NCBI GenBank assembly: GCA_017302165.1
Contig: JAFLCW010000001.1
Coordinates: forward strand, 744,001-808,000
Direction: 5' to 3'
Length of the DNA stretch: 64,000 bases
From: Alphaproteobacteria bacterium
GTDB lineage: Bacteria > Pseudomonadota > Alphaproteobacteria > Micavibrionales > Micavibrionaceae
The stretch's first letter is position 1, and the number at the start of each line of letters is the position of its first letter. This document shows, in pieces, positions 1 through 64,000 of the stretch. The position numbers were made by a program, and so were the translations under genes. The notes beneath the pieces were generated by a model. The model ran no database searches and was not told where the DNA came from. It saw nothing but the letters and a program-made list of their open reading frames with translations.

Positions 1-273
1 TGTATTTTATGTTTTTGTTGTTCGACATCCTGCCCTAGCTATTGGTGGAACCCGGACAAGTTTTTGGGGCCAGCTATTCTTTTGAATGCGTGGCGATGGA
101 TTACGGATACGCGGGACGAAGCCACGGGCGAGCGTTTAGATCAACTGGACGATGCGTTCAAACTATATCGTTGTCACACGATCATGAATTGTACCAATGC
201 CTGCCCGAAAGATTTAAATCCGGCAAAATCCATCGCTGAGATCAAGAAATTAATGGTAGAGCGTCAAACATAA
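1..273 (+). CDS. sdhB: Succinate dehydrogenase iron-sulfur subunit, C-terminal part
   Basis: This is the last 90 codons of SdhB; the start lies outside the window. SdhB passes electrons from the flavoprotein SdhA through three Fe-S clusters to quinone, in the TCA cycle and respiratory complex II at the inner membrane. The frame opens at base 1 with the cluster motif [12 protein letters not shown], followed by SYWWN. A second cysteine set sits near the end ([15 protein letters not shown]), and the tail [17 protein letters not shown] is typical of alphaproteobacterial SdhB. The distal sdh genes would lie to the left. Identity is near certain; only the 5' part is missing. Confidence 0.96.
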
Positions 274-298
274 CCTGTTTTATGAACAAGGGGGAACT

Positions 299-709
299 AT
301 GCTTAATCTTGAGATCAATTTCTTTGCATTTTTTGCGTCGGGTATTGTGGCATTTTTGCTAGGAATTCTTTGGTACCATCCAAAAATTATGGGCGCGCGC
401 TGGCTGGCCGTACGGGGTAAAAAGCGCGAAGATATGGACACTAGCCCGCTTCCTTTCGTCGCGTCCTTTTTTTTGTGGGTGCTGACGGCCTGCTTCTTCT
501 CATTTCTGGCACAGTTTTTGGGTATTAATACGGCCGCGGGTTATTTTGCTTTGTCGTGCTTGTTGTGGGTGGCTTTTGCGATGCCACCGGCCTTGATGGG
601 CGCGCTTTACACTGGATACCCGTTCGAAGCGGTGGCGATTGATACCGCCTATCAACTCGGCGGATATTACCTGATTGCCATTGTGCATATTATCTTTTTA
701 TATATTTGA
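299..709 (+). CDS. DUF1761-type small integral membrane protein
   Basis: A 136-residue, very hydrophobic protein with about four membrane segments (roughly residues 8-26, 50-72, 78-100 and 112-134). The N-terminal pattern FASGIVAFLLGILWYHPKI, a Trp-Tyr-His-Pro turn after the first helix, is characteristic of the DUF1761 family, whose function is unknown. A good ribosome-binding site (AAGGGGGAA) lies just before the ATG. It starts 25 bases after sdhB and could be read through from it. No catalytic motif is visible, so no role is assigned. Confidence 0.75.
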   Translation: MLNLEINFFAFFASGIVAFLLGILWYHPKIMGARWLAVRGKKREDMDTSPLPFVASFFLWVLTACFFSFLAQFLGINTAAGYFALSCLLWVAFAMPPALMGALYTGYPFEAVAIDTAYQLGGYYLIAIVHIIFLYI

Positions 710-716
710 TAGGGCT

Positions 717-1247
717 TTATTCAATAAATCCAATGCGGGATTCGCAGTCGGCTTGTGATAGAATCAGCTCTCCTTGAACCATATACAACTTTTGCTTACA
801 TACAGTCGTGCCTTCGAAAGGCATAAAATCTGTTGGGCTCACGGGCATCTGTCCCCGCTCATTGGTGATGGTTTCAATGTCGGCTGATTGACCATCTGGC
901 CGGATACTATGGGCATATAACTTAACGCTAGAGGTATAATCCCTCATTTGTTTTCTGCCCGAAATCACATTAGAAATGAATTGCTCCTTATTTAGCAAGA
1001 TATCCTTGGGTGTCGGGGGATGACCCGGAACTTCATATAGAACAGAGCTGGCAAATCGGCCTGTATCACTCAAATGTTTGGTGAGATAAGAAGAAATATC
1101 TTGATCTGTCAGAGTGCTGGTTTGATGTGTCAAAGCTGTTGTTTCATCTAGAAACTTTTGAAGGGCGACCGGGGTGATGCGGTCATTCGCCAATGCCTCG
1201 GCCGGCAGGAACATCATTGCGGCGAGTGCCAGCTTGAAAAAACGCAT
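717..1247 (-). CDS. Secreted protein of unknown function
   Basis: A 176-residue protein with a clear Sec signal peptide: MRFFK, then a hydrophobic stretch ending at AEALA, with likely cleavage near residue 20. The mature part has two cysteines near the C-terminus (VCKQK and ADCES) that could form a disulfide. Residues 30-160 look like an alpha+beta fold resembling small NTF2-like or lumazine-binding-type periplasmic proteins, but I recognise no family. It converges on the DUF1761 gene with a 7-base gap, and its upstream region is AT-rich. A periplasmic location is inferred; the function is unknown. Confidence 0.6.
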   Translation of the reverse strand: MRFFKLALAAMMFLPAEALANDRITPVALQKFLDETTALTHQTSTLTDQDISSYLTKHLSDTGRFASSVLYEVPGHPPTPKDILLNKEQFISNVISGRKQMRDYTSSVKLYAHSIRPDGQSADIETITNERGQMPVSPTDFMPFEGTTVCKQKLYMVQGELILSQADCESRIGFIE

Positions 1248-1409
1248 TCTTTTGACCCCCTCGTTCGAATGAAACCCTGTTCTTAATGATACCTGATTTT
1301 CTTTTGCTAGAAAGTAAATGGAATAGAAAAAAAGAGTAAACGCACGATTAAATTTTTAAGGCGATGATTAAAAAATTAAGACGTTTTTTACCATTAATGT
1401 GGCCGGTAT

Positions 1410-2258
1410 TTATACATCGATATCAAGGCCAATATCTAGCGAACGGGGCGAATGGGTTAAGGCACCCACGGAAATTAAATCAACCCCTGTTTCCGCAACC
1501 GCGCGAACGGTATCGGCATTGATATTCCCTGAAGCTTCGGTTTGACAGGATCCCTTGACGAGGGTGATCGCTTTTTTCAAGGTTGGAATGTCCATGTTAT
1601 CGAGTAAAACAGCATCAACCCCTAAGCTTAAGACTTCGGTGAGTTGATCTAACGTGTCCACTTCAACTTCAATTCGAACCATATGCCCGATGCGCCGGCG
1701 AACACGCTCCACCGCATCCCGAATGCTGCCGGCCACGGCGATATGATTATCTTTAATTAAAACGCCATCATCCAAACCAAAGCGATGATTGATCCCCCCG
1801 CCAGAGCGCACCGCGCGTTTTTCAAGAACCCGCAAATTGGGCGTTGTTTTTCGTGTACAGCAAATTTTTGCCGGCGTGCCTTTGACGGCCACAACCATGC
1901 TATGGGTGAGGGTGGCAATCCCGGAAAGCCGCTGAACAAGATTAAGAGCGACGCGCTCAGCCATTAAAATGGCTCTGGCAGAGCCTTCGATGGTCATCAG
2001 AGTCTGTCCTGATTCCGCTAGACTGCCTTCGGCAACAGCCGTGATCGTGAGAGATGGATCTGTGAGCTTAAATGCCATCATGGCCGGATCAATCCCGGAA
2101 ATGATCCCGCCTTTACGGGCACGCATAACGGCCTTGGCTTTTTGCGTGGGAGGAATAATGCTTTCGGTGGTGATATCGCCGCGATGTCCTAAGTCTTCTA
2201 ACAAGGCGGCTTTGACGATGGGTTCAATGACAAGCGGATGAAGGGATGATTCAGCCAT
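1410..2258 (-). CDS. nadC: Nicotinate-nucleotide pyrophosphorylase (carboxylating)
   Basis: Quinolinate phosphoribosyltransferase: it converts quinolinate and PRPP to nicotinate mononucleotide, CO2 and PPi in de novo NAD synthesis in the cytoplasm. The 282-residue length is normal. Family motifs are visible: LLEDLGHRGDITTESI at the N-terminus, VALNLVQRLSGIATLT near residue 105, CTRKTTPNLR near 134, GGGINHRFGLDDGVLIKDNH near 155, and the C-terminal barrel pattern VDAVLLDNMD and GVDLISVGALTHS. It starts 2 bases after nadA stops, so the two form an operon. nadB is not adjacent. Confidence 0.96.
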   Translation of the reverse strand: MAESSLHPLVIEPIVKAALLEDLGHRGDITTESIIPPTQKAKAVMRARKGGIISGIDPAMMAFKLTDPSLTITAVAEGSLAESGQTLMTIEGSARAILMAERVALNLVQRLSGIATLTHSMVVAVKGTPAKICCTRKTTPNLRVLEKRAVRSGGGINHRFGLDDGVLIKDNHIAVAGSIRDAVERVRRRIGHMVRIEVEVDTLDQLTEVLSLGVDAVLLDNMDIPTLKKAITLVKGSCQTEASGNINADTVRAVAETGVDLISVGALTHSPRSLDIGLDIDV

Positions 2259-2260
2259 GA

Positions 2261-3259
2261 TTATTTGCTCAACTCCAGCATACGCTCAACCGCCACCCGG
2301 GCGCGAACGGCAATCGCTGGGTCAACCAAGATTTCTGGTGTTTCATGGCGCAAGCATTCCAAAATCTTGGGGAGCGTAATGCGTTTCATGTGTGGGCATA
2401 ACTGACAGGAACGCACAAATTCTGTGCTCGGCGTGGTGGCGGCAACGTTATCACTCATCGAACATTCGGTGATGAGCACCACTTTGGCTGGTTTATGTGT
2501 TTCCAGATGTTCGATCATCTGCTGAGTAGATCCCGTATAATCAGAGGCCGTTAAAACTTCGGGTGGACATTCCGGATGCGCCAAAACCTGCACGCCCGGA
2601 TATTGTGCGCGGAACCGCGTGATGTCATTGGCGGTAAAGCGTTCGTGTACCATACAGCTTCCGGCCCAGTAATGAATTTTCTTTTTTGTTTTCGTCTGAA
2701 CATACTGCGCCAGATATTGATCCGGGATCATGAGAACTTCATCAGCATCCAACGCATTGACGATTTTGACGGCATTACCAGATGTACAGCATACATCGCT
2801 CTCGGCCTTGACCTCAGCCGATGTATTGACATACGTGACAATCGGCACGCCGGGATAGCGCTCACGGAGCAAACGCACATCATTGGCCGTAATGCTTTCG
2901 GCCAGAGAACATCCAGCCTTCAGATCCGGAAGTAGCACTTTTTTATCCATGCATAATACTTTGGATGTTTCGGCCATGAAATGAACGCCGCACTGAACGA
3001 TGATATCCCCCGTAGTTTTGGCGGCCTCACGGGCGAGGGCGAGAGAGTCCCCCACAATATCGGCGATGCCATGAAAAATATCCGGCGTCATGTAATTATG
3101 CGCCAGAATCACGGCGTTTTTCTCGTGCTTTAAACGGTTAATCTCCGCGATATACGGTGCCAGCGTTTCCCAATGATCGGCCGTGTATTGATCCTTCAGC
3201 AAGGCATACACAGACGCGGTATCACGCGCCACATCAGCAGTATAAGAAAGGTTCGTCAT
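2261..3259 (-). CDS. nadA: Quinolinate synthase A
   Basis: Condenses iminoaspartate with dihydroxyacetone phosphate to quinolinate, the first committed step of NAD synthesis. The protein has 332 residues. The [4Fe-4S] ligands of the family are in place: C117 (AGCSLAES), C202 (WAGSCMVHERF) and C288 in the CQLCPHMK motif. The substrate-binding pattern AHNYMTPDI near residue 53 is also present. It is first gene of a nadA-nadC operon. The iminoaspartate source (L-aspartate oxidase nadB or an aspartate dehydrogenase) is not in this window. Confidence 0.96.
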   Translation of the reverse strand: MTNLSYTADVARDTASVYALLKDQYTADHWETLAPYIAEINRLKHEKNAVILAHNYMTPDIFHGIADIVGDSLALAREAAKTTGDIIVQCGVHFMAETSKVLCMDKKVLLPDLKAGCSLAESITANDVRLLRERYPGVPIVTYVNTSAEVKAESDVCCTSGNAVKIVNALDADEVLMIPDQYLAQYVQTKTKKKIHYWAGSCMVHERFTANDITRFRAQYPGVQVLAHPECPPEVLTASDYTGSTQQMIEHLETHKPAKVVLITECSMSDNVAATTPSTEFVRSCQLCPHMKRITLPKILECLRHETPEILVDPAIAVRARVAVERMLELSK

Positions 3260-3325
3260 AATGCCCCTTTTGTAATGGAATTGGGGCGTGAATGCAAAGA
3301 AATCAAGGGGCAGGCGGCGAAGGCT

Positions 3326-3982
3326 TTATTCTTCGCTCGCCCATTTGCGGCGCATGATCGACATGTTGATATGAGGAATACCGCGTTTTTCTTCAAATTT
3401 CTCATAATATTGCTGATGATAATCCTCGGCGACCCAGACCTGTGTTAACGGCTCCAGAGTCGTGACGATCGGGTCTTTCCAGATTTTTTCGTCCGTGGCG
3501 GCCTTGATAGCGGCTTGTGCATCTGATTTTTCCTGCTCATTGGCGTAAAAGATGGCTGACCGATATTGCGGCCCCACGTCCGGCCCCTGACGGTTTAACT
3601 GGGTGGGGTCATGCGCCCGCCGTAACAGATGATCTACCAGATCACGGTAAGAAATGATCTTGGGATCATAATAAATTTCCGTGATCTCGGCATGGATGGT
3701 GCCGTCTTTTCCGGGCTTGCTGTAATTATCATAGGTGGGGTTCGGCAGACTGCCGCCTGCATAGCCGACTTGCGTAAAGACAACCCCGTTCAACCGTCTG
3801 AATTCAGATTCCACACACCAAAAACATCCGGCCGCAAACACGGCACGGGGTAAATTATCGGGCGGTGTATTTTGAAGGGTCGGGCTCATGGTATCCTTGG
3901 CATTAGAGGTGGCACTGTATAAAAAATATAGACCCACGGTCAGCGCGATCAAGGCGGTCATGCCGATGATAGAAAATTTCAT
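3326..3982 (-). CDS. msrA: Peptide-methionine (S)-S-oxide reductase, membrane-anchored or exported
   Basis: Repairs methionine-S-sulfoxide in oxidised proteins. The nucleophile motif AGCFWCVE is at residues 51-57, with C53 as catalytic cysteine. Further conserved blocks are VGYAGG, DPTQLNRQGPDVGPQYRSAI and the C-terminal ITTLEP-like and AEDYHQQYY regions. The first 30 residues form a hydrophobic signal or anchor segment (MKFSIIGMTALIALTVGLYF), which cytoplasmic MsrA lacks, so this copy probably works in the periplasm. It ends 66 bases beyond the nadA start and is on the same strand, upstream of nadA. Alternative products are unlikely. Confidence 0.94.
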   Translation of the reverse strand: MKFSIIGMTALIALTVGLYFLYSATSNAKDTMSPTLQNTPPDNLPRAVFAAGCFWCVESEFRRLNGVVFTQVGYAGGSLPNPTYDNYSKPGKDGTIHAEITEIYYDPKIISYRDLVDHLLRRAHDPTQLNRQGPDVGPQYRSAIFYANEQEKSDAQAAIKAATDEKIWKDPIVTTLEPLTQVWVAEDYHQQYYEKFEEKRGIPHINMSIMRRKWASEE

Positions 3983-4085
3983 GATATCTGCCTTTGTTTG
4001 CCAGTTATTCAGGGGTTGTTATAAAACTATATTCGTCCGCTGATAGGTTTTTGTTACTAGCGCGGGTGTATAATCCGTTATCTCC

Positions 4086-5423
4086 ATGACATATAACGGT
4101 TTTTTGACTAAAATAACGGGCATGACTGATTCCGTCCCTGAAAAATTGTCTCCCCATCACAGCAAACGATCCATCACGAGCTGGTGCCTGTATGACTGGG
4201 CGAATTCGGCCTTTTCAACGGTCATTATCACCTTTGTCTTCAGTGTGTTTTTTACCCGCGGTATTGTGGGGGATGAAACCTATGGTGCCGTCCTCTGGAG
4301 TTATGCCATCGGTCTGTCGGGATTGTTTATTGCGCTTCTGGCGCCGCTGATGGGCGCGGTGGCGGATCATTCCGGACATCGCAAGACATGGATTTTTTGT
4401 TTGTCGTGGCTGTGTATTGTGGCCACATCGCTTTTGTGGTTTGCCCAGCCACATTCTTCGTTCGCCAACATTATGTTTGTACTGACGCTGGTCATTCTGG
4501 CGAATATCGGGTTTGAACTGGCACAGGTTTTTTACAATGCCATGCTGGCACATATTGCCCCGTCGCATCTGATGGGGCGTATTTCCGGATGGGGATGGGC
4601 GGCGGGATATATCGGGGGCTTGTGCGCGCTGGCCTTGGCGCTTTTTGGGCTGGTGGGGTTTGGGGATGTAGAACCCTTCTTGCCTATTTCCGGGGCTGAC
4701 TCTGCCAATCTGCGTGCTACGGGTCCGATGACGGCTCTGTGGTTCTTGATCTTCATGCTCCCGCTGTTGTGGTTTACGCGGGATATGGAACATGCCCCGC
4801 TTCCTTTTGCCAAGGCGTTTAAAACAGGTGCCACGCAAATTTGGCACATGCTCCGCGATATTAAATCTCATAAGAATATCGCCCTGTTTTTGGTGGCCAG
4901 TGCCATCTATCGGGATGGTCTGGTCACGTTATTTGCCATTGGCGGTGTATATGCCGCGGGACAATATGGGATGGATTTTGCGGAAATTCTGATCTTTGCC
5001 ATTGGCCTGAATGTTTTTTCCGGGTTGGGTGCGTTTGTCTTTGGCTGGCTGGATGATTACCTAGGATCAAAGCCAACCATTATGATCTCATTGATGGGAT
5101 TGATTGCGTTCGGGGTATCGGTGCTGTTTGTGCATGATCAATCTATGTTTACGATGCTGGCCTTTGGCATGGGATTTTTTATTGGTCCCGTTCAGGCGGC
5201 TTCGCGCACGCTGGCGGGGCGTCTGGCACCGCATGGCATGATCACTCAGACCTATGGGCTTTATGCGTTTACGGGGAAATCAATCGCCTTTATGGGGCCC
5301 GTGGCATATGGGCTGGCGACACAGGCTTTCGGTACCCAGCAGGCCGGTATGATGTCGATTGTCCTGTTCTGGGTGGTGGGCTTGGCCTTGCTTGCGTGGG
5401 TGCGCGAGGGCGCAGATGATTGA
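4086..5423 (+). CDS. UMF1 (Btg1/Atg22-like) family MFS transporter
   Basis: A 12-helix major-facilitator protein of 445 residues. The first segment contains the family hallmark SWCLYDWANSAFSTVI, diagnostic for the UMF1/Atg22-like group, followed by LMGAVADHSGHRK, the MFS loop 2-3 motif. Substrates of bacterial UMF1 proteins are mostly unknown; the yeast Atg22 relative exports amino acids from the vacuole. Two starts are possible: ATG at 4086, or ATG at 4122 giving MTDSVPEK; neither has a strong ribosome-binding site. The stop overlaps the start of the amidase by 8 bases, so the two genes are probably translationally coupled. Confidence 0.88.
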   Translation: MTYNGFLTKITGMTDSVPEKLSPHHSKRSITSWCLYDWANSAFSTVIITFVFSVFFTRGIVGDETYGAVLWSYAIGLSGLFIALLAPLMGAVADHSGHRKTWIFCLSWLCIVATSLLWFAQPHSSFANIMFVLTLVILANIGFELAQVFYNAMLAHIAPSHLMGRISGWGWAAGYIGGLCALALALFGLVGFGDVEPFLPISGADSANLRATGPMTALWFLIFMLPLLWFTRDMEHAPLPFAKAFKTGATQIWHMLRDIKSHKNIALFLVASAIYRDGLVTLFAIGGVYAAGQYGMDFAEILIFAIGLNVFSGLGAFVFGWLDDYLGSKPTIMISLMGLIAFGVSVLFVHDQSMFTMLAFGMGFFIGPVQAASRTLAGRLAPHGMITQTYGLYAFTGKSIAFMGPVAYGLATQAFGTQQAGMMSIVLFWVVGLALLAWVREGADD

Positions 5424-6129
5424 TCTGCCGTCACCGAATTACAACTCCCGTCAGGGTCAAAAACCACAATATATCATTTTGCATTACACCGGTATGACTA
5501 ACGCGAAGCAAGCGCTGGACCGGTTGACTGATCCCGCCTCTCAGGTCAGTGCACATTATACCGTGGATGAACGCGGTGAAATTTATTGCCACGTGAGCGA
5601 AGAAGATCGTGCTTGGCATGCCGGGCAATCTTTCTGGCGCGGGGTAACGGGGTTGAATGCTCATTCCATCGGGATTGAAATCGTCAACCCGGGACATGAA
5701 TTTGGCTATCGCCCATTCCCCGACATTCAAATATCGGCGGTGATTGATCTATGCCGGGATATTATGCCGCGGTATGATATAGACCCTGAAGATGTATTAG
5801 GTCATTCGGATATCGCCCCGGCGCGAAAACAAGACCCGGGGGAGTTATTTCCATGGGAGCGATTGGCACGTGAAGGCGTGGCGGTTTGGCCGGATGTGGC
5901 GGATGAAGACACGGTGTTATCGATGGGGATGAATATCCCGCGTGCCCTGTGTGACTATGGGTATGATCCCCGGGTAAAATATGCCGAACGTCTGATGGCC
6001 TTCCAACGCCGCTTTGTCCCTGAAATATTTACCCCTGGTTATACGCCCGGCACGGAAACATCTTTAACCCGGGCGCGGCTTTATGCGCTTTTGGCGGGTC
6101 ATTTGACGTCCCCGCAAGGGACATGGTAA
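5416..6129 (+). CDS. N-acetylmuramoyl-L-alanine amidase (AmpD/AmiD type)
   Basis: Zinc amidase that cuts the bond between N-acetylmuramic acid and L-alanine in peptidoglycan or its anhydro-muropeptides. The 237-residue protein has the Amidase_2 fold. Zinc ligand candidates are the His in IILHYTG (near residue 22), the central His in HSIGIEIVNPGHE and the His/Asp of LGHSDIAPARKQDPGELFPW. A C-terminal region (about residues 185-235) resembles a peptidoglycan-binding helical tail. The chosen ATG overlaps the transporter stop (ATGATTGA); the frame stays open 57 bases further up but that would lie inside the transporter. No signal peptide is seen, so a cytoplasmic, AmpD-like recycling role is more likely than an outer-membrane AmiD role. 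Confidence 0.9.
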   Translation: MIDLPSPNYNSRQGQKPQYIILHYTGMTNAKQALDRLTDPASQVSAHYTVDERGEIYCHVSEEDRAWHAGQSFWRGVTGLNAHSIGIEIVNPGHEFGYRPFPDIQISAVIDLCRDIMPRYDIDPEDVLGHSDIAPARKQDPGELFPWERLAREGVAVWPDVADEDTVLSMGMNIPRALCDYGYDPRVKYAERLMAFQRRFVPEIFTPGYTPGTETSLTRARLYALLAGHLTSPQGTW

Positions 6130-6136
6130 GACACGG

Positions 6137-6525
6137 GCTCTCTGCCAAGTCGTTGGATCGTCGCTGATATTTTATCAGAGGAAAGTCCGGGCTTCACGGA
6201 AGCAGGATGCCGGGTAACGCCCGGACAGTGCCGCAAGGTATTGATGGAAAGTGCCACAGAAAACAAACTACCTGAAGATGCGTGCATTTTCAGGAAAAGG
6301 TGAAAAGGTGCGGTAAGAGCGCACCGCGCACGTGGTAACACGGACGGCAGGGCAAACCCCATCCGAAGCAAGACCAAATAGGGGTGGCACAGGGCGATGT
6401 TTCCGCGCCGCCGCCCGGGTAGGTTGCTCGAGGGATATGGCAACATATCTCCCAGATGAATGACGGTACACCGCCCGTTAAACGGCGGGGACAGAACCCG
6501 GCTTATAGGCGACTTGGCAGAGAGC
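6137..6525 (+). ncRNA. rnpB: RNase P RNA, bacterial class A
   Basis: Catalytic RNA that trims tRNA 5' ends. The conserved core GAGGAAAGTCCGGGC begins at 6178, and the 3' core ACAGAACCCGGCTTATA begins at 6491. A GGTAGGTTGCTCGAGGG-like P10/11 region and GTGGTAACACGGACGG are also present. The P1 helix is formed by 6137-6152 and 6510-6525, a perfect 16-bp complement (GCTCTCTGCCAAGTCG with its reverse complement), which fixes both ends. It sits between the amidase and lptD on the same strand. The call is secure; the exact end may differ by a few bases. Confidence 0.97.
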
Positions 6526-6618
6526 TTATCAGACGAGACCTGTGCGGCTTCATCTATCACCCCAATCCAAGAATTATGTATTATAAATCGTCATTACAGC
6601 TTGACGAATAGCCCGATA

Positions 6619-9012
6619 ATGTCAAAGAATCGTTTTGAGTTATACAGGTTCCTGCCTAGGAGAGTTTTTATTATCCACATACTTATACACAGAAATTCAC
6701 TCGGTCTCCTGATCGCGCTTTGCCTTGGCGCGGGTTTATCGGGCGCTCACTCTGCGTGGGCACAAACGCCGGAGTTGCCGGTGAGCAATTCTCTCCCGCT
6801 GTTTCCGGATCAAGGTGAAAAATCTCCTGTCGATTTTGCCGCGGATGATGTGGCCTATGATGAAACCGGGCGCATCGTGACGGCAACGGGTAATGTGGAA
6901 CTCATTCAAAATGGCCGCATCCTCAAGGCTGATAAAATTATTTACAATCTGGGCGCAGACTCCGTGATGGCCATGGGCAATGTGGTGCTGAATGAAACCA
7001 CGGGGGATACGTATTTTGGCGATAGCGTTCAATTAAATGACAGTATGAAACGCGGGGTTGTTCAGGGACTACGCGGATTATTGGTGGACGGATCACGCTT
7101 TACCGCCCTTCAGGGAGACCGCGTCGCGGGTGAATATATGGTTCTGCGTCAGGCGACCTATACCCCGTGCGAGCCCTGCAAAGCAGATCCATCTGCAGAT
7201 CCGCTGTGGCAACTGGTGGCGCAAGATGTCACGCATGACGAAGTTGATAAAACCATTTCATATAAAAATGCCCGGCTTGAAATTCTGGGGGTTCCGGTGG
7301 CCTATACCCCTTATTTTTCGCACCCCGATGGCACGGTGAAGCGCAAAAGCGGTTTTTTAACCCCCAGCTTCGGGATGGATGATCAATTGGGGGCGCGGTA
7401 CGCACAGGAATATTACTGGGACATCGCCCCCGATAAGGATGCCACCATCGGCCTCATGGCCATGACCGAAGAAGCCCCCGTTCTCTTGGGGGAATATCGT
7501 CAACGTTTTGATAAAGCTAATCTCAAGGTGGCCGGGAGTTCAACTTATTCCACCCGTATCGATCAAGTCGGGAATCGAGACGAAGATGTGAGCGAAGATG
7601 TGCGGGGTCATTTGTTTGGCGAAGCCAGATGGGACATGTCGGATACATGGCGTTCCGGGGCACGGGTTCAAGTGACATCAGATGAACAATATTTAAACCA
7701 GTACGATATCAGTAGCGATGACGTGCTGGAAAATGAACTCTATGCCGAACGGTTTGAGGGGCGGAATTATGGGGTCGTCCGTGCCTTATCGTTTCAGGAT
7801 TTACGCATCAGTCAACGAAATCTGGATCAACCCCATGTCGTGCCAGAAGTCAAAGCGAGTTTCGTGGGTACGCCGAATGCCACGCTGGGCGGGAGATGGA
7901 ATGCTGAATTATCGGCATTAGGTTTATATCGTGACGGGAGTGGTCAGGACATCGCACGCACCAGTGTTCAAGGCGGGTGGGAACGTAAATTCACCACCGG
8001 TTTTGGTCTGGTGACAGTGGCGGATATTCTCTCCCGCGCCGATCTATACCAAATTGAAGACCGGGATATCACGGTGCCCGGATCGGCATCGAGTGATTCC
8101 GGTGCCCAAGCGCGCGGGTTTATGCAAGGTAATATCATGACGTCTTATCCTTTGGTGAACCGTTTTGATTCCCTTCAATGGACGGTAGAACCACTGGTCG
8201 CTGTCACGTTGGCATCAGATGTCAATGAAACGGGACGTATTCCCAACGAAGACAGCCGGGATGTGTATCTGGACTCACTGAAAATTTTCAATTCTAACCG
8301 CTTTCCCGGCTATGACCGGATCGAAGACCAAAGCCGGGTGACCTATGGTCTTCGTACCGGATTATTTGGGTATGAAGGCTATCGCGGTGAAATTTTTCTG
8401 GGACAAAGTCGGCGTTTTGAAGACCGGGTGACATCGTTTCCCGAAGGATCTGGATTATCTGAACGTGAATCAGATTATGTGGGGATGATCACCAGTTCTA
8501 TCGGTGACTATTTGGATTTGGATTATCGTTTCCAGGTGGATAGTGAAGAATTAAAATCACGCCGTCATGAATTGGGATCATTGCTCAATTTGGGGCCCTT
8601 ATCCTTGTATAATCAGTATTTCTTTGCGGATTCTCTTTTGGGCTCTGACATTGCCGAATCCCGGGAGCAAATATATTCCAGCGCACAACTCAGGATTTCT
8701 GAAAACTGGGCTTTACGGAGTGGTGCCCGTTATGATCTAGGTGAAGATGAAGGCCTGCGCGAAGCATTCTATGGCATAGATTATCTGGGTCAGTGTATGA
8801 CATTTTCCGTGACCGGAACACGCACGCTCACCCGTGATTCATCGGGGGATAGCGGCACGGAAATTATGTTTCGTATTGGCCTTAAAAATCTGGGTGAATT
8901 TGAAACATCAGGCTTTAGCGTGGGCGGCGATGATGATAGTTCTAACACATCAGATGATAACGATACGAATTTATCCACGACCACTGTGACTCCGCGTACT
9001 GTTACAAACTAA
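6619..9012 (+). CDS. lptD: LPS-assembly protein LptD (outer-membrane barrel)
   Basis: Inserts lipopolysaccharide into the outer leaflet of the outer membrane, together with the lipoprotein LptE. The ORF can be extended upstream to 6460, but that start lies within rnpB. The ATG at 6619 (MSKNRFELY) gives 797 residues with a signal-like segment LGLLIALCLGAGLSGAHSAW ending AQ. Domains in order: an OstA/LptA-like jelly roll (FAADDVAYDETGRIVTATGN), the LptD core near the YTPCEPC cysteine pair, and a long C-terminal beta-barrel. The end is Ser/Asp/Thr-rich, an odd low-complexity tail. No surA or pdxA follows, unlike many alphaproteobacteria. Confidence 0.92.
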   Translation: MSKNRFELYRFLPRRVFIIHILIHRNSLGLLIALCLGAGLSGAHSAWAQTPELPVSNSLPLFPDQGEKSPVDFAADDVAYDETGRIVTATGNVELIQNGRILKADKIIYNLGADSVMAMGNVVLNETTGDTYFGDSVQLNDSMKRGVVQGLRGLLVDGSRFTALQGDRVAGEYMVLRQATYTPCEPCKADPSADPLWQLVAQDVTHDEVDKTISYKNARLEILGVPVAYTPYFSHPDGTVKRKSGFLTPSFGMDDQLGARYAQEYYWDIAPDKDATIGLMAMTEEAPVLLGEYRQRFDKANLKVAGSSTYSTRIDQVGNRDEDVSEDVRGHLFGEARWDMSDTWRSGARVQVTSDEQYLNQYDISSDDVLENELYAERFEGRNYGVVRALSFQDLRISQRNLDQPHVVPEVKASFVGTPNATLGGRWNAELSALGLYRDGSGQDIARTSVQGGWERKFTTGFGLVTVADILSRADLYQIEDRDITVPGSASSDSGAQARGFMQGNIMTSYPLVNRFDSLQWTVEPLVAVTLASDVNETGRIPNEDSRDVYLDSLKIFNSNRFPGYDRIEDQSRVTYGLRTGLFGYEGYRGEIFLGQSRRFEDRVTSFPEGSGLSERESDYVGMITSSIGDYLDLDYRFQVDSEELKSRRHELGSLLNLGPLSLYNQYFFADSLLGSDIAESREQIYSSAQLRISENWALRSGARYDLGEDEGLREAFYGIDYLGQCMTFSVTGTRTLTRDSSGDSGTEIMFRIGLKNLGEFETSGFSVGGDDDSSNTSDDNDTNLSTTTVTPRTVTN

Positions 9013-9083
9013 GATTATATATACCTTGTGCTGACGATATTAGAATTGTAGAAAATATAGCAATATTTAATGAAATTAACCCC

Positions 9084-9806
9084 ATGTCACTGAACGATTA
9101 TAACCCATCCTATCGATATCGTGCTCGCAATCGTCAAAAAATGACGAACGCGATGTCGATGGTGATTGTTATTCTGTTTTCGGCGGCCGTTGGCTTTTGG
9201 ATGGGACGCCAATTTGGTGCGGGGAATGTCATCAACCTGACCGAACAACTCAAAACACTGACGACCCAAAATACGTTGCTTCAGGATACCGTAACGGAGC
9301 TAAGAGCCGAAGCTCAGGTTGCCAATACACGATATGAACAGATCAAACAGGAATATAACGCGGCCATCCCGGAAGGTCCTGTTCAAGACTTAATCAAAAT
9401 TGTCCGTGAGCAACTGGATCAAGGGATGGACCCTCAACGTCTATCTTTTTTTATTAAATCGGCGCGTCCCCCCACTGGATGTACGGAACCTGAAATTAAA
9501 CGGTTTGTGGTCACAACTCCTGCCTATAAAGGCGGCGATAGTACCGTGAGTGTTGCCGACGGCGCGATTGTGATTACAGGAACCGGAACGTCCGCCAGAA
9601 ATGCAAAAGGGGAACCCGAAGCGTGGTTTGATCCGGCACAGAAAGTTAAAATAACATTTTCACATGACCAAAAATCAGAAGTCAAAGAATCTAATTTACC
9701 GATACGACATTCCGTTGTCGCCGGAAATCGGGAATACCGCTTTACGATCGAAGAAGGGTCTCGCTCCTTTGTGAAAGTCGCCTTTGATTCTTGTGCCTAC
9801 CCTTAA
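9084..9806 (+). CDS. Single-pass membrane protein with periplasmic coiled coil, unknown function
   Basis: A 240-residue protein. Residues 1-22 are basic and cytoplasmic, 23-42 form one membrane helix (MSMVIVILFSAAVGFWMG), and 50-95 form a coiled coil (LTEQLKTLTTQNTLLQDTV and onward). A C-terminal beta-rich domain of about 130 residues follows, with two cysteines (TGCTEP and DSCAYP) likely joined by a disulfide. The topology resembles small envelope scaffolds with an anchor, coil and globular head. Placement right after lptD hints at an envelope role, but no family is recognised. Its stop overlaps by 4 bases with the stop of the convergent gene at 9803. Confidence 0.65.
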   Translation: MSLNDYNPSYRYRARNRQKMTNAMSMVIVILFSAAVGFWMGRQFGAGNVINLTEQLKTLTTQNTLLQDTVTELRAEAQVANTRYEQIKQEYNAAIPEGPVQDLIKIVREQLDQGMDPQRLSFFIKSARPPTGCTEPEIKRFVVTTPAYKGGDSTVSVADGAIVITGTGTSARNAKGEPEAWFDPAQKVKITFSHDQKSEVKESNLPIRHSVVAGNREYRFTIEEGSRSFVKVAFDSCAYP

Positions 9807-10996
9807 TCAGAAGGTGACATCCATCCTTTTAAATCTTGATCCAGACGTAAAAAATCGGATCCGACTTTTTGGGGGGATAGTTGTATCCATGTGGCGAGAT
9901 CCTGAATGGTCTCTTCATCGCCCTGCGCTGTCCCTCTTAAGGTAAGATCATTGTGGTAAAGAAGTATATTTCCACGTAGTTTATCGTTTGCGCCTGCTGA
10001 TAGTCTCATCTCAAAGGGCAAGGGACCCCCCTGAAAACGACGCTCAGGCTGAAGCCCAACAAACAACGTGACATCTTTCATCCCCTTGAGAGAGGCGGGA
10101 GGCATGATGAAGCTCCGGCCTTCTTTTTTATAGACAGTTTCGACATGGGAAAAAAAGGATTCTGCCTCGGGGATCTTCAGAACTATATGTGACATTTCAT
10201 GTTCGGGGGGCGATAGATCCCCATCCAGAGATAGATAAGCATTTTCCAGCGCGGTTAAACGAGCCCGGGTGATCCATTGTATGTTGTCACGTCCATGGGA
10301 AAAAATGACCCGAATGTCCTGCAAAGGGATATCAAATATTTTTCCACTTCCAGACTCAATATCGGTCTGAATTTCCGGATAATGTGATCCTGCCGGCAAA
10401 ACGATATTTATCCATCCTGTCGCCCGGTTCATCTGCGCGGGACCTGCCTTGACGTGACCCCCCTGAATATCCCCGTTTAGACGGATCACACCTTCCGGGG
10501 ATATAATGCCTTCCCATAGGGACTCAAAGCCGATTTCATATTGTGCGGTTTCAACAGTTGCGGTTATTTTTTGCAGGCCGTCTGAATCTGGTGCCGATAA
10601 AGTTGCCTCTATCGATACCCGGTAAATCCCCACTGGCGTTGAAAGATCCACATGGGAATTCCGGATAACCCAAGGTATGTTTCGCGGGGCAGAGGGCGAT
10701 AATTTTTTGGATAACATGAAAAGATCGAGCGGGTTCTGCACTAAAACGGCTATCTCTCCACCATCAATCTGAACACGCCGCGCCTGCAGGGAGAGCCAGT
10801 CCATGTCGATCCATAATTTTTGAATCCGGTCAATTCCCTGTTCATGAAACCGGATATTTTCGGCTTTAATCCCGGCAGGTGAGAGTGAAAAATTGCCAAT
10901 CGATACATGGGTTAACCCATGATCATTCAAGGCGTGAATAACCTGTTTTTTGATATGAGCCGGCACCGTGACAAACAGAGCCAAAAGCCCGATCAA
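9803..10996 (-). CDS. AsmA/YdbH-like membrane-anchored protein, start apparently frameshifted
   Basis: As written, the frame can only start at TTG 10996, giving 397 residues and leaving half of a membrane anchor. The body is beta-rich with repeated strand patterns (KAENIRFHEQGIDRIQKLWI, ARRVQIDGGEIAV, GWINIVLPAGSHYPEIQTDI), like the inner-membrane AsmA/YdbH superfamily that spans the periplasm and moves phospholipids. A better start exists at ATG 11037 with a strong AGGGA site 6 bases ahead, but it runs into TGA after 14 codons. One extra T in the seven-T run (seven A at 10995-11001 on the plus strand) would join both parts into MTRGRWVFFILTFFLIGLL. The gene lies 28 bases after parE on the same strand. 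The family call is tentative. Confidence 0.55.
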   Translation of the reverse strand: MIGLLALFVTVPAHIKKQVIHALNDHGLTHVSIGNFSLSPAGIKAENIRFHEQGIDRIQKLWIDMDWLSLQARRVQIDGGEIAVLVQNPLDLFMLSKKLSPSAPRNIPWVIRNSHVDLSTPVGIYRVSIEATLSAPDSDGLQKITATVETAQYEIGFESLWEGIISPEGVIRLNGDIQGGHVKAGPAQMNRATGWINIVLPAGSHYPEIQTDIESGSGKIFDIPLQDIRVIFSHGRDNIQWITRARLTALENAYLSLDGDLSPPEHEMSHIVLKIPEAESFFSHVETVYKKEGRSFIMPPASLKGMKDVTLFVGLQPERRFQGGPLPFEMRLSAGANDKLRGNILLYHNDLTLRGTAQGDEETIQDLATWIQLSPQKVGSDFLRLDQDLKGWMSPSD

Positions 10997-11064
10997 AAAA
11001 AGGTTAGAATAAAAAAGACCCAGCGGCCGCGTGTCATGAGACGTCCCTAGAAAAACCAGAGCGA

Positions 11065-13077
11065 TTAGATATCAATATCCTTGGCAAAGGCGGCGTTATC
11101 CTGAATGAATTGAAAGCGTGCTTCGGCATGACGTCCCATTAATTGTTCAACCAGATCATCAACCGACACGCCGAGTGTTTCTTGGGCGATCCCTTCCATC
11201 GTACCGAGTGCCGCATGCGCCGCGGGCAAGGTAACACGTAACAAAGTCCGTGACGCCGGGTTCATGGTAGTTTCCTTGAGCAAAATGGCTGGCATTTCTC
11301 CCAGACCTTTAAAACGGCTGATATCTACCTTTTTCTTCGATGCAAAAGTCGTTTTCATTAGTTCTTCTTTATGGGCGTCATCCTGTGCATAGGCACTGAG
11401 ATTGCCTGCCGTCAGGCGATAAAGCGGTGGCTGGGCAAGATAGAGATGCCCTTTTTCAATCAACGGCTTCATTTGGGTATAAAAGAAGGTCACAAGCAAA
11501 GAGGCAATATGCGCGCCGTCCACATCGGCATCCGTCATGATGATGATGCGTTCATACCGAAGTTTTGAGATATCAAAATCTTTACCTGCCCCACATCCCA
11601 TCGCCAGGATCAGGTCTTGAATTTCCTGATTGGCGCGGATCTTATCACCGGTGGCACTGACCACATTCAAAATTTTGCCGCGCAGAGGTAAGATCGCCTG
11701 TGTTTCCCGGTTTCTGCCTTGCTTGGCGGAACCGCCAGCGGAATCCCCTTCGACCAAAAATAATTCGGTATCTTCGGCTTCTTGACGGGCGCAATCGGCC
11801 AATTTTCCGGGCAAGCGCAATTTGCGTGTCGCGGTTTTTCTGGCCATGGCCTTGTCGTCACGACGCCGGACGCGTTCTTCGGCCTTTAAGATTAATTCAT
11901 CCAGCAAGATGCGGCTGGCGGCGGTATCGGCGGAAAGCCAATGATCAAAACGATCCTTGATCACGGTCTCTACCCATTTGGTCGCCTCGGGGGACGTCAA
12001 CTTTTCTTTTGTCTGGCCTTGAAATTGCGGATCCCGAATGAAAACCGATAACATCGCGCCCATGCCCCCGGTGATATCATCTGGCGTTACCATCGAAATT
12101 TTCTTAAGACCGATCATTTCCCCATATGATTTGATGGAGCGTGACAAGGCGGAGCGCAAACCTTGTTCATGTGTTCCGCCTTGCGGTGTGGGGATGGTAT
12201 TACAGTAAGAATGAATAAACCCATCTTCACGTTCAATCCAGGTCAGAGCAAATTCTACGCGGCCTGATTTATCCGGCAGATCGGCCAGCCCGTGAAAGGG
12301 TTTGGGCACCAGTACATCACTGTCCTTCAGGGTTGTTTCTAGATAATCCAGAAGCCCGTTCGGGAAGTGAAAAACAGCCTCGGCCGGGACAGCGCCATCC
12401 TTGACCCATTCCGGATCACATGACCATCTAATTTCAACGCCGCGAAATAAATAAGCTTTGGAACGCGCGAGTTGCAACAGCCACGCTGGCTTGAATTTTG
12501 GCTTGGCACCAAAAATTTCCGGGTCGGGATGAAAACAGACCACCGTGCCGCGCCGATTATGTACTGCGCCCAGTTTCTGAAGTCTGGAAGTGGGGATGCC
12601 CCGCGAAAAACTTTGTTTATAAAGTTGTTTGTCCCGGGCAACCTCGACCCACATCATATCGGATAGCGCGTTAACGACGGAACTACCGACTCCATGAAGA
12701 CCGCCCGACGTTTCATAGGCTTTGCCGCTGAATTTTCCCCCGGAATGAAGGGTGGTCAAAATAACTTCGAGCGCGGATTTGCCTGGAAACTTTGGATGTT
12801 CATCGACAGGAATGCCCCGGCCATTATCCCCGATTTCAACAGATCCGTCCCCCAAGAGACGTAAGGTAATTTTATCGGCATGGCCGGCGACGGCCTCGTC
12901 CATCGCGTTGTCCAGAATTTCAGACGCCAAATGATGCATGGCACGTTCATCTGTACCCCCGATATACATGCCGGGGCGTTTACGGACAGGTTCCAGCCCT
13001 TCCAAAACCTCAATATCCTGCGCGCCATAACTTTCTGGCTTCATGGCGGTGTTTCCTTTGCTGATGCTCTCGGGCAT
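11065..13077 (-). CDS. parE: DNA topoisomerase IV subunit B
   Basis: ATPase subunit of the type II topoisomerase that separates daughter chromosomes. At 670 residues it lacks the extra insert of many GyrB proteins. The N-terminal GHKL ATPase motifs are ILDNAMDEAVAGHA, IGDNGRGIPVDEHP and GGLHGVGSSVVNALS. The TOPRIM domain shows ELFLVEGDSAGGSAKQGR and IIIMTDADVDGAHI. The C-terminal domain ends with VDDLVEQLMGRHAEARFQFI. ATG 13077 (MPESISKG) or the internal ATG 13044 (MKPESYGAQDIEVLEG) could start it; the latter is nearer to the usual family N-terminus. parC is not nearby. GyrB is the only realistic alternative. Confidence 0.93.
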   Translation of the reverse strand: MPESISKGNTAMKPESYGAQDIEVLEGLEPVRKRPGMYIGGTDERAMHHLASEILDNAMDEAVAGHADKITLRLLGDGSVEIGDNGRGIPVDEHPKFPGKSALEVILTTLHSGGKFSGKAYETSGGLHGVGSSVVNALSDMMWVEVARDKQLYKQSFSRGIPTSRLQKLGAVHNRRGTVVCFHPDPEIFGAKPKFKPAWLLQLARSKAYLFRGVEIRWSCDPEWVKDGAVPAEAVFHFPNGLLDYLETTLKDSDVLVPKPFHGLADLPDKSGRVEFALTWIEREDGFIHSYCNTIPTPQGGTHEQGLRSALSRSIKSYGEMIGLKKISMVTPDDITGGMGAMLSVFIRDPQFQGQTKEKLTSPEATKWVETVIKDRFDHWLSADTAASRILLDELILKAEERVRRRDDKAMARKTATRKLRLPGKLADCARQEAEDTELFLVEGDSAGGSAKQGRNRETQAILPLRGKILNVVSATGDKIRANQEIQDLILAMGCGAGKDFDISKLRYERIIIMTDADVDGAHIASLLVTFFYTQMKPLIEKGHLYLAQPPLYRLTAGNLSAYAQDDAHKEELMKTTFASKKKVDISRFKGLGEMPAILLKETTMNPASRTLLRVTLPAAHAALGTMEGIAQETLGVSVDDLVEQLMGRHAEARFQFIQDNAAFAKDIDI

Positions 13078-13239
13078 GGGATGACTTTTTTATTTCAAGA
13101 TTGTGGCCAAAACAGGGTACAATTCATAGCCAATGTTTGGCCATTTGAAAACCGCAAAAAACCTTTATTTCTGTGTTTTCCTACCTCTGACCTAGGTAAA
13201 TTTCCCTTAAGCGCGTATTTTTTATACAATAAGGATCTG

Positions 13240-14445
13240 ATGATGAAAGTTTGTTTTTCTCTGCTGTGGATGATCGGCCTGCTCTGCGGGATGCCGGCTC
13301 TGGCCAAGGGGATTGATTTGAAGGGGATCGAGCCACTTCAGCCCGTCGAGTATATGCCCGAAGCAGAGTTTTTGGATAAAACCAAAAAGACAGATGAAAC
13401 GCCGTTTGGTGATCTCTATTTAGAATATAAAATGCAGTTGCCACGGGACTGGACGCGTACCGTCGACCCCCCTAAATCTACGCCGGACGCCACCATGAAA
13501 CGGATGAGCGACCGTGTGCTGGGGATCATCGGTGAATATATTAGCCCCCCTACCTTTGAAAGCCGGAGTTACATTTCTATCGAAGCGCTTGAGCTGGATC
13601 ATGAAATTAATGCCCGAAACTGGTTCGTCAATTTTATTTTGGCCGAAGGGTACGCCCCCACGGCTATGACAGAAGTGTCAGAACAGGAAGTCCAGGCTAT
13701 TTATGTTGATGTTCAAGGCGATACTAGTTTTATTGTCAGGTTAAAAGCCATCGTCAATGGACCGCGTGTTGTGTTGTTCCGGTATTATATGCCTCAAGAG
13801 AATGTGGCCACGGAACGCGTGATGCAGGCGCAAGTGGTGAAATCCTTTCAATTGGTCAATCCGGAAACCGCCACCATCGAAAGCCGTAAGACCTTTGCCT
13901 TTCTTGATCAGTCTTTCTTTGATTATCCGGCCTCATGGACGGCGGAATCTCCTCGGCTTCGGTCGATTGATCGCATGCGCGCCCAACTTTATACGGGCGT
14001 GCGGCGCAATGCGCCGGATGGTCAGGTGACGATACACACCATTTCAAGATTGCTAGATACCACGCTGGCCGACGAGGTGAAAGCCTACCGTCAGAAATTG
14101 AAAATACCCGGGTTTACGTTGGGGGCAATGATTGAAAAAATCCAATATAGCAACGCCGATCCAGCCATGGAGTTCACGGCAACCGAAGTCTATCGTTTGG
14201 TACCCGAAGATACTAAAATGCGCGGATATGAATTGGCCATTTCTGTGATGAAGGGATCAGAGTATTTTTACATCATGACGTTGATCACGCATGCCCGGGA
14301 AGAAGATTTTTATCAATGGGCACGTAATATGCGCGCATTCCGGATCATGGCGGAAACCATGCGCCGGTTTAATGATGGCGGTGATGATGACCGCCCCGAA
14401 GCGCCGGACATGCCGCCCCCGGCCGCGACGCGCGTTACACCATAA
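13240..14445 (+). CDS. Exported protein of unknown function
   Basis: A 401-residue protein with a signal peptide (MMKVCFSLLWMIGLLCGMPA, cleavage after LAKG or nearby). The open frame continues upstream to 12880, but that part is antisense to parE. ATG 13240 has an AAGGA site 6 bases ahead and opens straight into the signal peptide, so it is preferred. The mature protein has two similar halves, each with a 'FxYPxxWTxxxPR'-type segment (LPRDWTRTVDPP near residue 70; FFDYPASWTAESPR near 230) followed by beta strands, suggesting an internal duplication. The C-terminus is Asp- then Pro/Ala-rich. Function unknown; a periplasmic location is inferred. Confidence 0.7.
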   Translation: MMKVCFSLLWMIGLLCGMPALAKGIDLKGIEPLQPVEYMPEAEFLDKTKKTDETPFGDLYLEYKMQLPRDWTRTVDPPKSTPDATMKRMSDRVLGIIGEYISPPTFESRSYISIEALELDHEINARNWFVNFILAEGYAPTAMTEVSEQEVQAIYVDVQGDTSFIVRLKAIVNGPRVVLFRYYMPQENVATERVMQAQVVKSFQLVNPETATIESRKTFAFLDQSFFDYPASWTAESPRLRSIDRMRAQLYTGVRRNAPDGQVTIHTISRLLDTTLADEVKAYRQKLKIPGFTLGAMIEKIQYSNADPAMEFTATEVYRLVPEDTKMRGYELAISVMKGSEYFYIMTLITHAREEDFYQWARNMRAFRIMAETMRRFNDGGDDDRPEAPDMPPPAATRVTP

Positions 14446-14460
14446 AAAACCAGCTATAAA

Positions 14461-14485
14461 AAAACCGGCCATCAAGCCGGTTTTT
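14461..14485. terminator. Bidirectional intrinsic terminator
   Basis: A perfect 9-bp stem (AAAACCGGC with GCCGGTTTT) encloses a 6-base loop and is followed by T on the plus strand and A-rich sequence on the other side. It lies between the convergent exported-protein gene and glnA and can serve both. Confidence 0.85.
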
Positions 14486-14502
14486 AATGCATTCAAGCCT
14501 CA

Positions 14503-15933
14503 TTAACCTGAGTAATACATCTGGAATTCCAAAGGGTGCGGCATGGTTTCAAAGGCTTCGACTTCTTCCATCTTGAGGTCGATATACGCTTCCAGCATCT
14601 CACGCGAGAAGACATTGCCTTTAAGCAGGAAGTCATGATCCCGGCTTAAGTTTTCTAATGCTTCGCGTAAGCTTCCACACACGGTCGGTACTTTGGCCAG
14701 TTCTTCAGGCGGCAATTCATACAGGTTCTTATCCATCGCTTCACCGGGGTGGATTTTATTTTGAACCCCATCCAGACCCGCCATCAACATGGCCGAGAAG
14801 GCCAGATAGGGGTTAGCCAGAGGATCTGGGAAACGCACTTCCACCCGTTTTCCTTTGGGTGATTTCACATACGGAATCCGGCAGGAAGCTGAGCGGTTAC
14901 GCGATGAGTAGGCCAGCAGAACCGGTGCTTCATACCCCGGTACCAGACGTTTATAGCTGTTGGTTGTCGGGTTCGTAAACGCGTTCAAGGCCTTGGCGTG
15001 TTTAATGATCCCGCCAATGTAATGAAGTGCCATGTCGGAGAGACCGGCATAACCATCGCCCGCGAACAAAGGCTTACCGCCTTTCCAGAGCGATTGGTGA
15101 CAATGCATCCCCGAACCGTTATCGCCAAAGATAGGTTTAGGCATGAAGGTGACGGTTTTGCCGTAGATATGAGCCACGTTATGCACGCCGTATTTATAAA
15201 GTTGCATATTGTCCCCGCACGCCACCAGCGTTGAAAACAGAATGCCTAATTCATGTTGGGCTGTGGCTACCTCGTGGTGATGTTTTTCAACCGGAACGCC
15301 CATCGCGGCGAGTACGGTCAACATTTCCGCCCGCAGGTCAGAGGCACTATCCACCGGGCTTTCGGGGAAATATCCCCCTTTCACGCGGGGGCGGTGTCCC
15401 ATGTTACCCTCGGGGTAATCACGGTTGGTGTTGTGTGGGGCTTCGATGGAGTCCAGCTTGTAGGAGACTTCATGGCTGTCGATGCGGAATTTCACATCAT
15501 CGAAAATGAAGAATTCTGCCTCAGGGCCGAAATAGGCCGTGTCGGCAATACCCAGTGATTGCATATATTTTTCAGCGGCCATGGCAATGGCGCGGGGGCA
15601 ACGCTCATATGGTTTGCCCGTATCCGGCTCCACCACATAGCAAAATACTTTGAGCGTCGGTTGGGCGGCAAAAGGGTCGATAAAACAACGCGACCAATCC
15701 GGCACCAGATGCATGTCAGATTTATCAATGCTTTTCCATCCGGCGATTGACGATCCGTCAATCATGATACCTTCTTCGAACAATCCTTTGTCCAGCGTGC
15801 TGATATGTTGATCTGTGTGCTGAAGTTTTCCCTTGGTGTCGGTAAACTCAAACCCGACATACTGAAGATCATGGTCTTTTTTTACTTTTTCAAAATCGGC
15901 AAAGCTTTTAATCGAAATCAACTTATCGGACAT
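14503..15933 (-). CDS. glnA: Glutamine synthetase type I
   Basis: Makes glutamine from glutamate, ammonia and ATP; the main ammonia-assimilating enzyme, active as a dodecamer. It has 476 residues, normal for GSI-beta. Conserved elements: the latch loop [25 protein letters not shown] with metal-binding Glu, [20 protein letters not shown] with the active-site Arg, and the adenylylation site Y405 in [12 protein letters not shown], which implies control by GlnE. A strong AAGGAG-like site precedes the ATG (CTAAGGAGATCTC). glnB, its usual alphaproteobacterial partner, is not upstream here. The leader carries several hairpins, listed separately. Confidence 0.98.
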
Positions 15934-15975
15934 GAGATCTCCTTAGGATCGGGTTGGGTTGACATAACCTATAAC

Positions 15976-15998
15976 AAAACCGCATACCTGCTATGCGG
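15976..15998 (-). other. Hairpin in the glnA leader, terminator-like
   Basis: On the minus strand CCGCATA, a 5-base loop and TATGCGG are followed by TTTT, ending about 43 bases before the glnA start codon. It could be an attenuator or only a weak terminator; the tail is short. No sigma-54 promoter is visible in this leader. Confidence 0.4.
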
Positions 15999-16025
15999 CT
16001 TAAGACGGGGTAAGGAAATAGCACC

Positions 16026-16051
16026 AAAAAAAAAGCCCGTAAAGGCTTTTT
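16026..16051 (-). terminator. Intrinsic terminator after the 46-residue protein gene
   Basis: Read on the minus strand, AAAAAGCC, a 6-base loop and GGCTTTTT run into nine T. It ends the transcript of the small membrane protein gene and insulates glnA from it. Confidence 0.8.
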
Positions 16052-16080
16052 GAGGAAGTTTTGAAAACCATACAATAAAG

Positions 16081-16114
16081 AACCGCCCCGATGCCAGAAA
16101 CATGCGGGGCGGTT
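16081..16114 (-). terminator. GC-rich hairpin, probable terminator
   Basis: A perfect 10-bp stem (AACCGCCCCG with CGGGGCGGTT) with a 14-base loop, followed on the minus strand by CTTTATT. It lies 50 bases past the stop of the small protein gene and 30 bases before the stronger terminator, forming a tandem pair. Confidence 0.6.
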
Positions 16115-16164
16115 ATACCGTGACAATTCCGGGGATGAGACCGGAAATGTTATATCCTGTTGTT

Positions 16165-16305
16165 TTAGTTGATTGAAAACGGGCGAAAGCCGACAAAAAG
16201 GTCGATCGCTTTGCTCACTTCAGCGGATTTCCAAGCCGAATAGGCAATCGTGCCCAAATACATCCCGCCATTTACCGCCAGTACCAAGATCATCAGTGTT
16301 AACAT
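16165..16305 (-). CDS. 46-residue single-pass membrane protein, unknown
   Basis: ATG 16305 follows a GGGGAG site at 8-base spacing, which favours it over the longer 63-residue frame starting at 16356. The product is mostly one membrane helix (LTLMILVLAVNGGMYLGTIA) followed by a short amphipathic tail with charged residues (WKSAEVSKAIDLFVGFRPF). It has its own AT-rich upstream region and two terminators downstream, which argues for a real, monocistronic gene. No family recognised. Small membrane proteins of this size often modulate a larger partner, but nothing here says which. Confidence 0.55.
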   Translation of the reverse strand: MLTLMILVLAVNGGMYLGTIAYSAWKSAEVSKAIDLFVGFRPFSIN

Positions 16306-16731
16306 GTTCGTGTCTCCCCACACTTCGTTGTTATTCGATGGAGATATAATTACCATAAAACATGATTAGGTCAAGCAAAAAACGAAAAAAATTCAATAAA
16401 AACAATAACTTAAAAAAAATCTAAGAGAAAGTTTGTATTTTCATAAGATAATAATAAGAATCTAACCCTTAGACCCACCTTAGGCGCAACTTTATAAAGG
16501 CGAGAGCATAAAATATCGTCTAATCCCTTGATATATGATGATAATTGCGCGAGCGCGTCATTTTATATCTGATCTCCTTAATATTATATCTTGAATAAAA
16601 TCAGACGGTTACAGACGGCTTCGGCTGGAACAAACGCTTCAACCCTCTGGGTTTGGCGTCAAGAGGTAAAATCACGTGCCCGGCCATTTTCCTGTGTATC
16701 AAATGATGCCCTGCGAGATGGGGTGATTGTG
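16306..16731. other. AT-rich intergenic region before the dcw operon
   Basis: About 600 bases lie between the small protein gene and mraZ. The left half (16360-16610) is strongly AT-rich and must hold the promoter of the 46-residue gene; short ORFs here have no ribosome-binding sites or protein-like composition. I see no RNA gene. The dcw promoter is expected near or just right of the MraZ box at 16732. Confidence 0.5.
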
Positions 16732-16756
16732 TCCCATATATTCCCATGCTATCCCA
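16732..16756 (-). promoter_or_regulatory. MraZ operator: three TGGGA repeats at 10-base period
   Basis: On the minus strand TGGGA occurs three times (16752-16756, 16742-16746, 16732-16736) with exactly 5 bases between copies; a weaker TGGTC continues the phase at 16762-16766. TGGGN direct repeats with 5-base spacers are the known binding site of MraZ upstream of its own operon. The site is about 145 bases before mraZ, so autoregulation of the dcw operon is the natural reading. Confidence 0.75.
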
Positions 16757-16901
16757 TAAAAGACCATATTGTGCGTCTGAAACGCCCGCGTTGGTGATAT
16801 CTGACCTTTTGGAAGGCACTTAGAGGGAAGAGCATAACGGCGCGTTTCGTATTGATGAGTGGGTATTGAGTAAAAAGGCAGAGAAAAAACCAGCGGGTAC
16901 G

Positions 16902-17357
16902 ATGAATATTTTTACCTCCACACATGTTGTCAAAGTTGATGCCAAAGGACGCGCCTGTGTGCCTGCGCCTTTTCGCACGGCGTTGTCATCTGACCCGTTC
17001 ACCGGGTTTGTGGGGATCAGGTCGCATTATCTTCCGGCGATCGAAGGATACCCATCAGCGCGGATGGAAATGATCAGCCGGCAATTTGATTTAGGACATC
17101 AAATTTTTTCTGAAGATTATGATGATCTGGCGACGGCCATATTCGGCGGTGCGATCAGCATGCCGATGGATGAAACAGGCCGGATTGTGATTCCGCGTGA
17201 ATTATTGGCGTTCGCCAATATCAAAGACAAAGCGGCCTTTATGGGGATGGGGCCCAAATTTCAGATATGGAACGCAGATGATCTTGAATCGCGTCTGATC
17301 CAGGCACGTGATATTGCCAAAAAGAAAAACCTGATGGTGCCCTGGAGTCGGTCATGA
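16902..17357 (+). CDS. mraZ: Transcriptional regulator MraZ
   Basis: First gene of the dcw cluster; a ring-forming DNA-binding protein that represses its own operon through TGGGN repeats. Two SpoVT/AbrB-like repeats are visible: KVDAKGRACVPAPFR and MDETGRIVIPRELLAF. The ATG at 16902 (MNIFTSTHVVKVDAKGR) matches the normal MraZ N-terminus, giving 151 residues. A TTG at 16866 would add 12 mostly basic residues and cannot be excluded, as neither start has a strong ribosome-binding site. The stop overlaps the rsmH start by 4 bases. Confidence 0.93.
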   Translation: MNIFTSTHVVKVDAKGRACVPAPFRTALSSDPFTGFVGIRSHYLPAIEGYPSARMEMISRQFDLGHQIFSEDYDDLATAIFGGAISMPMDETGRIVIPRELLAFANIKDKAAFMGMGPKFQIWNADDLESRLIQARDIAKKKNLMVPWSRS

Positions 17358-18340
17358 CCCAGCACGCGTCCCTAGATCACACATCGTCTGCCCATTTCCC
17401 GGTTATGTTGCCGGAGGTTATCTCTGCCTTGAAACCGCAGGACGGTAAAATTTATGTGGATGGGACGTTCGGCGCGGGAGGATATACACGCGCGATACTC
17501 AAGGCCGCAGATTGTACCGTGATTGCGATTGATCGTGATCCCGGCGCGAAGCAACGTGCCGAAGATTTGAAAGCAGAATTCGGAGATCGTTTTATCTTTG
17601 TCCCCGGTCAGTTCGGGGATGTGATCCGGATTATCCAAGAGGCCGGTTTTAAAGATGTCGATGGTTTTGTCCTCGATATCGGTGTGTCATCCATGCAGAT
17701 TGATGACCCGTCCCGTGGTTTTTCATTTCGTTTTGAAGGGCCGTTGGATATGCGCATGGGGAACACAGGCGAAAGTGCACAGGATATCGTCAACACGTAT
17801 CGCGAGGAAGATCTGGCGAATATCATTTATCAGTATGGTGAGGAACGTCAGTCCCGGCGGATTGCCCGGCGCATCGTTGAGGCGCGTGCCAAAAGCCCGC
17901 TGACCACCACGTCGGCGCTGGCTGATGTTGTCCGTGCGGCCATCCCACGGGCGCCTCAGGACAAAATTGACCCGGCCACGCGCACATTTCAGGCTCTGCG
18001 CATCGCGGTCAATGATGAACTGGGTGAATTAACGCGCGCGCTTCAATCGTCTGAAATTATTCTTGTCCCCTCTGGCCGTCTGGTGGTGGTGTCCTTCCAT
18101 TCACTGGAAGACGGCATCGTCAAATCCTTCCTGTATGAACGTTCCGGCAAAGTGCCGGCATCGTCCCGCCATGTGCCGTCTGCACATATTTCAACTCTTC
18201 CTTCTTTTACCTTGCCCTTCCGCAAACCGATCGAGGCGTCCGCCCTTGAAATCGATCGAAATCCCCGCTCTCGCTCTGCCAAACTTCGTGCCGCCATCCG
18301 CACAGAACATCCTGCCCATCATACCGGGGGTCGCGCATGA
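17354..18340 (+). CDS. rsmH: 16S rRNA m4C1402 methyltransferase
   Basis: Adds the N4-methyl group to cytidine 1402 in the decoding centre of 16S rRNA using S-adenosylmethionine. The protein has 328 residues. The SAM-binding motif is VDGTFGAGGYTRAIL (about residues 34-48), and the family signature VVSFHSLEDGIVKSFL is near residue 241. FVLDIGVSSMQID and the GFSFRFEGPLDMRM block are also conserved. It overlaps mraZ and ftsL by 4 bases each (ATGA), so the three are translationally coupled. Confidence 0.97.
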   Translation: MTQHASLDHTSSAHFPVMLPEVISALKPQDGKIYVDGTFGAGGYTRAILKAADCTVIAIDRDPGAKQRAEDLKAEFGDRFIFVPGQFGDVIRIIQEAGFKDVDGFVLDIGVSSMQIDDPSRGFSFRFEGPLDMRMGNTGESAQDIVNTYREEDLANIIYQYGEERQSRRIARRIVEARAKSPLTTTSALADVVRAAIPRAPQDKIDPATRTFQALRIAVNDELGELTRALQSSEIILVPSGRLVVVSFHSLEDGIVKSFLYERSGKVPASSRHVPSAHISTLPSFTLPFRKPIEASALEIDRNPRSRSAKLRAAIRTEHPAHHTGGRA

Positions 18341-18759
18341 AGATATTCCGAATTTCAAGTTTTTTATCCTTAGGAATTGCGGGCGTTCTGGCGGGTCTTT
18401 TGTACTGGACGTCACAATCCGTGCAACATGAAGAGACGATCTTGTTGCAATCCCAGCAAGCCATATCGTTTGAACAAGAAACCCTTCAGGTGTTGGGCAC
18501 GGAATGGGATTACCTGACGCGGCCTCAGCGGCTGGAAGAACTGGCGCGGGAGCGTTTGAATATGGTTCCTCCTCATAGCGGTGAGGATATTCTCGATACC
18601 GTATCTGAATTGCCGGATGCCCCCCTGGCAGAAACCATTTTCATCGAACAGGCACAGACTGCCAAGGCACCGTCTGTTTCTCCCACGATTTCAAATGCCG
18701 AGCGTGAAAGTTTTGGTCAATTGATTGACCAGATCGGCGGTGAAGAGGTGACGCCATGA
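18337..18759 (+). CDS. ftsL: Cell division protein FtsL
   Basis: Small bitopic divisome protein that links FtsB/FtsQ with the FtsWI septal synthase. The 140-residue product has a short cytoplasmic N-terminus, one membrane helix at about residues 8-25 (SFLSLGIAGVLAGLLYW) and a periplasmic coiled coil (residues 30-60), then the conserved TRPQRLEELARERLNMVPP block. The C-terminal 50 residues are Pro/Ala-rich and less conserved. Identity rests on topology, this block and position between rsmH and ftsI. Confidence 0.9.
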   Translation: MKIFRISSFLSLGIAGVLAGLLYWTSQSVQHEETILLQSQQAISFEQETLQVLGTEWDYLTRPQRLEELARERLNMVPPHSGEDILDTVSELPDAPLAETIFIEQAQTAKAPSVSPTISNAERESFGQLIDQIGGEEVTP

Positions 18760-20486
18760 AAACGCTCTCGCGCACAACACTTCATATGACGGGATCTAAA
18801 CGCACCGCCCTTGATATGGCGCGGGGACGAATTGTGTTGATCAGCGCGATTTTTGTCATCTCGTTCATCATTGTGGCCGGACGCGCGCTGGATGTCGCTG
18901 TGATTCAAGGTACATGGGGACAAGGTCAAGAGACTCGCACATCGCTTTTGGAACATAAAAATGAAAAAACAGCAACGGTACGTCATGATATTGTGGATCG
19001 ACATGGTGTTATTCTGGCGCGATCTTTGAAAACAGCCTCGCTCTATGCTGATCCTAAAATTATTACTCATCCTGAAACTGTTGCCAAAGACTTAACGGCT
19101 ATCTTCAAGGACATGTCGTATGGGGATACGCTCAAGAAACTTCAAGAAGATAAACGTTTTGTCTGGATCAAGAGAAACCTTACACCGGATGAACAATATA
19201 AAATTTTATATCTGGGGCATCCGGGATTGTCGTTTCAGGAAGAAGAACGCCGTGTCTATCCGCAAGGCGAACTGGCCGCGCATGTGGTGGGTATTACAAA
19301 TGTAGATGGTGGTGGCCTGTCCGGGATTGAGGCCAGTTTCAACAAATATCTAGGGCAGGGGACATCACCGCTGGCGTTGACTCTCGATATGCGGCTTCAA
19401 CATGTTCTAAAACGTGAAATTTCCTATGCCATGACAAAACACCGCGCCATTGGCGGGGCAGGGTTGATTATGGATGTACGTAATGGAGAAATTCTGGCGG
19501 CGGTGTCTCTGCCGGATTTTGATCCGAATTTATCGGGTGATGTCAAAGATGTGAAGCGGTTTAACCGACTGACGCTGGGTGTGTATGAACCGGGTTCAAC
19601 ATTCAAGCTGTTTACCACTGCCGCCTATTTGGAAAAAAACAAAAATGGGCTGGGTGACAAGTTTGATGCCACCCAGCCATTGGTATTCGGGCGATTTAAA
19701 ATTAACGATTATCATGCCGAAGACCGGCTTATGAATGTCGCCGAAATTTTCATGCATTCATCCAATATCGGGTCTGCTTTAATGGGGCATAAAGTCGGGA
19801 CTAAAGACTTCAAGGATTTATTATCCGATCTGGGATTGATGACCGCGCCGGATATTGAAATCGCGGAAATCAGTGCCCCGTTGATCCCACAGAATTGGGG
19901 GGATATTAACACGGCCACTGCGGCCTTTGGACATGGGATTGCGGTATCCCCGGTTCAATTGGTGTCGGCGGCGGCGTCGGTGATGAATGGCGGGATCAAG
20001 GTCAAACCAACATTCATCTTAAATCGTGACATTGAAAATAAGCGCGGCATTCGTGTGGTCTCCCCGGAAACAGCGCATCATATCCGGCAACTCATGCGGC
20101 TGGTGGTGACGGATGGTACAGGGTCCAAGGCTGATGTGGTTGGATATCATGTAGGGGGCAAAACAGGTACGGCCGAAAAAAATACGCGCGGCGGATATGA
20201 TAAAAACCGTCTGGTGTCATCCTTCTTGGGCGTGTTTCCGTCTGAATCTCCGCAATATGCGCTGTATATCATGATCGATGAGCCCAAGCCAACCAAGGAT
20301 ACCTATGGGTATGCGACGGGGGGATGGGTGGCGGCACCCGCCGTTCGCAAGACAATTGAATCCATGGTCGCTATTTTGGGCATGGAACCTCAAGAACCCA
20401 AAGATGACTTAAAAGGATCGTTGGCGCGTTATGTGCCGCCCAAGGAAAAAATAAACATGCAGAAGGTGTCTCATGAAACTGAGTAA
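18756..20486 (+). CDS. ftsI: Septal peptidoglycan transpeptidase FtsI (PBP3)
   Basis: Class B penicillin-binding protein that cross-links septal peptidoglycan with FtsW. The 576-residue protein has an N-terminal anchor (residues 25-42), a PBP dimerisation/pedestal domain and a transpeptidase domain. The active-site motifs are complete: S281-T-F-K284, S335-S-N337 and K469-T-G-T472. The start overlaps ftsL by 4 bases and the stop overlaps murE by 14. The extra C-terminal tail after residue 545 (Pro/Lys-rich) is not unusual for alphaproteobacteria. Confidence 0.97.
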   Translation: MKTLSRTTLHMTGSKRTALDMARGRIVLISAIFVISFIIVAGRALDVAVIQGTWGQGQETRTSLLEHKNEKTATVRHDIVDRHGVILARSLKTASLYADPKIITHPETVAKDLTAIFKDMSYGDTLKKLQEDKRFVWIKRNLTPDEQYKILYLGHPGLSFQEEERRVYPQGELAAHVVGITNVDGGGLSGIEASFNKYLGQGTSPLALTLDMRLQHVLKREISYAMTKHRAIGGAGLIMDVRNGEILAAVSLPDFDPNLSGDVKDVKRFNRLTLGVYEPGSTFKLFTTAAYLEKNKNGLGDKFDATQPLVFGRFKINDYHAEDRLMNVAEIFMHSSNIGSALMGHKVGTKDFKDLLSDLGLMTAPDIEIAEISAPLIPQNWGDINTATAAFGHGIAVSPVQLVSAAASVMNGGIKVKPTFILNRDIENKRGIRVVSPETAHHIRQLMRLVVTDGTGSKADVVGYHVGGKTGTAEKNTRGGYDKNRLVSSFLGVFPSESPQYALYIMIDEPKPTKDTYGYATGGWVAAPAVRKTIESMVAILGMEPQEPKDDLKGSLARYVPPKEKINMQKVSHETE

Positions 20487-21918
20487 CCTGATCCCCGGTG
20501 CCTCTCCCGATATTACCATCACGGGTTTGACGGCTGATAGCAGGGAAGTGCGGGCGGGATATCTGTTTGCGGCTCTGCCTGGAAATAAGGAAGACGGTGA
20601 TAAATATATTGATGATGCCATTGCGCATGGCGCGGCGGCGATTTTGGCACGCCCCGGCACACCCTGCCGAGACGGTGTAGTCATGATCACGGACGAACAG
20701 GTGCGACAAAGTTTTGCGCGCGCCTGCGCCGCTTTTTATCAACTTCAACCGGCGCATGTGGCGGCTGTGACCGGCACCAGTGGCAAGACATCGGTGGTGT
20801 CGTTTACACAACAGCTCTGGCATTTATCAGGGATTACGTCCTGTGCTTCGTTGGGCACGCTGGGGCTTCGGGGGCCGGGGATGATCCGTGCTGGGTCGCT
20901 CACCACGCCGTCTTCAGAAAAACTGATGGCAGAACTGGCGGACTTATCATCGGCCGGGATTACGCATCTGGCGATGGAAGCCTCAAGCCATGGGCTCGAC
21001 CAATATCGGCTGGATGGGGTGCGCCTTCAAGTCGTGGCGTTTACGAATCTGTCTCGTGACCATCTGGATTATCATCCCACCATGGATGATTATTTTAACG
21101 CTAAAACCCGTCTGTTCACTGAACTTTTGATGACGGGCGGCACTGCGGTGATTGCGGTGGATGATGAGTATGGTCAGCGTCTGGCGCGCCTGTGCGCCGA
21201 ACGCAAGATCAAGACGATCACCGTGGGGTACAAAGGAAAAGATATTCAAATCCTCACCCGTACCTCCAGCCCCCATGGCCAGCGGATCGAGATCGCGGTT
21301 CAGGGCCGAAAAATACCCGTTACCTTACCGCTAGTGGGGGAATTTCAGGTCATGAACGTGCTCACCGCGCTCGGCATTCTGATGGCGGGCGGGGCAGATC
21401 CGCTGAAGATGGTACCCTATATGGAACAACTCCGGGGTGTGGCCGGGCGGCTTCAATTGGTGCCGGGGCATCCGCACCGGGCGGCGGTGTATGTGGATTA
21501 CGCGCATAAGCCGGCCGCGCTTCAATCTGTTCTGCAGACACTTCGTCCCCACACGACCGGAAAATTATTCTGCGTGATTGGATGTGGCGGCGATAGAGAC
21601 CCAGGTAAACGGGCGATGATGGGCAAGATTGCGAGCGATCTGGCCGATATAACGGTCATCACAGACGATAATCCCCGTACCGAAGATCCTGCGAAAATTA
21701 GATCCGCGATGTTATCCGGTGTCACACAGCCCGGAAAAGCCAAAGAAATTCCGTCCCGTCAGGATGCCATTATCTGGTCAGTTGGTCAGATCAAGGCCGG
21801 AGATGTGCTGGTGATTGCCGGCAAGGGACACGAACAAGGACAGACCATCGGGGAAAAAGTTTTTCCGTTTGATGATGTGACCGAAGCCAAAAAAGCCATG
21901 GAGAACCTAAACGTATGA
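20473..21918 (+). CDS. murE: UDP-MurNAc-tripeptide synthetase (meso-DAP adding)
   Basis: Adds meso-diaminopimelate to UDP-MurNAc-L-Ala-D-Glu in the cytoplasm. The 481-residue protein has the ATP loop VTGTSGKTSVVSF (near residue 98), the central MurE pattern GITHLAMEASSHGLDQYR, and the DNPR motif (DDNPRTEDP near 400) that marks DAP rather than lysine specificity. The peptide stem of this organism should therefore be the A1-gamma DAP type. It lies inside the ftsI reading frame end (14-base overlap) and overlaps murF by 4 bases. Confidence 0.97.
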   Translation: MKLSNLIPGASPDITITGLTADSREVRAGYLFAALPGNKEDGDKYIDDAIAHGAAAILARPGTPCRDGVVMITDEQVRQSFARACAAFYQLQPAHVAAVTGTSGKTSVVSFTQQLWHLSGITSCASLGTLGLRGPGMIRAGSLTTPSSEKLMAELADLSSAGITHLAMEASSHGLDQYRLDGVRLQVVAFTNLSRDHLDYHPTMDDYFNAKTRLFTELLMTGGTAVIAVDDEYGQRLARLCAERKIKTITVGYKGKDIQILTRTSSPHGQRIEIAVQGRKIPVTLPLVGEFQVMNVLTALGILMAGGADPLKMVPYMEQLRGVAGRLQLVPGHPHRAAVYVDYAHKPAALQSVLQTLRPHTTGKLFCVIGCGGDRDPGKRAMMGKIASDLADITVITDDNPRTEDPAKIRSAMLSGVTQPGKAKEIPSRQDAIIWSVGQIKAGDVLVIAGKGHEQGQTIGEKVFPFDDVTEAKKAMENLNV

Positions 21919-23372
21919 ACCTCTCGATTAATCTTCCTCTCTGGACACAGGCCGACGCGATCAAGGCCACTGGCGGCGTGTGTTCTGGCACATGGCAAGC
22001 CTATGGCGTGTCGATCGATAGCCGGACGGTCAAGCCAGGTGATGTGTTTATTGCCATACGGGGTGATAAATCAGATGGACATGCCTATGTGCAGGATGCC
22101 TTGAACAAAGGTGCCGTGTGTGCGGTTGTGGATCAGGATATACCGCAGGTAGATGCCCAGAAAATTTTGAAGGTAACAGATACGTTGAAAGCCCTTCAGG
22201 ATATGGGGCGATACGCGCGGGGGAGAACGGGTGCCAAGATTATTGGTATCACGGGCAGTGTTGGAAAAACCGGCACCAAAGAAATGCTGGCGGCCGCGTT
22301 TTCATCCTATGCACAAACCCATGCGTCGAAGAAAAGTTATAATAATCATTGGGGGGTGCCCTTATCATTATCCCTGATGCATCCGGGGTCAGATATCGCC
22401 GTCTTTGAAATGGGCATGAACCACGCCGATGAAATCACCCCGCTGACGCAGATGGTCAAACCTGATATCGCCATCATCACAAAAATTGCGGCGGTACATG
22501 TGGAGAATTTCAGCGACGGCATCACCGGTGTCGCCAAAGCCAAGGCCGAAATTTTTAACGGCCTACCGGCGCAGGGCGGCGTCGCGATTATACCCCGTGA
22601 TAGTGACTGGTTTGATTTTTTGAAAACCGAAGCCGAAGCTAGAGGGGCAAGGGTCTATAGTTTTGGTGAACAGGCCGATTCCCATGCGCGGTTAGTGGAA
22701 TGTCTGCTGGCCGCGAACGGCACCCGCGTCAAGGCACAGATTATGGGGCAGGACATTACCTTTAATCTTCAAATGGTGGGCGCACATCTGGCGATGAATG
22801 CGGTGCTGGTATTGCTGGCGGTGAAATTGGCCGGCGGGGATATCACACAGGCCGCGCAAGCGCTCTCCCGGCTGGAACCGCCCGAAGGACGCGGCAAGCA
22901 GGAATTTTTAGATATCGGAGATACACAAAATCCGGTGGTGTTGATTGATGAAAGTTATAACGCGTCACCGGAATCCATGAAGGCCGCCTTTCGCGTGCTG
23001 GCCTTGATTGACCCAGGGCGGGGCGGTCGGCGTATTGCCATTTTGGGGGATATGTATGAACAGGGCGTCAATGCCGCCAAAATTCATGAAGAACTGGCCA
23101 TGCCGTTGATGGCGGCCAATGTTCAATTGGTTTATACCAGTGGTCCGTTGATGAAAAATCTGTATCAGGCTTTGCCTGAATCAAAACGCGGGGCACACCG
23201 GGACGATAGCGCGGAACTGGCCAAGATTGTGCCAGATGTGTTGGTGCCGGGCGATGTGGTCATGGTCAAAGGATCACGCGGCGGCGGGGAAAAACCCCGT
23301 ATGCAGTTAGTGGTCGAGGCGCTTCGGGCGCTTCCGGCGAAATTAAAGGGGGGACATCATCATGCTGTATAA
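21915..23372 (+). CDS. murF: UDP-MurNAc-tripeptide:D-Ala-D-Ala ligase
   Basis: Attaches D-Ala-D-Ala to the UDP-MurNAc tripeptide, completing the cytoplasmic pentapeptide. The 485-residue protein has ATP loop [15 protein letters not shown] (near residue 111), the central [14 protein letters not shown] and [12 protein letters not shown] motifs, and the C-terminal [15 protein letters not shown] and LGDMYEQG blocks typical of MurF. It overlaps murE (4 bases) and mraY (11 bases). Confidence 0.97.
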
Positions 23373-24471
23373 CTTACTGGCACCATTGGCGGATGAATAT
23401 ATTTTCTTCAATTTGTTCCGGTATCTGACCTTTCGCACCGGATGTGCCGTCATGACGGCATTGGTGATTGCGTTTTTAATTGGTCCTGCACTCATTCGTT
23501 GGTTGAAGAACAAACAAAAAGAAGGCCAGCCCATCCGTGAAGACGGGCCTGAAACCCATTTCAAAAAAGCAGGTACTCCCACGATGGGGGGCTTAATGAT
23601 TTTGATCGCTGGCGGGATATCGACTTTGTTATGGGCGGATATTACCAACCCGTATGTGCTGATCGTCAGCTTCGTCATTATTTCATTTGGATTGATCGGC
23701 ATGGCGGATGATTTTGCCAAATTGACAAAACGCTCGCACAAGGGTGTATCGGGAAAAATCAGGTTACTGCTTGAAGGAACGATCGCGTTATTAGCCGCTG
23801 GTGCGTATGTATATTTTACCACTGATATGCCGGATCATGTGAACACTACGTTTGATGCGACAGGGTTAGCGATCCCCTTTTTGAAAGATTACTTGGTGCC
23901 GCTGGGTCTTTTATTTTTCCCATTTGCCGCGTTGGTGATTGTCGGCGCGTCGAATGCCGTGAATTTAACAGACGGCCTGGATGGTCTGGCAATAGTTCCG
24001 GTCATGATTGCGGCGGCCTGTTTTGGGTTGATTGCTTATCTGGCAGGGAATGCCGTTTTTTCTGAATATTTGGGCATTCATTTTGTACCGGGCACGGGCG
24101 AGCTGGCGGTGATATGCGGCGCGTTGATCGGTGCCGGGATGGGATTTTTATGGTTCAATGCCCCGCCCGCGATGGTCTTCATGGGGGATACGGGGTCGTT
24201 ATCCATGGGGGCGGGTCTGGGTGCGATTGCCGTCATGGTCAAACATGAATTGGTGCTGGTGATTATCGGTGGCTTGTTTGTGCTGGAAACTGTTTCGGTG
24301 ATTGTGCAGGTCGTATCATTTAAACTTACCGGTAAGCGTGTGTTTAAAATGGCACCGATCCATCACCATTTTGAAAAAATGGGTTGGTCGGAACCGACTG
24401 TGGTGATCCGGTTCTGGATTATTGCCGTCATCTTGGCACTGATCGGCCTATCGACGTTGAAATTGAGATAG
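23362..24471 (+). CDS. mraY: Phospho-MurNAc-pentapeptide translocase MraY
   Basis: Integral membrane enzyme that transfers phospho-MurNAc-pentapeptide to undecaprenyl phosphate, forming lipid I. The 369-residue protein has about ten membrane helices. Family motifs: GTPTMGG, the catalytic Asp pair in [32 protein letters not shown] and the [11 protein letters not shown] loop. The next gene, ftsW, begins one base after its stop; murD, which usually lies between them, is absent. Confidence 0.97.
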
Positions 24472-24472
24472 T

Positions 24473-25627
24473 ATGAAATTATTTTCTCGCACAGACCAAT
24501 CAATTATTTCCAGATGGTGGTGGACGGTGGATCGCCGGTTACTGGCGACGTTGATTCTGCTGATGGTGATTGGTGTCTTTCTGGTGATGGCGGCGTCTCC
24601 GTCTGTGGCGCAACGTATTGGTCTGGATCAATTTCATTTTGTCATACGCCATAGCATTGTTTTGGTGCCGGCGATTGGTATCATGTTGTGTGTGTCTTTG
24701 CTCAGTCTCCAAAATGTTCGGCGGCTGTCATTTTTAATGCTGGCCGGAAGCATTGTTCTGATGATTTTGGTTTTACTGGTGGGTGAAGAAATCAAAGGGG
24801 CGCAACGCTGGATACATCTACCCGGATTCTCCCTTCAGCCCAGCGAGATCGTGAAGCCAGCCTTTATCGTGGTGGCCGCGTGGTTTATCGCCCAGCAAAA
24901 AGAAAACCCGAACTTACCCGGTATGCGTATTGCCGTGGGGCTATATGGGCTGGTGGCGGCGTTGTTATTGCTTCAGCCTGATATGGGGATGACGTTCGTC
25001 ACGACCTGCTGTTTCATGGTGATTGTGTTTCTGGCCGGGATGCCGCTTCGGTATGTATGTTTGCTGGGGGGAATCGGTGCGGGCGGGGCGGTCGCGGTTT
25101 ATCATACCTTTTCCCACGTCAAAAGCCGGGTTGACCGATTTCTAGACCCGGAAAGCGGTGATACCTATCAGATTGATAAATCGCTGGCGGCGTTTCAAAA
25201 TGGCGGTCTGTTCGGGACGGGGCCCGGGTTGGGCGAAGTGAAAGCCACCATCCCAGATGCGCATGCGGATTTTATCTTCTCCGTGGCGGGGGAAGAACTG
25301 GGCGTGGTGTTTATTCTTATTCTCATTGCCATGTATGCCTATGTTGTTCTTCGGGGGTTGAACCGGGTGATGGATAGCGAGGATATGTTTGTCGTTTTGG
25401 GAACGGGCGGGCTCTTGAGTATGTTCGGGCTTCAGGCCTTGGTGCATATGGGAAGCGCGCTCAGCCTGCTTCCGACCAAGGGCATGACCTTGCCCTTCAT
25501 CAGTTATGGGGGATCATCACTGTTGGGGATTTCACTGGCGATGGGGATGGTGCTGGCGCTCACCCGAAAACAGGCGAAAAGCGGTGTTGCGCGCGGAGGG
25601 CTTTCTATTCGTCCCATTGGCGGGTAA
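24473..25627 (+). CDS. ftsW: Septal peptidoglycan glycosyltransferase FtsW
   Basis: SEDS-family polymerase that works with FtsI to make septal glycan strands. The 384-residue protein has about ten membrane helices. FtsW/RodA hallmarks: AQRWIHLPGFSLQPSEIVKP, the periplasmic loop GGLFGTGPGLGEVKATIPDAHADFIFS with the active-site Asp, and the C-terminal signature GMTLPFISYGGSSLLG. Position between mraY and murG supports FtsW rather than RodA. Confidence 0.96.
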   Translation: MKLFSRTDQSIISRWWWTVDRRLLATLILLMVIGVFLVMAASPSVAQRIGLDQFHFVIRHSIVLVPAIGIMLCVSLLSLQNVRRLSFLMLAGSIVLMILVLLVGEEIKGAQRWIHLPGFSLQPSEIVKPAFIVVAAWFIAQQKENPNLPGMRIAVGLYGLVAALLLLQPDMGMTFVTTCCFMVIVFLAGMPLRYVCLLGGIGAGGAVAVYHTFSHVKSRVDRFLDPESGDTYQIDKSLAAFQNGGLFGTGPGLGEVKATIPDAHADFIFSVAGEELGVVFILILIAMYAYVVLRGLNRVMDSEDMFVVLGTGGLLSMFGLQALVHMGSALSLLPTKGMTLPFISYGGSSLLGISLAMGMVLALTRKQAKSGVARGGLSIRPIGG

Positions 25628-25637
25628 AAAGGGGATC

Positions 25638-26726
25638 ATGACTAAACGAATTTTATTATGTGCGGGCGGCACGGGTGGGCATATGTTTCCGGCGGATGCG
25701 CTGGCGCGAGAACTGATCGCCCGGGGATATCATGTCGAACTGGCAACCGATGTGCGGGGTCAGCGGTTTGAACCGTTTGCGGGCGGCATTCATCTTCATA
25801 TCCTGTCCTCGGGGGCGATGATCGGCGGTCTGCGCGGCAAATTATCGGCCGTGTGGGCGTTGCTCAAAGGATTTGTGCAGTCTGTTGTTCTGATACGGGC
25901 GTATCGCCCCGATATCGTCGTAGGGTTTGGGGGATACCCAACCTTCCCCCCGGTGAGAATGGCGCAGATGTTGGGCGTGCCAACAGTTATTCATGAATCC
26001 AATGCGGTGATGGGGGTGGCCAATCTCTGGCTGGCGCGGGGGGCGCGTGCGATTGCCACTCCGACTGAGCATATGTATGGGCTTCGCCCGGCAGACCAGA
26101 CAAAAATCAAGGTGACGGGGAATCCCGTGCGTCCCGATATTGCCGCCATTTCGCGCACCGCTTATCCTGATTTTCTGCCCGGACGGGGCATCCGGATGTT
26201 TGTGACGGGTGGATCACAAGGCGCCAGAATTTTATCAGATGTCCTACCACAGGCGATGGTCCAATTGCCCCCCGAAGACCGCGCCCGGATACAGATTGTC
26301 CAGCAGGTATCGGCAGACCTGATACCCGCGTTAGAACAAACCTACCGCTCGGCCGGGGTGACCTGCACATTGGCACCGTTTTTCCGGGATATGGCAGACC
26401 AACTATCGGCGGCGCATGTGTTTATCGGGCGTTCAGGGGCAAGCACTGTGGCCGAAATGGCCGCCGCCGGGCGTCCGGCCGTGTTTGTGCCGTATCCTCA
26501 CCATAAGGATCAACAGCAAAAACGTAACGCCGAAACACTGGTCAAGGCTGGGGCGGCCTGGATCATCGAACAAAAAGACTTCACACCTGCTTCTGTTGTT
26601 GCACAAATGCAGGTTTTTCTGCAAAATCCGGATGTTTTAAAAATCGCTGGCGCCAAGGCACTATCCTGCGGGGAACCTCAGGCGGCATCGCGGCTGGCGG
26701 ATGTGGTGGAACTGGAACTCAGGTAG
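25638..26726 (+). CDS. murG: Lipid II synthase MurG
   Basis: Adds GlcNAc from UDP-GlcNAc to lipid I at the inner membrane, giving lipid II. ATG 25638 has an AAGGGG site 5 bases ahead and opens with KRILLCAGGTGGHMFPADAL, the MurG glycine loop; longer frames reach into ftsW and are rejected. The protein has 362 residues. The C-terminal half shows VTGGSQGARILSDVLP and GRSGASTVAEMAAAGRPAV followed by PYPHHKDQQQ, the UDP-GlcNAc pocket. Confidence 0.97.
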   Translation: MTKRILLCAGGTGGHMFPADALARELIARGYHVELATDVRGQRFEPFAGGIHLHILSSGAMIGGLRGKLSAVWALLKGFVQSVVLIRAYRPDIVVGFGGYPTFPPVRMAQMLGVPTVIHESNAVMGVANLWLARGARAIATPTEHMYGLRPADQTKIKVTGNPVRPDIAAISRTAYPDFLPGRGIRMFVTGGSQGARILSDVLPQAMVQLPPEDRARIQIVQQVSADLIPALEQTYRSAGVTCTLAPFFRDMADQLSAAHVFIGRSGASTVAEMAAAGRPAVFVPYPHHKDQQQKRNAETLVKAGAAWIIEQKDFTPASVVAQMQVFLQNPDVLKIAGAKALSCGEPQAASRLADVVELELR

Positions 26727-26735
26727 TTTTTTAGT

Positions 26736-28178
26736 ATGCGTGTTATGCCCAAGGATATTGGTGTGCTTCATTTCGTCGGGATCGGCGGGATTGGCATGTC
26801 GGGTATTGCCGAAGTGCTCCATGGTCTGGGGTATCAAGTGCGCGGCTCAGACGTGGCGGATGGATATAACACCGAACGCCTCAAGAAAAAAAATATCCCT
26901 GTCATGATCGGGCATGACGCGCGTCATGTGGACGGGGCGCATATCATTGTGGTGTCGTCGGCCATAAAACCGGATAACCCAGAATTGCTGGCGGCACGTG
27001 CCCAGAAAATTCCGGTTGTGCGCCGGGCGGAAATGCTGGCCGAACTCATGCGCCTGAAATGGGCGGTGGCGATTGCAGGCACGCATGGCAAAACAACCAC
27101 GACATCCATGGTGGGGGCGTTGCTTGAAGAAGGGGGATTAGATCCCACCGTGATTAATGGCGGGATTGTGCATAAATACGGCACCAATACGCGGCTGGGG
27201 TCAGGGCAATGGATGGTCGTCGAAGCCGATGAAAGCGACGGCACCTTTACCAAATTACCGGCCACGGTGGGGATTATCACCAATATAGACCCCGAACACA
27301 TGGATCATTACGGGTCGTTCGACGAGGTCAAGCGGGCGTTTTTCCGCTTTGCGGATAATTTGCCGTTTTACGGGTTTGCCGTGTTATGCACGGATCACCC
27401 AGAAGTACAGGCGCTGGTGGGACAACTCGAGGGACGGCGCGTCGTGACATATGGGTTTAACCCGCAGGCCGATGTCCGCGCCTTTAACATTCGCCCAGAT
27501 CAGAATGGATTTAAATTTGATGTCAGTTTTGCCGACTGGATGCCCCACAGTCCTGAGCGTCAATTACGCGATGTGTTCTTACCGATGTTCGGCGAACATA
27601 ATGTTCAAAACGCGCTCGCGGCACTGGCGGTTGCGCATGAAATGGGCATCAGCGGCGCACATATGATATCGGCCTTAAGCCATTTTTCAGGGGTGAAACG
27701 CCGCTTTACCAAAACAGGCATGGTCGGCGGTGTGACATTCATTGATGATTACGGGCATCATCCCGTGGAAATAAGGGCGGTATTAAAGGCCGCGCGTCAG
27801 GCGGTATCATCATCGGGCGGGCGTGTGATCGCGGTAATGCAACCTCATCGTTATACGCGTCTTCAGGCGTTGTTTGATGATTTCTCCACCTGTTTCAATG
27901 ATGCCGATACGGTGTTGATTTCAGATGTATATTCCGCTGGTGAGCCTGCCCTTGAGGGCGTGAGTGGGGAAAAACTAGCCGCCCAAGTTTCGGCACGCGG
28001 CCACAAGGATGCGCGGTATCTGTCTTCTTCAGGTGCGCTTGCGCCGTTGATGGTTGACATGGCTGAACCCGGTGACTTTGTTGTGTGTCTGGGTGCAGGG
28101 GATATCACGAAATGGGCCTATGCCTTGCCCGCAGACATATCGACCTTACACGACTCCCAGCAGAAAAAAAGTGCGTAA
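26736..28178 (+). CDS. murC: UDP-N-acetylmuramate--L-alanine ligase
   Basis: First amino-acid-adding ligase of the pathway: it couples L-alanine to UDP-MurNAc. The 480-residue protein has the N-terminal [18 protein letters not shown] motif, the ATP loop [19 protein letters not shown] (near residue 110), [21 protein letters not shown] and the C-terminal [17 protein letters not shown] second ATG 9 bases in (MPKDIG) is an alternative start. It follows murG by 9 bases and precedes murB by 13. Confidence 0.97.
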
Positions 28179-28191
28179 CGCGCCCCCCCAT

Positions 28192-29118
28192 ATGGCATTA
28201 CCCGAGAGTGCCTTGGGTCAGATACGCGGGAAGATAACCCACGATGCGCCTTTGGGGGCGTCCGGTTGGTTTAAATGCGGCGGGACAGCGGATGTGTTGT
28301 TCAAACCTGAAGATGAAGAAGACCTGTCCGTTTTTTTTAAAACTTATACCGGAGACGTTCAGGTGTTCGGGGCATTATCGAACACCATCATCCGGGATGG
28401 CGGCGTGCGCGGCGCGGTCATCCGGCTGGGGCGTTCGTTTGGGCAAATCATGACAGATCATCAGATGGTAATGGCAGGCGCACTCGCACTTGATGCGAAT
28501 ATTGCGCAAGTGGCGTCTGATTCCGGGATTGGCGGCCTTGAATTTTTTTCCGGTATTCCCGGAACGATTGGCGGTGCCCTTCGGATGAATGCAGGATGTT
28601 ACGGCCGCGAAACCAAAGATGTATTGGTATCCTGCCGGGCGATGGACCGGGCCGGGGTCATTCATGTTCTTACTCCGGATGACATGCATATGACGTATCG
28701 GCATGTGGGCGTGCCGGATGATTTTATTTTTCTGTCGGCGGTGTTTAAAGGCGTGCCCGAAGATCCGTCTGTGGTGTCTGCCCGCATGACAGAGATCAAG
28801 CAAAGGCGCGAAGCCGCCCAACCCATACGCGAGAAAACGGGGGGATCGACATTTGCCAATCCCGGGGTGGATGATTTAACCCGCGCCGGACTTCCGCCTG
28901 AGACCAAGGTCTGGCAATTGATTGAGGCTGTGGGCGGCCGTGGATTGGCCGTGGGCGGCGCAATGATGAGCGAAAAACACTGTAATTTCATGATTAATAC
29001 GGGAACAGCCAGCGCATCAGATTTGGAAAAACTGGGTGAGATGCTCATCACCCGCGTTTACGAACGCTTTGGAATCACGCTACGCTGGGAAATCAAACGC
29101 GTAGGAGATCCGGTATGA
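28192..29118 (+). CDS. murB: UDP-N-acetylenolpyruvoylglucosamine reductase
   Basis: FAD enzyme that reduces the enolpyruvyl ether to UDP-MurNAc. From ATG 28192 (MALPESALG) it has 308 residues; a GTG at 28171, overlapping the murC stop, is an alternative, and neither start has a clear ribosome-binding site. FAD-binding motifs: GALSNTIIRDGGVRGAVI and the GLEFFSGIPGTIGGALRMNAG loop. The catalytic serine lies in GGSTFANP and the C-terminal Glu region is SEKHCNFMIN. This is the type I MurB layout. It overlaps ddl by 4 bases. Confidence 0.95.
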   Translation: MALPESALGQIRGKITHDAPLGASGWFKCGGTADVLFKPEDEEDLSVFFKTYTGDVQVFGALSNTIIRDGGVRGAVIRLGRSFGQIMTDHQMVMAGALALDANIAQVASDSGIGGLEFFSGIPGTIGGALRMNAGCYGRETKDVLVSCRAMDRAGVIHVLTPDDMHMTYRHVGVPDDFIFLSAVFKGVPEDPSVVSARMTEIKQRREAAQPIREKTGGSTFANPGVDDLTRAGLPPETKVWQLIEAVGGRGLAVGGAMMSEKHCNFMINTGTASASDLEKLGEMLITRVYERFGITLRWEIKRVGDPV

Positions 29119-30092
29119 GAAAAAATATTGCCTTATTGGTGGGGGGATGGTCGGCGGAACGGGATGTTTCGTTGAACAAGGGCAAAGCCGTCGAAAAAGC
29201 CCTTCGGGACGGCGGCTATCAGGTCAAGGTGATTGATGTCACCAAAGACCTTGCCAAACTGGTGGCGGATTTAACGCCCCGCCCGGATGCGGTGTTTAAT
29301 AATTTACATGGGCGTGGCGGCGAAGACGGGATCATTCAGGGTGTGCTGGAGATGCTGGAAATTCCGTATACGCATTCGGGCGTTCTGGCCTCGGCGATCG
29401 GGATGAATAAACCCGCCGCCAAACGCATGGCGGCTAGTGTGGGGGTGCCCAGTGCCGAAGGACAGGTTTATACCAAAAAGCAGGTTTTGGCCGGGCATGT
29501 GATGTCGCCGCCTTATGTGGTGAAACCCCCGTGCGAGGGGTCAAGCGTGGGGGTTCGGCTTATTCTGGATAAGGATAACCATGAACCGCTGGATGCCGAT
29601 ACATGGACATTCGGCGAAGAAGTGCTGGTGGAGCGGTATATTCCCGGTAAGGAACTGACCGTGGCGGTGCTGGACGGTCAGGCGCAGGCCGTGACTGAGA
29701 TTATTTCCCACACCCGTTTTTTTGATTATGAGGCCAAATATCAGGATACGCGCACCGAACTGGTGCTTCCGGCAAAATTGCCCCCGGACGTCTATCAGAC
29801 GGCTCTGGATTATGCTCAGCGGGTCTATAACGCGCTGGGATGCAGCGGTTTGGCGCGGTGCGATTTCCGATATGATGATTCCCAAAACAGTCCAAAGGGG
29901 TTATACTTCTTGGAAATCAATACCCAGCCGGGACTAACGGCGGAATCCATCGGTCCCTCGCAGGTTGTCTATAACGGCTCCACCTTCATTAAACTTTGTT
30001 CGCATCTGGTAGAAACAGCAACATGTCACGGCTCTCTCACGGCACAAGACGATCTCAGTTCACACGGCGTTCAGCGCAAGCGGAACGTCTGA
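29115..30092 (+). CDS. ddl: D-alanine--D-alanine ligase
   Basis: ATP-grasp enzyme making the D-Ala-D-Ala used by MurF. The 325-residue protein has GGWSAERDVSLNKGKAVEKAL at the N-terminus, NNLHGRGGEDGIIQGVLEML, the ATP-grasp loop PPCEGSSVGVRLI and the metal-binding end EINTQPGLTAES. Its last about 23 codons extend past the usual family end and overlap the ftsQ start by 70 bases, a long overlap for this cluster. Confidence 0.96.
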   Translation: MRKNIALLVGGWSAERDVSLNKGKAVEKALRDGGYQVKVIDVTKDLAKLVADLTPRPDAVFNNLHGRGGEDGIIQGVLEMLEIPYTHSGVLASAIGMNKPAAKRMAASVGVPSAEGQVYTKKQVLAGHVMSPPYVVKPPCEGSSVGVRLILDKDNHEPLDADTWTFGEEVLVERYIPGKELTVAVLDGQAQAVTEIISHTRFFDYEAKYQDTRTELVLPAKLPPDVYQTALDYAQRVYNALGCSGLARCDFRYDDSQNSPKGLYFLEINTQPGLTAESIGPSQVVYNGSTFIKLCSHLVETATCHGSLTAQDDLSSHGVQRKRNV

Positions 30093-30880
30093 TCTTTTGG
30101 GCGCGGCGGGGGTTGGTCTGGGGCGGGGCAGGGGTGTTTGTCCTGTGGGTGGCCTCTTGGCTTTATCTCTCCGGCATCAGTGCCAAAATTTCAAACTGGA
30201 GTCATGATCAAACCTTGGCAAAAACCGCCGAAGCCGGTTTTGCTATTCAAAATATTCTGGTCGAAGGACGTGTGCATACCGACCCGGATGTGATCCGCGC
30301 CATCTTGAATGTCACCGAAGGCGATTCTGTTTTTGCGGTGACACCGGAGAAAGTTAAAGCCGATCTGGAAAAAATATCATGGATTAAATCCGCGCAGGTC
30401 GAACGCCGGTTGCCGGATACGATTTATGTGGGGCTAACGGAACGCACGCCGATTGCGCTGTGGCAGAAAGACCAAAAAATAAGTGTCGTGGATGCCGAAG
30501 GCGTTGTACTGACGGATCAAAATCTGGAACAGTTCCAGCATTTAATGATGGTGGTGGGGACTGGTGCTCCACAGAAAACAAAAGAATTGATGATCTATCT
30601 GGCGGCTGAACCCACCATCGCCCGTCAGGTCGAAGCGGCGGTGCGTGTTGCCGATCGACGCTGGGATATTGTCATGAAAAACCGGGTGAAGGTTAATTTA
30701 CCTGAAAACGATATGGGTCTTGCGCTTCGGCAGTTGGCGCAAGCACAGGAACAAGATGCTATTTTGGATAAGAATATCGAAAGCATTGATATGCGCGAAG
30801 GCGGACGGCTGACGGTCAAAACCGCGCCCGGGGGCGCTGAAGATTTAAAGGCCAGTTTCAAGGGGGGGAGCCCGATCTAG
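30023..30880 (+). CDS. ftsQ: Cell division protein FtsQ
   Basis: Bitopic divisome protein that recruits and regulates FtsL/FtsB and FtsWI. From ATG 30023 (MSRLSHGTRRSQF) it has 285 residues: a basic cytoplasmic tail, one membrane helix (about residues 33-50, GLVWGGAGVFVLWVASWLYL), a POTRA domain (FAIQNILVEGRVHTDPDVIR near 75) and the FtsQ beta domain (VERRLPDTIYVGLTERTPIA). A TTG 27 bases upstream is less likely. It overlaps ddl by 70 bases and is followed by ftsA after one base. Confidence 0.94.
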   Translation: MSRLSHGTRRSQFTRRSAQAERLIFWARRGLVWGGAGVFVLWVASWLYLSGISAKISNWSHDQTLAKTAEAGFAIQNILVEGRVHTDPDVIRAILNVTEGDSVFAVTPEKVKADLEKISWIKSAQVERRLPDTIYVGLTERTPIALWQKDQKISVVDAEGVVLTDQNLEQFQHLMMVVGTGAPQKTKELMIYLAAEPTIARQVEAAVRVADRRWDIVMKNRVKVNLPENDMGLALRQLAQAQEQDAILDKNIESIDMREGGRLTVKTAPGGAEDLKASFKGGSPI

Positions 30881-30881
30881 C

Positions 30882-32150
30882 ATGAAACAAAAAATCAAAC
30901 CCCGCGGCACCTTGCTGGCGGCGCTAGATATTGGCTCTCATAAAATTGCCTGCTTCATTGGCCGTGTGACGGATGATGAAGGCAGTATTGAAATTCTGGG
31001 GGTTGGGTATCAGGCCGCCAAGGGGATCAAGGGGGGCACGGTCGTGGATCTGGAACTGGCCGAGAGTTCCATTCGTCAAACCGTCCATGCGGCCGAGAAT
31101 ATGGCCGCTGACGTCATGAAAGGGTATCCACTTCGCGATGTGATTATTAATGTGCCGGGTGTGTTTGCGCTGTCTCATATCATGTCGGCAGAAATTCAGG
31201 TACATGGCCATGATATCACGGATAACGATGTGCGCCGCGCGCTGGCCAAGGCTCAAGATCAGGTTTTAAGTGCCGAATATGAACTCATTCACACCATTCC
31301 GATTGGCTACCGGATTGACGGGCGCGAAGGCATACGCGACCCACGTGGGATGGTGGGTAAAATGCTTGAGGTCGGCATTCATATGGTCACCGCCGAGGTC
31401 AGCCCACTTCAGAATATGGCGTCGTGTATTGAACGCTCGCATCTAGATATATCGGCGGTATGTTCGGCGCCCTATGCGGCGGGGCTAGCCTGCATGGTCG
31501 AAGATGAAATGGATTTGGGATGCACCGTCATTGATATGGGTGCGGGTATGACATCCATGGCCGTCTTTCAGAATGGTGGCATGATTTATTCCGATTGCGT
31601 GCCTGCAGGTGGGTGGCATGTGACCAACGATATTGCACGGGGTTTGACCTGTGCCAGTGTAGATGCGGAGCGCATTAAAACTCTTTACGGGAATGCCATT
31701 GCCTCAGGCACGGATGATAGTGAATTAATCGATGTCCCGCAGATGGGTGACGCGGATCGCCACAGCCCCAATCACATCCCCCGGTCCTTGCTGGTGGGGA
31801 TCATCCAGCCCCGCATTGAAGAGATTTTAGAAATGGTCAATGCCAAACTGACCGATAGCGGTCTGGGGGCACAGGTGGGCAAGCGGGTGATTTTAACGGG
31901 CGGCGCTTCGCAATTACCGGGCGTGCGTGAACTGGCGCAACGTGTGCTCAATAAACAAGTTCGGCAGGGTCGTCCTATTCGGCTGGGGTCGTTGCCGGAC
32001 GGTGTTTCCGGCTCTGCCTTTGCGACCACCGCCGGGCTTCTTCATTACATGACCGAACGATCCCATGAAATGCCCGCCGACATCATGGCCACCGTAGAAC
32101 CGGGATCATTATGGGAGCGGGTCAAAGGCTGGTGGAAAGAAAACTGGTAA
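30882..32150 (+). CDS. ftsA: Cell division protein FtsA
   Basis: Actin-like ATPase that tethers FtsZ to the inner membrane. The 422-residue protein has LAALDIGSHKIACFIG (phosphate 1), the 1C domain (residues about 85-165), TVIDMGAGMTSMAV (phosphate 2), RVILTGGASQLPGVRE (adenosine motif) and a C-terminal amphipathic membrane-targeting helix ending VKGWWKENW. It is last gene of the operon; a terminator follows at once and ftsZ is not next to it. Confidence 0.97.
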   Translation: MKQKIKPRGTLLAALDIGSHKIACFIGRVTDDEGSIEILGVGYQAAKGIKGGTVVDLELAESSIRQTVHAAENMAADVMKGYPLRDVIINVPGVFALSHIMSAEIQVHGHDITDNDVRRALAKAQDQVLSAEYELIHTIPIGYRIDGREGIRDPRGMVGKMLEVGIHMVTAEVSPLQNMASCIERSHLDISAVCSAPYAAGLACMVEDEMDLGCTVIDMGAGMTSMAVFQNGGMIYSDCVPAGGWHVTNDIARGLTCASVDAERIKTLYGNAIASGTDDSELIDVPQMGDADRHSPNHIPRSLLVGIIQPRIEEILEMVNAKLTDSGLGAQVGKRVILTGGASQLPGVRELAQRVLNKQVRQGRPIRLGSLPDGVSGSAFATTAGLLHYMTERSHEMPADIMATVEPGSLWERVKGWWKENW

Positions 32151-32153
32151 GAA

Positions 32154-32179
32154 AAACCCCGCCTGAAGCGGGGTTTGTT
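32154..32179 (+). terminator. Terminator of the dcw operon
   Basis: A 9-bp stem (AAACCCCGC with GCGGGGTTT), a 5-base loop and a GTTTT tail begin 4 bases after the ftsA stop. It separates ftsA from everything downstream, so the cluster ends without ftsZ. Confidence 0.85.
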
Positions 32180-32211
32180 TTACGATAGGCGTAACTTTTT
32201 CTCTTTATCGC

Positions 32212-32583
32212 TTAAACCGGTTTTAAGACCATGCCCGGGACATTGGCCTCCTTGACCTTGGGATGGTTGATAACCCAAGTACCTGGGTGAACGCCCTTAT
32301 TAAACTCTGTATTCAGATAGCTACGCCCGGCGGAGGTGAGGGAGACTTTATCGCCTTCTTGCTTAATCAGGCCGATATTTTCAATCGCCTTATAAGACAG
32401 TTTGTGGCTGCTGATTCCATCGGCCAGTTTCACCCCCGCCGCGGCCGCGTAGATGATTGAATAAAGATAGGGCGACGAAATGCCGATCCCATGCGCTTTG
32501 TCTTCGATGGTTTTATGTGGACTTAGGTTATGTCCCATGCCTGCTTGTGAAGCCGTCGCCGTATGAACATTATTTGAAACCAT
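32212..32583 (-). CDS. Small winged-helix-like protein, unknown
   Basis: A 123-residue protein with no signal peptide. Residues 60-95 (SYKAIENIGLIKQEGDKVSL, then TSAGRSYLNTEF) have the spacing of a winged helix-turn-helix recognition helix and wing seen in small archaeal/phage-type regulators, but similarity is only by eye. The N-terminal 30 residues are Thr/Ala/Gly-rich and probably disordered. A decent GAGGGG-type ribosome-binding site precedes the ATG. It converges on ftsA across the terminator. Function not assignable; a DNA-binding role is a guess. Confidence 0.5.
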   Translation of the reverse strand: MVSNNVHTATASQAGMGHNLSPHKTIEDKAHGIGISSPYLYSIIYAAAAGVKLADGISSHKLSYKAIENIGLIKQEGDKVSLTSAGRSYLNTEFNKGVHPGTWVINHPKVKEANVPGMVLKPV

Positions 32584-32826
32584 TATTACCCCTCCTAATT
32601 ATTTATGAAAAGTAAAAATATCAAAAAACGAACTGCAGCGCAACAATATTTATGTATTATCCACAAGGTTGTTATTTTATTACGCAATTGAGGATAAATC
32701 GTGTTTAAGTCCCGTATAACCCCCGGTTTTGGCCGTTTTTAAATTTTTTTCTGGACATTTCAGGTGCTGGAATGAATGGTCTTACCTTGTGATTATGTGT
32801 TTTGAAAGCGTTGGGAGCAGGTCTTT

Positions 32827-34164
32827 ATGCGTATCAATAATGAGTATGATGTGGCGATTGTCGGGGCGGGCGTTACGGGTCTCACGGCGGCAATCCGTCT
32901 GGTCGAGATTGCTCAGCAACAGCAAAAACCTATTCCGCGTGTTGTGGTGCTTGAGGCGGATCAAGAACCGGGGGGACGCATGCGTTCTCAGACACTATCC
33001 AACGGCCTTTCTATTAACATCGGTGCCCATTGGGGACACGGCGGATTGAATAACCAATTTTTTCGATGGGCGATTAATCGTTATGATCTCACGGCCTGCC
33101 CTCTGGATACGGCAGAAACACGGATGACTTTTTCAGATCATTCCTGCCTTGATAAGGGCTTTATGGATCATGCCATGACCAGAATAACAACTGCATGGGA
33201 GTGTTTTAAACGCCGTCAGGCCGATCAAGGAGATAGATCTGATCTGAGTTTGACATCGTTAGTGAGAAAAATAGACGATCTGTCCACGTCATTATTTGCC
33301 CAATATAAGTCCGCAGTCTGGATGGGAGTGCATGACCCGGCCGAGGTATCCATGCGGGAATTCATCGAAGATCCCAATGGTTCTGGTGGTCTGGTGATTG
33401 ACGGGGGAAATGATGTAATCATCCGGTCGATGATCGGTGAATTGGCGCAACGTAATATATCCGTTGTCATGGGTTCCACCGTTCTGTCGGCTCTGCATGA
33501 GCCGGATGGATCCTCTGTACATCTGCGCGTTCGGGATGAAGAATATAGTGATTACAAGGCATCTCAATGCCTCATCACCACGTCGGTGGGCGTGTTAAAA
33601 GCCAGCGCGATTGATTTTGATCCCCCTGTCTTTTCAGCCCTTCGACCTGTGCTGGCCGATCTATCCATGGCACAATTCAATAAGGTTATTGTGCCGTTAA
33701 AGACCGACTTCATGAAGGCGTCTGGGGTTGAGGTAGATACACATATAGCTGTTCTATATAGCGATCATCCAAACCCGTATCTGGTTCATATGAACCCGAG
33801 CGGTAAACCGATCGCCACTCTTTTTGTCTCGGACAAGGAATCGAGATATGTGGAACGCCTGAACCAATCTGATCTCCTGCATTGGACACGGTCAGTTTTA
33901 ACCCGTGTCACACCCCTTCAGGATTTTGAATCACATCTGGATGGTGACATTGTCGCCACAAAATGGGGGGAAAACCCCCTTGTTCGCGGCGGGTATTCAA
34001 TCCTGCGTCCAGGCGGTCTACGTCACGACCCCATTTCTAGCGGGCGTATCACGTTTGCCGGCGAGGCCTTTTGTGCCAGCCAAGAACATAGTCCCAGTCA
34101 GGTTGAGGGTGCCTATCATTCCGGGCGTATGGCCGCAGAGAGCATATTCCCAAAACTAGGATAA
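32827..34164 (+). CDS. FAD-dependent amine-oxidase-like flavoprotein
   Basis: A 445-residue protein with the Rossmann FAD motif VAIVGAGVTGLTAAIRLVE at residues 9-27, the acidic end VVVLEADQEPGG and the GRMRS motif of the amine oxidase/protoporphyrinogen oxidase/phytoene desaturase superfamily. The C-terminal FAD motif is ITFAGEAFCASQEHSPSQVE with GAYHSGRMAAE, as in monoamine and polyamine oxidases. LITTSVGVLKA also matches monoamine oxidases. No signal peptide; cytoplasmic. The substrate cannot be told from sequence; polyamines or tryptophan-like amines are the family norm. It converges on the lectin-flagellin gene, overlapping it by 9 bases at the stops. Confidence 0.85.
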   Translation: MRINNEYDVAIVGAGVTGLTAAIRLVEIAQQQQKPIPRVVVLEADQEPGGRMRSQTLSNGLSINIGAHWGHGGLNNQFFRWAINRYDLTACPLDTAETRMTFSDHSCLDKGFMDHAMTRITTAWECFKRRQADQGDRSDLSLTSLVRKIDDLSTSLFAQYKSAVWMGVHDPAEVSMREFIEDPNGSGGLVIDGGNDVIIRSMIGELAQRNISVVMGSTVLSALHEPDGSSVHLRVRDEEYSDYKASQCLITTSVGVLKASAIDFDPPVFSALRPVLADLSMAQFNKVIVPLKTDFMKASGVEVDTHIAVLYSDHPNPYLVHMNPSGKPIATLFVSDKESRYVERLNQSDLLHWTRSVLTRVTPLQDFESHLDGDIVATKWGENPLVRGGYSILRPGGLRHDPISSGRITFAGEAFCASQEHSPSQVEGAYHSGRMAAESIFPKLG

Positions 34165-35520
34165 AAGCCGCGTAATATAGTTCTGGAAGGATAGCCGTAA
34201 GGCTTCGGTTTGTAATTGTTTGCGCACCTGAAGCGCCAGAAGTTCGGCACCTGTTTCCTTTTCATCCCCAATGACCAGATCACGCGCGCCATCCTCATGT
34301 ACTTGGATGGTATCCTGCGTGAAATTAAGCCGGATGGAAATAATGCTCATATCCACCGACAGGCTGGCAAGATAACTGCGCAGGGTTTGACGTGCCGAAA
34401 ACACGTCATCTTGGGCGAGGGTGAGTTTACTGAGTGTTAGAAAATCACGAGTCATCAACCCCAAACCTTGGGATGTGGCTGTGATCCCTTCGGTTGTCAG
34501 GGAACTGGTATGTTCCGGGTTGAAAAATGTTTTGACGCTTTCACCGATTAACAGACCGACACCCCGGAACTGAGAATCTTTGGCGATTTGGTCAATCTGT
34601 TCCAGAATGAGGGCATATTCCCGGGCATAGCTCTCCGCCCGCGCAACTAGCGCGGGGTCAGCCGCCGATACAAACAGGCTTGAATCCCACTCGATCAAAT
34701 AATTAAACGATGTGCCGCCATTTTGATCGTTCCACCGTCCATCAGCGCGCAAATGGACATGATCTTCGTTGCCGCCGGAATTGTTAGGTTCGCCACCGCC
34801 CCAATTCGCATAGGAACCGCTGACGGTTGTTCCGCCTGCTCCCCCCTGCCAGAATTGCTGGCCGCTTTCAGGCCCGGATGTCCATCGCCATTCACCCTCG
34901 ACGGCGGTGTCGCTTCCCCCGATCCATGTGCTTGAGGCCGTCAGCGCATCCAGAAAATCATTTTCCTGCTGTGACGTGATATTGGCCAGATGCCCTGTCA
35001 CCCCGGCGACGCCCGTGACCCCTGGCGGTTCGATGAGCGCAGAACTCTGGGCAATCGCGTTGGCTGTCGCCCAATTCGCCGGTCCGCCCAGCCGATAAAA
35101 ACTTTGTGTGACGGGGGAGTACGTCACGCCCGGGTTCGCCGCGAGGATGGCTGTAATATCGTCATTGCTTAAGGACGTCACGAGCGAGGTGAGGGTGCCG
35201 GCATAAAGCTCGGCTCTGGCTTCATCGAGTAGGGCATCTGCTTGATCAATCAGTTTTAAAATCGCGGTGATCCCCGTGTTGGCAGTATTCACCGCGCCAA
35301 CCCCTAAAGAGATCCCGTCCAAAATTCGGGTCAGGTCACTGGCCTTCTGCGAGAGAGCACGCGATAAAAAAAAGTTGGACGGGTTATCAAGTGCCGAGTT
35401 GACGTCTTTCCCCGAGGCCAATTTCAACTGCACCCGGTCAATCAGCGTGCTGGTTTTTTTAATCGACTGAACAACGGACAGTTGAACACCCGATAACAGG
35501 CTTCCGATTTTGCCCACCAT
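34156..35520 (-). CDS. Flagellin with inserted C-type lectin domain
   Basis: A 454-residue flagellin. Residues 1-115 are the N-terminal D0/D1 helices (VQLKLASGKDVNSALDNPSN, alphaproteobacterial style) and residues 290-454 the C-terminal D1/D0 helices (ending ELLALQVRKQLQTEALRLSF). Between them, about residues 130-281, lies a C-type lectin-like domain with nearly every hallmark: GHLANITSQQENDFL, TWIGGSD, EGEWRWTSGP, YANWGGGEPNN, EDHVHL, GRWND and FNYLIEWD. The calcium/sugar motifs EPN (244-246) and WND (263-265) are intact; the disulfide cysteines of animal lectins are missing. The domain takes the place of the surface-exposed D2/D3 region of flagellin. Its start has an AGGGCG site. A sigma-54 promoter lies 78 bases upstream. 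A FlgL-like hook-filament protein is the alternative. Confidence 0.88.
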   Translation of the reverse strand: MVGKIGSLLSGVQLSVVQSIKKTSTLIDRVQLKLASGKDVNSALDNPSNFFLSRALSQKASDLTRILDGISLGVGAVNTANTGITAILKLIDQADALLDEARAELYAGTLTSLVTSLSNDDITAILAANPGVTYSPVTQSFYRLGGPANWATANAIAQSSALIEPPGVTGVAGVTGHLANITSQQENDFLDALTASSTWIGGSDTAVEGEWRWTSGPESGQQFWQGGAGGTTVSGSYANWGGGEPNNSGGNEDHVHLRADGRWNDQNGGTSFNYLIEWDSSLFVSAADPALVARAESYAREYALILEQIDQIAKDSQFRGVGLLIGESVKTFFNPEHTSSLTTEGITATSQGLGLMTRDFLTLSKLTLAQDDVFSARQTLRSYLASLSVDMSIISIRLNFTQDTIQVHEDGARDLVIGDEKETGAELLALQVRKQLQTEALRLSFQNYITRLLS

Positions 35521-35597
35521 GTGATGCGCCCTAATGACTGATTATGTCCTCGCCCGCCGGACTCACGCCGTGCGGGAAAAAACGTCAGCCACGGCAG

Positions 35598-35613
35598 TGC
35601 AAACCCTGTGCCA
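35598..35613 (-). promoter_or_regulatory. Sigma-54 (RpoN) promoter of the flagellin-lectin gene
   Basis: On the minus strand TGGCACAGGGTTTGCA has GG and GC elements separated by exactly 10 bases and matches the RpoN consensus TGGCAC-N5-TTGCA at every fixed position. It points at the flagellin start codon, with a predicted transcript start near 35587 and a leader of about 67 bases. Late flagellar genes of alphaproteobacteria are commonly RpoN-dependent. Confidence 0.8.
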
Positions 35614-35665
35614 TGAACGCATCGGGGACAGGGGGTAATAGATGTTTGATTTTTAATGGAAAAAA

Positions 35666-35741
35666 TGGTGGCGGTGGAGGGACTTGAACCCCCGACACAA
35701 GGATTATGATTCCTCTGCTCTACCGGCTGAGCTACACCGCC
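35666..35741 (-). tRNA. tRNA-Met (anticodon CAT), elongator type
   Basis: The minus strand folds into a full cloverleaf: acceptor GGCGGTG with CACCGCC, D arm GCTCAGCCGGTAGAGC, anticodon stem GAGGA/TCCTT around ATCATAA, and T arm GGGGG-TTCAAGT-CCCTC. Discriminator A and a genomically encoded CCA follow. The D-loop lacks the initiator features and the acceptor has a normal first pair, so it is elongator Met; a lysidine-modified Ile(CAU) tRNA cannot be fully excluded. Confidence 0.9.
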
Positions 35742-36059
35742 GCACGTCTTGAAAAGACCCGCGCTATATCGCGTGATCCGGTCTATCTTGTCAAGCGATC
35801 AAAGGCGCGCCCGCGAAATTTGTGTCCGTTTCGTCGCGGATGGTAAGGTAAAGAAGGGGGGTATAGGGGGGGAACGGGGGTGTCTAACCTCCTATAATAA
35901 AAAAATGTGAGAATAGCCCCTAAACGTCAAAATGCAATATGTTATTGAAATATATAGATAATCCAGACTGATTTGAATCTCCCCCCTGTTTTCCAGTAAA
36001 CTTTTATTAACTCGAAAGAGATATGTTTGTTCCCATAATTTGGGAGTTAGGAGTGGAAG
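35742..36059. other. Intergenic region with G-run cluster and promoter of the next gene
   Basis: No gene is seen. At 35856-35880 the plus strand has runs of six, seven and five G separated by 4 and 3 bases, a possible G-quadruplex. The right half is AT-rich with TATAAT at 35895 and a short inverted repeat CCCATAATTTGGG at 36035-36047 just before the ribosome-binding site of the 36060 gene. Confidence 0.45.
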
Positions 36060-37259
36060 ATGAAAAAACTGCTTGGATTAGGGGGTGTTATTGGCGGAGC
36101 CATTGCTGGTTTTACTGCAGGAGCTACTAGTTTTCTCAAAGACTCAATGTCTATTTTTGGAGGTTATAGCGGTCCTAACTCCCCAGCTGGCCGTGTTTCT
36201 GAAAACGTCAAGCAGACTGAACTTTTTACTTCCATTACCACTGGCGTAAGAGGGTTTTTTGTTGGTATCGCGGAGTTTTTTAAAATTGTTAGCGATCTTA
36301 TGTCGGGTAAAATTGATTTCCGCGGCATGATGAATGGTACAGTCGATATTAAAGGTGCCTTGGCCTCCGCAGATAACCGCGCACCTGATGCCAGACCGAC
36401 CACTCCCGATCAAGTGTTAAGAAATATTCCTAGTGCTTTGTCAGGGTTAGCGGCAGAAAACCCTGCAACTGGCACTGTTGCAACAACTTCTATCGCTGCA
36501 TCCCTCTTAAGTCGTGTTACTAACGGTTCTTGGAACCCCCTGAATGTATTTAGAGGTGTCGCCCCTGCAGGTCTTGTGGCACAGACAGCTGACGATGCTG
36601 GACGTGGTTTGGGTGGTGTTTTGAAAAGCGTTTTGGGTAAACTTCCTTGGTACGGTAAGGCAGGTGTTCTTGTAGGTGTCGGTGTAGGTGCTAACAGCAT
36701 TTTATCCAGTGATGCTTTGGCCGCGCCTTCTACACCTGTTGCTCCACTTAATCGTACGCCTTCGGGTGTTCCGGCGATTGCACCTGTTGTGTCTGAAACG
36801 GCACCAACCGGGCGGTCACTCGCTATTAATGCCATCAATGGTGCCTACAGCGGTGCTTTAAATGGAGTGGCTACGTTTGCGGGTGCCCCTGTGGATGGCG
36901 CGACATGGCTGATCAATAAAACGGTTGGTCGTGGTCTTGGCTTTCAAATTGATCGCCCGTTTTTAGGAAGCGAGAGCATCAATAATGGATTAACAGGTCT
37001 CCGTGGTGCGTATCACCGTGCCACTGGCAATGATCTGGATCGTGTCCAGCCTGCAAATACCGCGGAACGTGTGGCCTATGAAGGTGCTTCATTCGCTGGT
37101 AACTTGGCGGCCTCTGGCGGTGCCTTGGGATTGTTGAGAGGAGCTTGGGCAAAAGTAGCTTCGGGTGTATTTACACCAACGGCTCCTGTATCTCATGCGG
37201 CTCCCATATCTCGTCCTGCGCTTGCTGGTGGAACGATGGACGGGTTCCACATGAACTAA
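36060..37259 (+). CDS. Orphan Gly/Ala-rich protein, possible exported or membrane-active protein
   Basis: A 399-residue protein of no recognised family. The N-terminus (MKKLLGLGGVIGGAIAGFTA) is hydrophobic and glycine-rich, like a two-residue-basic leader or membrane-inserting segment. A second hydrophobic glycine stretch is at about residues 205-220 (KAGVLVGVGVGANSI). The C-terminal 45 residues are Pro/Ala-rich. Long Ala/Gly/Ser/Thr content and few charges recall secreted or phage-structural proteins. A good AGGAG site precedes the ATG, and a strong terminator follows, so it is monocistronic. Codon use is more T-rich (GGT, GCT) than the dcw genes. Function unknown. Confidence 0.6.
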   Translation: MKKLLGLGGVIGGAIAGFTAGATSFLKDSMSIFGGYSGPNSPAGRVSENVKQTELFTSITTGVRGFFVGIAEFFKIVSDLMSGKIDFRGMMNGTVDIKGALASADNRAPDARPTTPDQVLRNIPSALSGLAAENPATGTVATTSIAASLLSRVTNGSWNPLNVFRGVAPAGLVAQTADDAGRGLGGVLKSVLGKLPWYGKAGVLVGVGVGANSILSSDALAAPSTPVAPLNRTPSGVPAIAPVVSETAPTGRSLAINAINGAYSGALNGVATFAGAPVDGATWLINKTVGRGLGFQIDRPFLGSESINNGLTGLRGAYHRATGNDLDRVQPANTAERVAYEGASFAGNLAASGGALGLLRGAWAKVASGVFTPTAPVSHAAPISRPALAGGTMDGFHMN

Positions 37260-37276
37260 TCTAAATTGAGTTCTTT

Positions 37277-37310
37277 AAAAACCGCCCCGACCCGGGCGGT
37301 TTTTTATTTT
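37277..37310 (+). terminator. Strong intrinsic terminator after the 36060 gene
   Basis: An 11-bp stem (AAAAACCGCCC with GGGCGGTTTTT) with a 6-base loop and a long T tail lies 17 bases past the stop codon. Confidence 0.9.
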
Positions 37311-37474
37311 TTTAAGAAAAGAACGAGAGAGTTTTTTTCAGGAAAAAAGGTCAAAAAAACCAACCCATTGATATAAAACAATAAAAATTTTGTAATGCGC
37401 GTTCCCAAATTTGCATTTCTTAACCCCGATTCAGTAGAATTAAAGCAAGAGTTGAGAAGAAAAGGGTTTAAAGC

Positions 37475-38434
37475 ATGAGCGGCGGCATTTTAAGTTGGAT
37501 TTTTGGTGTTAGCACAGGTTCAGCACTGGACAGGGTTGCAAATATGGCCAATCATAATCTGGCGTTTAATGCGATGGTTCCTTATGCCCCGTCCTTGAAA
37601 GCTTTCGCCAATAATGATGAATTCAAAAGAGACCTTCACGCCGCATTAAAAAAACCAGAGTTCCGTAATTTTGTTCAAACAACTTTGGATCAAGGCGGGG
37701 CTGGCAAGCTAGGTGCCATGTTCAATGACCCTCAGGCACAAAGATTCGCCCCGGCACTGGTGAAGCTGGCCGCGCATGACCCAACTTTTGATACCAAAAA
37801 ACTCACGAAACTGACCAATGATTTGGCCGCACATGCCGACCTTGCCAAAATTGAAAAAGAAAAAGGGGTATTAACCCCCGAGCAGATCCAGCAAAGACAG
37901 GTCTTGCGCAAGAGCATGGCCAATGGTTTGACAGAGATGGGCGTCAATGTGGGTCTGGGTGCCAATGCGATGGACCCCAAAATTCTGTTGAACTTTATCA
38001 AGGATGTTTTTGAAAAAGGCCCCGCACAAGCCGTACAGGGGTTAATGAGTTCCTTGAAAGAGGGAGGTGCTTCTCCGCAAGCCTTGGCCGGCGTTGAAAA
38101 ATTTGGCACGTTTTTTGGGAATACACTCCAAACGTTCGGTCAGCCCTATGCAGATTTCTTTGGACATTATGGCCCTCGGATTAGCGCGAATATATCTAAC
38201 TTGACCAAGGATGCCTCAGCGATGGCCGGCGGCGGATTAACGGATCAAGCACTAGCCCGCATCGGAAGTTCTGCTAATCCTGCTGGAGACAGAGGTCAGA
38301 CAAGTCAAAGTTTTAATCCGAACGCCACAGGAGCGCGCACGGATGGATACAGACCCGAAATACCTGCGGTTACTGGACCTCTCCCGGCTATGCCTCAAGG
38401 TCAAGGTCCCAGCATGTTTATTGGAGCGCCCTAA
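37475..38434 (+). CDS. Orphan helical protein with Pro-rich tail
   Basis: A 319-residue protein of no recognised family. A short N-terminal hydrophobic part (GGILSWIFGVSTGSALDRV) is followed by mostly helical sequence, residues 35-245, with amphipathic repeats, and a disordered Pro/Gly/Ser-rich C-terminus (about residues 265-319). No Sec signal peptide is convincing. It has its own leader of about 170 bases and its own terminator, like the preceding gene, and both have hydrophobic Gly-containing N-termini and Pro-rich ends. They may be substrates of the same secretion route, but this is only inferred. Function unknown. Confidence 0.6.
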   Translation: MSGGILSWIFGVSTGSALDRVANMANHNLAFNAMVPYAPSLKAFANNDEFKRDLHAALKKPEFRNFVQTTLDQGGAGKLGAMFNDPQAQRFAPALVKLAAHDPTFDTKKLTKLTNDLAAHADLAKIEKEKGVLTPEQIQQRQVLRKSMANGLTEMGVNVGLGANAMDPKILLNFIKDVFEKGPAQAVQGLMSSLKEGGASPQALAGVEKFGTFFGNTLQTFGQPYADFFGHYGPRISANISNLTKDASAMAGGGLTDQALARIGSSANPAGDRGQTSQSFNPNATGARTDGYRPEIPAVTGPLPAMPQGQGPSMFIGAP

Positions 38435-38458
38435 TTCGGCCTATTTATATAGTGCACT

Positions 38459-38486
38459 AAAAAAGCCGGCATGTGCCGGCTTTTTT
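38459..38486. terminator. Bidirectional terminator after the 37475 gene
   Basis: A 12-bp perfect stem (AAAAAAGCCGGC with GCCGGCTTTTTT) and a 4-base loop; it serves the 37475 gene and, in reverse, the convergent gene ending at 38510. Confidence 0.9.
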
Positions 38487-38509
38487 GTGTCTTAATGTTG
38501 GGATAATGA

Positions 38510-39202
38510 TTACGGGCAGATCACGCGCATGATGGTGCCCATGGCATCGATTTCGACCACATTCTTGGCACCCGCGGCGGCAACTTCGCCGGGTTTCAGA
38601 ACGGTCATCCCTTTCAGATCAATACCTTCAGCTTTGGAGCCGATGACATTCCCCAGACCGCACTGATCGGCGGCTTTTGGTGCCGCGATTGCGGGCATTT
38701 CAGGTGTTGTCATGGCAGAGGTGTCGGCTGGCGCGGCCGGTGGTGTTGGCGCGTTCAGCACTTCTGGTGTAGTAGGTACGCCCGCCGGAACATTTGTTGT
38801 CGGCGTAACAGGTGTAGGATCTGCTGGGACTTCTGCCGGAGCCATAGGCGCGACAGGTGCCGCAGGATCCATGATGGGATCCGCAGCAGGCATACCTGCT
38901 GGATCAGTGGCCGGTGCGGTCTCTGTGGTTTCTGTGATGGCCGGAGCGGCATCACCTGTTGTGGCTTCGGTACCTTCAGCCGTGCCTTCTTCGGTGGTGT
39001 CCTCAGTCATGCCGGCCTGAGGGGCGGCGGCAGACGGATCGGCAGTTGTGCTGTCAACGGCGCCTTCAACCTGTGCCATGCCATCGGGGGTGGCGGGGGT
39101 GGTTTTGGGTTTCAGAACAAAAAATCCCACGGCCGCGAGTACAACCAGTACAGCCAGCGCAATGAGAAGGCCTTTCATATTTTTTCCGTTTTCCTGTGTC
39201 AT
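38510..39202 (-). CDS. Membrane-anchored protein with I78-inhibitor-like C-terminal domain
   Basis: From ATG 39202 (AAAGGAG site 5 bases ahead) the product has 230 residues: a short basic cytoplasmic start, one membrane helix (about residues 10-29, GLLIALAVLVVLAAVGFFVL), a long Pro/Ala/Thr/Glu-rich linker (30-175), and a compact C-terminal domain. That domain has the order of an I78 serine-protease inhibitor: a first Cys (QCGLGNVIG), a VLKPGE turn, then NVVEIDAMGTIMRVICP with the second Cys. The length fits the family too. Predicted position is the periplasm. The frame stays open upstream to 39619, but that part is antisense to lepA and is rejected. Confidence 0.65.
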   Translation of the reverse strand: MTQENGKNMKGLLIALAVLVVLAAVGFFVLKPKTTPATPDGMAQVEGAVDSTTADPSAAAPQAGMTEDTTEEGTAEGTEATTGDAAPAITETTETAPATDPAGMPAADPIMDPAAPVAPMAPAEVPADPTPVTPTTNVPAGVPTTPEVLNAPTPPAAPADTSAMTTPEMPAIAAPKAADQCGLGNVIGSKAEGIDLKGMTVLKPGEVAAAGAKNVVEIDAMGTIMRVICP

Positions 39203-39352
39203 GGCTACTCCTTTGAAAAAAGCCGGTGATTCGTATGGGCGGATCATATCCCAAAGCCTATCGCCCCTCAATCCCTTATAACACGGGCGAAAAGGGGTAT
39301 TTGGCATGGCTACGCTTGCTTTCCGGCGCAAAATCCTTATGTTCCCGAGGCT

Positions 39353-41173
39353 ATGAGCCAAAGCCCGACCAAACCGCTGTCCCAGATCCGCAATTTCGCG
39401 ATTATCGCGCACATCGACCATGGTAAATCCACGCTGGCTGACCGGTTGATCCAGACGTGCGGCGGGCTTGAGGCGCGGGAGATGAAAGCGCAGGTTCTGG
39501 ATAACATGGAACTGGAGCGGGAGCGCGGCATCACCATCAAGGCACAGACCGTGCGCCTGGCCTATACCGCCCAAGACGGGGTGGAATATCAACTCAACCT
39601 CATGGATACACCAGGGCACGTGGATTTCGCGTATGAGGTCTCGCGGTCGCTGGCGTCATGCGAGGGGTCATTGCTGGTGGTGGACGCCTCACAAGGGGTT
39701 GAAGCTCAGACACTGGCCAACGTGTATCAGGCCATTGATAACAACCACGAGATCATCCCCGTCATTAACAAGATTGACCTGCCCGCCGCGGATATTGACC
39801 GTGCGAAACAGCAGATCGAAGATGTGATTGGCCTTGATGCCTCCGAAGCCGTGTGTGTCTCCGGCAAATCAGGTTTGAATATCGATCAACTGCTCGAGGC
39901 GATTGTCACGCGCCTGCCATCCCCCAAGGGACGCCCCGATGCCCCCACCAAGGCATTACTAGTCGATAGCTGGTATGACAGTTATCTAGGCGTGGTCATT
40001 CTGGTACGGGTGATTGACGGATATTTACGCAAAGGCCAGAAAATCAGATTCATGAAGGCGGGCGCGGTACGGGAAATTGACCGCGTGGGGATGTTCACGC
40101 CCAAACATGTATTGTTGGATGTGCTGGGCCCGGGGGAAATGGGGTTCATCACGGCATCGATCAAGGAAATCACGGAAACAAAAATCGGCGATACCATCAC
40201 GGATGACCGCACCCCGGCCACAGAATCGCTCCCCGGGTTTAAACCGTCCATCCCGATGGTGTTCTGCTCGCTCTTTCCGGTTGACGCGGGGGAGTTTGAA
40301 AAACTGCGTGATTCATTGGGCAAGCTCGCGCTCAACGATTCATCGCTTCATTACGAAATGGAAACCTCTCAGGCATTGGGGCTGGGGTTCCGGTGCGGGT
40401 TTTTGGGTCTGCTTCATATGGAGATTATCCAAGAACGCCTCTCGCGTGAATTTGATCTGGACTTGATCCCCACCGCGCCCAGCGTGGTGTATAAAATCAC
40501 CGATAACAAAGGCGTGGTCACGGAATTATATAACCCCGTCGATATGCCAGACCCCGTCTATATCACGAAAATCGAAGAACCGTGGATCAAGGCCACCATT
40601 TTGGTGCCGGATGAATATCTGGGCGGGCTTCTTCAATTATGTCAGGAACGCCGGGGCGTTCAGGTGGAATTAACCTATGTCGGCAATCGGGCGATGCTGG
40701 TGTACCGGCTTCCGCTCAACGAGGTCGTGTTTGATTTCTATGACCGGCTGAAATCCATTTCACGCGGGTATGCATCGTTTGATTACGCACTTGACGGGTA
40801 CACCGAAGGCGATTTGGTGAAAATGGAAATCCGCGTGAATGACGAAGGCGTGGACGCGCTGGCGATGGTCATCCACCGGTCGCAGGCCGAACGCCGAGGA
40901 CGCGCACTATGTGAACGGTTAAAAGATTTGATCCCGCGGCAGATGTTCAAAATCGCCATTCAGGCCGCCATTGGCGCGCGCGTAATTGCGCGGGAAACCC
41001 TCTCCGCGCTCCGCAAGGATGTAACCGCCAAATGTTACGGCGGCGACGTGTCGCGTAAGCGCAAGCTTCTGGAGAAACAGAAGGAAGGCAAGAAAAAGAT
41101 GCGCCAATACGGCAATGTCGAAATCCCGCAAAGCGCGTTCATCAATGCGCTGAAGATGGGGGATAATCAGTAA
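39353..41173 (+). CDS. lepA: Elongation factor 4 (back-translocating GTPase)
   Basis: Ribosome-bound GTPase that aids initiation or back-translocation, important under stress. The 606-residue protein has the GTPase motifs [14 protein letters not shown] (G1, near residue 18), [13 protein letters not shown] (G2), [12 protein letters not shown] (G3) and NKIDLPAAD (G4). The LepA C-terminal domain is present ([38 protein letters not shown]-like end). It is divergent from the I78-like gene, with about 150 bases between starts. Confidence 0.98.
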
Positions 41174-41199
41174 TTCATACGACTGAAACAGATGATGTA

Positions 41200-42042
41200 A
41201 TGAAAGTCTTAATTCTGGGCGGGACAGGTTTTTTTGGTAAGCAACTTGCTGACTATTGGCCTGATGCTGTGATTGCTTCACGTCATAAGCCTGAATCAAA
41301 CCATCTATACGTCAAAATAGATCGAACCCAAGCGTCTAGTTTATCCGTACTAGCAGAACAGAAGTGGGACATCATTTACGATCAAATATGTTTTAATGCT
41401 CATGATGCAAAAATTTCTACTGAGATGTTCTCTCAAAGATGTGGTCATTACATCATGACGTCAACAATGGGTGTTTATGGTTCTGTTTGTTCCAACGCCA
41501 TAGAATATGATTTTAGTGCAGAAAATCACACTATTTCTGATGAAATTGATTATGCAACGGGTAAGCGCGATGCTGAGCATATTTTATCCCAAAGCACCAT
41601 AAAAAATGCACGTGTTAGATTCCCTGTTGTCTTGGGAAAGGCAGATCCTACACATAGATTTAATCATTTTATTCATCAGGTTTTAAAAGGATCGGCTCCA
41701 ATAAAACAAAATAAAATAAGTATTATTTCTTCTGATTGTGCCGCAAATACTTTGTATGAAATAGGTCTTAATTCTCGTGAAGGTGCCTTTAATGCCTGCT
41801 CAGAAGGTGATCTGACGGCACGTCAAATTATCGAATATTTAAAAGATAATAGGCACATAGACATTCCAGAGTTTATGAATGCTGAGCCTGATATAAAATC
41901 CCTTTTCAATCGGCCGGGGGAGTGGACAATAGATAACTCAAAATTGAAGGACATCGGTATCAATTTTGATAAAACAGCAGATTGGATAAATAACCTTATA
42001 GATTTTGCCGTGTCGAATGCGCCCAAGACGACCTCTGCGTGA
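41200..42042 (+). CDS. NAD-dependent epimerase/dehydratase-like protein, AT-rich
   Basis: A 280-residue extended-SDR Rossmann protein. The NAD-binding motif is KVLILGGTGFFGKQLADYWP at the N-terminus; a serine/threonine-rich region (TSTMGVYGS) replaces the usual active-site Ser/Thr and YATGKRDAE is the YxxxK catalytic pair. Substrate unknown; nucleotide-sugar epimerases are the closest style. Its codons are visibly AT-rich (many AAA, ATT, TTT, GAT) compared with lepA before it and cheR after it, so it may be a recent transfer. It starts 26 bases after lepA. It converges on cheR. Confidence 0.75.
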   Translation: MKVLILGGTGFFGKQLADYWPDAVIASRHKPESNHLYVKIDRTQASSLSVLAEQKWDIIYDQICFNAHDAKISTEMFSQRCGHYIMTSTMGVYGSVCSNAIEYDFSAENHTISDEIDYATGKRDAEHILSQSTIKNARVRFPVVLGKADPTHRFNHFIHQVLKGSAPIKQNKISIISSDCAANTLYEIGLNSREGAFNACSEGDLTARQIIEYLKDNRHIDIPEFMNAEPDIKSLFNRPGEWTIDNSKLKDIGINFDKTADWINNLIDFAVSNAPKTTSA

Positions 42043-42071
42043 TTGCGTTTATGATTGAACTATAAATTTAA

Positions 42072-42926
42072 TCACTTCACCGCAGTTGCGGCCGAGGTGG
42101 ACGCAAGGGCAGGGGAGTCAGCGCGCATATAAAGCCCGCGTTTGTCCGGCACGGCCTTGAAGGTTTCGGTAATGCCCATCACGGTTTCCGCGCCGCCCAG
42201 CAATAACATGCCATCTGGTGCCATTTGTTTGGCTATGCGTCCCAGAATTTCGCCTTTGGTTTCCTTGTCGAAATAAATCAGCACGTTGCGGCAGAACACG
42301 ATATCAAACCGCCCGAGCGCCGCCATGTTATCCAGCAGGTTGAAATATTGGTATTTCACCATTTTCTTGATGTCGTCTTTGATGATCCAGCGTTCGCCCT
42401 TTTGTTCAAAATATTTCATGAGCATGGTAATGGGCAAGCCGCGTTGCACTTCGAATTGTGAATACTCCCCCCGCTTGGCGGTTTCCAGGATATCGGTGGA
42501 AATATCGGTGCCGAGGATATCGATCTGCCAGTTGGCGAGCGCCGCCCCTTTTTCCTTGAGCAACATCGCAAGCGAATAAGGTTCCTGACCCGACGACGCG
42601 GCGGCGCACCATATTCTTATTTTGCGCGCGCTGGCGCGGTCTTTCATCATGGCGGGGAGAATATGGTCACGGAACAAATCAAACGGTTTGGTATCCCGGA
42701 AAAAAGACGTTTCGTTGGTGGTCATCGCCTCGACGATGTCTTTGATCAGGTTCGGGTCGGGCACACCGCGAAGTGCCATGCACATGTTATCAAGGCTGGT
42801 GTACCCCCATTTTTTGGCAATAGGCATCAGACGTGATTCAATCAAATAAGCCTTGTCCGGGGTCAGGGTGAGACCCGATTTTTCCTTGAGCAGGTCACGG
42901 TAAAGATCAAAATTGCTGATATGCAT
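42072..42926 (-). CDS. cheR: Chemotaxis protein methyltransferase CheR
   Basis: Methylates glutamates of chemoreceptors using S-adenosylmethionine. The 284-residue protein has the N-terminal helical domain (FDLYRDLLKEKSGLTLTPDK) and the catalytic domain: TTNETSFFRDTKPFD, RIWCAAASSGQEPYSLAML (SAM loop), DILGTDISTDIL and FDIVFCRNVLIYFDKETKGE. It ends the che operon; the start follows cheB by 14 bases. No C-terminal pentapeptide-binding extension is needed for CheR. Confidence 0.96.
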   Translation of the reverse strand: MHISNFDLYRDLLKEKSGLTLTPDKAYLIESRLMPIAKKWGYTSLDNMCMALRGVPDPNLIKDIVEAMTTNETSFFRDTKPFDLFRDHILPAMMKDRASARKIRIWCAAASSGQEPYSLAMLLKEKGAALANWQIDILGTDISTDILETAKRGEYSQFEVQRGLPITMLMKYFEQKGERWIIKDDIKKMVKYQYFNLLDNMAALGRFDIVFCRNVLIYFDKETKGEILGRIAKQMAPDGMLLLGGAETVMGITETFKAVPDKRGLYMRADSPALASTSAATAVK

Positions 42927-42940
42927 GGGGGACCTGTGGG

Positions 42941-44056
42941 TTATCCTTTGGTGACACTCTGTTTAATCCAAGGGCCGATGTCTTTCAAGGGCAGGACAGC
43001 CGAGCAGACCCCCGCCGTGGCCACCGCGCCGGGCATGCCCCATACCACGCTGGTGGCTTCGTCCTGGGCAATGACGCGCCCGCCGCCGTCGGTGAGCTGT
43101 TTGCAGGCCTCGACCCCGTCGGCGCCCATGCCGGTCAGGATCACGGCCAATGTGCGGCTTCCGTAGATCGGCAAAAGGCTTCGGATCATCGGGTTGACGG
43201 ATGGACGGCAGAAATGTTCAGGCGGGTCAGTGGACAGGGTGATCGACGGCACGCCCGATTCATTCTTTTTGATCAGCATATGAAAGCCGCCGGGTGCCAC
43301 ATGCACCCGTCCGGGGACGAGCGGCATGCCTTCGGCACCTTCCACGGTGTCGATACCTGTTTGCTTACTGATGTGTTGCGCCAGAATGGCGGTAAAGGTG
43401 GCGGGCATATGTTGGGTCAGGACAATCGGGATTCGAAAGCCGGCCAGATGGGGGATAACCTCAAACAGCGCATTGGGCCCGCCCGTGGATGACCCAATGG
43501 CAATGACGGCGGGCGCACCTTTATAGGTGGTGGGCGAGGTGTTGAGCGTAAACGTCCCGGACATCGTACTGGGGCGTGCCGCGGGTTTAGCCACCGCCGT
43601 GGTCACGTAATTTTCGGATGTTCCCGAAGGCTTGATCCGACCCAGATGTTTAACAATCCGGAGTAAATCATCCTTGAAAGACAGGCTTCCTTGAATATCC
43701 ACAACGCTGGAGGGTTTACCGATACATTCCGTTGCCCCGAGCGAGAGCGCTTTGATCGTGATTTCTGCGTTACGCACCGTCAGCGTGGAACACATGATAA
43801 CCCGCGTGCCGGGTGACGCCTGAAGAATCTGGGGCAGGGCGGTTATCCCGTCCATGACCGGCATTTCCACGTCCAGCACGACAATATCGGGTTTGACGCT
43901 GGCCACCGCGCCCACGGCCTGAAGTCCGTTGGAATAAGACCCCACAATCTTGATTCCGGCAGGTTCCAAAATACGTGCCAGCAATGACCGGATGACAGCA
44001 GAGTCATCCACCAGCATGACGCGTATGTCAGAAGATAAGGCGGTATCAATACTCAA
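42941..44056 (-). CDS. cheB: Chemotaxis response regulator protein-glutamate methylesterase CheB
   Basis: Removes methyl groups from chemoreceptors when phosphorylated by CheA. The 371-residue protein has an N-terminal receiver domain (VMLVDDSAVIRSLLARIL; phospho-Asp in VLDVEMPVMDGITAL) and a C-terminal esterase domain with catalytic Ser in IAIGSSTGGPNALFEVI, His in TQHMPATFTAIL and Asp in LTGMGADGVEACKQL. It belongs to the cheA-cheW-cheY-cheB-cheR operon. Confidence 0.97.
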   Translation of the reverse strand: MSIDTALSSDIRVMLVDDSAVIRSLLARILEPAGIKIVGSYSNGLQAVGAVASVKPDIVVLDVEMPVMDGITALPQILQASPGTRVIMCSTLTVRNAEITIKALSLGATECIGKPSSVVDIQGSLSFKDDLLRIVKHLGRIKPSGTSENYVTTAVAKPAARPSTMSGTFTLNTSPTTYKGAPAVIAIGSSTGGPNALFEVIPHLAGFRIPIVLTQHMPATFTAILAQHISKQTGIDTVEGAEGMPLVPGRVHVAPGGFHMLIKKNESGVPSITLSTDPPEHFCRPSVNPMIRSLLPIYGSRTLAVILTGMGADGVEACKQLTDGGGRVIAQDEATSVVWGMPGAVATAGVCSAVLPLKDIGPWIKQSVTKG

Positions 44057-44091
44057 GACAGGAACCCGTTATAGTGAGAGGTGAGACCGGG

Positions 44092-44460
44092 TTATCCCTC
44101 GATCAGGCCGATTTGTGAAAATTTGGATTTAATAATATCTGAATCAAACGGTTTCATGATGTATTCATTGGCACCGGCCGTCATGGCACGTTGAATATGC
44201 GCCATATCATTTTCAGTGGTGCAGAACACTACTTTGGGGGTTTGACCGCCCGGCAGAGCCCGCAATTTTTCCAGGAAATCAATACCGCTCATGACCGGCA
44301 TGTTCCAGTCGAGTAAAATGGCGTCCGGCATGGCTTGAAGGCAGGCCTCATAGGCTTTTTGTCCATCCTCGGCTTCATCACAGGCAAACCCCAGATCTTC
44401 CACAATCCGGCGAGCCACTTTGCGAACAACCCGGCTATCATCTACGACCAGACACTTCAT
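44092..44460 (-). CDS. cheY: Chemotaxis response regulator CheY
   Basis: Stand-alone receiver domain of 122 residues that binds the flagellar switch when phosphorylated by CheA. Motifs: CLVVDDSRVVRKVARRI with the acidic pair, phospho-Asp in ILLDWNMPVMSG, Thr in VVFCTTEND and the Lys in EYIMKPFDSD. In several alphaproteobacteria, CheY serves also as phosphate sink. It lies between cheB and cheW in the operon. Confidence 0.94.
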   Translation of the reverse strand: MKCLVVDDSRVVRKVARRIVEDLGFACDEAEDGQKAYEACLQAMPDAILLDWNMPVMSGIDFLEKLRALPGGQTPKVVFCTTENDMAHIQRAMTAGANEYIMKPFDSDIIKSKFSQIGLIEG

Positions 44461-44500
44461 ACACGCCCCTTTTTCTATATATCAGGATACTCAATAATGG

Positions 44501-44977
44501 TTAAGAATTTACACTTTCAAGCAATTTCGGCACATCCAGAACCACCAGTAACTGTTTGTCCAGACGGTAAATTCCGTGAGATATGCCCTTCCACAGCGGA
44601 TCTAGTGTGGCCGGATTGGGTTCAAAATCCACGTCCTTGAGCGGGATGACATCCCCGACATGATCGATAATCAGGCTATAGAGTTCATGGTTATGTTCGA
44701 CCACTACGCTCATTGCCTTGGGCGGGGTATCAGATGTCAGATTAAGGCAACGTTTGACATCAATCGCCGTCACAATACGCCCCCGAAGATTGAGCGCCCC
44801 TGCCACAGAAGGCGGTGCCAGCGGCACCCGCGTGACTTTTTGCGGACCTAGCACATCTTGAACCTGAAGTACGGGAATGCCGAATATCTGGTTTGAAATG
44901 GTGATGGTTAAAAAGTTTTTGGTCTGGGAAAATTCGCCGGTATCAGCAGACGCTAAGGCAGAAGCAGGACTGGTCAT
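44501..44977 (-). CDS. cheW: Chemotaxis coupling protein CheW
   Basis: Adaptor that links chemoreceptors to CheA. The 158-residue protein is one CheW beta-barrel domain: FLTITISNQIFGIPVLQVQDV, KVTRVPLAPPSVAGALNLRG, and the end YSLIIDHVGDVIPLKDVD. It overlaps cheA by 4 bases, so the two are coupled. The N-terminal 18 residues are Ser/Ala-rich and probably disordered. Confidence 0.95.
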   Translation of the reverse strand: MTSPASALASADTGEFSQTKNFLTITISNQIFGIPVLQVQDVLGPQKVTRVPLAPPSVAGALNLRGRIVTAIDVKRCLNLTSDTPPKAMSVVVEHNHELYSLIIDHVGDVIPLKDVDFEPNPATLDPLWKGISHGIYRLDKQLLVVLDVPKLLESVNS

Positions 44978-47682
44978 GCGTAGTAATCCCCCCGTTCATT
45001 CAAAGTTTGCGAGAGCGTCGTGAGCAAGGTTTCACGGTCAAATTTCGCGACATATTTGTTAAAACCCACTTCCGCACCCCGGGCGATATCGCGCTGGGTG
45101 TTGTGAGAGGTCAGCGCGACCATCGGTACGGATTTCCATGACGTTGATCCGGCGCGGATTTTTTCGGCGAATTCAAAACCATCCATGCCCGGCATTTCGA
45201 TGTCGGACACAATCAAGTCAAAATGATCCCCGCGATCACATAATTTTAACGCATCTGCTGGATTCTCGAGCGCAGTGACATCATATCCCGCCATGCGCAG
45301 AAGTGGCTCCAGCATGTTGCGGAAAAAAGGACTGTCATCCACCAGAAGAATGCGGGTATTTTTCGATCCGGTCTGAACGCCGGCGTGTAAGGCCGCGCGC
45401 GGATCCGAAGGCTTGGCGTAATCTTCAGATCCGTGATTTTTGAACCAGTCTTTTTTGTTGTTCATTAAAAAATATGAAATATCGACCACATCTGTGGCTT
45501 CACCGCGGATGATAGCACTCCCCAGCAGTTCAGGCGTTTTTCCAGCCACTTGAATATCCACATACTCTTCGGTGATATCGATAATCTGGTCGATCACCAA
45601 CCCCATAGAGCTTCGGGTTTCATCAATAAACACCAACACCGGGGCACGTTTACGGCGGGCGGGATCCATATCCGTTTGATACGGGATCAAGGGCATCAAT
45701 TCACCGCGATATTGAATGACTTTCTGGTCTCCGGCGGATTCGATATCGGATAGGGTGATTTCTTCTAAACGGGCAACAAGAGCCAGCGGCACGGCTTTGG
45801 GAGCCCCTGTTCCAGAACGGAAGAGAAGAAGAGATGTTTTATCTCGGCCGTCCGAGGCCATGTCGGCCGCCTGTTCTGTTTTGGCGTTAGAGGTCTCGAT
45901 TTCACCTGTTGCCTTGGCGATGCCAGTGGGATCAAGGATCATGATGACGCTTCCGTCCCCCAGGATTGTATTCCCAGAGAACATATCGATATTTTTCAAA
46001 ATCTGTGCAACGGGCTTGACCACGATTTCTTCGGTATCAAAAACCTTGTCCACGATAATTCCAAAGGTGTAATTGCCGATTTGGGTGACGACGATAAACT
46101 GAGTACCGGTACGTTTATCATCTGTCATGTCCAGCTTTAGAAGTTTTTTCAAGGACACGAGCGGCAAAAGCATATTTCGCAGACGAAAAACGGGTGCGCC
46201 TTTAATCTCTTCGATTTTAGATTCAGATTTATCATTGATGATGACAAGTTCGCGTACCGCCAGTTGCGGAATGGCAAAGCGTTCACGTCCCGATTCCACA
46301 ATCAACGCCGATACAATCGCCAAGGTGAGGGGGATTTTAATCAGGAATTTTGATCCCTGACCTTCAATCGAGCGCAGTTCAATGGCGCCGCCAATACGTT
46401 CAATATTGGTGCGTACCACATCCATGCCCACCCCGCGTCCCGACACGGACGTGACTTTTTCCGCCGTAGAAAATCCGGCCTTGAAAATATATTGTTGAAT
46501 TTGTTGATCCGACATCGCGGCGATTTCAGATTCGCTCGCGAGGCCATTTTTCAGGATTTTTTCCTTGATCTTGGCCATCGGCAGACCTTTGCCGTCATCC
46601 TTAATTTCGATGATGATATGGCCGCCCTCGTGATAGGCATCCAGAATGACTTTGCCGGTTTCGGGTTTACCGGCACGCACGCGGTCTTCGGGTTTTTCAA
46701 TACCGTGATCTGCGGAATTACGCACCATGTGGGTCAAAGGATCCTTGATCATTTCAAGAACCTGACGATCCAGTTCTGTTTCGGCACCGCGCATATCCAG
46801 GTCAATTTTCTTGCCCAGTTCCATAGATAAATCGCGGATAATGCGGGGGAGTTTCGACCACGCATTGCCGATGGGTTGCATGCGGGTTTTCATCACGCCT
46901 TCCTGAAGATCAGAGACCACATGATTCAATCGTTGTAGTGGCGCGGCAAAATCATGATCTTTTTGTGCCCGGGAAATTTGTAGTAATTGATTTCGGGTCA
47001 GCACCAGCTCGCTCACCATCGTCATCAGATTTTCGAGCACATCCACATTCACGCGCAGGGTTTGCGCGGAGACAGCGGATTCTTTTGCTTCACCTTTAGG
47101 TTCATCGGGCGTTGCCGAGACAGGCACAGCAGTAGTTTCAGGAGCTGAAGCAGGCGTCGGGGCAGACGGAGGTGTGGCCAGATATTTTTGCGGGGCTCTC
47201 ACCGGGACAAATCCGTGTTCGTCGGCCTCGGGTTCGGGGAGAGATGACACCGGCAAGGTTATCGGCGTACTATCCGGCATTACAGATGCCACCGGAGAGA
47301 GGGCGCGCCCTTCATATACCGCGTCAAGTTTTTCGATGAGAACGCTGTCATCCCCTTGGGGTTCAGATCCGGTTTCTTCAATGCCGGATAAAATCATTTT
47401 AATCCGGTCAATAGATTCAAAAATCAATGTCATATAATCCGGCGTGACCTGAAGATCGCCATCGCGAAAACGACCCATGATATTTTCGGCGTGGTGAGCG
47501 ACCTTTTCAAGACGGGACAGCCCCAAGAAACCGCACGTGCCCTTAACGGTATGCATCATGCGAAAGATATTAGATAACAGCCCTTTGTCATTGGGGGTTT
47601 GTTCCAGTTTGACCAGATCCAGATCCAGTGCCGCCATATTTTCATTGGTTTCAGTCAAGAATTCGGCGATGAGATCATCCAT
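44974..47682 (-). CDS. cheA: Chemotaxis histidine kinase CheA with fused receiver domain
   Basis: Sensor kinase of the chemoreceptor array, 902 residues. Domains in order: HPt with phospho-His H44 (MMHTVKGTCGFLG), an Ala/Pro-rich linker (130-205) without a clear P2 domain, P3 dimerisation helices (NVDVLENLMTMVSELVLTRN), the P4 ATPase (N-box HMVRNSADHGIE, then DDGKGLPMAKI and SGRGVGMDVVRTNI), two CheW-like domains, and a C-terminal receiver (residues 775-895) with DDSPFFRNMLEPLL and phospho-Asp in VSDIEMPGMDGFEF. The fused receiver probably acts as a phosphate sink or internal brake. It starts the che operon. Confidence 0.96.
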   Translation of the reverse strand: MDDLIAEFLTETNENMAALDLDLVKLEQTPNDKGLLSNIFRMMHTVKGTCGFLGLSRLEKVAHHAENIMGRFRDGDLQVTPDYMTLIFESIDRIKMILSGIEETGSEPQGDDSVLIEKLDAVYEGRALSPVASVMPDSTPITLPVSSLPEPEADEHGFVPVRAPQKYLATPPSAPTPASAPETTAVPVSATPDEPKGEAKESAVSAQTLRVNVDVLENLMTMVSELVLTRNQLLQISRAQKDHDFAAPLQRLNHVVSDLQEGVMKTRMQPIGNAWSKLPRIIRDLSMELGKKIDLDMRGAETELDRQVLEMIKDPLTHMVRNSADHGIEKPEDRVRAGKPETGKVILDAYHEGGHIIIEIKDDGKGLPMAKIKEKILKNGLASESEIAAMSDQQIQQYIFKAGFSTAEKVTSVSGRGVGMDVVRTNIERIGGAIELRSIEGQGSKFLIKIPLTLAIVSALIVESGRERFAIPQLAVRELVIINDKSESKIEEIKGAPVFRLRNMLLPLVSLKKLLKLDMTDDKRTGTQFIVVTQIGNYTFGIIVDKVFDTEEIVVKPVAQILKNIDMFSGNTILGDGSVIMILDPTGIAKATGEIETSNAKTEQAADMASDGRDKTSLLLFRSGTGAPKAVPLALVARLEEITLSDIESAGDQKVIQYRGELMPLIPYQTDMDPARRKRAPVLVFIDETRSSMGLVIDQIIDITEEYVDIQVAGKTPELLGSAIIRGEATDVVDISYFLMNNKKDWFKNHGSEDYAKPSDPRAALHAGVQTGSKNTRILLVDDSPFFRNMLEPLLRMAGYDVTALENPADALKLCDRGDHFDLIVSDIEMPGMDGFEFAEKIRAGSTSWKSVPMVALTSHNTQRDIARGAEVGFNKYVAKFDRETLLTTLSQTLNERGDYYA

Positions 47683-47717
47683 CGGGTGATACCTTTTTAA
47701 GGGTCTAGCGGGCGCGA

Positions 47718-47756
47718 AGCCTTTAGCCTGCCAGAAGAGGGTTAAGAAGCGGTTAC
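47718..47756 (-). promoter_or_regulatory. Candidate promoter elements before cheA
   Basis: Two weak candidates lie in the 252-base gap between chpT and cheA. At 47718-47733, minus strand, TGGCAGGCTAAAGGCT has GG and GC at the 10-base spacing of sigma-54 promoters but a poor -12 half. At 47742-47756 TTAA, seven bases and TTAC nearly match the CtrA box TTAA-N7-TTAA. Either could place the che operon under flagellar/cell-cycle control. The rest of the gap holds nothing else. Confidence 0.3.
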
Positions 47757-47934
47757 CAGAAAAAACCCAGAGAAAAACACAGAAAAAAACAAGCGTATTT
47801 TTAAAATATGAAAATGGCGTTGGCGCCTAAGAAAAAGATAAACAAGTGTAAACGGCGACACGGACTCGCGCAACGGGAAACCGCCGGGGCGGGCGCGGAT
47901 GTATGCAGGGGAAATATATGGCTGATAAACCGGG

Positions 47935-48648
47935 TTAGACCGAGGGCGGTGTCGTGGGCACCGGGCAATCGAGCGTGAAGGTAATTTTACCTGCCGCCTG
48001 TTCCGTGATCTGAAGGGTGTATCCATAAGATCTGGCGAGGACGCCAATCGCATAGGGGTGAACCAAACGCGGATCAAGGGTGTGGGGTTCCGCTGTTCCA
48101 GCCATCGCAGAGGCCACCATATCCCGAACAGTCGCCCCGTCGCCTTCGGCAAAAATAAGGGTTTGTGCCCCGATCCCCGGCCTTAAGGACACGGTACCGC
48201 CCTTGGGCAGGCATTCCATTGCCAGCATCATACTGCACATCAACATCTTACAGAAGCCGCGGGGATAAGGCTTGGCGGGGCCGAGCGGACCAAAAGGATC
48301 CCACATCTGGGAGATTTTGCCATCCCCCGATGTGAGGGCGGAAAAGGCTTTTTGTACATCTTCGGGTTTTAAATTCGGGTCACGTCCGCCCGCCCCATAG
48401 GCCATGCGAAACGCCGCCAGTTTGGCCGCCGCCTGAGACGCGCTAAAAGACACCAGACCCACAGCTTCATCCATCGCGGATTTATCGCCGCCGGCTTCTT
48501 GCATGAATTCAAGGCCGTTATTGATCGCGCCGACGGGTGAGATCAGGTCGTGGCAGATTCGTGAGGCCAGCAGTTCCAGCACAGCGGCGGTGTGATCGGC
48601 TATATCAACGGCGACGGGAGATTCGGGTGTGGGGGCGGTTAAGGTCAT
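47935..48648 (-). CDS. chpT: Histidine phosphotransferase ChpT
   Basis: Relays phosphate from CckA to CtrA and CpdR in the alphaproteobacterial cell-cycle phosphorelay. The 237-residue protein has a dimerisation/HPt helix pair with H33 in RICHDLISPVGAINNGLEFM, the ChpT/DUF2328 signature, followed by a degenerate ATPase-like domain. Its presence implies CckA and CtrA elsewhere in the genome. The start overlaps the phosphohexomutase stop by 4 bases. Downstream, cheA starts after 252 bases. Confidence 0.93.
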   Translation of the reverse strand: MTLTAPTPESPVAVDIADHTAAVLELLASRICHDLISPVGAINNGLEFMQEAGGDKSAMDEAVGLVSFSASQAAAKLAAFRMAYGAGGRDPNLKPEDVQKAFSALTSGDGKISQMWDPFGPLGPAKPYPRGFCKMLMCSMMLAMECLPKGGTVSLRPGIGAQTLIFAEGDGATVRDMVASAMAGTAEPHTLDPRLVHPYAIGVLARSYGYTLQITEQAAGKITFTLDCPVPTTPPSV

Positions 48649-50066
48649 GTCTCAACTGTAAGCGTGTACCCGGTTTTGGCAACTTCTTTTGCAAGATGAT
48701 CCAGCAGTTTTTTAAGTCCGGCCTCGGAACCGGACTCTGCCCGGCATACCAAAACATTTTGCGTATTCGAAGCCCGGATCAGGTACCAGCCTTCGGGCGT
48801 GGTAATCCGGACGCCGTCTGTTTCATTGATATCTGTCCCGGCGGGGGCAGAATTCTTCAAATTGGCGGCAATTGTCCGGACGGTTTCAAATTTGGTGGCT
48901 TCGTCCACATCCACCCGAAGTTCAGGGGTGCTGAACAAAGTGGGCAGATGCGCCGTCAATGCTGACAACGCCTGATCCTGACCGCCGATAATATTCATCA
49001 ACCGCACCGCGCAATAGAGCGCATCATCATAACCATAATATCTGTCGGCAAAGAAAATATGCCCCGATAATTCCCCGGCCAGCGGGGATTTTTCTTCGGC
49101 CATTTTGGCTTTGACCAGTGAATGACCCGTTTTCCACATAATCGGTTTTCCGCCCAGCCGGGCAATTTCTTCGAACATCATTTGTGAACATTTAACATCG
49201 CCGATGATTGAGGCGCCGGGGTGGTTTTCCAGCACATCACGCGCATACAGTGTCATCAGGGAATCACATCGCAGGATGCCTGCTTTTTCATTCACCGCCC
49301 CGATACGGTCACCATCTCCGTCAAAGGCAATGCCGAGATCCGCGTGATGGGTGAGTACAGCTGACCGGAGATCTGCCAGATTTTTATCGACCGTTGGGTC
49401 GGGGTGGTGGTTGGGGAAATTTCCGTCAATATCGGCATATAGCAGGATATGTTCACCCGGCAGTTGAGCCACAAGACGTTTGAGAATATCCCCGGCCGCC
49501 CCATTGCCATTATCCCAGACAATTTTGAGTGGACGACCGCCATCATAATCTTTTATCAAACGGGCGGTGTAGGCGTCCCGAATGTCAATTTCATTCAAAA
49601 CGCCTTGTCCCGTTTCGTAATTCCCGGCGGCCGCAATCCGGCCAATTTCCTGAATCATATCCCCATAGACAGACCCTGTCCGCCGCATCATCTTAAACCC
49701 GTTATAGGTGGGGGGGTTGTGAGACCCGGTCACCATGACCCCGCCATCTGTCTGGCGATCTTTGACGGCAAAATAGAGCATGGGCGAGGGTCCCATGCCG
49801 ATAAAATCAACCGACAGGCCGCAATCCATAAATCCCCGTGCCACTGCCCGGGCATAGAAGGGAGAGGACAGTCTGCCGTCATAGCCGACGCTGGCGCGGG
49901 TACCCCCATCCCGCCGGAGTAAGGTGCCAAACCCCCGGCCAATGGCATAGGCATCGGCTTCGGATAGGGTTTGGTCCACCAGACCGCGGATATCATATTC
50001 CCTGAGGATACTGGGGTCGAAATAATGGGTTAGCGGCGCGGTATCAGCAGACACAGGTAAAGCCAT
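48645..50066 (-). CDS. Phosphomannomutase/phosphoglucomutase
   Basis: Interconverts hexose 6- and 1-phosphates, feeding nucleotide sugars for LPS or exopolysaccharide. The 473-residue protein follows the alpha-D-phosphohexomutase order: FDPSILREYDIRG, phosphoserine loop VMVTGSHNPPTYNGFKMM (near residue 103), metal loop GIAFDGDGDRIGAVN (near 247), sugar loop GELSGHIFF and phosphate loop LIRASNTQNVLVCRAES. This matches the AlgC/ManB bifunctional class. galU precedes it by 2 bases, fitting supply of UDP-glucose. Confidence 0.94.
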   Translation of the reverse strand: MALPVSADTAPLTHYFDPSILREYDIRGLVDQTLSEADAYAIGRGFGTLLRRDGGTRASVGYDGRLSSPFYARAVARGFMDCGLSVDFIGMGPSPMLYFAVKDRQTDGGVMVTGSHNPPTYNGFKMMRRTGSVYGDMIQEIGRIAAAGNYETGQGVLNEIDIRDAYTARLIKDYDGGRPLKIVWDNGNGAAGDILKRLVAQLPGEHILLYADIDGNFPNHHPDPTVDKNLADLRSAVLTHHADLGIAFDGDGDRIGAVNEKAGILRCDSLMTLYARDVLENHPGASIIGDVKCSQMMFEEIARLGGKPIMWKTGHSLVKAKMAEEKSPLAGELSGHIFFADRYYGYDDALYCAVRLMNIIGGQDQALSALTAHLPTLFSTPELRVDVDEATKFETVRTIAANLKNSAPAGTDINETDGVRITTPEGWYLIRASNTQNVLVCRAESGSEAGLKKLLDHLAKEVAKTGYTLTVET

Positions 50067-50068
50067 TT

Positions 50069-50947
50069 TTATTTTCCGATCAGTTTTTTGACATCTTCCC
50101 CGATATCGGGGTCATTCATGCCATAGGCCAAATTGGCGGCAATAAAGCCGAGGCGGGAGCCGCAATCAAAATGCTGTCCGTCAAACCGAAGGCCATGAAA
50201 TGCCTGCCGTCCTAGTAATTTGGCCATAGCATCGGTTAATTGAATTTCATTCCCGGCGCCGGTTTCAAAAGCATCCAAATATTCAAAGACTTCGGGCTGA
50301 AGGATGTAGCGTCCGATGATGCAGAGCGTTGAAGGTGCCGTCTCGGGTGAAGGTTTTTCAACAAGCCCCTTCACGGAAACGGTTTTTCCATTATCTGAGG
50401 CGACATCCAGAATGCCGTATTTATGTGTCTGGTTCCGGGGTATATCTTTGGTGGCCACCACATTGCCCCCGCGTTCGCGGTATACATCCATCATCTGTGA
50501 CAGGCATCCTTGCGGGTGCTGGATGATATCATCGGGCAATAACACGGCAAAAGGTTCATCCCCCACCAGTTTTTTGGCGCACCAGACCGCGTGGCCTAAC
50601 CCTAAAGCCTTGGGTTGGCGGGTGGTAAATAATTTTCCGGCGGGCATTTCACTGTCGCGGACTTTTTGTACCAGATCGGCTTTGCCGCGGGATTCGAGTA
50701 CGCCCATCAATTCCGGCTGATAGTCAAAATGTTCGATCAACATGTCCTTGTAACGACCTGTGATGAAAATAAATTCTTCGATCCCGGCTGAGCGCGCTTC
50801 TTCGAATACATGCTGAATTAAGGGGCGGTCATTGATGGGTAACATTTCCTTGGGCATGACCTTGGTCGCGGGCAAAAAGCGCGTGCCCAGACCCGCCACG
50901 GGAAAAACGGCCTTACGGACGGGACGTATAGATGCAGGTGTTTTCAT
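50069..50947 (-). CDS. galU: UTP--glucose-1-phosphate uridylyltransferase
   Basis: Makes UDP-glucose from glucose-1-phosphate and UTP, for LPS core, glycans and trehalose. The 292-residue protein has the nucleotide-binding loop VAGLGTRFLPATKVMPKEML, followed by PLIQHVFEEARSAGIEEFIF, LPDDIIQHPQG and the VEKPSPETAPS segment. It sits directly before the phosphohexomutase in the same operon, so the pair turns glucose-6-phosphate into UDP-glucose. Confidence 0.96.
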   Translation of the reverse strand: MKTPASIRPVRKAVFPVAGLGTRFLPATKVMPKEMLPINDRPLIQHVFEEARSAGIEEFIFITGRYKDMLIEHFDYQPELMGVLESRGKADLVQKVRDSEMPAGKLFTTRQPKALGLGHAVWCAKKLVGDEPFAVLLPDDIIQHPQGCLSQMMDVYRERGGNVVATKDIPRNQTHKYGILDVASDNGKTVSVKGLVEKPSPETAPSTLCIIGRYILQPEVFEYLDAFETGAGNEIQLTDAMAKLLGRQAFHGLRFDGQHFDCGSRLGFIAANLAYGMNDPDIGEDVKKLIGK

Positions 50948-50986
50948 GCCCTTCTTGTGGCATGAAATCCCGGCTGATTCAATTGT

Positions 50987-52987
50987 TTATGCGGGTTCCG
51001 ATATCTTGTGTCCCAAGGCAACAGCACCCTCTTCGGTGATAAACAACGTAAAGCCCCCGTCGTTTTTCACAATTTTGACAGCGGGCTTGATTCCGGCCTC
51101 GCGCCGATAGGCGACCAGCATGTCCATCATCCCGTCATAAATTCCGGCGCCTTTGGCATCGCAGGCATCTTTGATCATCCCTTGGATATCGGCCATGCGA
51201 TGTTGAACCGCCAGAGACGGCTGAGAGCCTGTGACTTCGCGCCCCGGCAGAAAACCGACGACCCGGGCATTTTGTAATTTTTTCGGCAAGGAATCCATAA
51301 ACTCACTGATGGATTTAAGCGTATCCTGACGCCATTGATCTTTCAAAGAGACGCCGTCCAAAGTTTTCGGAAAGGTAAAAACATTATCGTTGATTTGGAT
51401 TAAATGCGCAGCCTGTTCGGCCAGTCGTTGAAGCCCCGATATGCCCCCGATGGTCTTCAGTAGATCAGAACGGGCGTAGGCCGGGAGTTCCGGTGGGGAC
51501 TGAGGCGTTAATTTGCCTGTTGCGCTTTCTATCACATGTTTAACCCCAAGAGTTGCGGCAGAAATCGTTTGACGCGTGCTGGGGAGTTTAATCCCTTGAG
51601 CCTGAAGGGCGGCGCGTGCTTTTTTCATGCCGTCCGGGCGTTCAATAGACGGGACATAGTCCATAGGTTCAGAGAGTTTCAATTCTGCCAAAGCCTTTTT
51701 CACCAACGCGGGATTAACGCCGTCCGGCACGCGGCCATGTTTACCCGCCAAGTAATTGGCTATGCCGGGATAAAGGCTGTGGTATTTATCCCGCCCTTCT
51801 AGTTTATGCCACAGGCTAATGGCGGCCTGTCCCGTGGTATTGGCGGCATAGGGGGTGACTTGGGTCGGGTTGCCGACATCCTCTAAAATTTCGGCCTGCA
51901 TTTTATAAATGGCGATCTGGATTTTGTCCCAGTCATCTGTTTTTAAAAGACGTCCCAGATTTTTCACTAATCCAGGTGTTGCTATCAAGGTCGCCGAAGC
52001 TCCGCCTGGGGTGCGCGCCTTGCGCATGGCGGAGAATAATTCACGGTTATAACGGGATTCATACTCCCGGTAACGAAAACGCAATTCATAGAGCGATTTC
52101 ATATCGTCTTTGATGGCGTCCCGGTTCAACACAGGGGCGTTGGCGCGAACAAGGGGATCAGGATTGTTTTCAATCAGGCTCAGCATTTTCAGCATGCTGG
52201 GATGGGCGGTGAGACCTGCCAATGCGGGATGTTGAACATCCATCGTCAGGGGGACGCCGCGGCGCACAGCCTCTTCGGCGGCGGCCATATAACAGGCGGG
52301 GGCTTTGCCATAGGTGGAATGGGCGTGAATGGTGATGGGTTGATTTGGAAATGCCTCGCATAGACCCGCCACCAACTCACGGACGAAATCAGGCGAGAGC
52401 CAGCCGCTCGCGGACTTCAGGTAAAACCCGTCATGTCCGGAATCGTACAGTTCATGCGCAAAAGCCAGACAGTCTTCTAGGGTGACGTTGGGATTGTCTT
52501 CGATGCAGATCGTGCCTTGAGCAATGATGTCATACCCGTGAGAATTTCTCACCTCATCTACGGCACGGGCAACGCCTTTCAGTACCCGAATATCATTGAG
52601 ACCATGGAAATTCTGAAGGATATTCATGCCCATCTTGGCATATTCCAGCACCATGGCATGGACAACATCATAGGGTTGCGGTTCATAGCCGAAGAGAAAA
52701 TCCCCCCGGATGAGCGCGGATTGACGCACGCCCTTTTTTTCGAAGGCATACAGAATTTTTTCTACTTCTTCCCATTCCTTACGGCCTTTTTTAGCAAACA
52801 GGTCAAAAAATGTGCCGCCGCCGGTCTGGATGGAATCTGTGCCGATAAAATGCGCATTCGGGTGAGCGCGGATAATCTCATCCGCAGACGTGTTGGTGCC
52901 GAACAGGGATTGGATGGCATCCCGGTACACTTCTTGAAACCCGATCAAGGGCTTGGCATTCGGGGCAGGGGTCGCGTCTTGGGTCAT
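50987..52987 (-). CDS. Pyruvate/oxaloacetate carboxyltransferase-like protein lacking a biotin domain
   Basis: A 666-residue protein with the HMGL/pyruvate-carboxylase carboxyltransferase barrel and the PYC_OADA domain. The N-terminal motif YRDAIQSLFGT matches RDA.QS of the family; GGGTFFDLF, RGDFLFGY and the metal His pair in ITIHAHSTYGKAP follow in order. The carboxylated-lysine motif is altered, reading YLKSASGW instead of VIKDMAG-like. No MKM biotin attachment site is found, so any carboxyl group must come from a separate biotin carrier, or the reaction differs. Operon with galU is possible (39-base gap). Confidence 0.7.
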   Translation of the reverse strand: MTQDATPAPNAKPLIGFQEVYRDAIQSLFGTNTSADEIIRAHPNAHFIGTDSIQTGGGTFFDLFAKKGRKEWEEVEKILYAFEKKGVRQSALIRGDFLFGYEPQPYDVVHAMVLEYAKMGMNILQNFHGLNDIRVLKGVARAVDEVRNSHGYDIIAQGTICIEDNPNVTLEDCLAFAHELYDSGHDGFYLKSASGWLSPDFVRELVAGLCEAFPNQPITIHAHSTYGKAPACYMAAAEEAVRRGVPLTMDVQHPALAGLTAHPSMLKMLSLIENNPDPLVRANAPVLNRDAIKDDMKSLYELRFRYREYESRYNRELFSAMRKARTPGGASATLIATPGLVKNLGRLLKTDDWDKIQIAIYKMQAEILEDVGNPTQVTPYAANTTGQAAISLWHKLEGRDKYHSLYPGIANYLAGKHGRVPDGVNPALVKKALAELKLSEPMDYVPSIERPDGMKKARAALQAQGIKLPSTRQTISAATLGVKHVIESATGKLTPQSPPELPAYARSDLLKTIGGISGLQRLAEQAAHLIQINDNVFTFPKTLDGVSLKDQWRQDTLKSISEFMDSLPKKLQNARVVGFLPGREVTGSQPSLAVQHRMADIQGMIKDACDAKGAGIYDGMMDMLVAYRREAGIKPAVKIVKNDGGFTLFITEEGAVALGHKISEPA

Positions 52988-53063
52988 AAAAAATCCTGTT
53001 TAGGCCGCTTTTGATGATGAAGGCTAAACCTTAAAATTTGGTAATTTTTATGGCAAGTATAAA

Positions 53064-53522
53064 TTATGGTGCGGTGCGGGATAATACGTCCCGCGCCACA
53101 TTAATCTGCCGGGCAATCCATTCGGTGCCTTCGCGGTCAGGATGAAATTTTTTCATCAGGTTTTTATAGGCTTTGTCGATTTCGGCCTCGCTGGCGCCCG
53201 GTTTGAGCCCCAGAATATCCAACGCGTCCGAGGGTGTCATTTGCGGAGAGGCTTTTTTCAGGTTTTCAAAGATATTTTCTTCGAATTTGACCTGTTGATG
53301 GGATTTCCACACGGAATATAACAGCGGCCAGAGTGCGGCCACCGCGCCAATGACTGCCGGCAGACGACCCGTCACCGCCAGTAAAAAGACCAGTGCTGTG
53401 ATGGTCAGCGTCCCTGCCACCACAATGAACGTGCCGATTTGCTTGGTTGAGGCTCCCGATAGGAAACGATAGAGCGCATAGCCCCCCATCATCACGCCCA
53501 GCGCCAGTAAAAAAATACTCAT
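53064..53522 (-). CDS. Membrane-anchored J-domain protein
   Basis: A 152-residue protein with about three hydrophobic segments (residues 1-18, 27-50, 53-72) and a C-terminal J domain. The domain reads DALDILGLKPGASEAEIDKA, with the essential HPD in KFHPDREGTEW. This arrangement, membrane part then J domain, is the DnaJ-type co-chaperone that recruits Hsp70 (DnaK) at the inner membrane, like mitochondrial Tim14 or alphaproteobacterial relatives. It is divergent from the M24 peptidase gene by 35 bases. Confidence 0.88.
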   Translation of the reverse strand: MSIFLLALGVMMGGYALYRFLSGASTKQIGTFIVVAGTLTITALVFLLAVTGRLPAVIGAVAALWPLLYSVWKSHQQVKFEENIFENLKKASPQMTPSDALDILGLKPGASEAEIDKAYKNLMKKFHPDREGTEWIARQINVARDVLSRTAP

Positions 53523-53557
53523 CCCGTTTGATTTCCCTTGAGATTATCCTACACTGA

Positions 53558-55366
53558 ATGGCTATGATGTCCAAGACAGCTTCACCCCCCCCATCCCCTT
53601 ATGCCCAGCGATTAGAGGCTCTGCGCCGTGCCATGGCCGATGCGAAGGTAGACGGGTTTTTGGTTCCCCGTACGGATGCGCATTTGGGGGAATATGTCCC
53701 CGCATCGGGGGAACGTCTGGCGTGGCTGACCGGGTTTACTGGATCTGCGGGCTTGGGCGTTGTGCTGGCGGATACGGCGTGCGTGTTCAGTGACGGACGA
53801 TACACCATTCAGTTAAAGCAACAGGTGGATGAACGCCTGTATCAATGCGCCAATAGCACCGAGGTGAAATGGCCGCAATGGATAATCGATCAGGTGGGTG
53901 TTGGACGCACGATTGGGTATGATCCGCATCTACATACCCACGCCGATATCTTGAATGCCGAAAAAGCGGGTCTGATATTAAAACCTCTCTCTCAGAATTT
54001 AATCGACCCGTTATGGACGGATCGTCCGGCCATCCCGGCCACGCCGGTAACGATATTTGATTTAAAATATGCCGGTGTTTCACATACAGATAAAATCCAG
54101 CAGGTGGCCGATATTTTATCCGCGGAGAATATCGATGTCTTTATTTTAACCCAGCCGGATTCAATTGCGTGGCTTTTGAATATCCGGGCGCAGGATATCT
54201 CCCATATTCCGGTTGCGTTATCGTATGTTCTTGTTGGCAAGGATCAACAGGTGCGCTGGTATATTGATTCCGCCCGCGTTTCCTTAGAGATTCGTCAGGC
54301 ATTGGGAAAAAATATTCACGTGATTGACACGGGGATGATGCGTCAGGATATGGCCACAGATATTCAGGCCGGCCATATATTCGGGCTTGATGTCAAACGC
54401 AGTGCCGTTTTTTTTAAACAACATATTGAACATCAGGGTAGGCAGGTCATGGATATGAAAGACCCGTGTGTTTTGCCCAAAGCGTTAAAACATCCAGCAG
54501 AACAAAACGCCATGAGAGAAGCGCATATTCGTGATGGCGTCGCGATGGTGAATTTTTTACATTGGGCGCAAACCGCGTTGACGATGCCGGAACACTGGAC
54601 AGAAATCACGATCGCCGAAAAACTAAAATTCTTTCGGGCGCAGTCACCTTTATATCGTGGGGATAGTTTTGATACGATTGCCGGGATCGGCGCGAACGGC
54701 GCGATTGTCCATTATCGTGCCACGCCGGAACATCACGCCCAGTTGCATCCAGACACATTTTTATTATTGGATAGCGGCGCGCAATATCAAGACGGCACCA
54801 CGGATATTACCCGTACGATCACGGTTGGAAATATCTCGGCGGAGATGCGAGAGAATTTTACGCTTGTCTTAAAAGGTCATATTGCGGTGGCGTGTGCGAC
54901 TTTTCCTCAAGGTACTCCGGGTGCCGATATTGACGCACTGGCACGGGCACCCTTGAAAGCACGAGGACTGGATTATGCCCACGGCACAGGCCATGGGGTC
55001 GGATGTTATTTATCGGTGCATGAAGAAGCGGCGTCACTGAGTACACGAGGAGGTGACCCCGTTTTGCCCGGGATGATCATTTCCAATGAACCCGGATATT
55101 ATCAAGAAGGAGCATACGGAATCCGAATTGAAAATTTGGTGCTGGCACAGGAAAAGGGCGTGTGTCCCAAGACAGGTCAGAAGATGATCGGGTTTGATAC
55201 AATCACCTTATGTCCGATAGACCGCACAGCCATTATGCCGGAATTGATGACCCCGGATGAACGGCAATGGATCAACACCTATCATCAGAATGTCCGGGAA
55301 ACATTAAGCCCGTTTTTATCTCCGGACGTTGATAAATTTCTGAACGAAGTCACTTCCCCCATATAA
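53558..55366 (+). CDS. Xaa-Pro aminopeptidase, M24 family
   Basis: Metallopeptidase that frees N-terminal residues preceding proline. The 602-residue length is that of three-domain aminopeptidase P1, as in eukaryotic XPNPEP1, rather than 440-residue PepP. The M24 metal ligands are in place: Asp in LLDSGAQYQDGTTDITRTI (two Asp), His in GTGHGVGCYLSVHE, Glu in ISNEPGYYQEGAYGIRIENL (two Glu). The start may be at 53558 or 53564 (MMSK). No signal peptide; cytoplasmic. It converges on rpsU across a shared terminator. Confidence 0.93.
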   Translation: MAMMSKTASPPPSPYAQRLEALRRAMADAKVDGFLVPRTDAHLGEYVPASGERLAWLTGFTGSAGLGVVLADTACVFSDGRYTIQLKQQVDERLYQCANSTEVKWPQWIIDQVGVGRTIGYDPHLHTHADILNAEKAGLILKPLSQNLIDPLWTDRPAIPATPVTIFDLKYAGVSHTDKIQQVADILSAENIDVFILTQPDSIAWLLNIRAQDISHIPVALSYVLVGKDQQVRWYIDSARVSLEIRQALGKNIHVIDTGMMRQDMATDIQAGHIFGLDVKRSAVFFKQHIEHQGRQVMDMKDPCVLPKALKHPAEQNAMREAHIRDGVAMVNFLHWAQTALTMPEHWTEITIAEKLKFFRAQSPLYRGDSFDTIAGIGANGAIVHYRATPEHHAQLHPDTFLLLDSGAQYQDGTTDITRTITVGNISAEMRENFTLVLKGHIAVACATFPQGTPGADIDALARAPLKARGLDYAHGTGHGVGCYLSVHEEAASLSTRGGDPVLPGMIISNEPGYYQEGAYGIRIENLVLAQEKGVCPKTGQKMIGFDTITLCPIDRTAIMPELMTPDERQWINTYHQNVRETLSPFLSPDVDKFLNEVTSPI

Positions 55367-55397
55367 AAAAACCGCCCTTCATCAAGGCGGTTTTAAA
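55365..55397. terminator. Bidirectional terminator between the peptidase gene and rpsU
   Basis: AAAACCGCC and GGCGGTTTT pair around a 9-base loop, with A7 on the left (T7 on the minus strand) and TTTT on the right. It serves both convergent genes. Confidence 0.85.
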
Positions 55398-55419
55398 ATA
55401 TGATCAAAAGGGAGATCGA

Positions 55420-55617
55420 TTAACGTTCGTTTTTCTTGCGCTGAAGTTTACGGAAGCGACGCACAGATTCTTCTTTCTCGCGTTTTTTACGTTCACACGG
55501 CTTCTCATAGTTCGTGCGAATTTTCATCTCACGGAACAAGCCTTCACGCTGCATTTTCTTTTTCAGAACTTTAAGCGCCTGATCGACGTTATTGTCCCGA
55601 ACGGAAACGGTTACCAA
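55420..55617 (-). CDS. rpsU: 30S ribosomal protein S21
   Basis: A 65-residue, very basic ribosomal protein of the small-subunit platform, near the anti-Shine-Dalgarno sequence. The N-terminus [20 protein letters not shown] and the middle [20 protein letters not shown] are the S21 family pattern. The Lys/Arg-rich C-terminal helix ends in KKNER. It stands alone, without dnaG or rpoD, which is common in alphaproteobacteria. Confidence 0.97.
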
Positions 55618-55733
55618 TTAAAATCACCCCTTTCGGAATTGGTTTTTGCGGTTAAAACCGCTATAACTGCCAAGCTTTCTATGCTTTAGGATAACCGAAA
55701 GCAAGGGGAAATTGCCATTTTGACGCGCTGGAC

Positions 55734-57515
55734 ATGATTTTTTATCGTCTTTTCATCATCTTAGGGGTCTTTTGCCTGTTTGGGACGGGGGCGTCTGCCC
55801 CTTCTTATTCCCGTGAGCCTACCCCGGCTCGGGAATCTTCTGACCAGATCGCCCCGGAATCCGCGACGGGTATCCAAGAAACCAAAGCCGTTCAGGGCAA
55901 GCAGTTCATGGTGGCCACGGCACATCCGCTCGCGACGCAGGCCGGATTTGATATTTTATCGCGCGGGGGGACGGCCGCCGATGCGGCGATTGCCGTTCAA
56001 TTGGTTTTGGGATTGGTCGAGCCACAATCTTCCGGGATTGGCGGCGGTGGATTTGTTTTATATTACGATGCCAAGACGGGAAAACTGACTTCTTTTGACG
56101 GCCGCGAAACCGCGCCGCGTCTGGCGGGGCGTCATATGTTTATCGGTGAGGATGGCAAACCACTTCCTTTTTATAAGGCCGCTGTGGGCGCGCGCGCGGT
56201 GGGGGTGCCGGGCATTCCCGCCTTGATGGAAACACTTCATAAATCCCATGGCAGGTTACCGTGGCGGGATTTATTTTCCCCCGCCATCACCTTGGCGGAA
56301 ACGGGTTTTGCCGTGAGCCCGCGCCTGTCCGCACTGGCGCAGGCAGATCGCCAGAGATTAAAACATCATGTAGATACTCAGCTTTATTTTATGCCAGATT
56401 CATCCACGCCGCTCCCCGAAGGTCACTGGCTTCAGAATGGTCTGTATGCTCAGACATTGCGCGATATGGCGTTGAATGGCACGCAGTCATTTTATAAAGG
56501 TGAGATCGCCCAAAAAATTTCCCGCATCGTGCAGGATGATACACGCAATCCCGGATTGATTACCCCCGAAGACATGGCCGCGTACCGTGTTAAAGAACGC
56601 GCGCCCGTATGCGGGGCATACCGTGCCTATAAAATCTGTTCCATGGGGGAACCGTCATCGGGCGGGTTGACCCTGTTATCGGCATTGGGGATTTTGAACC
56701 ATTTTGATCTGCCGTCATGGGGCCCCGACAATGTGATGAGTTGGCATGTCATCGGCGAAGCCTCAAGGCTGGCCTTTGCTGACCGCAATTATTACATGGC
56801 GGATTCTGATTTTGTAAAAACACCGGGAATTAACCTGATTGATCCGGCGTATCTGGCGGCACGTGCCAAATTAATTTCAGGCGACAAAGTCATTTCGGAT
56901 GTATTGCCTGGGACACCGCCCGGATGGGTAGAAGAGACGCCAACATCGGCCGATCGTTCGGTGACCCCACCCGGTACCACGCATATCAGTATTGTCGATG
57001 GGTATGGCAACATCGTGTCCATGACATCCAGTATTGAAAACGCGTTTGGATCACGGTTGATGGTGGATGGGTTTTTGCTGAACAACCAGTTGACGGATTT
57101 CTCCTTTGAACCTGATCATCAAGGCAAGCGGGTGGCCAATCATGTACAGGGGGGGAAACGTCCCCGGTCATCTATGACCCCGGTGATTGTGTTTGATTCT
57201 GCGAATAAACCCATATTAGTGATTGGATCGGCCGGGGGGAGTGCGATTATCGGATATGTGTTATCTCGTATTATCTCGATTTTAGATTGGCATATGGATG
57301 TGAATACAGCCTTGCGGGTATCGAATGTTATTCACCGGGGGACGGGATTTGAAATGGAAGACACAGCGTCGGCCATGGGGGATCAATTAAATGCCAAGGG
57401 GCACCCGGTCGAATATAAAGATTTGAACTCAGGGTTAACGGCGATTGATTTACGGTCAGGCCTCTATACCGGCGCAGTTGATCCTCGGCGCGAAGGCACG
57501 GCGAAAGGCTATTAA
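55734..57515 (+). CDS. ggt: Gamma-glutamyltransferase (exported)
   Basis: Cleaves gamma-glutamyl bonds of glutathione and transfers the glutamyl group. The 593-residue precursor has a signal peptide (MIFYRLFIILGVFCLFGTGA, cut near SAPS), then the large and small subunits. Autoprocessing would occur before the nucleophile Thr in PPGTTHISIVDGYGNIVSMT; GSAGGSAIIG and SSGIGGGGFVLYYD are conserved. It acts in the periplasm. One base separates it from the next gene. Confidence 0.94.
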   Translation: MIFYRLFIILGVFCLFGTGASAPSYSREPTPARESSDQIAPESATGIQETKAVQGKQFMVATAHPLATQAGFDILSRGGTAADAAIAVQLVLGLVEPQSSGIGGGGFVLYYDAKTGKLTSFDGRETAPRLAGRHMFIGEDGKPLPFYKAAVGARAVGVPGIPALMETLHKSHGRLPWRDLFSPAITLAETGFAVSPRLSALAQADRQRLKHHVDTQLYFMPDSSTPLPEGHWLQNGLYAQTLRDMALNGTQSFYKGEIAQKISRIVQDDTRNPGLITPEDMAAYRVKERAPVCGAYRAYKICSMGEPSSGGLTLLSALGILNHFDLPSWGPDNVMSWHVIGEASRLAFADRNYYMADSDFVKTPGINLIDPAYLAARAKLISGDKVISDVLPGTPPGWVEETPTSADRSVTPPGTTHISIVDGYGNIVSMTSSIENAFGSRLMVDGFLLNNQLTDFSFEPDHQGKRVANHVQGGKRPRSSMTPVIVFDSANKPILVIGSAGGSAIIGYVLSRIISILDWHMDVNTALRVSNVIHRGTGFEMEDTASAMGDQLNAKGHPVEYKDLNSGLTAIDLRSGLYTGAVDPRREGTAKGY

Positions 57516-58448
57516 ATGTTGAAAACAGGAATTTATACGCCAGATCAAACGCCGTCTTTTTCCGGGCGTCCCCGTGCGTTTATTGCCCTTGATTTATACG
57601 ATCAATTTTCTGGGAATCCAGAGTTAGAGATGTTATTCCAAGAACAAGCCATTGGCCGCGTGGCCGTGGCAAACGGGTCGTTCAAAAAAACACATCTCAA
57701 TCGGTTTGATGAATTTGATGAGATCTGCCGCGGTATCATCATCCGGCATGTACCGGTTCAAAACAGCGTGAGCGTGCATGATATGGCGGTGTCGGATGGC
57801 CGCACATCCGTCCCATTTTTTGAATTTTTATCCGGTCACTACGGGCAATCACTCTCGTTTCTCGCGAGTGACTATTCCCCCGGTTTCAAGGCAGTTTATG
57901 ATCCCGCCGATTCAAATAAGCGATTAATCTTAGATCACCAAAACCGGTTGATCCAAATCGTGGCGCCGCCTTTTGTATTTCAAGTTGTGTGTCCCGAAAG
58001 CGGGCTGTTTTATCCGGTTAACCGGCTGTACCGTCACTACATTCAAAAAAAATGGGCGCAGAATCTCTATCAATCCTATCTTCGGTCACCATCTTTATTT
58101 CAAACCAAAGACATCCTGATCTTGTGCCGGGCATGCCAGAATTTAACGCACGATTCACGTTTTTCCTTTGACACCTATGATGTGCTCTCGGGCATTAGGG
58201 GGACACAGCAAATTATCCGTGCCATGAATATTCTGAATATTTCTTATTTTGCTCCGGATCAGATGGCACAGGCGGTGTCTCATATCTGCGGCGCGCTCGC
58301 ACCGGGTGGCTTATTGATTACCGGGTCAAACGGCGATGGGGGCACAGATGTCAGGGGCGGCGTTTATAAAAAAACGGAAAGTGGCATGATTAAAATCCAC
58401 GATTTTTCCGGCGGATCGCCGGCAGAATCCCTAATCCTTCAAGCATAA
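57516..58448 (+). CDS. Divergent SAM methyltransferase-like protein
   Basis: A 310-residue protein without signal peptide. The middle resembles a class I methyltransferase: VHDMAVSDGRTSVPFFEFL (SAM loop position, Gly replaced by Ser in part), FLASDYSPGFKAVYDPADS, and the late strand-helix DQMAQAVSHICGALAPGGLL. I see no strong catalytic motif and cannot tell the acceptor. It starts one base after ggt and is probably co-transcribed with it. An N-terminal segment (residues 1-70) has no recognisable fold. Confidence 0.5.
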   Translation: MLKTGIYTPDQTPSFSGRPRAFIALDLYDQFSGNPELEMLFQEQAIGRVAVANGSFKKTHLNRFDEFDEICRGIIIRHVPVQNSVSVHDMAVSDGRTSVPFFEFLSGHYGQSLSFLASDYSPGFKAVYDPADSNKRLILDHQNRLIQIVAPPFVFQVVCPESGLFYPVNRLYRHYIQKKWAQNLYQSYLRSPSLFQTKDILILCRACQNLTHDSRFSFDTYDVLSGIRGTQQIIRAMNILNISYFAPDQMAQAVSHICGALAPGGLLITGSNGDGGTDVRGGVYKKTESGMIKIHDFSGGSPAESLILQA

Positions 58449-58559
58449 TGTTGCGCCGCACAGTCCCGGCATGGACGCCCTTGTTATTATATGAGATTCT
58501 TAATCTGCAGTAGATTCCTGCTGGTTATTTCATTTCACAACTTTCACGGGGGAAAACAC

Positions 58560-59270
58560 ATGGGATTAAAAAGAGAAGTCGCCGAATTTATCGGTACATT
58601 TACCTTGGTTCTATTTGGATGTGGCGCGGCGGTGATCGCAGGGTCTTCGGTGGGGGGTCTGGGTATTTCCTTTGCGTTTGGTCTGGCGTTAATTGCCATG
58701 GCGTATGGTATTGGTGCCATTTCAGGATGCCATATCAACCCGGCGGTTTCGCTAGGGATGCTGGTGGCCGGGCGCATGTCATTTGGTGATTTTGTGCGCT
58801 ATGTGGTGGCCCAATCTCTGGGCGGTATCGCCGGGGCGTTTGTGTTGCTGATGATTGTGTCGGGTCAATTGAATGGTTTTGATACCGCCACCGGTCTGGG
58901 ACAAAACGGATGGGGTACAGGATATCTGGGTGAATATTCCATGAATTCTGCCTTTTTGTTTGAAGTCGTGGGGACGTTCTTGTTTGTGCTCGTGATCTTG
59001 GGGGCGACGGGTGCCGGCGCACCGGCGGCCGTTGCGGGTCTGGCGATTGGTTTAACATTGGTCGTCATTCACATTGTTGGCATTAATGTAACGGGTGTTT
59101 CCGTCAATCCGGCACGAAGCTTGGGCCCGGCTGTCTGGGTGGGCGGGCAAGCGATGTCCCAACTCTGGCTGTTTATCGTCGCGCCGATGGTGGGGGCTGT
59201 GCTGGCCGGTGCCGTCAGCAGATATGTTCTCTGCAGTAACAAAACCTGCTGTGGCGGTGGATGCAGTTAA
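58560..59270 (+). CDS. aqpZ: Aquaporin Z
   Basis: Water channel of the inner membrane. The ATG at 58560 has a GGGGGA site 6 bases ahead; the longer frame from 58491 is not supported. The 236-residue protein has six membrane helices and both pore motifs: CHINPAVSLGM and VSVNPARSLGPAV. Phe, His and Arg of the narrow aromatic/arginine filter can be found near these loops, as in AqpZ. The C-terminus ends with a Cys/Gly cluster (CSNKTCCGGGCS), unusual for aquaporins. Confidence 0.95.
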   Translation: MGLKREVAEFIGTFTLVLFGCGAAVIAGSSVGGLGISFAFGLALIAMAYGIGAISGCHINPAVSLGMLVAGRMSFGDFVRYVVAQSLGGIAGAFVLLMIVSGQLNGFDTATGLGQNGWGTGYLGEYSMNSAFLFEVVGTFLFVLVILGATGAGAPAAVAGLAIGLTLVVIHIVGINVTGVSVNPARSLGPAVWVGGQAMSQLWLFIVAPMVGAVLAGAVSRYVLCSNKTCCGGGCS

Positions 59271-59293
59271 GAAGCCCCAATAAAATATTTTGT

Positions 59294-59326
59294 AAAAAAG
59301 GCGGTCTTCATGAGATCGCCTTTTTT
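59294..59326. terminator. Bidirectional terminator after aqpZ
   Basis: A 14-bp stem with one G-T pair (AAAAAAGGCGGTCT with AGATCGCCTTTTTT) and a 5-base loop lies 23 bases past the aqpZ stop, and is symmetrical enough to end the convergent gene at 59330. Confidence 0.9.
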
Positions 59327-59329
59327 ATG

Positions 59330-59872
59330 TTAGCTTATATGGCATTCAAGGCCGGGGAGGCGTGCCGATGCCTCAGGGGATGGGTTGGAAATTTCTGATA
59401 TTTTTTTCTGATATAAATTGGAATAAATTTCTAGAAGTGTACATTCCATTGAAAAAGCTTCTTCCATGATTCCACGAAGAATGTCAGTAGTCTCCATACT
59501 CTCTGGTTTGCCATCTTGTGACCTTAAGTAAATTTCATTTCTATAAGGTGTTTGTGAATCATAAAATCGGCGTCGTAAGAGAAGAGATATGCTTTGATCC
59601 ATATCTGGATTATTTTTGTCTAGATCGTTAATCCGTTGTGCTACGCGTTCAATATCTCCACAGTGAAAGGTAACTTGATCGTTAAATTGTTCGAGGGTAT
59701 GCAGATTAACGACATTGATATGAACAGCAAAACGTTCCTTGAGCGCGGCAAAGAATGCTTCATTATTTTCGAGAGTTGTTTTTGTTTCCTGCGCTGACGC
59801 TGAGGCAAATGTTCCGGCGGCGCAAAGACCGACAGCGATCATGGGTAGTAAATTTCGACGAGAAGGGTTCAT
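59330..59872 (-). CDS. Exported protein of unknown function
   Basis: A 180-residue protein with an N-terminal export signal (SRRNLLPMIAVGLCAAGTFA, likely cut after SASAQ). The Ser-Arg-Arg start looks somewhat like a twin-arginine signal but lacks the strict consensus. The mature part is charged and probably helical, with cysteines at FHCGDIE, SMECTLL and LECHIS. It is AT-richer than aqpZ beside it. No family is recognised and no partner gene is evident. It converges on aqpZ across the terminator. Function unknown. Confidence 0.6.
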   Translation of the reverse strand: MNPSRRNLLPMIAVGLCAAGTFASASAQETKTTLENNEAFFAALKERFAVHINVVNLHTLEQFNDQVTFHCGDIERVAQRINDLDKNNPDMDQSISLLLRRRFYDSQTPYRNEIYLRSQDGKPESMETTDILRGIMEEAFSMECTLLEIYSNLYQKKISEISNPSPEASARLPGLECHIS

Positions 59873-59916
59873 CCCCTTGCTTATGCCCTTAAATTAGCAT
59901 TATGTCAATAAAAAGA

Positions 59917-61539
59917 TTATGCGGCTTTGCGGGTTTTCAGGTTAAGGGCGGCATCCATCAGCGTGCGGGTATAATCCGTCTGGGGATGGGCAAAGATATG
60001 ATCCGCGGTGCCGGATTCAACGACTTTACCGTTTTTCATGACCATGACGTGATGGGACATCGCCCGCACCACGCGCAAATCATGGCTGATGAACAGATAG
60101 GCAAGGGCGTGTTTGTCCTGAAGCTCGCGGAGCAGATCCACGATTTGTGCCTGAACGGAAACATCGAGTGCCGAGGTGGGTTCATCCAGCACCACAAAGG
60201 ACGGCTTCAACACCATCGCCCGGGCAATCGCAATGCGCTGACGCTGGCCACCCGAAAATTCATGCGGGTAACGGTGGCGCGTATCGGCATCGAGTTTTAC
60301 ATCCCGAAGCGCTTGAACCACGCGATCTTCACGATCTGACGCCGAGAGATTTTTTTCATGAACCTTTAATCCTTCGCCGATAATATCTGTTACTGGCAAA
60401 CGCGGAGACAATGCCCCATAGGGATCTTGAAATACGATTTGCATGTCCCGGTGCAGGGGTGTCATGTCGGTTCGGCCGAAATTGGAAATATCCCGTCCTT
60501 TGAATTCCAGTTTGCCCTGGCCATTCAACAGTCTGAGAATGGCATAGCCGAGCGTTGATTTACCCGAACCGCTTTCACCCACCACGCCCAGCGTGTGTCC
60601 GGCCTGTATCGTGAGATCAATACCATCCACGGCCTTAACCCAATCCGTCGCGATGCCGAAAAAGTTTTTATTTTTCGGAAAGTGAACTTTGATATCCGTC
60701 CCCCGGAGAATAACCTGGGACTCCGTTTGGGCTGGCCGCGCCGCGCCGCGGGGCTGGGCACTTAAAAGCATCTTGGTATAATCATGTCCGGGGGCGGAAA
60801 ACAACCGGGCGGTATCCCCTTGTTCCTCAATACGCCCGTTCTTCATGACACAGACATGATCAGCGAATTTTTCAACAACGGATAAGTCATGTGTGATCAT
60901 CAGGATCGACATGCCAAGCGATTCCTGAAGCGTTTCCAGCAGTTCCAGAATTTCGGCCTGAACGGTGACATCAAGAGCGGTGGTGGGTTCATCGGCGATC
61001 AAGAGTTCAGGGTTGTTCGCCAGTGCCATCGCAATCATCACACGTTGGCGTTGTCCCCCGGAGAGTTCGTGCGGATAAGCCCTCAGACGGTCTTTCATCA
61101 TGGGGAGTTGTACCATGTCGAGTAATTCTAAAACCCGGGACTTGGTGTGCGCGGCATTCATTTTCTGATGAAGCTTGAGGACTTCGCCGATTTGCCGCTC
61201 AATCGTGTGAAGCGGATTAAGGGCGCTTTGCGGTTCCTGAAAAATCATGCCGATCTGGGAACCACGAATAGTGCGCATAAACGCCTCGGGCTTGGCCATT
61301 AACTCGTGTCCGTTAAACAAAATCGAGCCCGCCGGATGGGACGCCACGGGGTAGGGGAGTAATTGCATGATAGATAAAGCTGTGACCGATTTCCCGGAGC
61401 CGCTTTCGCCAACCAAGGCCACGGTTTTACCTTTGGGGACATCAAACGACACCCCTTTGACGGCCTGAAACACGCCTTCGGTGGTTTTGAAATCAACACA
61501 CAGGTCTTTGACGGAAAGAAGCCGAGATGAATCTGCCAT
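59917..61539 (-). CDS. Double ABC ATPase of a peptide/microcin C-type transporter
   Basis: A 540-residue protein carrying two complete ATP-binding cassettes, as in YejF: an oligopeptide-type ATPase pair fused in one chain. Walker A motifs: [15 protein letters not shown] (near residue 38) and [15 protein letters not shown] (near 321). Signatures: [15 protein letters not shown] and [15 protein letters not shown]. Walker [14 protein letters not shown] and [13 protein letters not shown]. It imports peptides when paired with YejA/B/E-like permeases, none of which lies within the window, although they could be on the left only in other contigs. It is divergent in role from other genes here. Confidence 0.9.
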
Positions 61540-61588
61540 ATTCCATTTGTCCCACAGTCTTCTAAGCCATGCAAGTCAGGTAGAAGAG

Positions 61589-62548
61589 TTATGCTGTCTT
61601 TGTCAGCATATTCACCGCCAGGACGATCAAAATAGATATCCCGAGACCAAGCATCATCTTTAAGAAGTCTTTCCCGATAATCGGAAAAACATATTTAAAT
61701 TTATACTCATGGCGATGAACGGTGGCAATTGCGAGTTCGCGGCCAGTCAACAGACCCACAAACACCCATGTTGTGGACATGGGCAGGTTATTCAGATCCT
61801 TAAAATAAAGAAGAATAAGGGCATATACAAAATCAATAATTGTCGCAGAACGTACGAAACGTGACCCCGTTTTCTGAAGGATGACTTTTTGAATTTCGCC
61901 GCCGCGTTGGTAGAAAATAAATGCCAGCCATCCGCATAATAAAAGGGTAACACCCAAAAACAATTCCCATGATAATTGCCGGGGCAAATAGACGGCAATA
62001 TTGGCCATGTCATGTGCCAGCCATGAAAACCATAAGAAACCCGTGGAGCACCATTGTAATATCTGCCAGATAAGGCGATGTTCACGTTTTACCTTATTTC
62101 TTTTTTCATTGATGAAATGCGCCATCACCATCCAGAAAATATAGGCCACAACAGCGGCCACAACATATCCGACGGCACTTTTCATCAGCATGCCTTGAAG
62201 CACAACTGTTGAGGCAAAAGCCGAAAGAACTAGAAATGTTGTCGAAACAGGAATCCCAAACCGCGTGAGGATAACAAGAATAAGCGGGGCAACAGCATGA
62301 TACCATTGCACTTGGACGTATGGGATCGATTCAAGCCTGCCGTACGAAATATCGCCATCATACATGACCCAGCTATAGGTAAGAGTTGCCACCATGACAA
62401 AAGCGGCGGCGAGCCAAAGCCAGTACCATTTGAAGATACGATTATTTGAGGCGATGAAAGTGCCGAGTGTTTGAACAGAATCGTTTCCGATAACGGAGTA
62501 AGCCGCCAGCATGAAACCGATGAAAGCATACAGAATATGAATATCCAT
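61589..62548 (-). CDS. PiT-like (inorganic phosphate transporter family) membrane protein
   Basis: A 319-residue integral membrane protein with about nine helices. Two PHO4/PiT-type elements are visible: IGNDSVQTLGTFIASN near the N-terminus, RFGIPVSTTFLVL in the middle and LNNLPMSTTWVFVGLLTG near the C-terminus, the repeated P-x-STT of PiT carriers. WLAHDMANIAVYLPRQL sits where PiT has its second ND motif. The protein is shorter than typical PiT and divergent, so phosphate is a likely but unproven substrate; sulfate or another anion is possible. It lies between the ABC gene and argH on the same strand. Confidence 0.65.
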   Translation of the reverse strand: MDIHILYAFIGFMLAAYSVIGNDSVQTLGTFIASNNRIFKWYWLWLAAAFVMVATLTYSWVMYDGDISYGRLESIPYVQVQWYHAVAPLILVILTRFGIPVSTTFLVLSAFASTVVLQGMLMKSAVGYVVAAVVAYIFWMVMAHFINEKRNKVKREHRLIWQILQWCSTGFLWFSWLAHDMANIAVYLPRQLSWELFLGVTLLLCGWLAFIFYQRGGEIQKVILQKTGSRFVRSATIIDFVYALILLYFKDLNNLPMSTTWVFVGLLTGRELAIATVHRHEYKFKYVFPIIGKDFLKMMLGLGISILIVLAVNMLTKTA

Positions 62549-62654
62549 GAAGGAGAAAACCTATATTTTTGTTCGTCTGAAGGCCGGGTTTTGACACAAT
62601 CTTACAGGGAATACAAGCCCGCCATGGGAGGCATAATTGATTTTATCCAAATAC

Positions 62655-63956
62655 TTATTTAAGTCTGATAACAGAATAGACATCGATGGAAATACGTTTT
62701 TCAATCGATTGCAATTCATCCAGCGAAAGTTCGTCAAGGCGGCAAGCCTTACTTTCCGCCAGTTTGACAATCCGTCCTGTGACGTGGTGGGCATCACGGA
62801 AGGGCATGTGAAGGGTCATGACTAGCCAGTCAGCCAGCGCGGTGGCGGTGGCGTATCCGGTTTCGGCGGCTTTTCGCATGGTGTCCTTATGCCATGTGGC
62901 GGTCGCCATCATACCGTTCATCGCACACAAGCAGAGTACCAACGTGTCAAAACTCTCAAACACACAGGCTTTATCTTCCTGCATGTCTTTATTATAGGTC
63001 AGGGGAAGCGCCTTGAGCACGGTCATGAGTTGAATAAGATTACCATTCAGGCGGCCCGTTTTAGCACGTATCAATTCCGCCGCATCCGGATTTTTTTTCT
63101 GGGGCATGATCGATGATCCTGTTGACCATTGATCGGCCAGACGCAGAAAACCGAATTGCGGGGTCGTCCATAAGATAATTTCTTCGGCCAAGCGTGAGAG
63201 ATGAAGCCCGGCCTGTGCGCAGACAAATAAAAATTCAGTCGCAAAGTCACGCGCGGAGACAGCATCCATGGTGTTCGGCATGGGGCGGTCAAACCCTAAT
63301 TCCTGGGCGGTCATCACGCGGTTAATAGGATACGGCGTTCCAGCCAGTGCCGCCGCCCCCAGCGGGCATTCATTGAGCCGTTTGCGGCAATCATCAAGCC
63401 GGGACAGATCACGCGTGAGCATCTGGACATACGCATCCAGATGACGCCCCAATGTCACGGGCTGTGCTACCTGAAGATGGGTGAAGCCCGGCATCACCGT
63501 ATGTTCATGTTCACCGGATAAACGCGCAAGCGTATCCATCAAGCCGTTCATATGTGTTTTCAGAACCTCGCAGGCCTCACGTACCCATAGCCTGAAATCC
63601 GTGGCAACCTGATCATTTCGTGACCGCGCGGTATGCAGACGACCAGCCGCCTCGCCGATCAAATCTTTTAGCCGTGTTTCGATATTCATATGAATATCTT
63701 CCAGATCACGCCGGAAGGTAAATTGCCCGGACGTGATCTCCCCCAGAATTTGATCAAGCCCGGATTGAATGGCCTGCTCATCCGGCGTGGAGAGGATACC
63801 GCAGGCACAGAGCATTCGGGCATGGGCTTTAGATCCGGCGATATCCTGTGCATATAAACGGCGGTCGATATCAATCGACGCGTTGATCTGCTCCATCAGA
63901 TCGTCCGGACGGGCATCAAACCGCCCGCCCCAGATGGTGGAGGATTTTTGGGTCAT
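62655..63956 (-). CDS. argH: Argininosuccinate lyase, C-terminus shortened
   Basis: Splits argininosuccinate into arginine and fumarate, last step of arginine synthesis. The 433-residue protein has the fumarase/aspartase-superfamily motifs WGGRFDARPDDLMEQINASI, LHTARSRNDQVATDFRLWV, MPGFTHLQVAQPVTLG and the signature TGSSIMPQKKNPDAAELIRA. The family usually runs about 25-35 residues further, ending with a GG(T/V).P..V segment. Here the frame stops after DVYSVIRLK. The next frame continues with SDLNKYLDKINYASHGGLVF, containing a Ser-x-Gly-Gly reminiscent of the missing end, so a frameshift near 62660 is possible. The start overlaps the stop of the upstream gene by 4 bases. Confidence 0.92.
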   Translation of the reverse strand: MTQKSSTIWGGRFDARPDDLMEQINASIDIDRRLYAQDIAGSKAHARMLCACGILSTPDEQAIQSGLDQILGEITSGQFTFRRDLEDIHMNIETRLKDLIGEAAGRLHTARSRNDQVATDFRLWVREACEVLKTHMNGLMDTLARLSGEHEHTVMPGFTHLQVAQPVTLGRHLDAYVQMLTRDLSRLDDCRKRLNECPLGAAALAGTPYPINRVMTAQELGFDRPMPNTMDAVSARDFATEFLFVCAQAGLHLSRLAEEIILWTTPQFGFLRLADQWSTGSSIMPQKKNPDAAELIRAKTGRLNGNLIQLMTVLKALPLTYNKDMQEDKACVFESFDTLVLCLCAMNGMMATATWHKDTMRKAAETGYATATALADWLVMTLHMPFRDAHHVTGRIVKLAESKACRLDELSLDELQSIEKRISIDVYSVIRLK

Positions 63957-64000
63957 GCGGCTTTCTTTTTATCTTGTGACGACTTGCGTTTAACCCGCGT
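63953..64000 (-). CDS. C-terminal end of an upstream gene
   Basis: The minus-strand frame entering at 64000 reads 15 codons (TRVKRKSSQDKKKAA) and stops at TGA 63953-63955, overlapping the argH ATG as ATGA. The Lys-rich end and the overlap make a translationally coupled upstream gene likely. Too little is seen to name it. Confidence 0.5.
   Translation of the reverse strand, partial: TRVKRKSSQDKKKAA

What the first reader, a model, noticed from the sequence alone, without database searches (positions are those of the whole stretch)
34156..35520. Flagellin whose variable domain is a C-type lectin domain
Seen: flagellin D0/D1 helices at both ends, and between residues about 130 and 281 a domain with almost every hallmark of a C-type lectin fold, including GHLANITSQQENDFL, TWIGGSD, EGEWRW, the calcium/mannose-type EPN motif and WND. 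Known: flagellin hypervariable regions are surface exposed, and in other bacteria enzymes (flagellinolysin metallopeptidases) have been found inserted there; EPN-type C-type lectins bind mannose-like sugars with calcium. Inference: the filament, or a minor subunit in it, displays a sugar-binding surface, which could serve contact with prey, host or biofilm glycans. I know of no described lectin-flagellin system, but cannot search for it.
Basis: partly seen in the sequence, partly recalled or inferred. Interest (0 to 1): 0.92.

Follow-up and report, generated by a model that had tools for sequence, protein, structure and literature searches.

The report
Flagellin carrying a C-type lectin domain
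A bacterium of the Micavibrio group, relatives of bacteria that prey on other bacteria, encodes a flagellar filament protein with an intact calcium-dependent sugar-binding (C-type lectin) domain in its exposed region, one of several glycan-binding-like domains that this family swaps in and out of a dedicated set of flagellins, which suggests a tail that can grip as well as swim.

Summary
Confirmed, with a strand correction: the 454-aa gene lies on the minus strand (34156-35520). Flagellin D0/D1 helices flank residues 132-281, which form a C-type lectin domain (Pfam Lectin_C 1.5e-12; AlphaFold pLDDT about 95-98 there; closest solved folds are vertebrate C-type lectin domains, TM about 0.8). All five calcium/sugar ligands (E244, N246, E252, N264, D265) align without gaps to mannose-type surfactant protein D. 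Full-length homologues occur in 8 of 104 genomes of the family (Micavibrionaceae by record titles). None was found outside it in 385 class and 399 phylum genomes. The lectin is better conserved than the flagellin around it, the reverse of a normal hypervariable region. New here: it is one of several swappable passengers. Sister flagellins carry concanavalin A/LamG-like domains, or an unnamed domain also found in tandem on a GH5 cellulase. These passenger flagellins often have sigma-54 promoters (15/36 versus 0/19 canonical, p=0.0009); the window gene's site is perfect. Best reading: accessory flagellins displaying calcium-dependent lectins along a probably unsheathed filament, to grip prey or surface glycans. 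Sugar binding, filament assembly and prey attachment are inferred. Functional domains in flagellins are known (flagellinolysin); I found no described lectin-flagellin family.

The parts
34156..35520 (-). Lectin-flagellin gene, 454 aa, no cysteine
35170..35520 (-). Flagellin N-terminal D0/D1 helices (residues 1-117)
   Evidence: Pfam Flagellin_N 1.4e-11; long helices in model; coordinates checked
34678..35127 (-). C-type lectin domain (residues 132-281), at the outer-domain position of the flagellin
   Evidence: Pfam Lectin_C; PDB sequence hits; AF2 and Foldseek
34783..34791 (-). EPN motif (residues 244-246), calcium and sugar ligands E244 and N246
   Evidence: gap-free alignment with SP-D and mannose-binding proteins; invariant in 8/8
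34765..34767 (-). E252, third calcium ligand
34726..34734 (-). WND motif (residues 263-265), ligands N264 and D265
34156..34659 (-). Flagellin C-terminal D1/D0 helices (residues 288-454) and stop
   Evidence: aligned to Caulobacter FljM/N/K C-termini; helix 363-453 in model
35598..35613 (-). Sigma-54 type promoter TGGCAC-N5-TTGCA, 77 bp upstream of the ATG
   Evidence: 11/11 match, only such site on either strand of the 64 kb; RpoN present in genome
35666..35741 (-). tRNA-Met (CAT), immediately upstream; possible recombination point, not part of the protein system
   Evidence: ARAGORN

Best explanation
It is an accessory flagellin whose outer domain has been replaced by a calcium-dependent, EPN (mannose-type) C-type lectin domain taken from the family's own pool of secreted adhesin modules. 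SHOWN by sequence and model: flagellin ends, lectin fold, intact calcium site, conservation in eight genomes, a perfect sigma-54 promoter, and a set of sister flagellins with other glycan-binding-like passengers. INFERRED: the sigma-54 programme makes it alongside the other filament genes; the cysteine-free chain is exported unfolded through the flagellar secretion channel; it polymerises by its D0/D1 helices with the two other flagellins of this genome (a canonical 568-aa one and one with the unnamed domain); the lectin folds outside and is displayed many times along the filament. The filament thereby gains multivalent, calcium-dependent avidity for sugars on prey envelopes, mucilage or biofilm, helping a motile cell to stay in contact before permanent attachment. 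That an intact lectin is displayed on a filament I hold at about 0.75. That its role is capture of prey or particles, rather than another glycan contact, I hold at about 0.5.
For: Domain calls. Calcium ligands align gap-free to SP-D and mannose-binding proteins and are intact in 8/8 flagellin lectins, versus 28/39 other bacterial C-type lectin domains by the same motif test. The passenger is more conserved than the chassis: mean identity 62.6% against 51.4% (N) and 47.5% (C); 51/150 invariant columns against 23/115 and 25/158; lower dN in the lectin in all pairs printed. Full-length architecture in 8 of 104 family genomes, 4 genera. Perfect sigma-54 site 77 bp upstream; sites of at least 9/11 within 120 bp in 15/36 passenger flagellins against 0/19 canonical, p=0.0009; RpoN and FlhA present. 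Zero cysteines in all 56 family flagellins. Alternative passengers: LamG/ConA-like and a domain found twice on a GH5 cellulase. Related lectin domains sit in RTX and cadherin-type secreted proteins of the family. Micavibrio has a single sheathless polar flagellum, flagellar genes are on in the prey-seeking phase, and carbohydrate receptors in prey recognition were reported in 1986 (PMC3189940).
Against: No binding, expression or filament data exist. The lectin ligand is unknown; an EPN motif predicts mannose/GlcNAc-type sugars but specificity can deviate. The other subgroup of lectin-flagellins (five copies examined: L006, L007, L056, L057, L060) shows no convincing sigma-54 site, and one copy (G035) has a frame break. 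The gene sits alone by cell-wall genes and a tRNA, not in a flagellar cluster. Only 8 of 104 family genomes have it, so it is not essential to the lifestyle. Predatory life of this organism is not known. The 1986 sugar-receptor claim was later questioned, as cited in PMC3189940.
Confidence: 0.62

Rival explanations
1. The lectin domain is a structural or antigenic outer domain only: a stable, calcium-rigidified spacer that decorates the filament without binding a sugar of note.
For: Many flagellin outer domains have no known ligand; C-type lectin folds are often used without sugar binding (own knowledge). Fold confirmed, ligand unknown.
Against: The five sugar/calcium residues are invariant in 8/8 while about a quarter of related bacterial domains lose them; the passenger evolves more slowly than the chassis, unlike a spacer or an antigen.
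Confidence: 0.17
2. Filament self-interaction: the lectin binds glycans on the cell's own flagellins or on sister cells, bundling filaments or aggregating cells.
For: Flagellin glycosylation is common in bacteria (own knowledge); a repeated lectin would cross-link glycosylated partners.
Against: A single polar flagellum in Micavibrio (PMC3189940) leaves little to bundle. Glycosylation genes were not examined; not tested directly.
Confidence: 0.1
3. Secreted rather than assembled: a flagellin-like export signal is used to send an adhesin out through the flagellar secretion route, with monomers or short pieces acting as a soluble lectin.
For: Isolated gene; Pfam Flagellin_C cut-off not reached.
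Against: Both D0/D1 ends are complete and align to Caulobacter filament subunits across the C-terminus; the C-terminal region is kept in orthologues.
Confidence: 0.08
4. Decaying or chimeric gene without function.
For: One relative (G035) has a frame break in a T run.
Against: Intact in seven other genomes, at 44-61% protein identity to the window copy, with saturated synonymous change and low dN.
Confidence: 0.03

Closest known systems
Flagellinolysins (proteolytic flagellins; Eckhard 2017, PMC5595980; Hylemonella gracilis, PMC7643111)
   Same: Flagellin ends with a functional foreign domain in the surface-exposed hypervariable region; motif conservation argues for function; restricted, scattered distribution.
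   Different: Passenger is a calcium-type lectin, not a metallopeptidase; confined in our searches to one bacterial family; several different passengers on one chassis lineage; sigma-54 promoter. Lectin_C is not in that paper's top-10 list of flagellin domains; its supplementary list of 61 domains could not be read here.
Mannose-type C-type lectin domains (surfactant protein D, mannose-binding proteins, langerin)
   Same: Fold and gap-free EPN...E...WND calcium/sugar site.
   Different: No disulphides (no cysteine), inserted in a flagellin, bacterial branch shared with adhesins.
Micavibrionaceae RTX and cadherin-type lectin proteins (GMV2456 of M. aeruginosavorus in PMC3189940 may be of this kind; L061, L062, L066, L207 here)
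   Same: Nearest relatives of the passenger domain.
   Different: Large secreted proteins with RTX or cadherin repeats, not flagellins.
Caulobacter FljK/FljL/FljM flagellins
   Same: Closest solved D0/D1 chassis.
   Different: D0/D1 only, no outer domain.

Membership tests
Bacterial flagellin | N- and C-terminal D0/D1 helical regions | tested here: met
   Flagellin_N over cut-off; C-terminus to FljM/FljK by sequence and fold; NCBIfam flagellin. Pfam Flagellin_C itself not reached.
Bacterial flagellin | Encoded in a genome with a flagellar export machine | tested here: met
   FlhA 4.8e-257 in own genome
Bacterial flagellin | Assembles into the filament | not testable with these tools
   Needs filament proteomics or microscopy
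C-type lectin domain (Lectin_C) | Sequence profile and fold | tested here: met
   Pfam 1.5e-12, AF2 plus Foldseek TM about 0.8
C-type lectin domain, EPN mannose-type | Five calcium-2 ligands at canonical spacing | tested here: met
   E244, N246, E252, N264, D265; gap-free to SP-D
C-type lectin domain, EPN mannose-type | Calcium-dependent sugar binding | not testable with these tools
   Needs glycan array
Animal-type C-type lectin domain | Conserved disulphides of the animal domain | tested here: not met
   No cysteine in the protein; so it is filed under the fold/Pfam family, not the disulphide-bonded animal subfamily
Flagellinolysin | HExxH gluzincin peptidase domain in the hypervariable region | tested here: not met
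   No peptidase family in Pfam scan; passenger is Lectin_C
Diversity-generating retroelement target (lectin-fold variable protein) | Reverse transcriptase in the genome | tested here: not met
   No RVT_1 in own genome

The most novel reading that the evidence does not exclude
Micavibrionaceae run a modular recognition organelle: a lineage of accessory flagellins, often under sigma-54 control and separate from the canonical flagellins, in which the outer domain is exchanged between C-type lectin, concanavalin A/LamG-like lectin and a CBM-like domain drawn from the same pool as the family's adhesins and glycoside hydrolases. The filament is then a lectin array whose passenger set helps decide which cells or glycans the swimmer can hold, in predators possibly part of prey range.
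Probability: 0.4. Interest if true: 0.88.

Novelty: new variant of a known kind. Interest (0 to 1): 0.78.

Why it matters
Flagellar filaments are known to stick to glycans in several bacteria, mostly without an identifiable binding domain; here a filament subunit has a recognisable, intact lectin site that can be tested and knocked out by one residue change. Carbohydrate receptors were proposed in Micavibrio prey recognition in 1986 and were not assigned to a molecule in the papers read here; this family offers concrete candidates. The swapping of passengers on one chassis also gives a natural design rule for displaying folded domains on filaments.

Tried and rejected
DGR hypothesis (lectin folds are typical targets): no reverse transcriptase in the genome. 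Conserved neighbourhood: of 13 window genes tested, only the lectin-flagellin itself is found near the homologues, so no operon partner. FlgL misannotation: NCBIfam FlgL only 0.05. First AF2 model with 8 rows was poor in residues 201-268 and was replaced. Two separate acquisitions of the lectin: drawn so in both trees but one clade is not rejected (AU p 0.369 on chassis; 0.78 on lectin). Sigma-28 type boxes: no difference between classes. Anti-phage defence: nothing in PADLOC. Supplementary Table 1 of Eckhard 2017 could not be opened, so a listing of Lectin_C there cannot be excluded.

Full report
CHECK OF THE OBSERVATION. The open frame of 454 residues is at 34156-35520 but on the minus strand. 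Pfam finds Flagellin_N (residues 13-98, 1.4e-11) and Lectin_C (175-274, 1.5e-12), both over the curated cut-offs. Against all PDB sequences the best hits are Caulobacter FljM/FljN/FljK for residues 285-447 and a long list of C-type lectins for about 167-279. NCBIfam names it flagellin (7e-38) and not FlgL (0.05). In the Caulobacter alignment the insert falls between the two D1 halves, where other flagellins carry D2/D3.

STRUCTURE. A model from eight full-length homologues was weak within the lectin though it already matched flagellar filaments. With 39 further bacterial lectin domains added, mean pLDDT is 87.9 and about 95-98 over most of residues 130-280. Foldseek then places C-type lectin domains first: CD23, scavenger receptor C-type lectin, collectin CL-K1, ASGPR, MGL, SP-D, at E about 1e-7 to 1e-6 and TM by target 0.7-0.84. 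The stretch YANWGGGEPNNSGGNEDHVHLRADGRWND aligns without a gap to surfactant protein D, [29 protein letters not shown], and equal-length matches are listed for mannose-binding proteins A and C. So E244, N246, E252, N264 and D265 occupy the calcium/sugar positions of the mannose-type site.

DISTRIBUTION. In 104 genomes of the same family, eight hold the full architecture: the window's genome, G008 and G097 (one genus), G026, and G035, G105, G116, G131 (one genus). Public contigs carrying these are titled Micavibrio sp. UBA7689 (contig of 64,056 bases, the length of G008's contig), DT-Micavibrionaceae-1, and unnamed alphaproteobacteria, so the family is taken to be Micavibrionaceae. No full-length match was seen outside it in 385 genomes of the class or 399 of the phylum; these are samples. 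In the class, only 9 of 385 genomes have any Lectin_C at all, and in the window's genome this is the only one.

CONSTRAINT. Mean pairwise identity is 62.6% for the lectin, 51.4% for the N-terminal and 47.5% for the C-terminal flagellin part; invariant columns are 51/150, 23/115 and 25/158. dN is lower in the lectin in all pairs printed and synonymous sites are saturated. Hypervariable regions normally show the reverse. The five ligands are kept in 8/8 flagellin lectins; by the same motif test 28/39 other bacterial lectin domains keep them. One copy (G035) has a frame break in a T run.

A FAMILY OF PASSENGER FLAGELLINS. Flagellins of the family fall into size classes (all 56 without cysteine). 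Of 48 non-C-type-lectin ones scanned, 17 carry Laminin_G_3 (ConA-like lectin superfamily) and 13 Flagellin_IN. Another 11 carry a conserved domain of about 165 residues without any Pfam, NCBIfam or PDB match; the window's genome has one of these and one canonical flagellin besides the lectin one. This unnamed domain also occurs in large proteins, some of which hold a C-type lectin domain too (RTX and cadherin proteins), and twice behind a GH5 cellulase (L210), the usual place of a carbohydrate-binding module. A tree of the D0/D1 parts alone groups the unnamed-domain and lectin flagellins (97/95) and nests within the lectin ones a flagellin of G010 that carries a LamG domain (96/89), that is, a passenger swap. 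One origin of the lectin flagellins is not rejected. The flagellin lectins fall in a supported set with lectin domains of Micavibrionaceae adhesins (SH-aLRT 99); the related proteins examined are RTX- and cadherin-repeat proteins. The lectin-coding part is richer in G+C (58%) than the flagellin parts (52% and 50%).

REGULATION. TGGCACAGGGTTTGCA, a perfect sigma-54 promoter, lies 77 bp upstream of the ATG on the correct strand, and is the only perfect match on either strand of the 64 kb. Among family flagellins, 15 of 36 with passengers have a site of at least 9/11 within 120 bp, against 0 of 19 canonical ones (Fisher p = 0.0009; related genes are not independent). Within the lectin-flagellins the three of the window's own subgroup have sites of 10-11/11, the five of the other subgroup do not. 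The genome encodes RpoN and FlhA. Sigma-54 control of flagellins is known in Caulobacter (own knowledge).

MECHANISM. Shown: parts, conservation, promoter, passenger swapping. Inferred: export, co-assembly as an accessory subunit, calcium-dependent binding, adhesion. Micavibrio has a single sheathless polar flagellum, expresses flagellar genes in the attack phase, and carbohydrate receptors were reported in its prey interaction (Chemeris and Afinogenova 1986), later questioned (all as given in PMC3189940). A lectin on an unsheathed filament could hold the swimmer near sugar-bearing prey or mucilage. Predation by this organism is not established.

WHAT IS KNOWN. Flagellinolysin is the precedent for a working foreign domain in the flagellin hypervariable region; that survey found 61 domain families, with no C-type lectin among the ten commonest, although a Sialidase family is tenth (PMC5595980). 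A 2021 review of filament functions does not mention lectins (PMC8306008). Searches of open full text found no lectin-flagellin; subscription papers and the cited supplement were not readable. Hence: new variant of a known kind.

Noticed in passing
window 35666-35741; L055 2814-2890; L036 9254-9430 and 11049-11134; L035 7468-7554: The lectin-flagellin gene lies within about 150 bp of a tRNA gene in the window (Met), in L055 (Met) and in L036 (Gln, with Thr beside it and Tyr just downstream), and 1.4 kb from a tRNA-Leu in L035, hinting at movement by tRNA-site recombination.
   Followed up: partly
L210 1236-3491 (G023): GH5 cellulase with two copies of the unnamed flagellin passenger domain at its C-terminal side: candidate new carbohydrate-binding module family.
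   Followed up: partly
L031 460-1983 (G010): Flagellin with a LamG/ConA-like passenger nested among lectin flagellins by its D0/D1 parts, and with a perfect sigma-54 site 63 bp upstream.
   Followed up: partly
L208 1773-11699 (G025); L207 1505-6910 (G026): Giant cadherin-type (3308 aa) and RTX (1801 aa) proteins combining a C-type lectin domain and the unnamed domain.
   Followed up: partly
window 36060-37259 and 37475-38434: Two adjacent proteins without any confident Pfam family, just beyond the flagellin promoter region.
   Followed up: no
window 34678-35127: The lectin-coding segment has 58% G+C against 50-52% in the rest of the gene and 51% in the window.
   Followed up: partly
L036 10548-10600 (G035): Frame break in a T run in one lectin-flagellin copy; sequencing error or recent loss cannot be told apart.
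   Followed up: no
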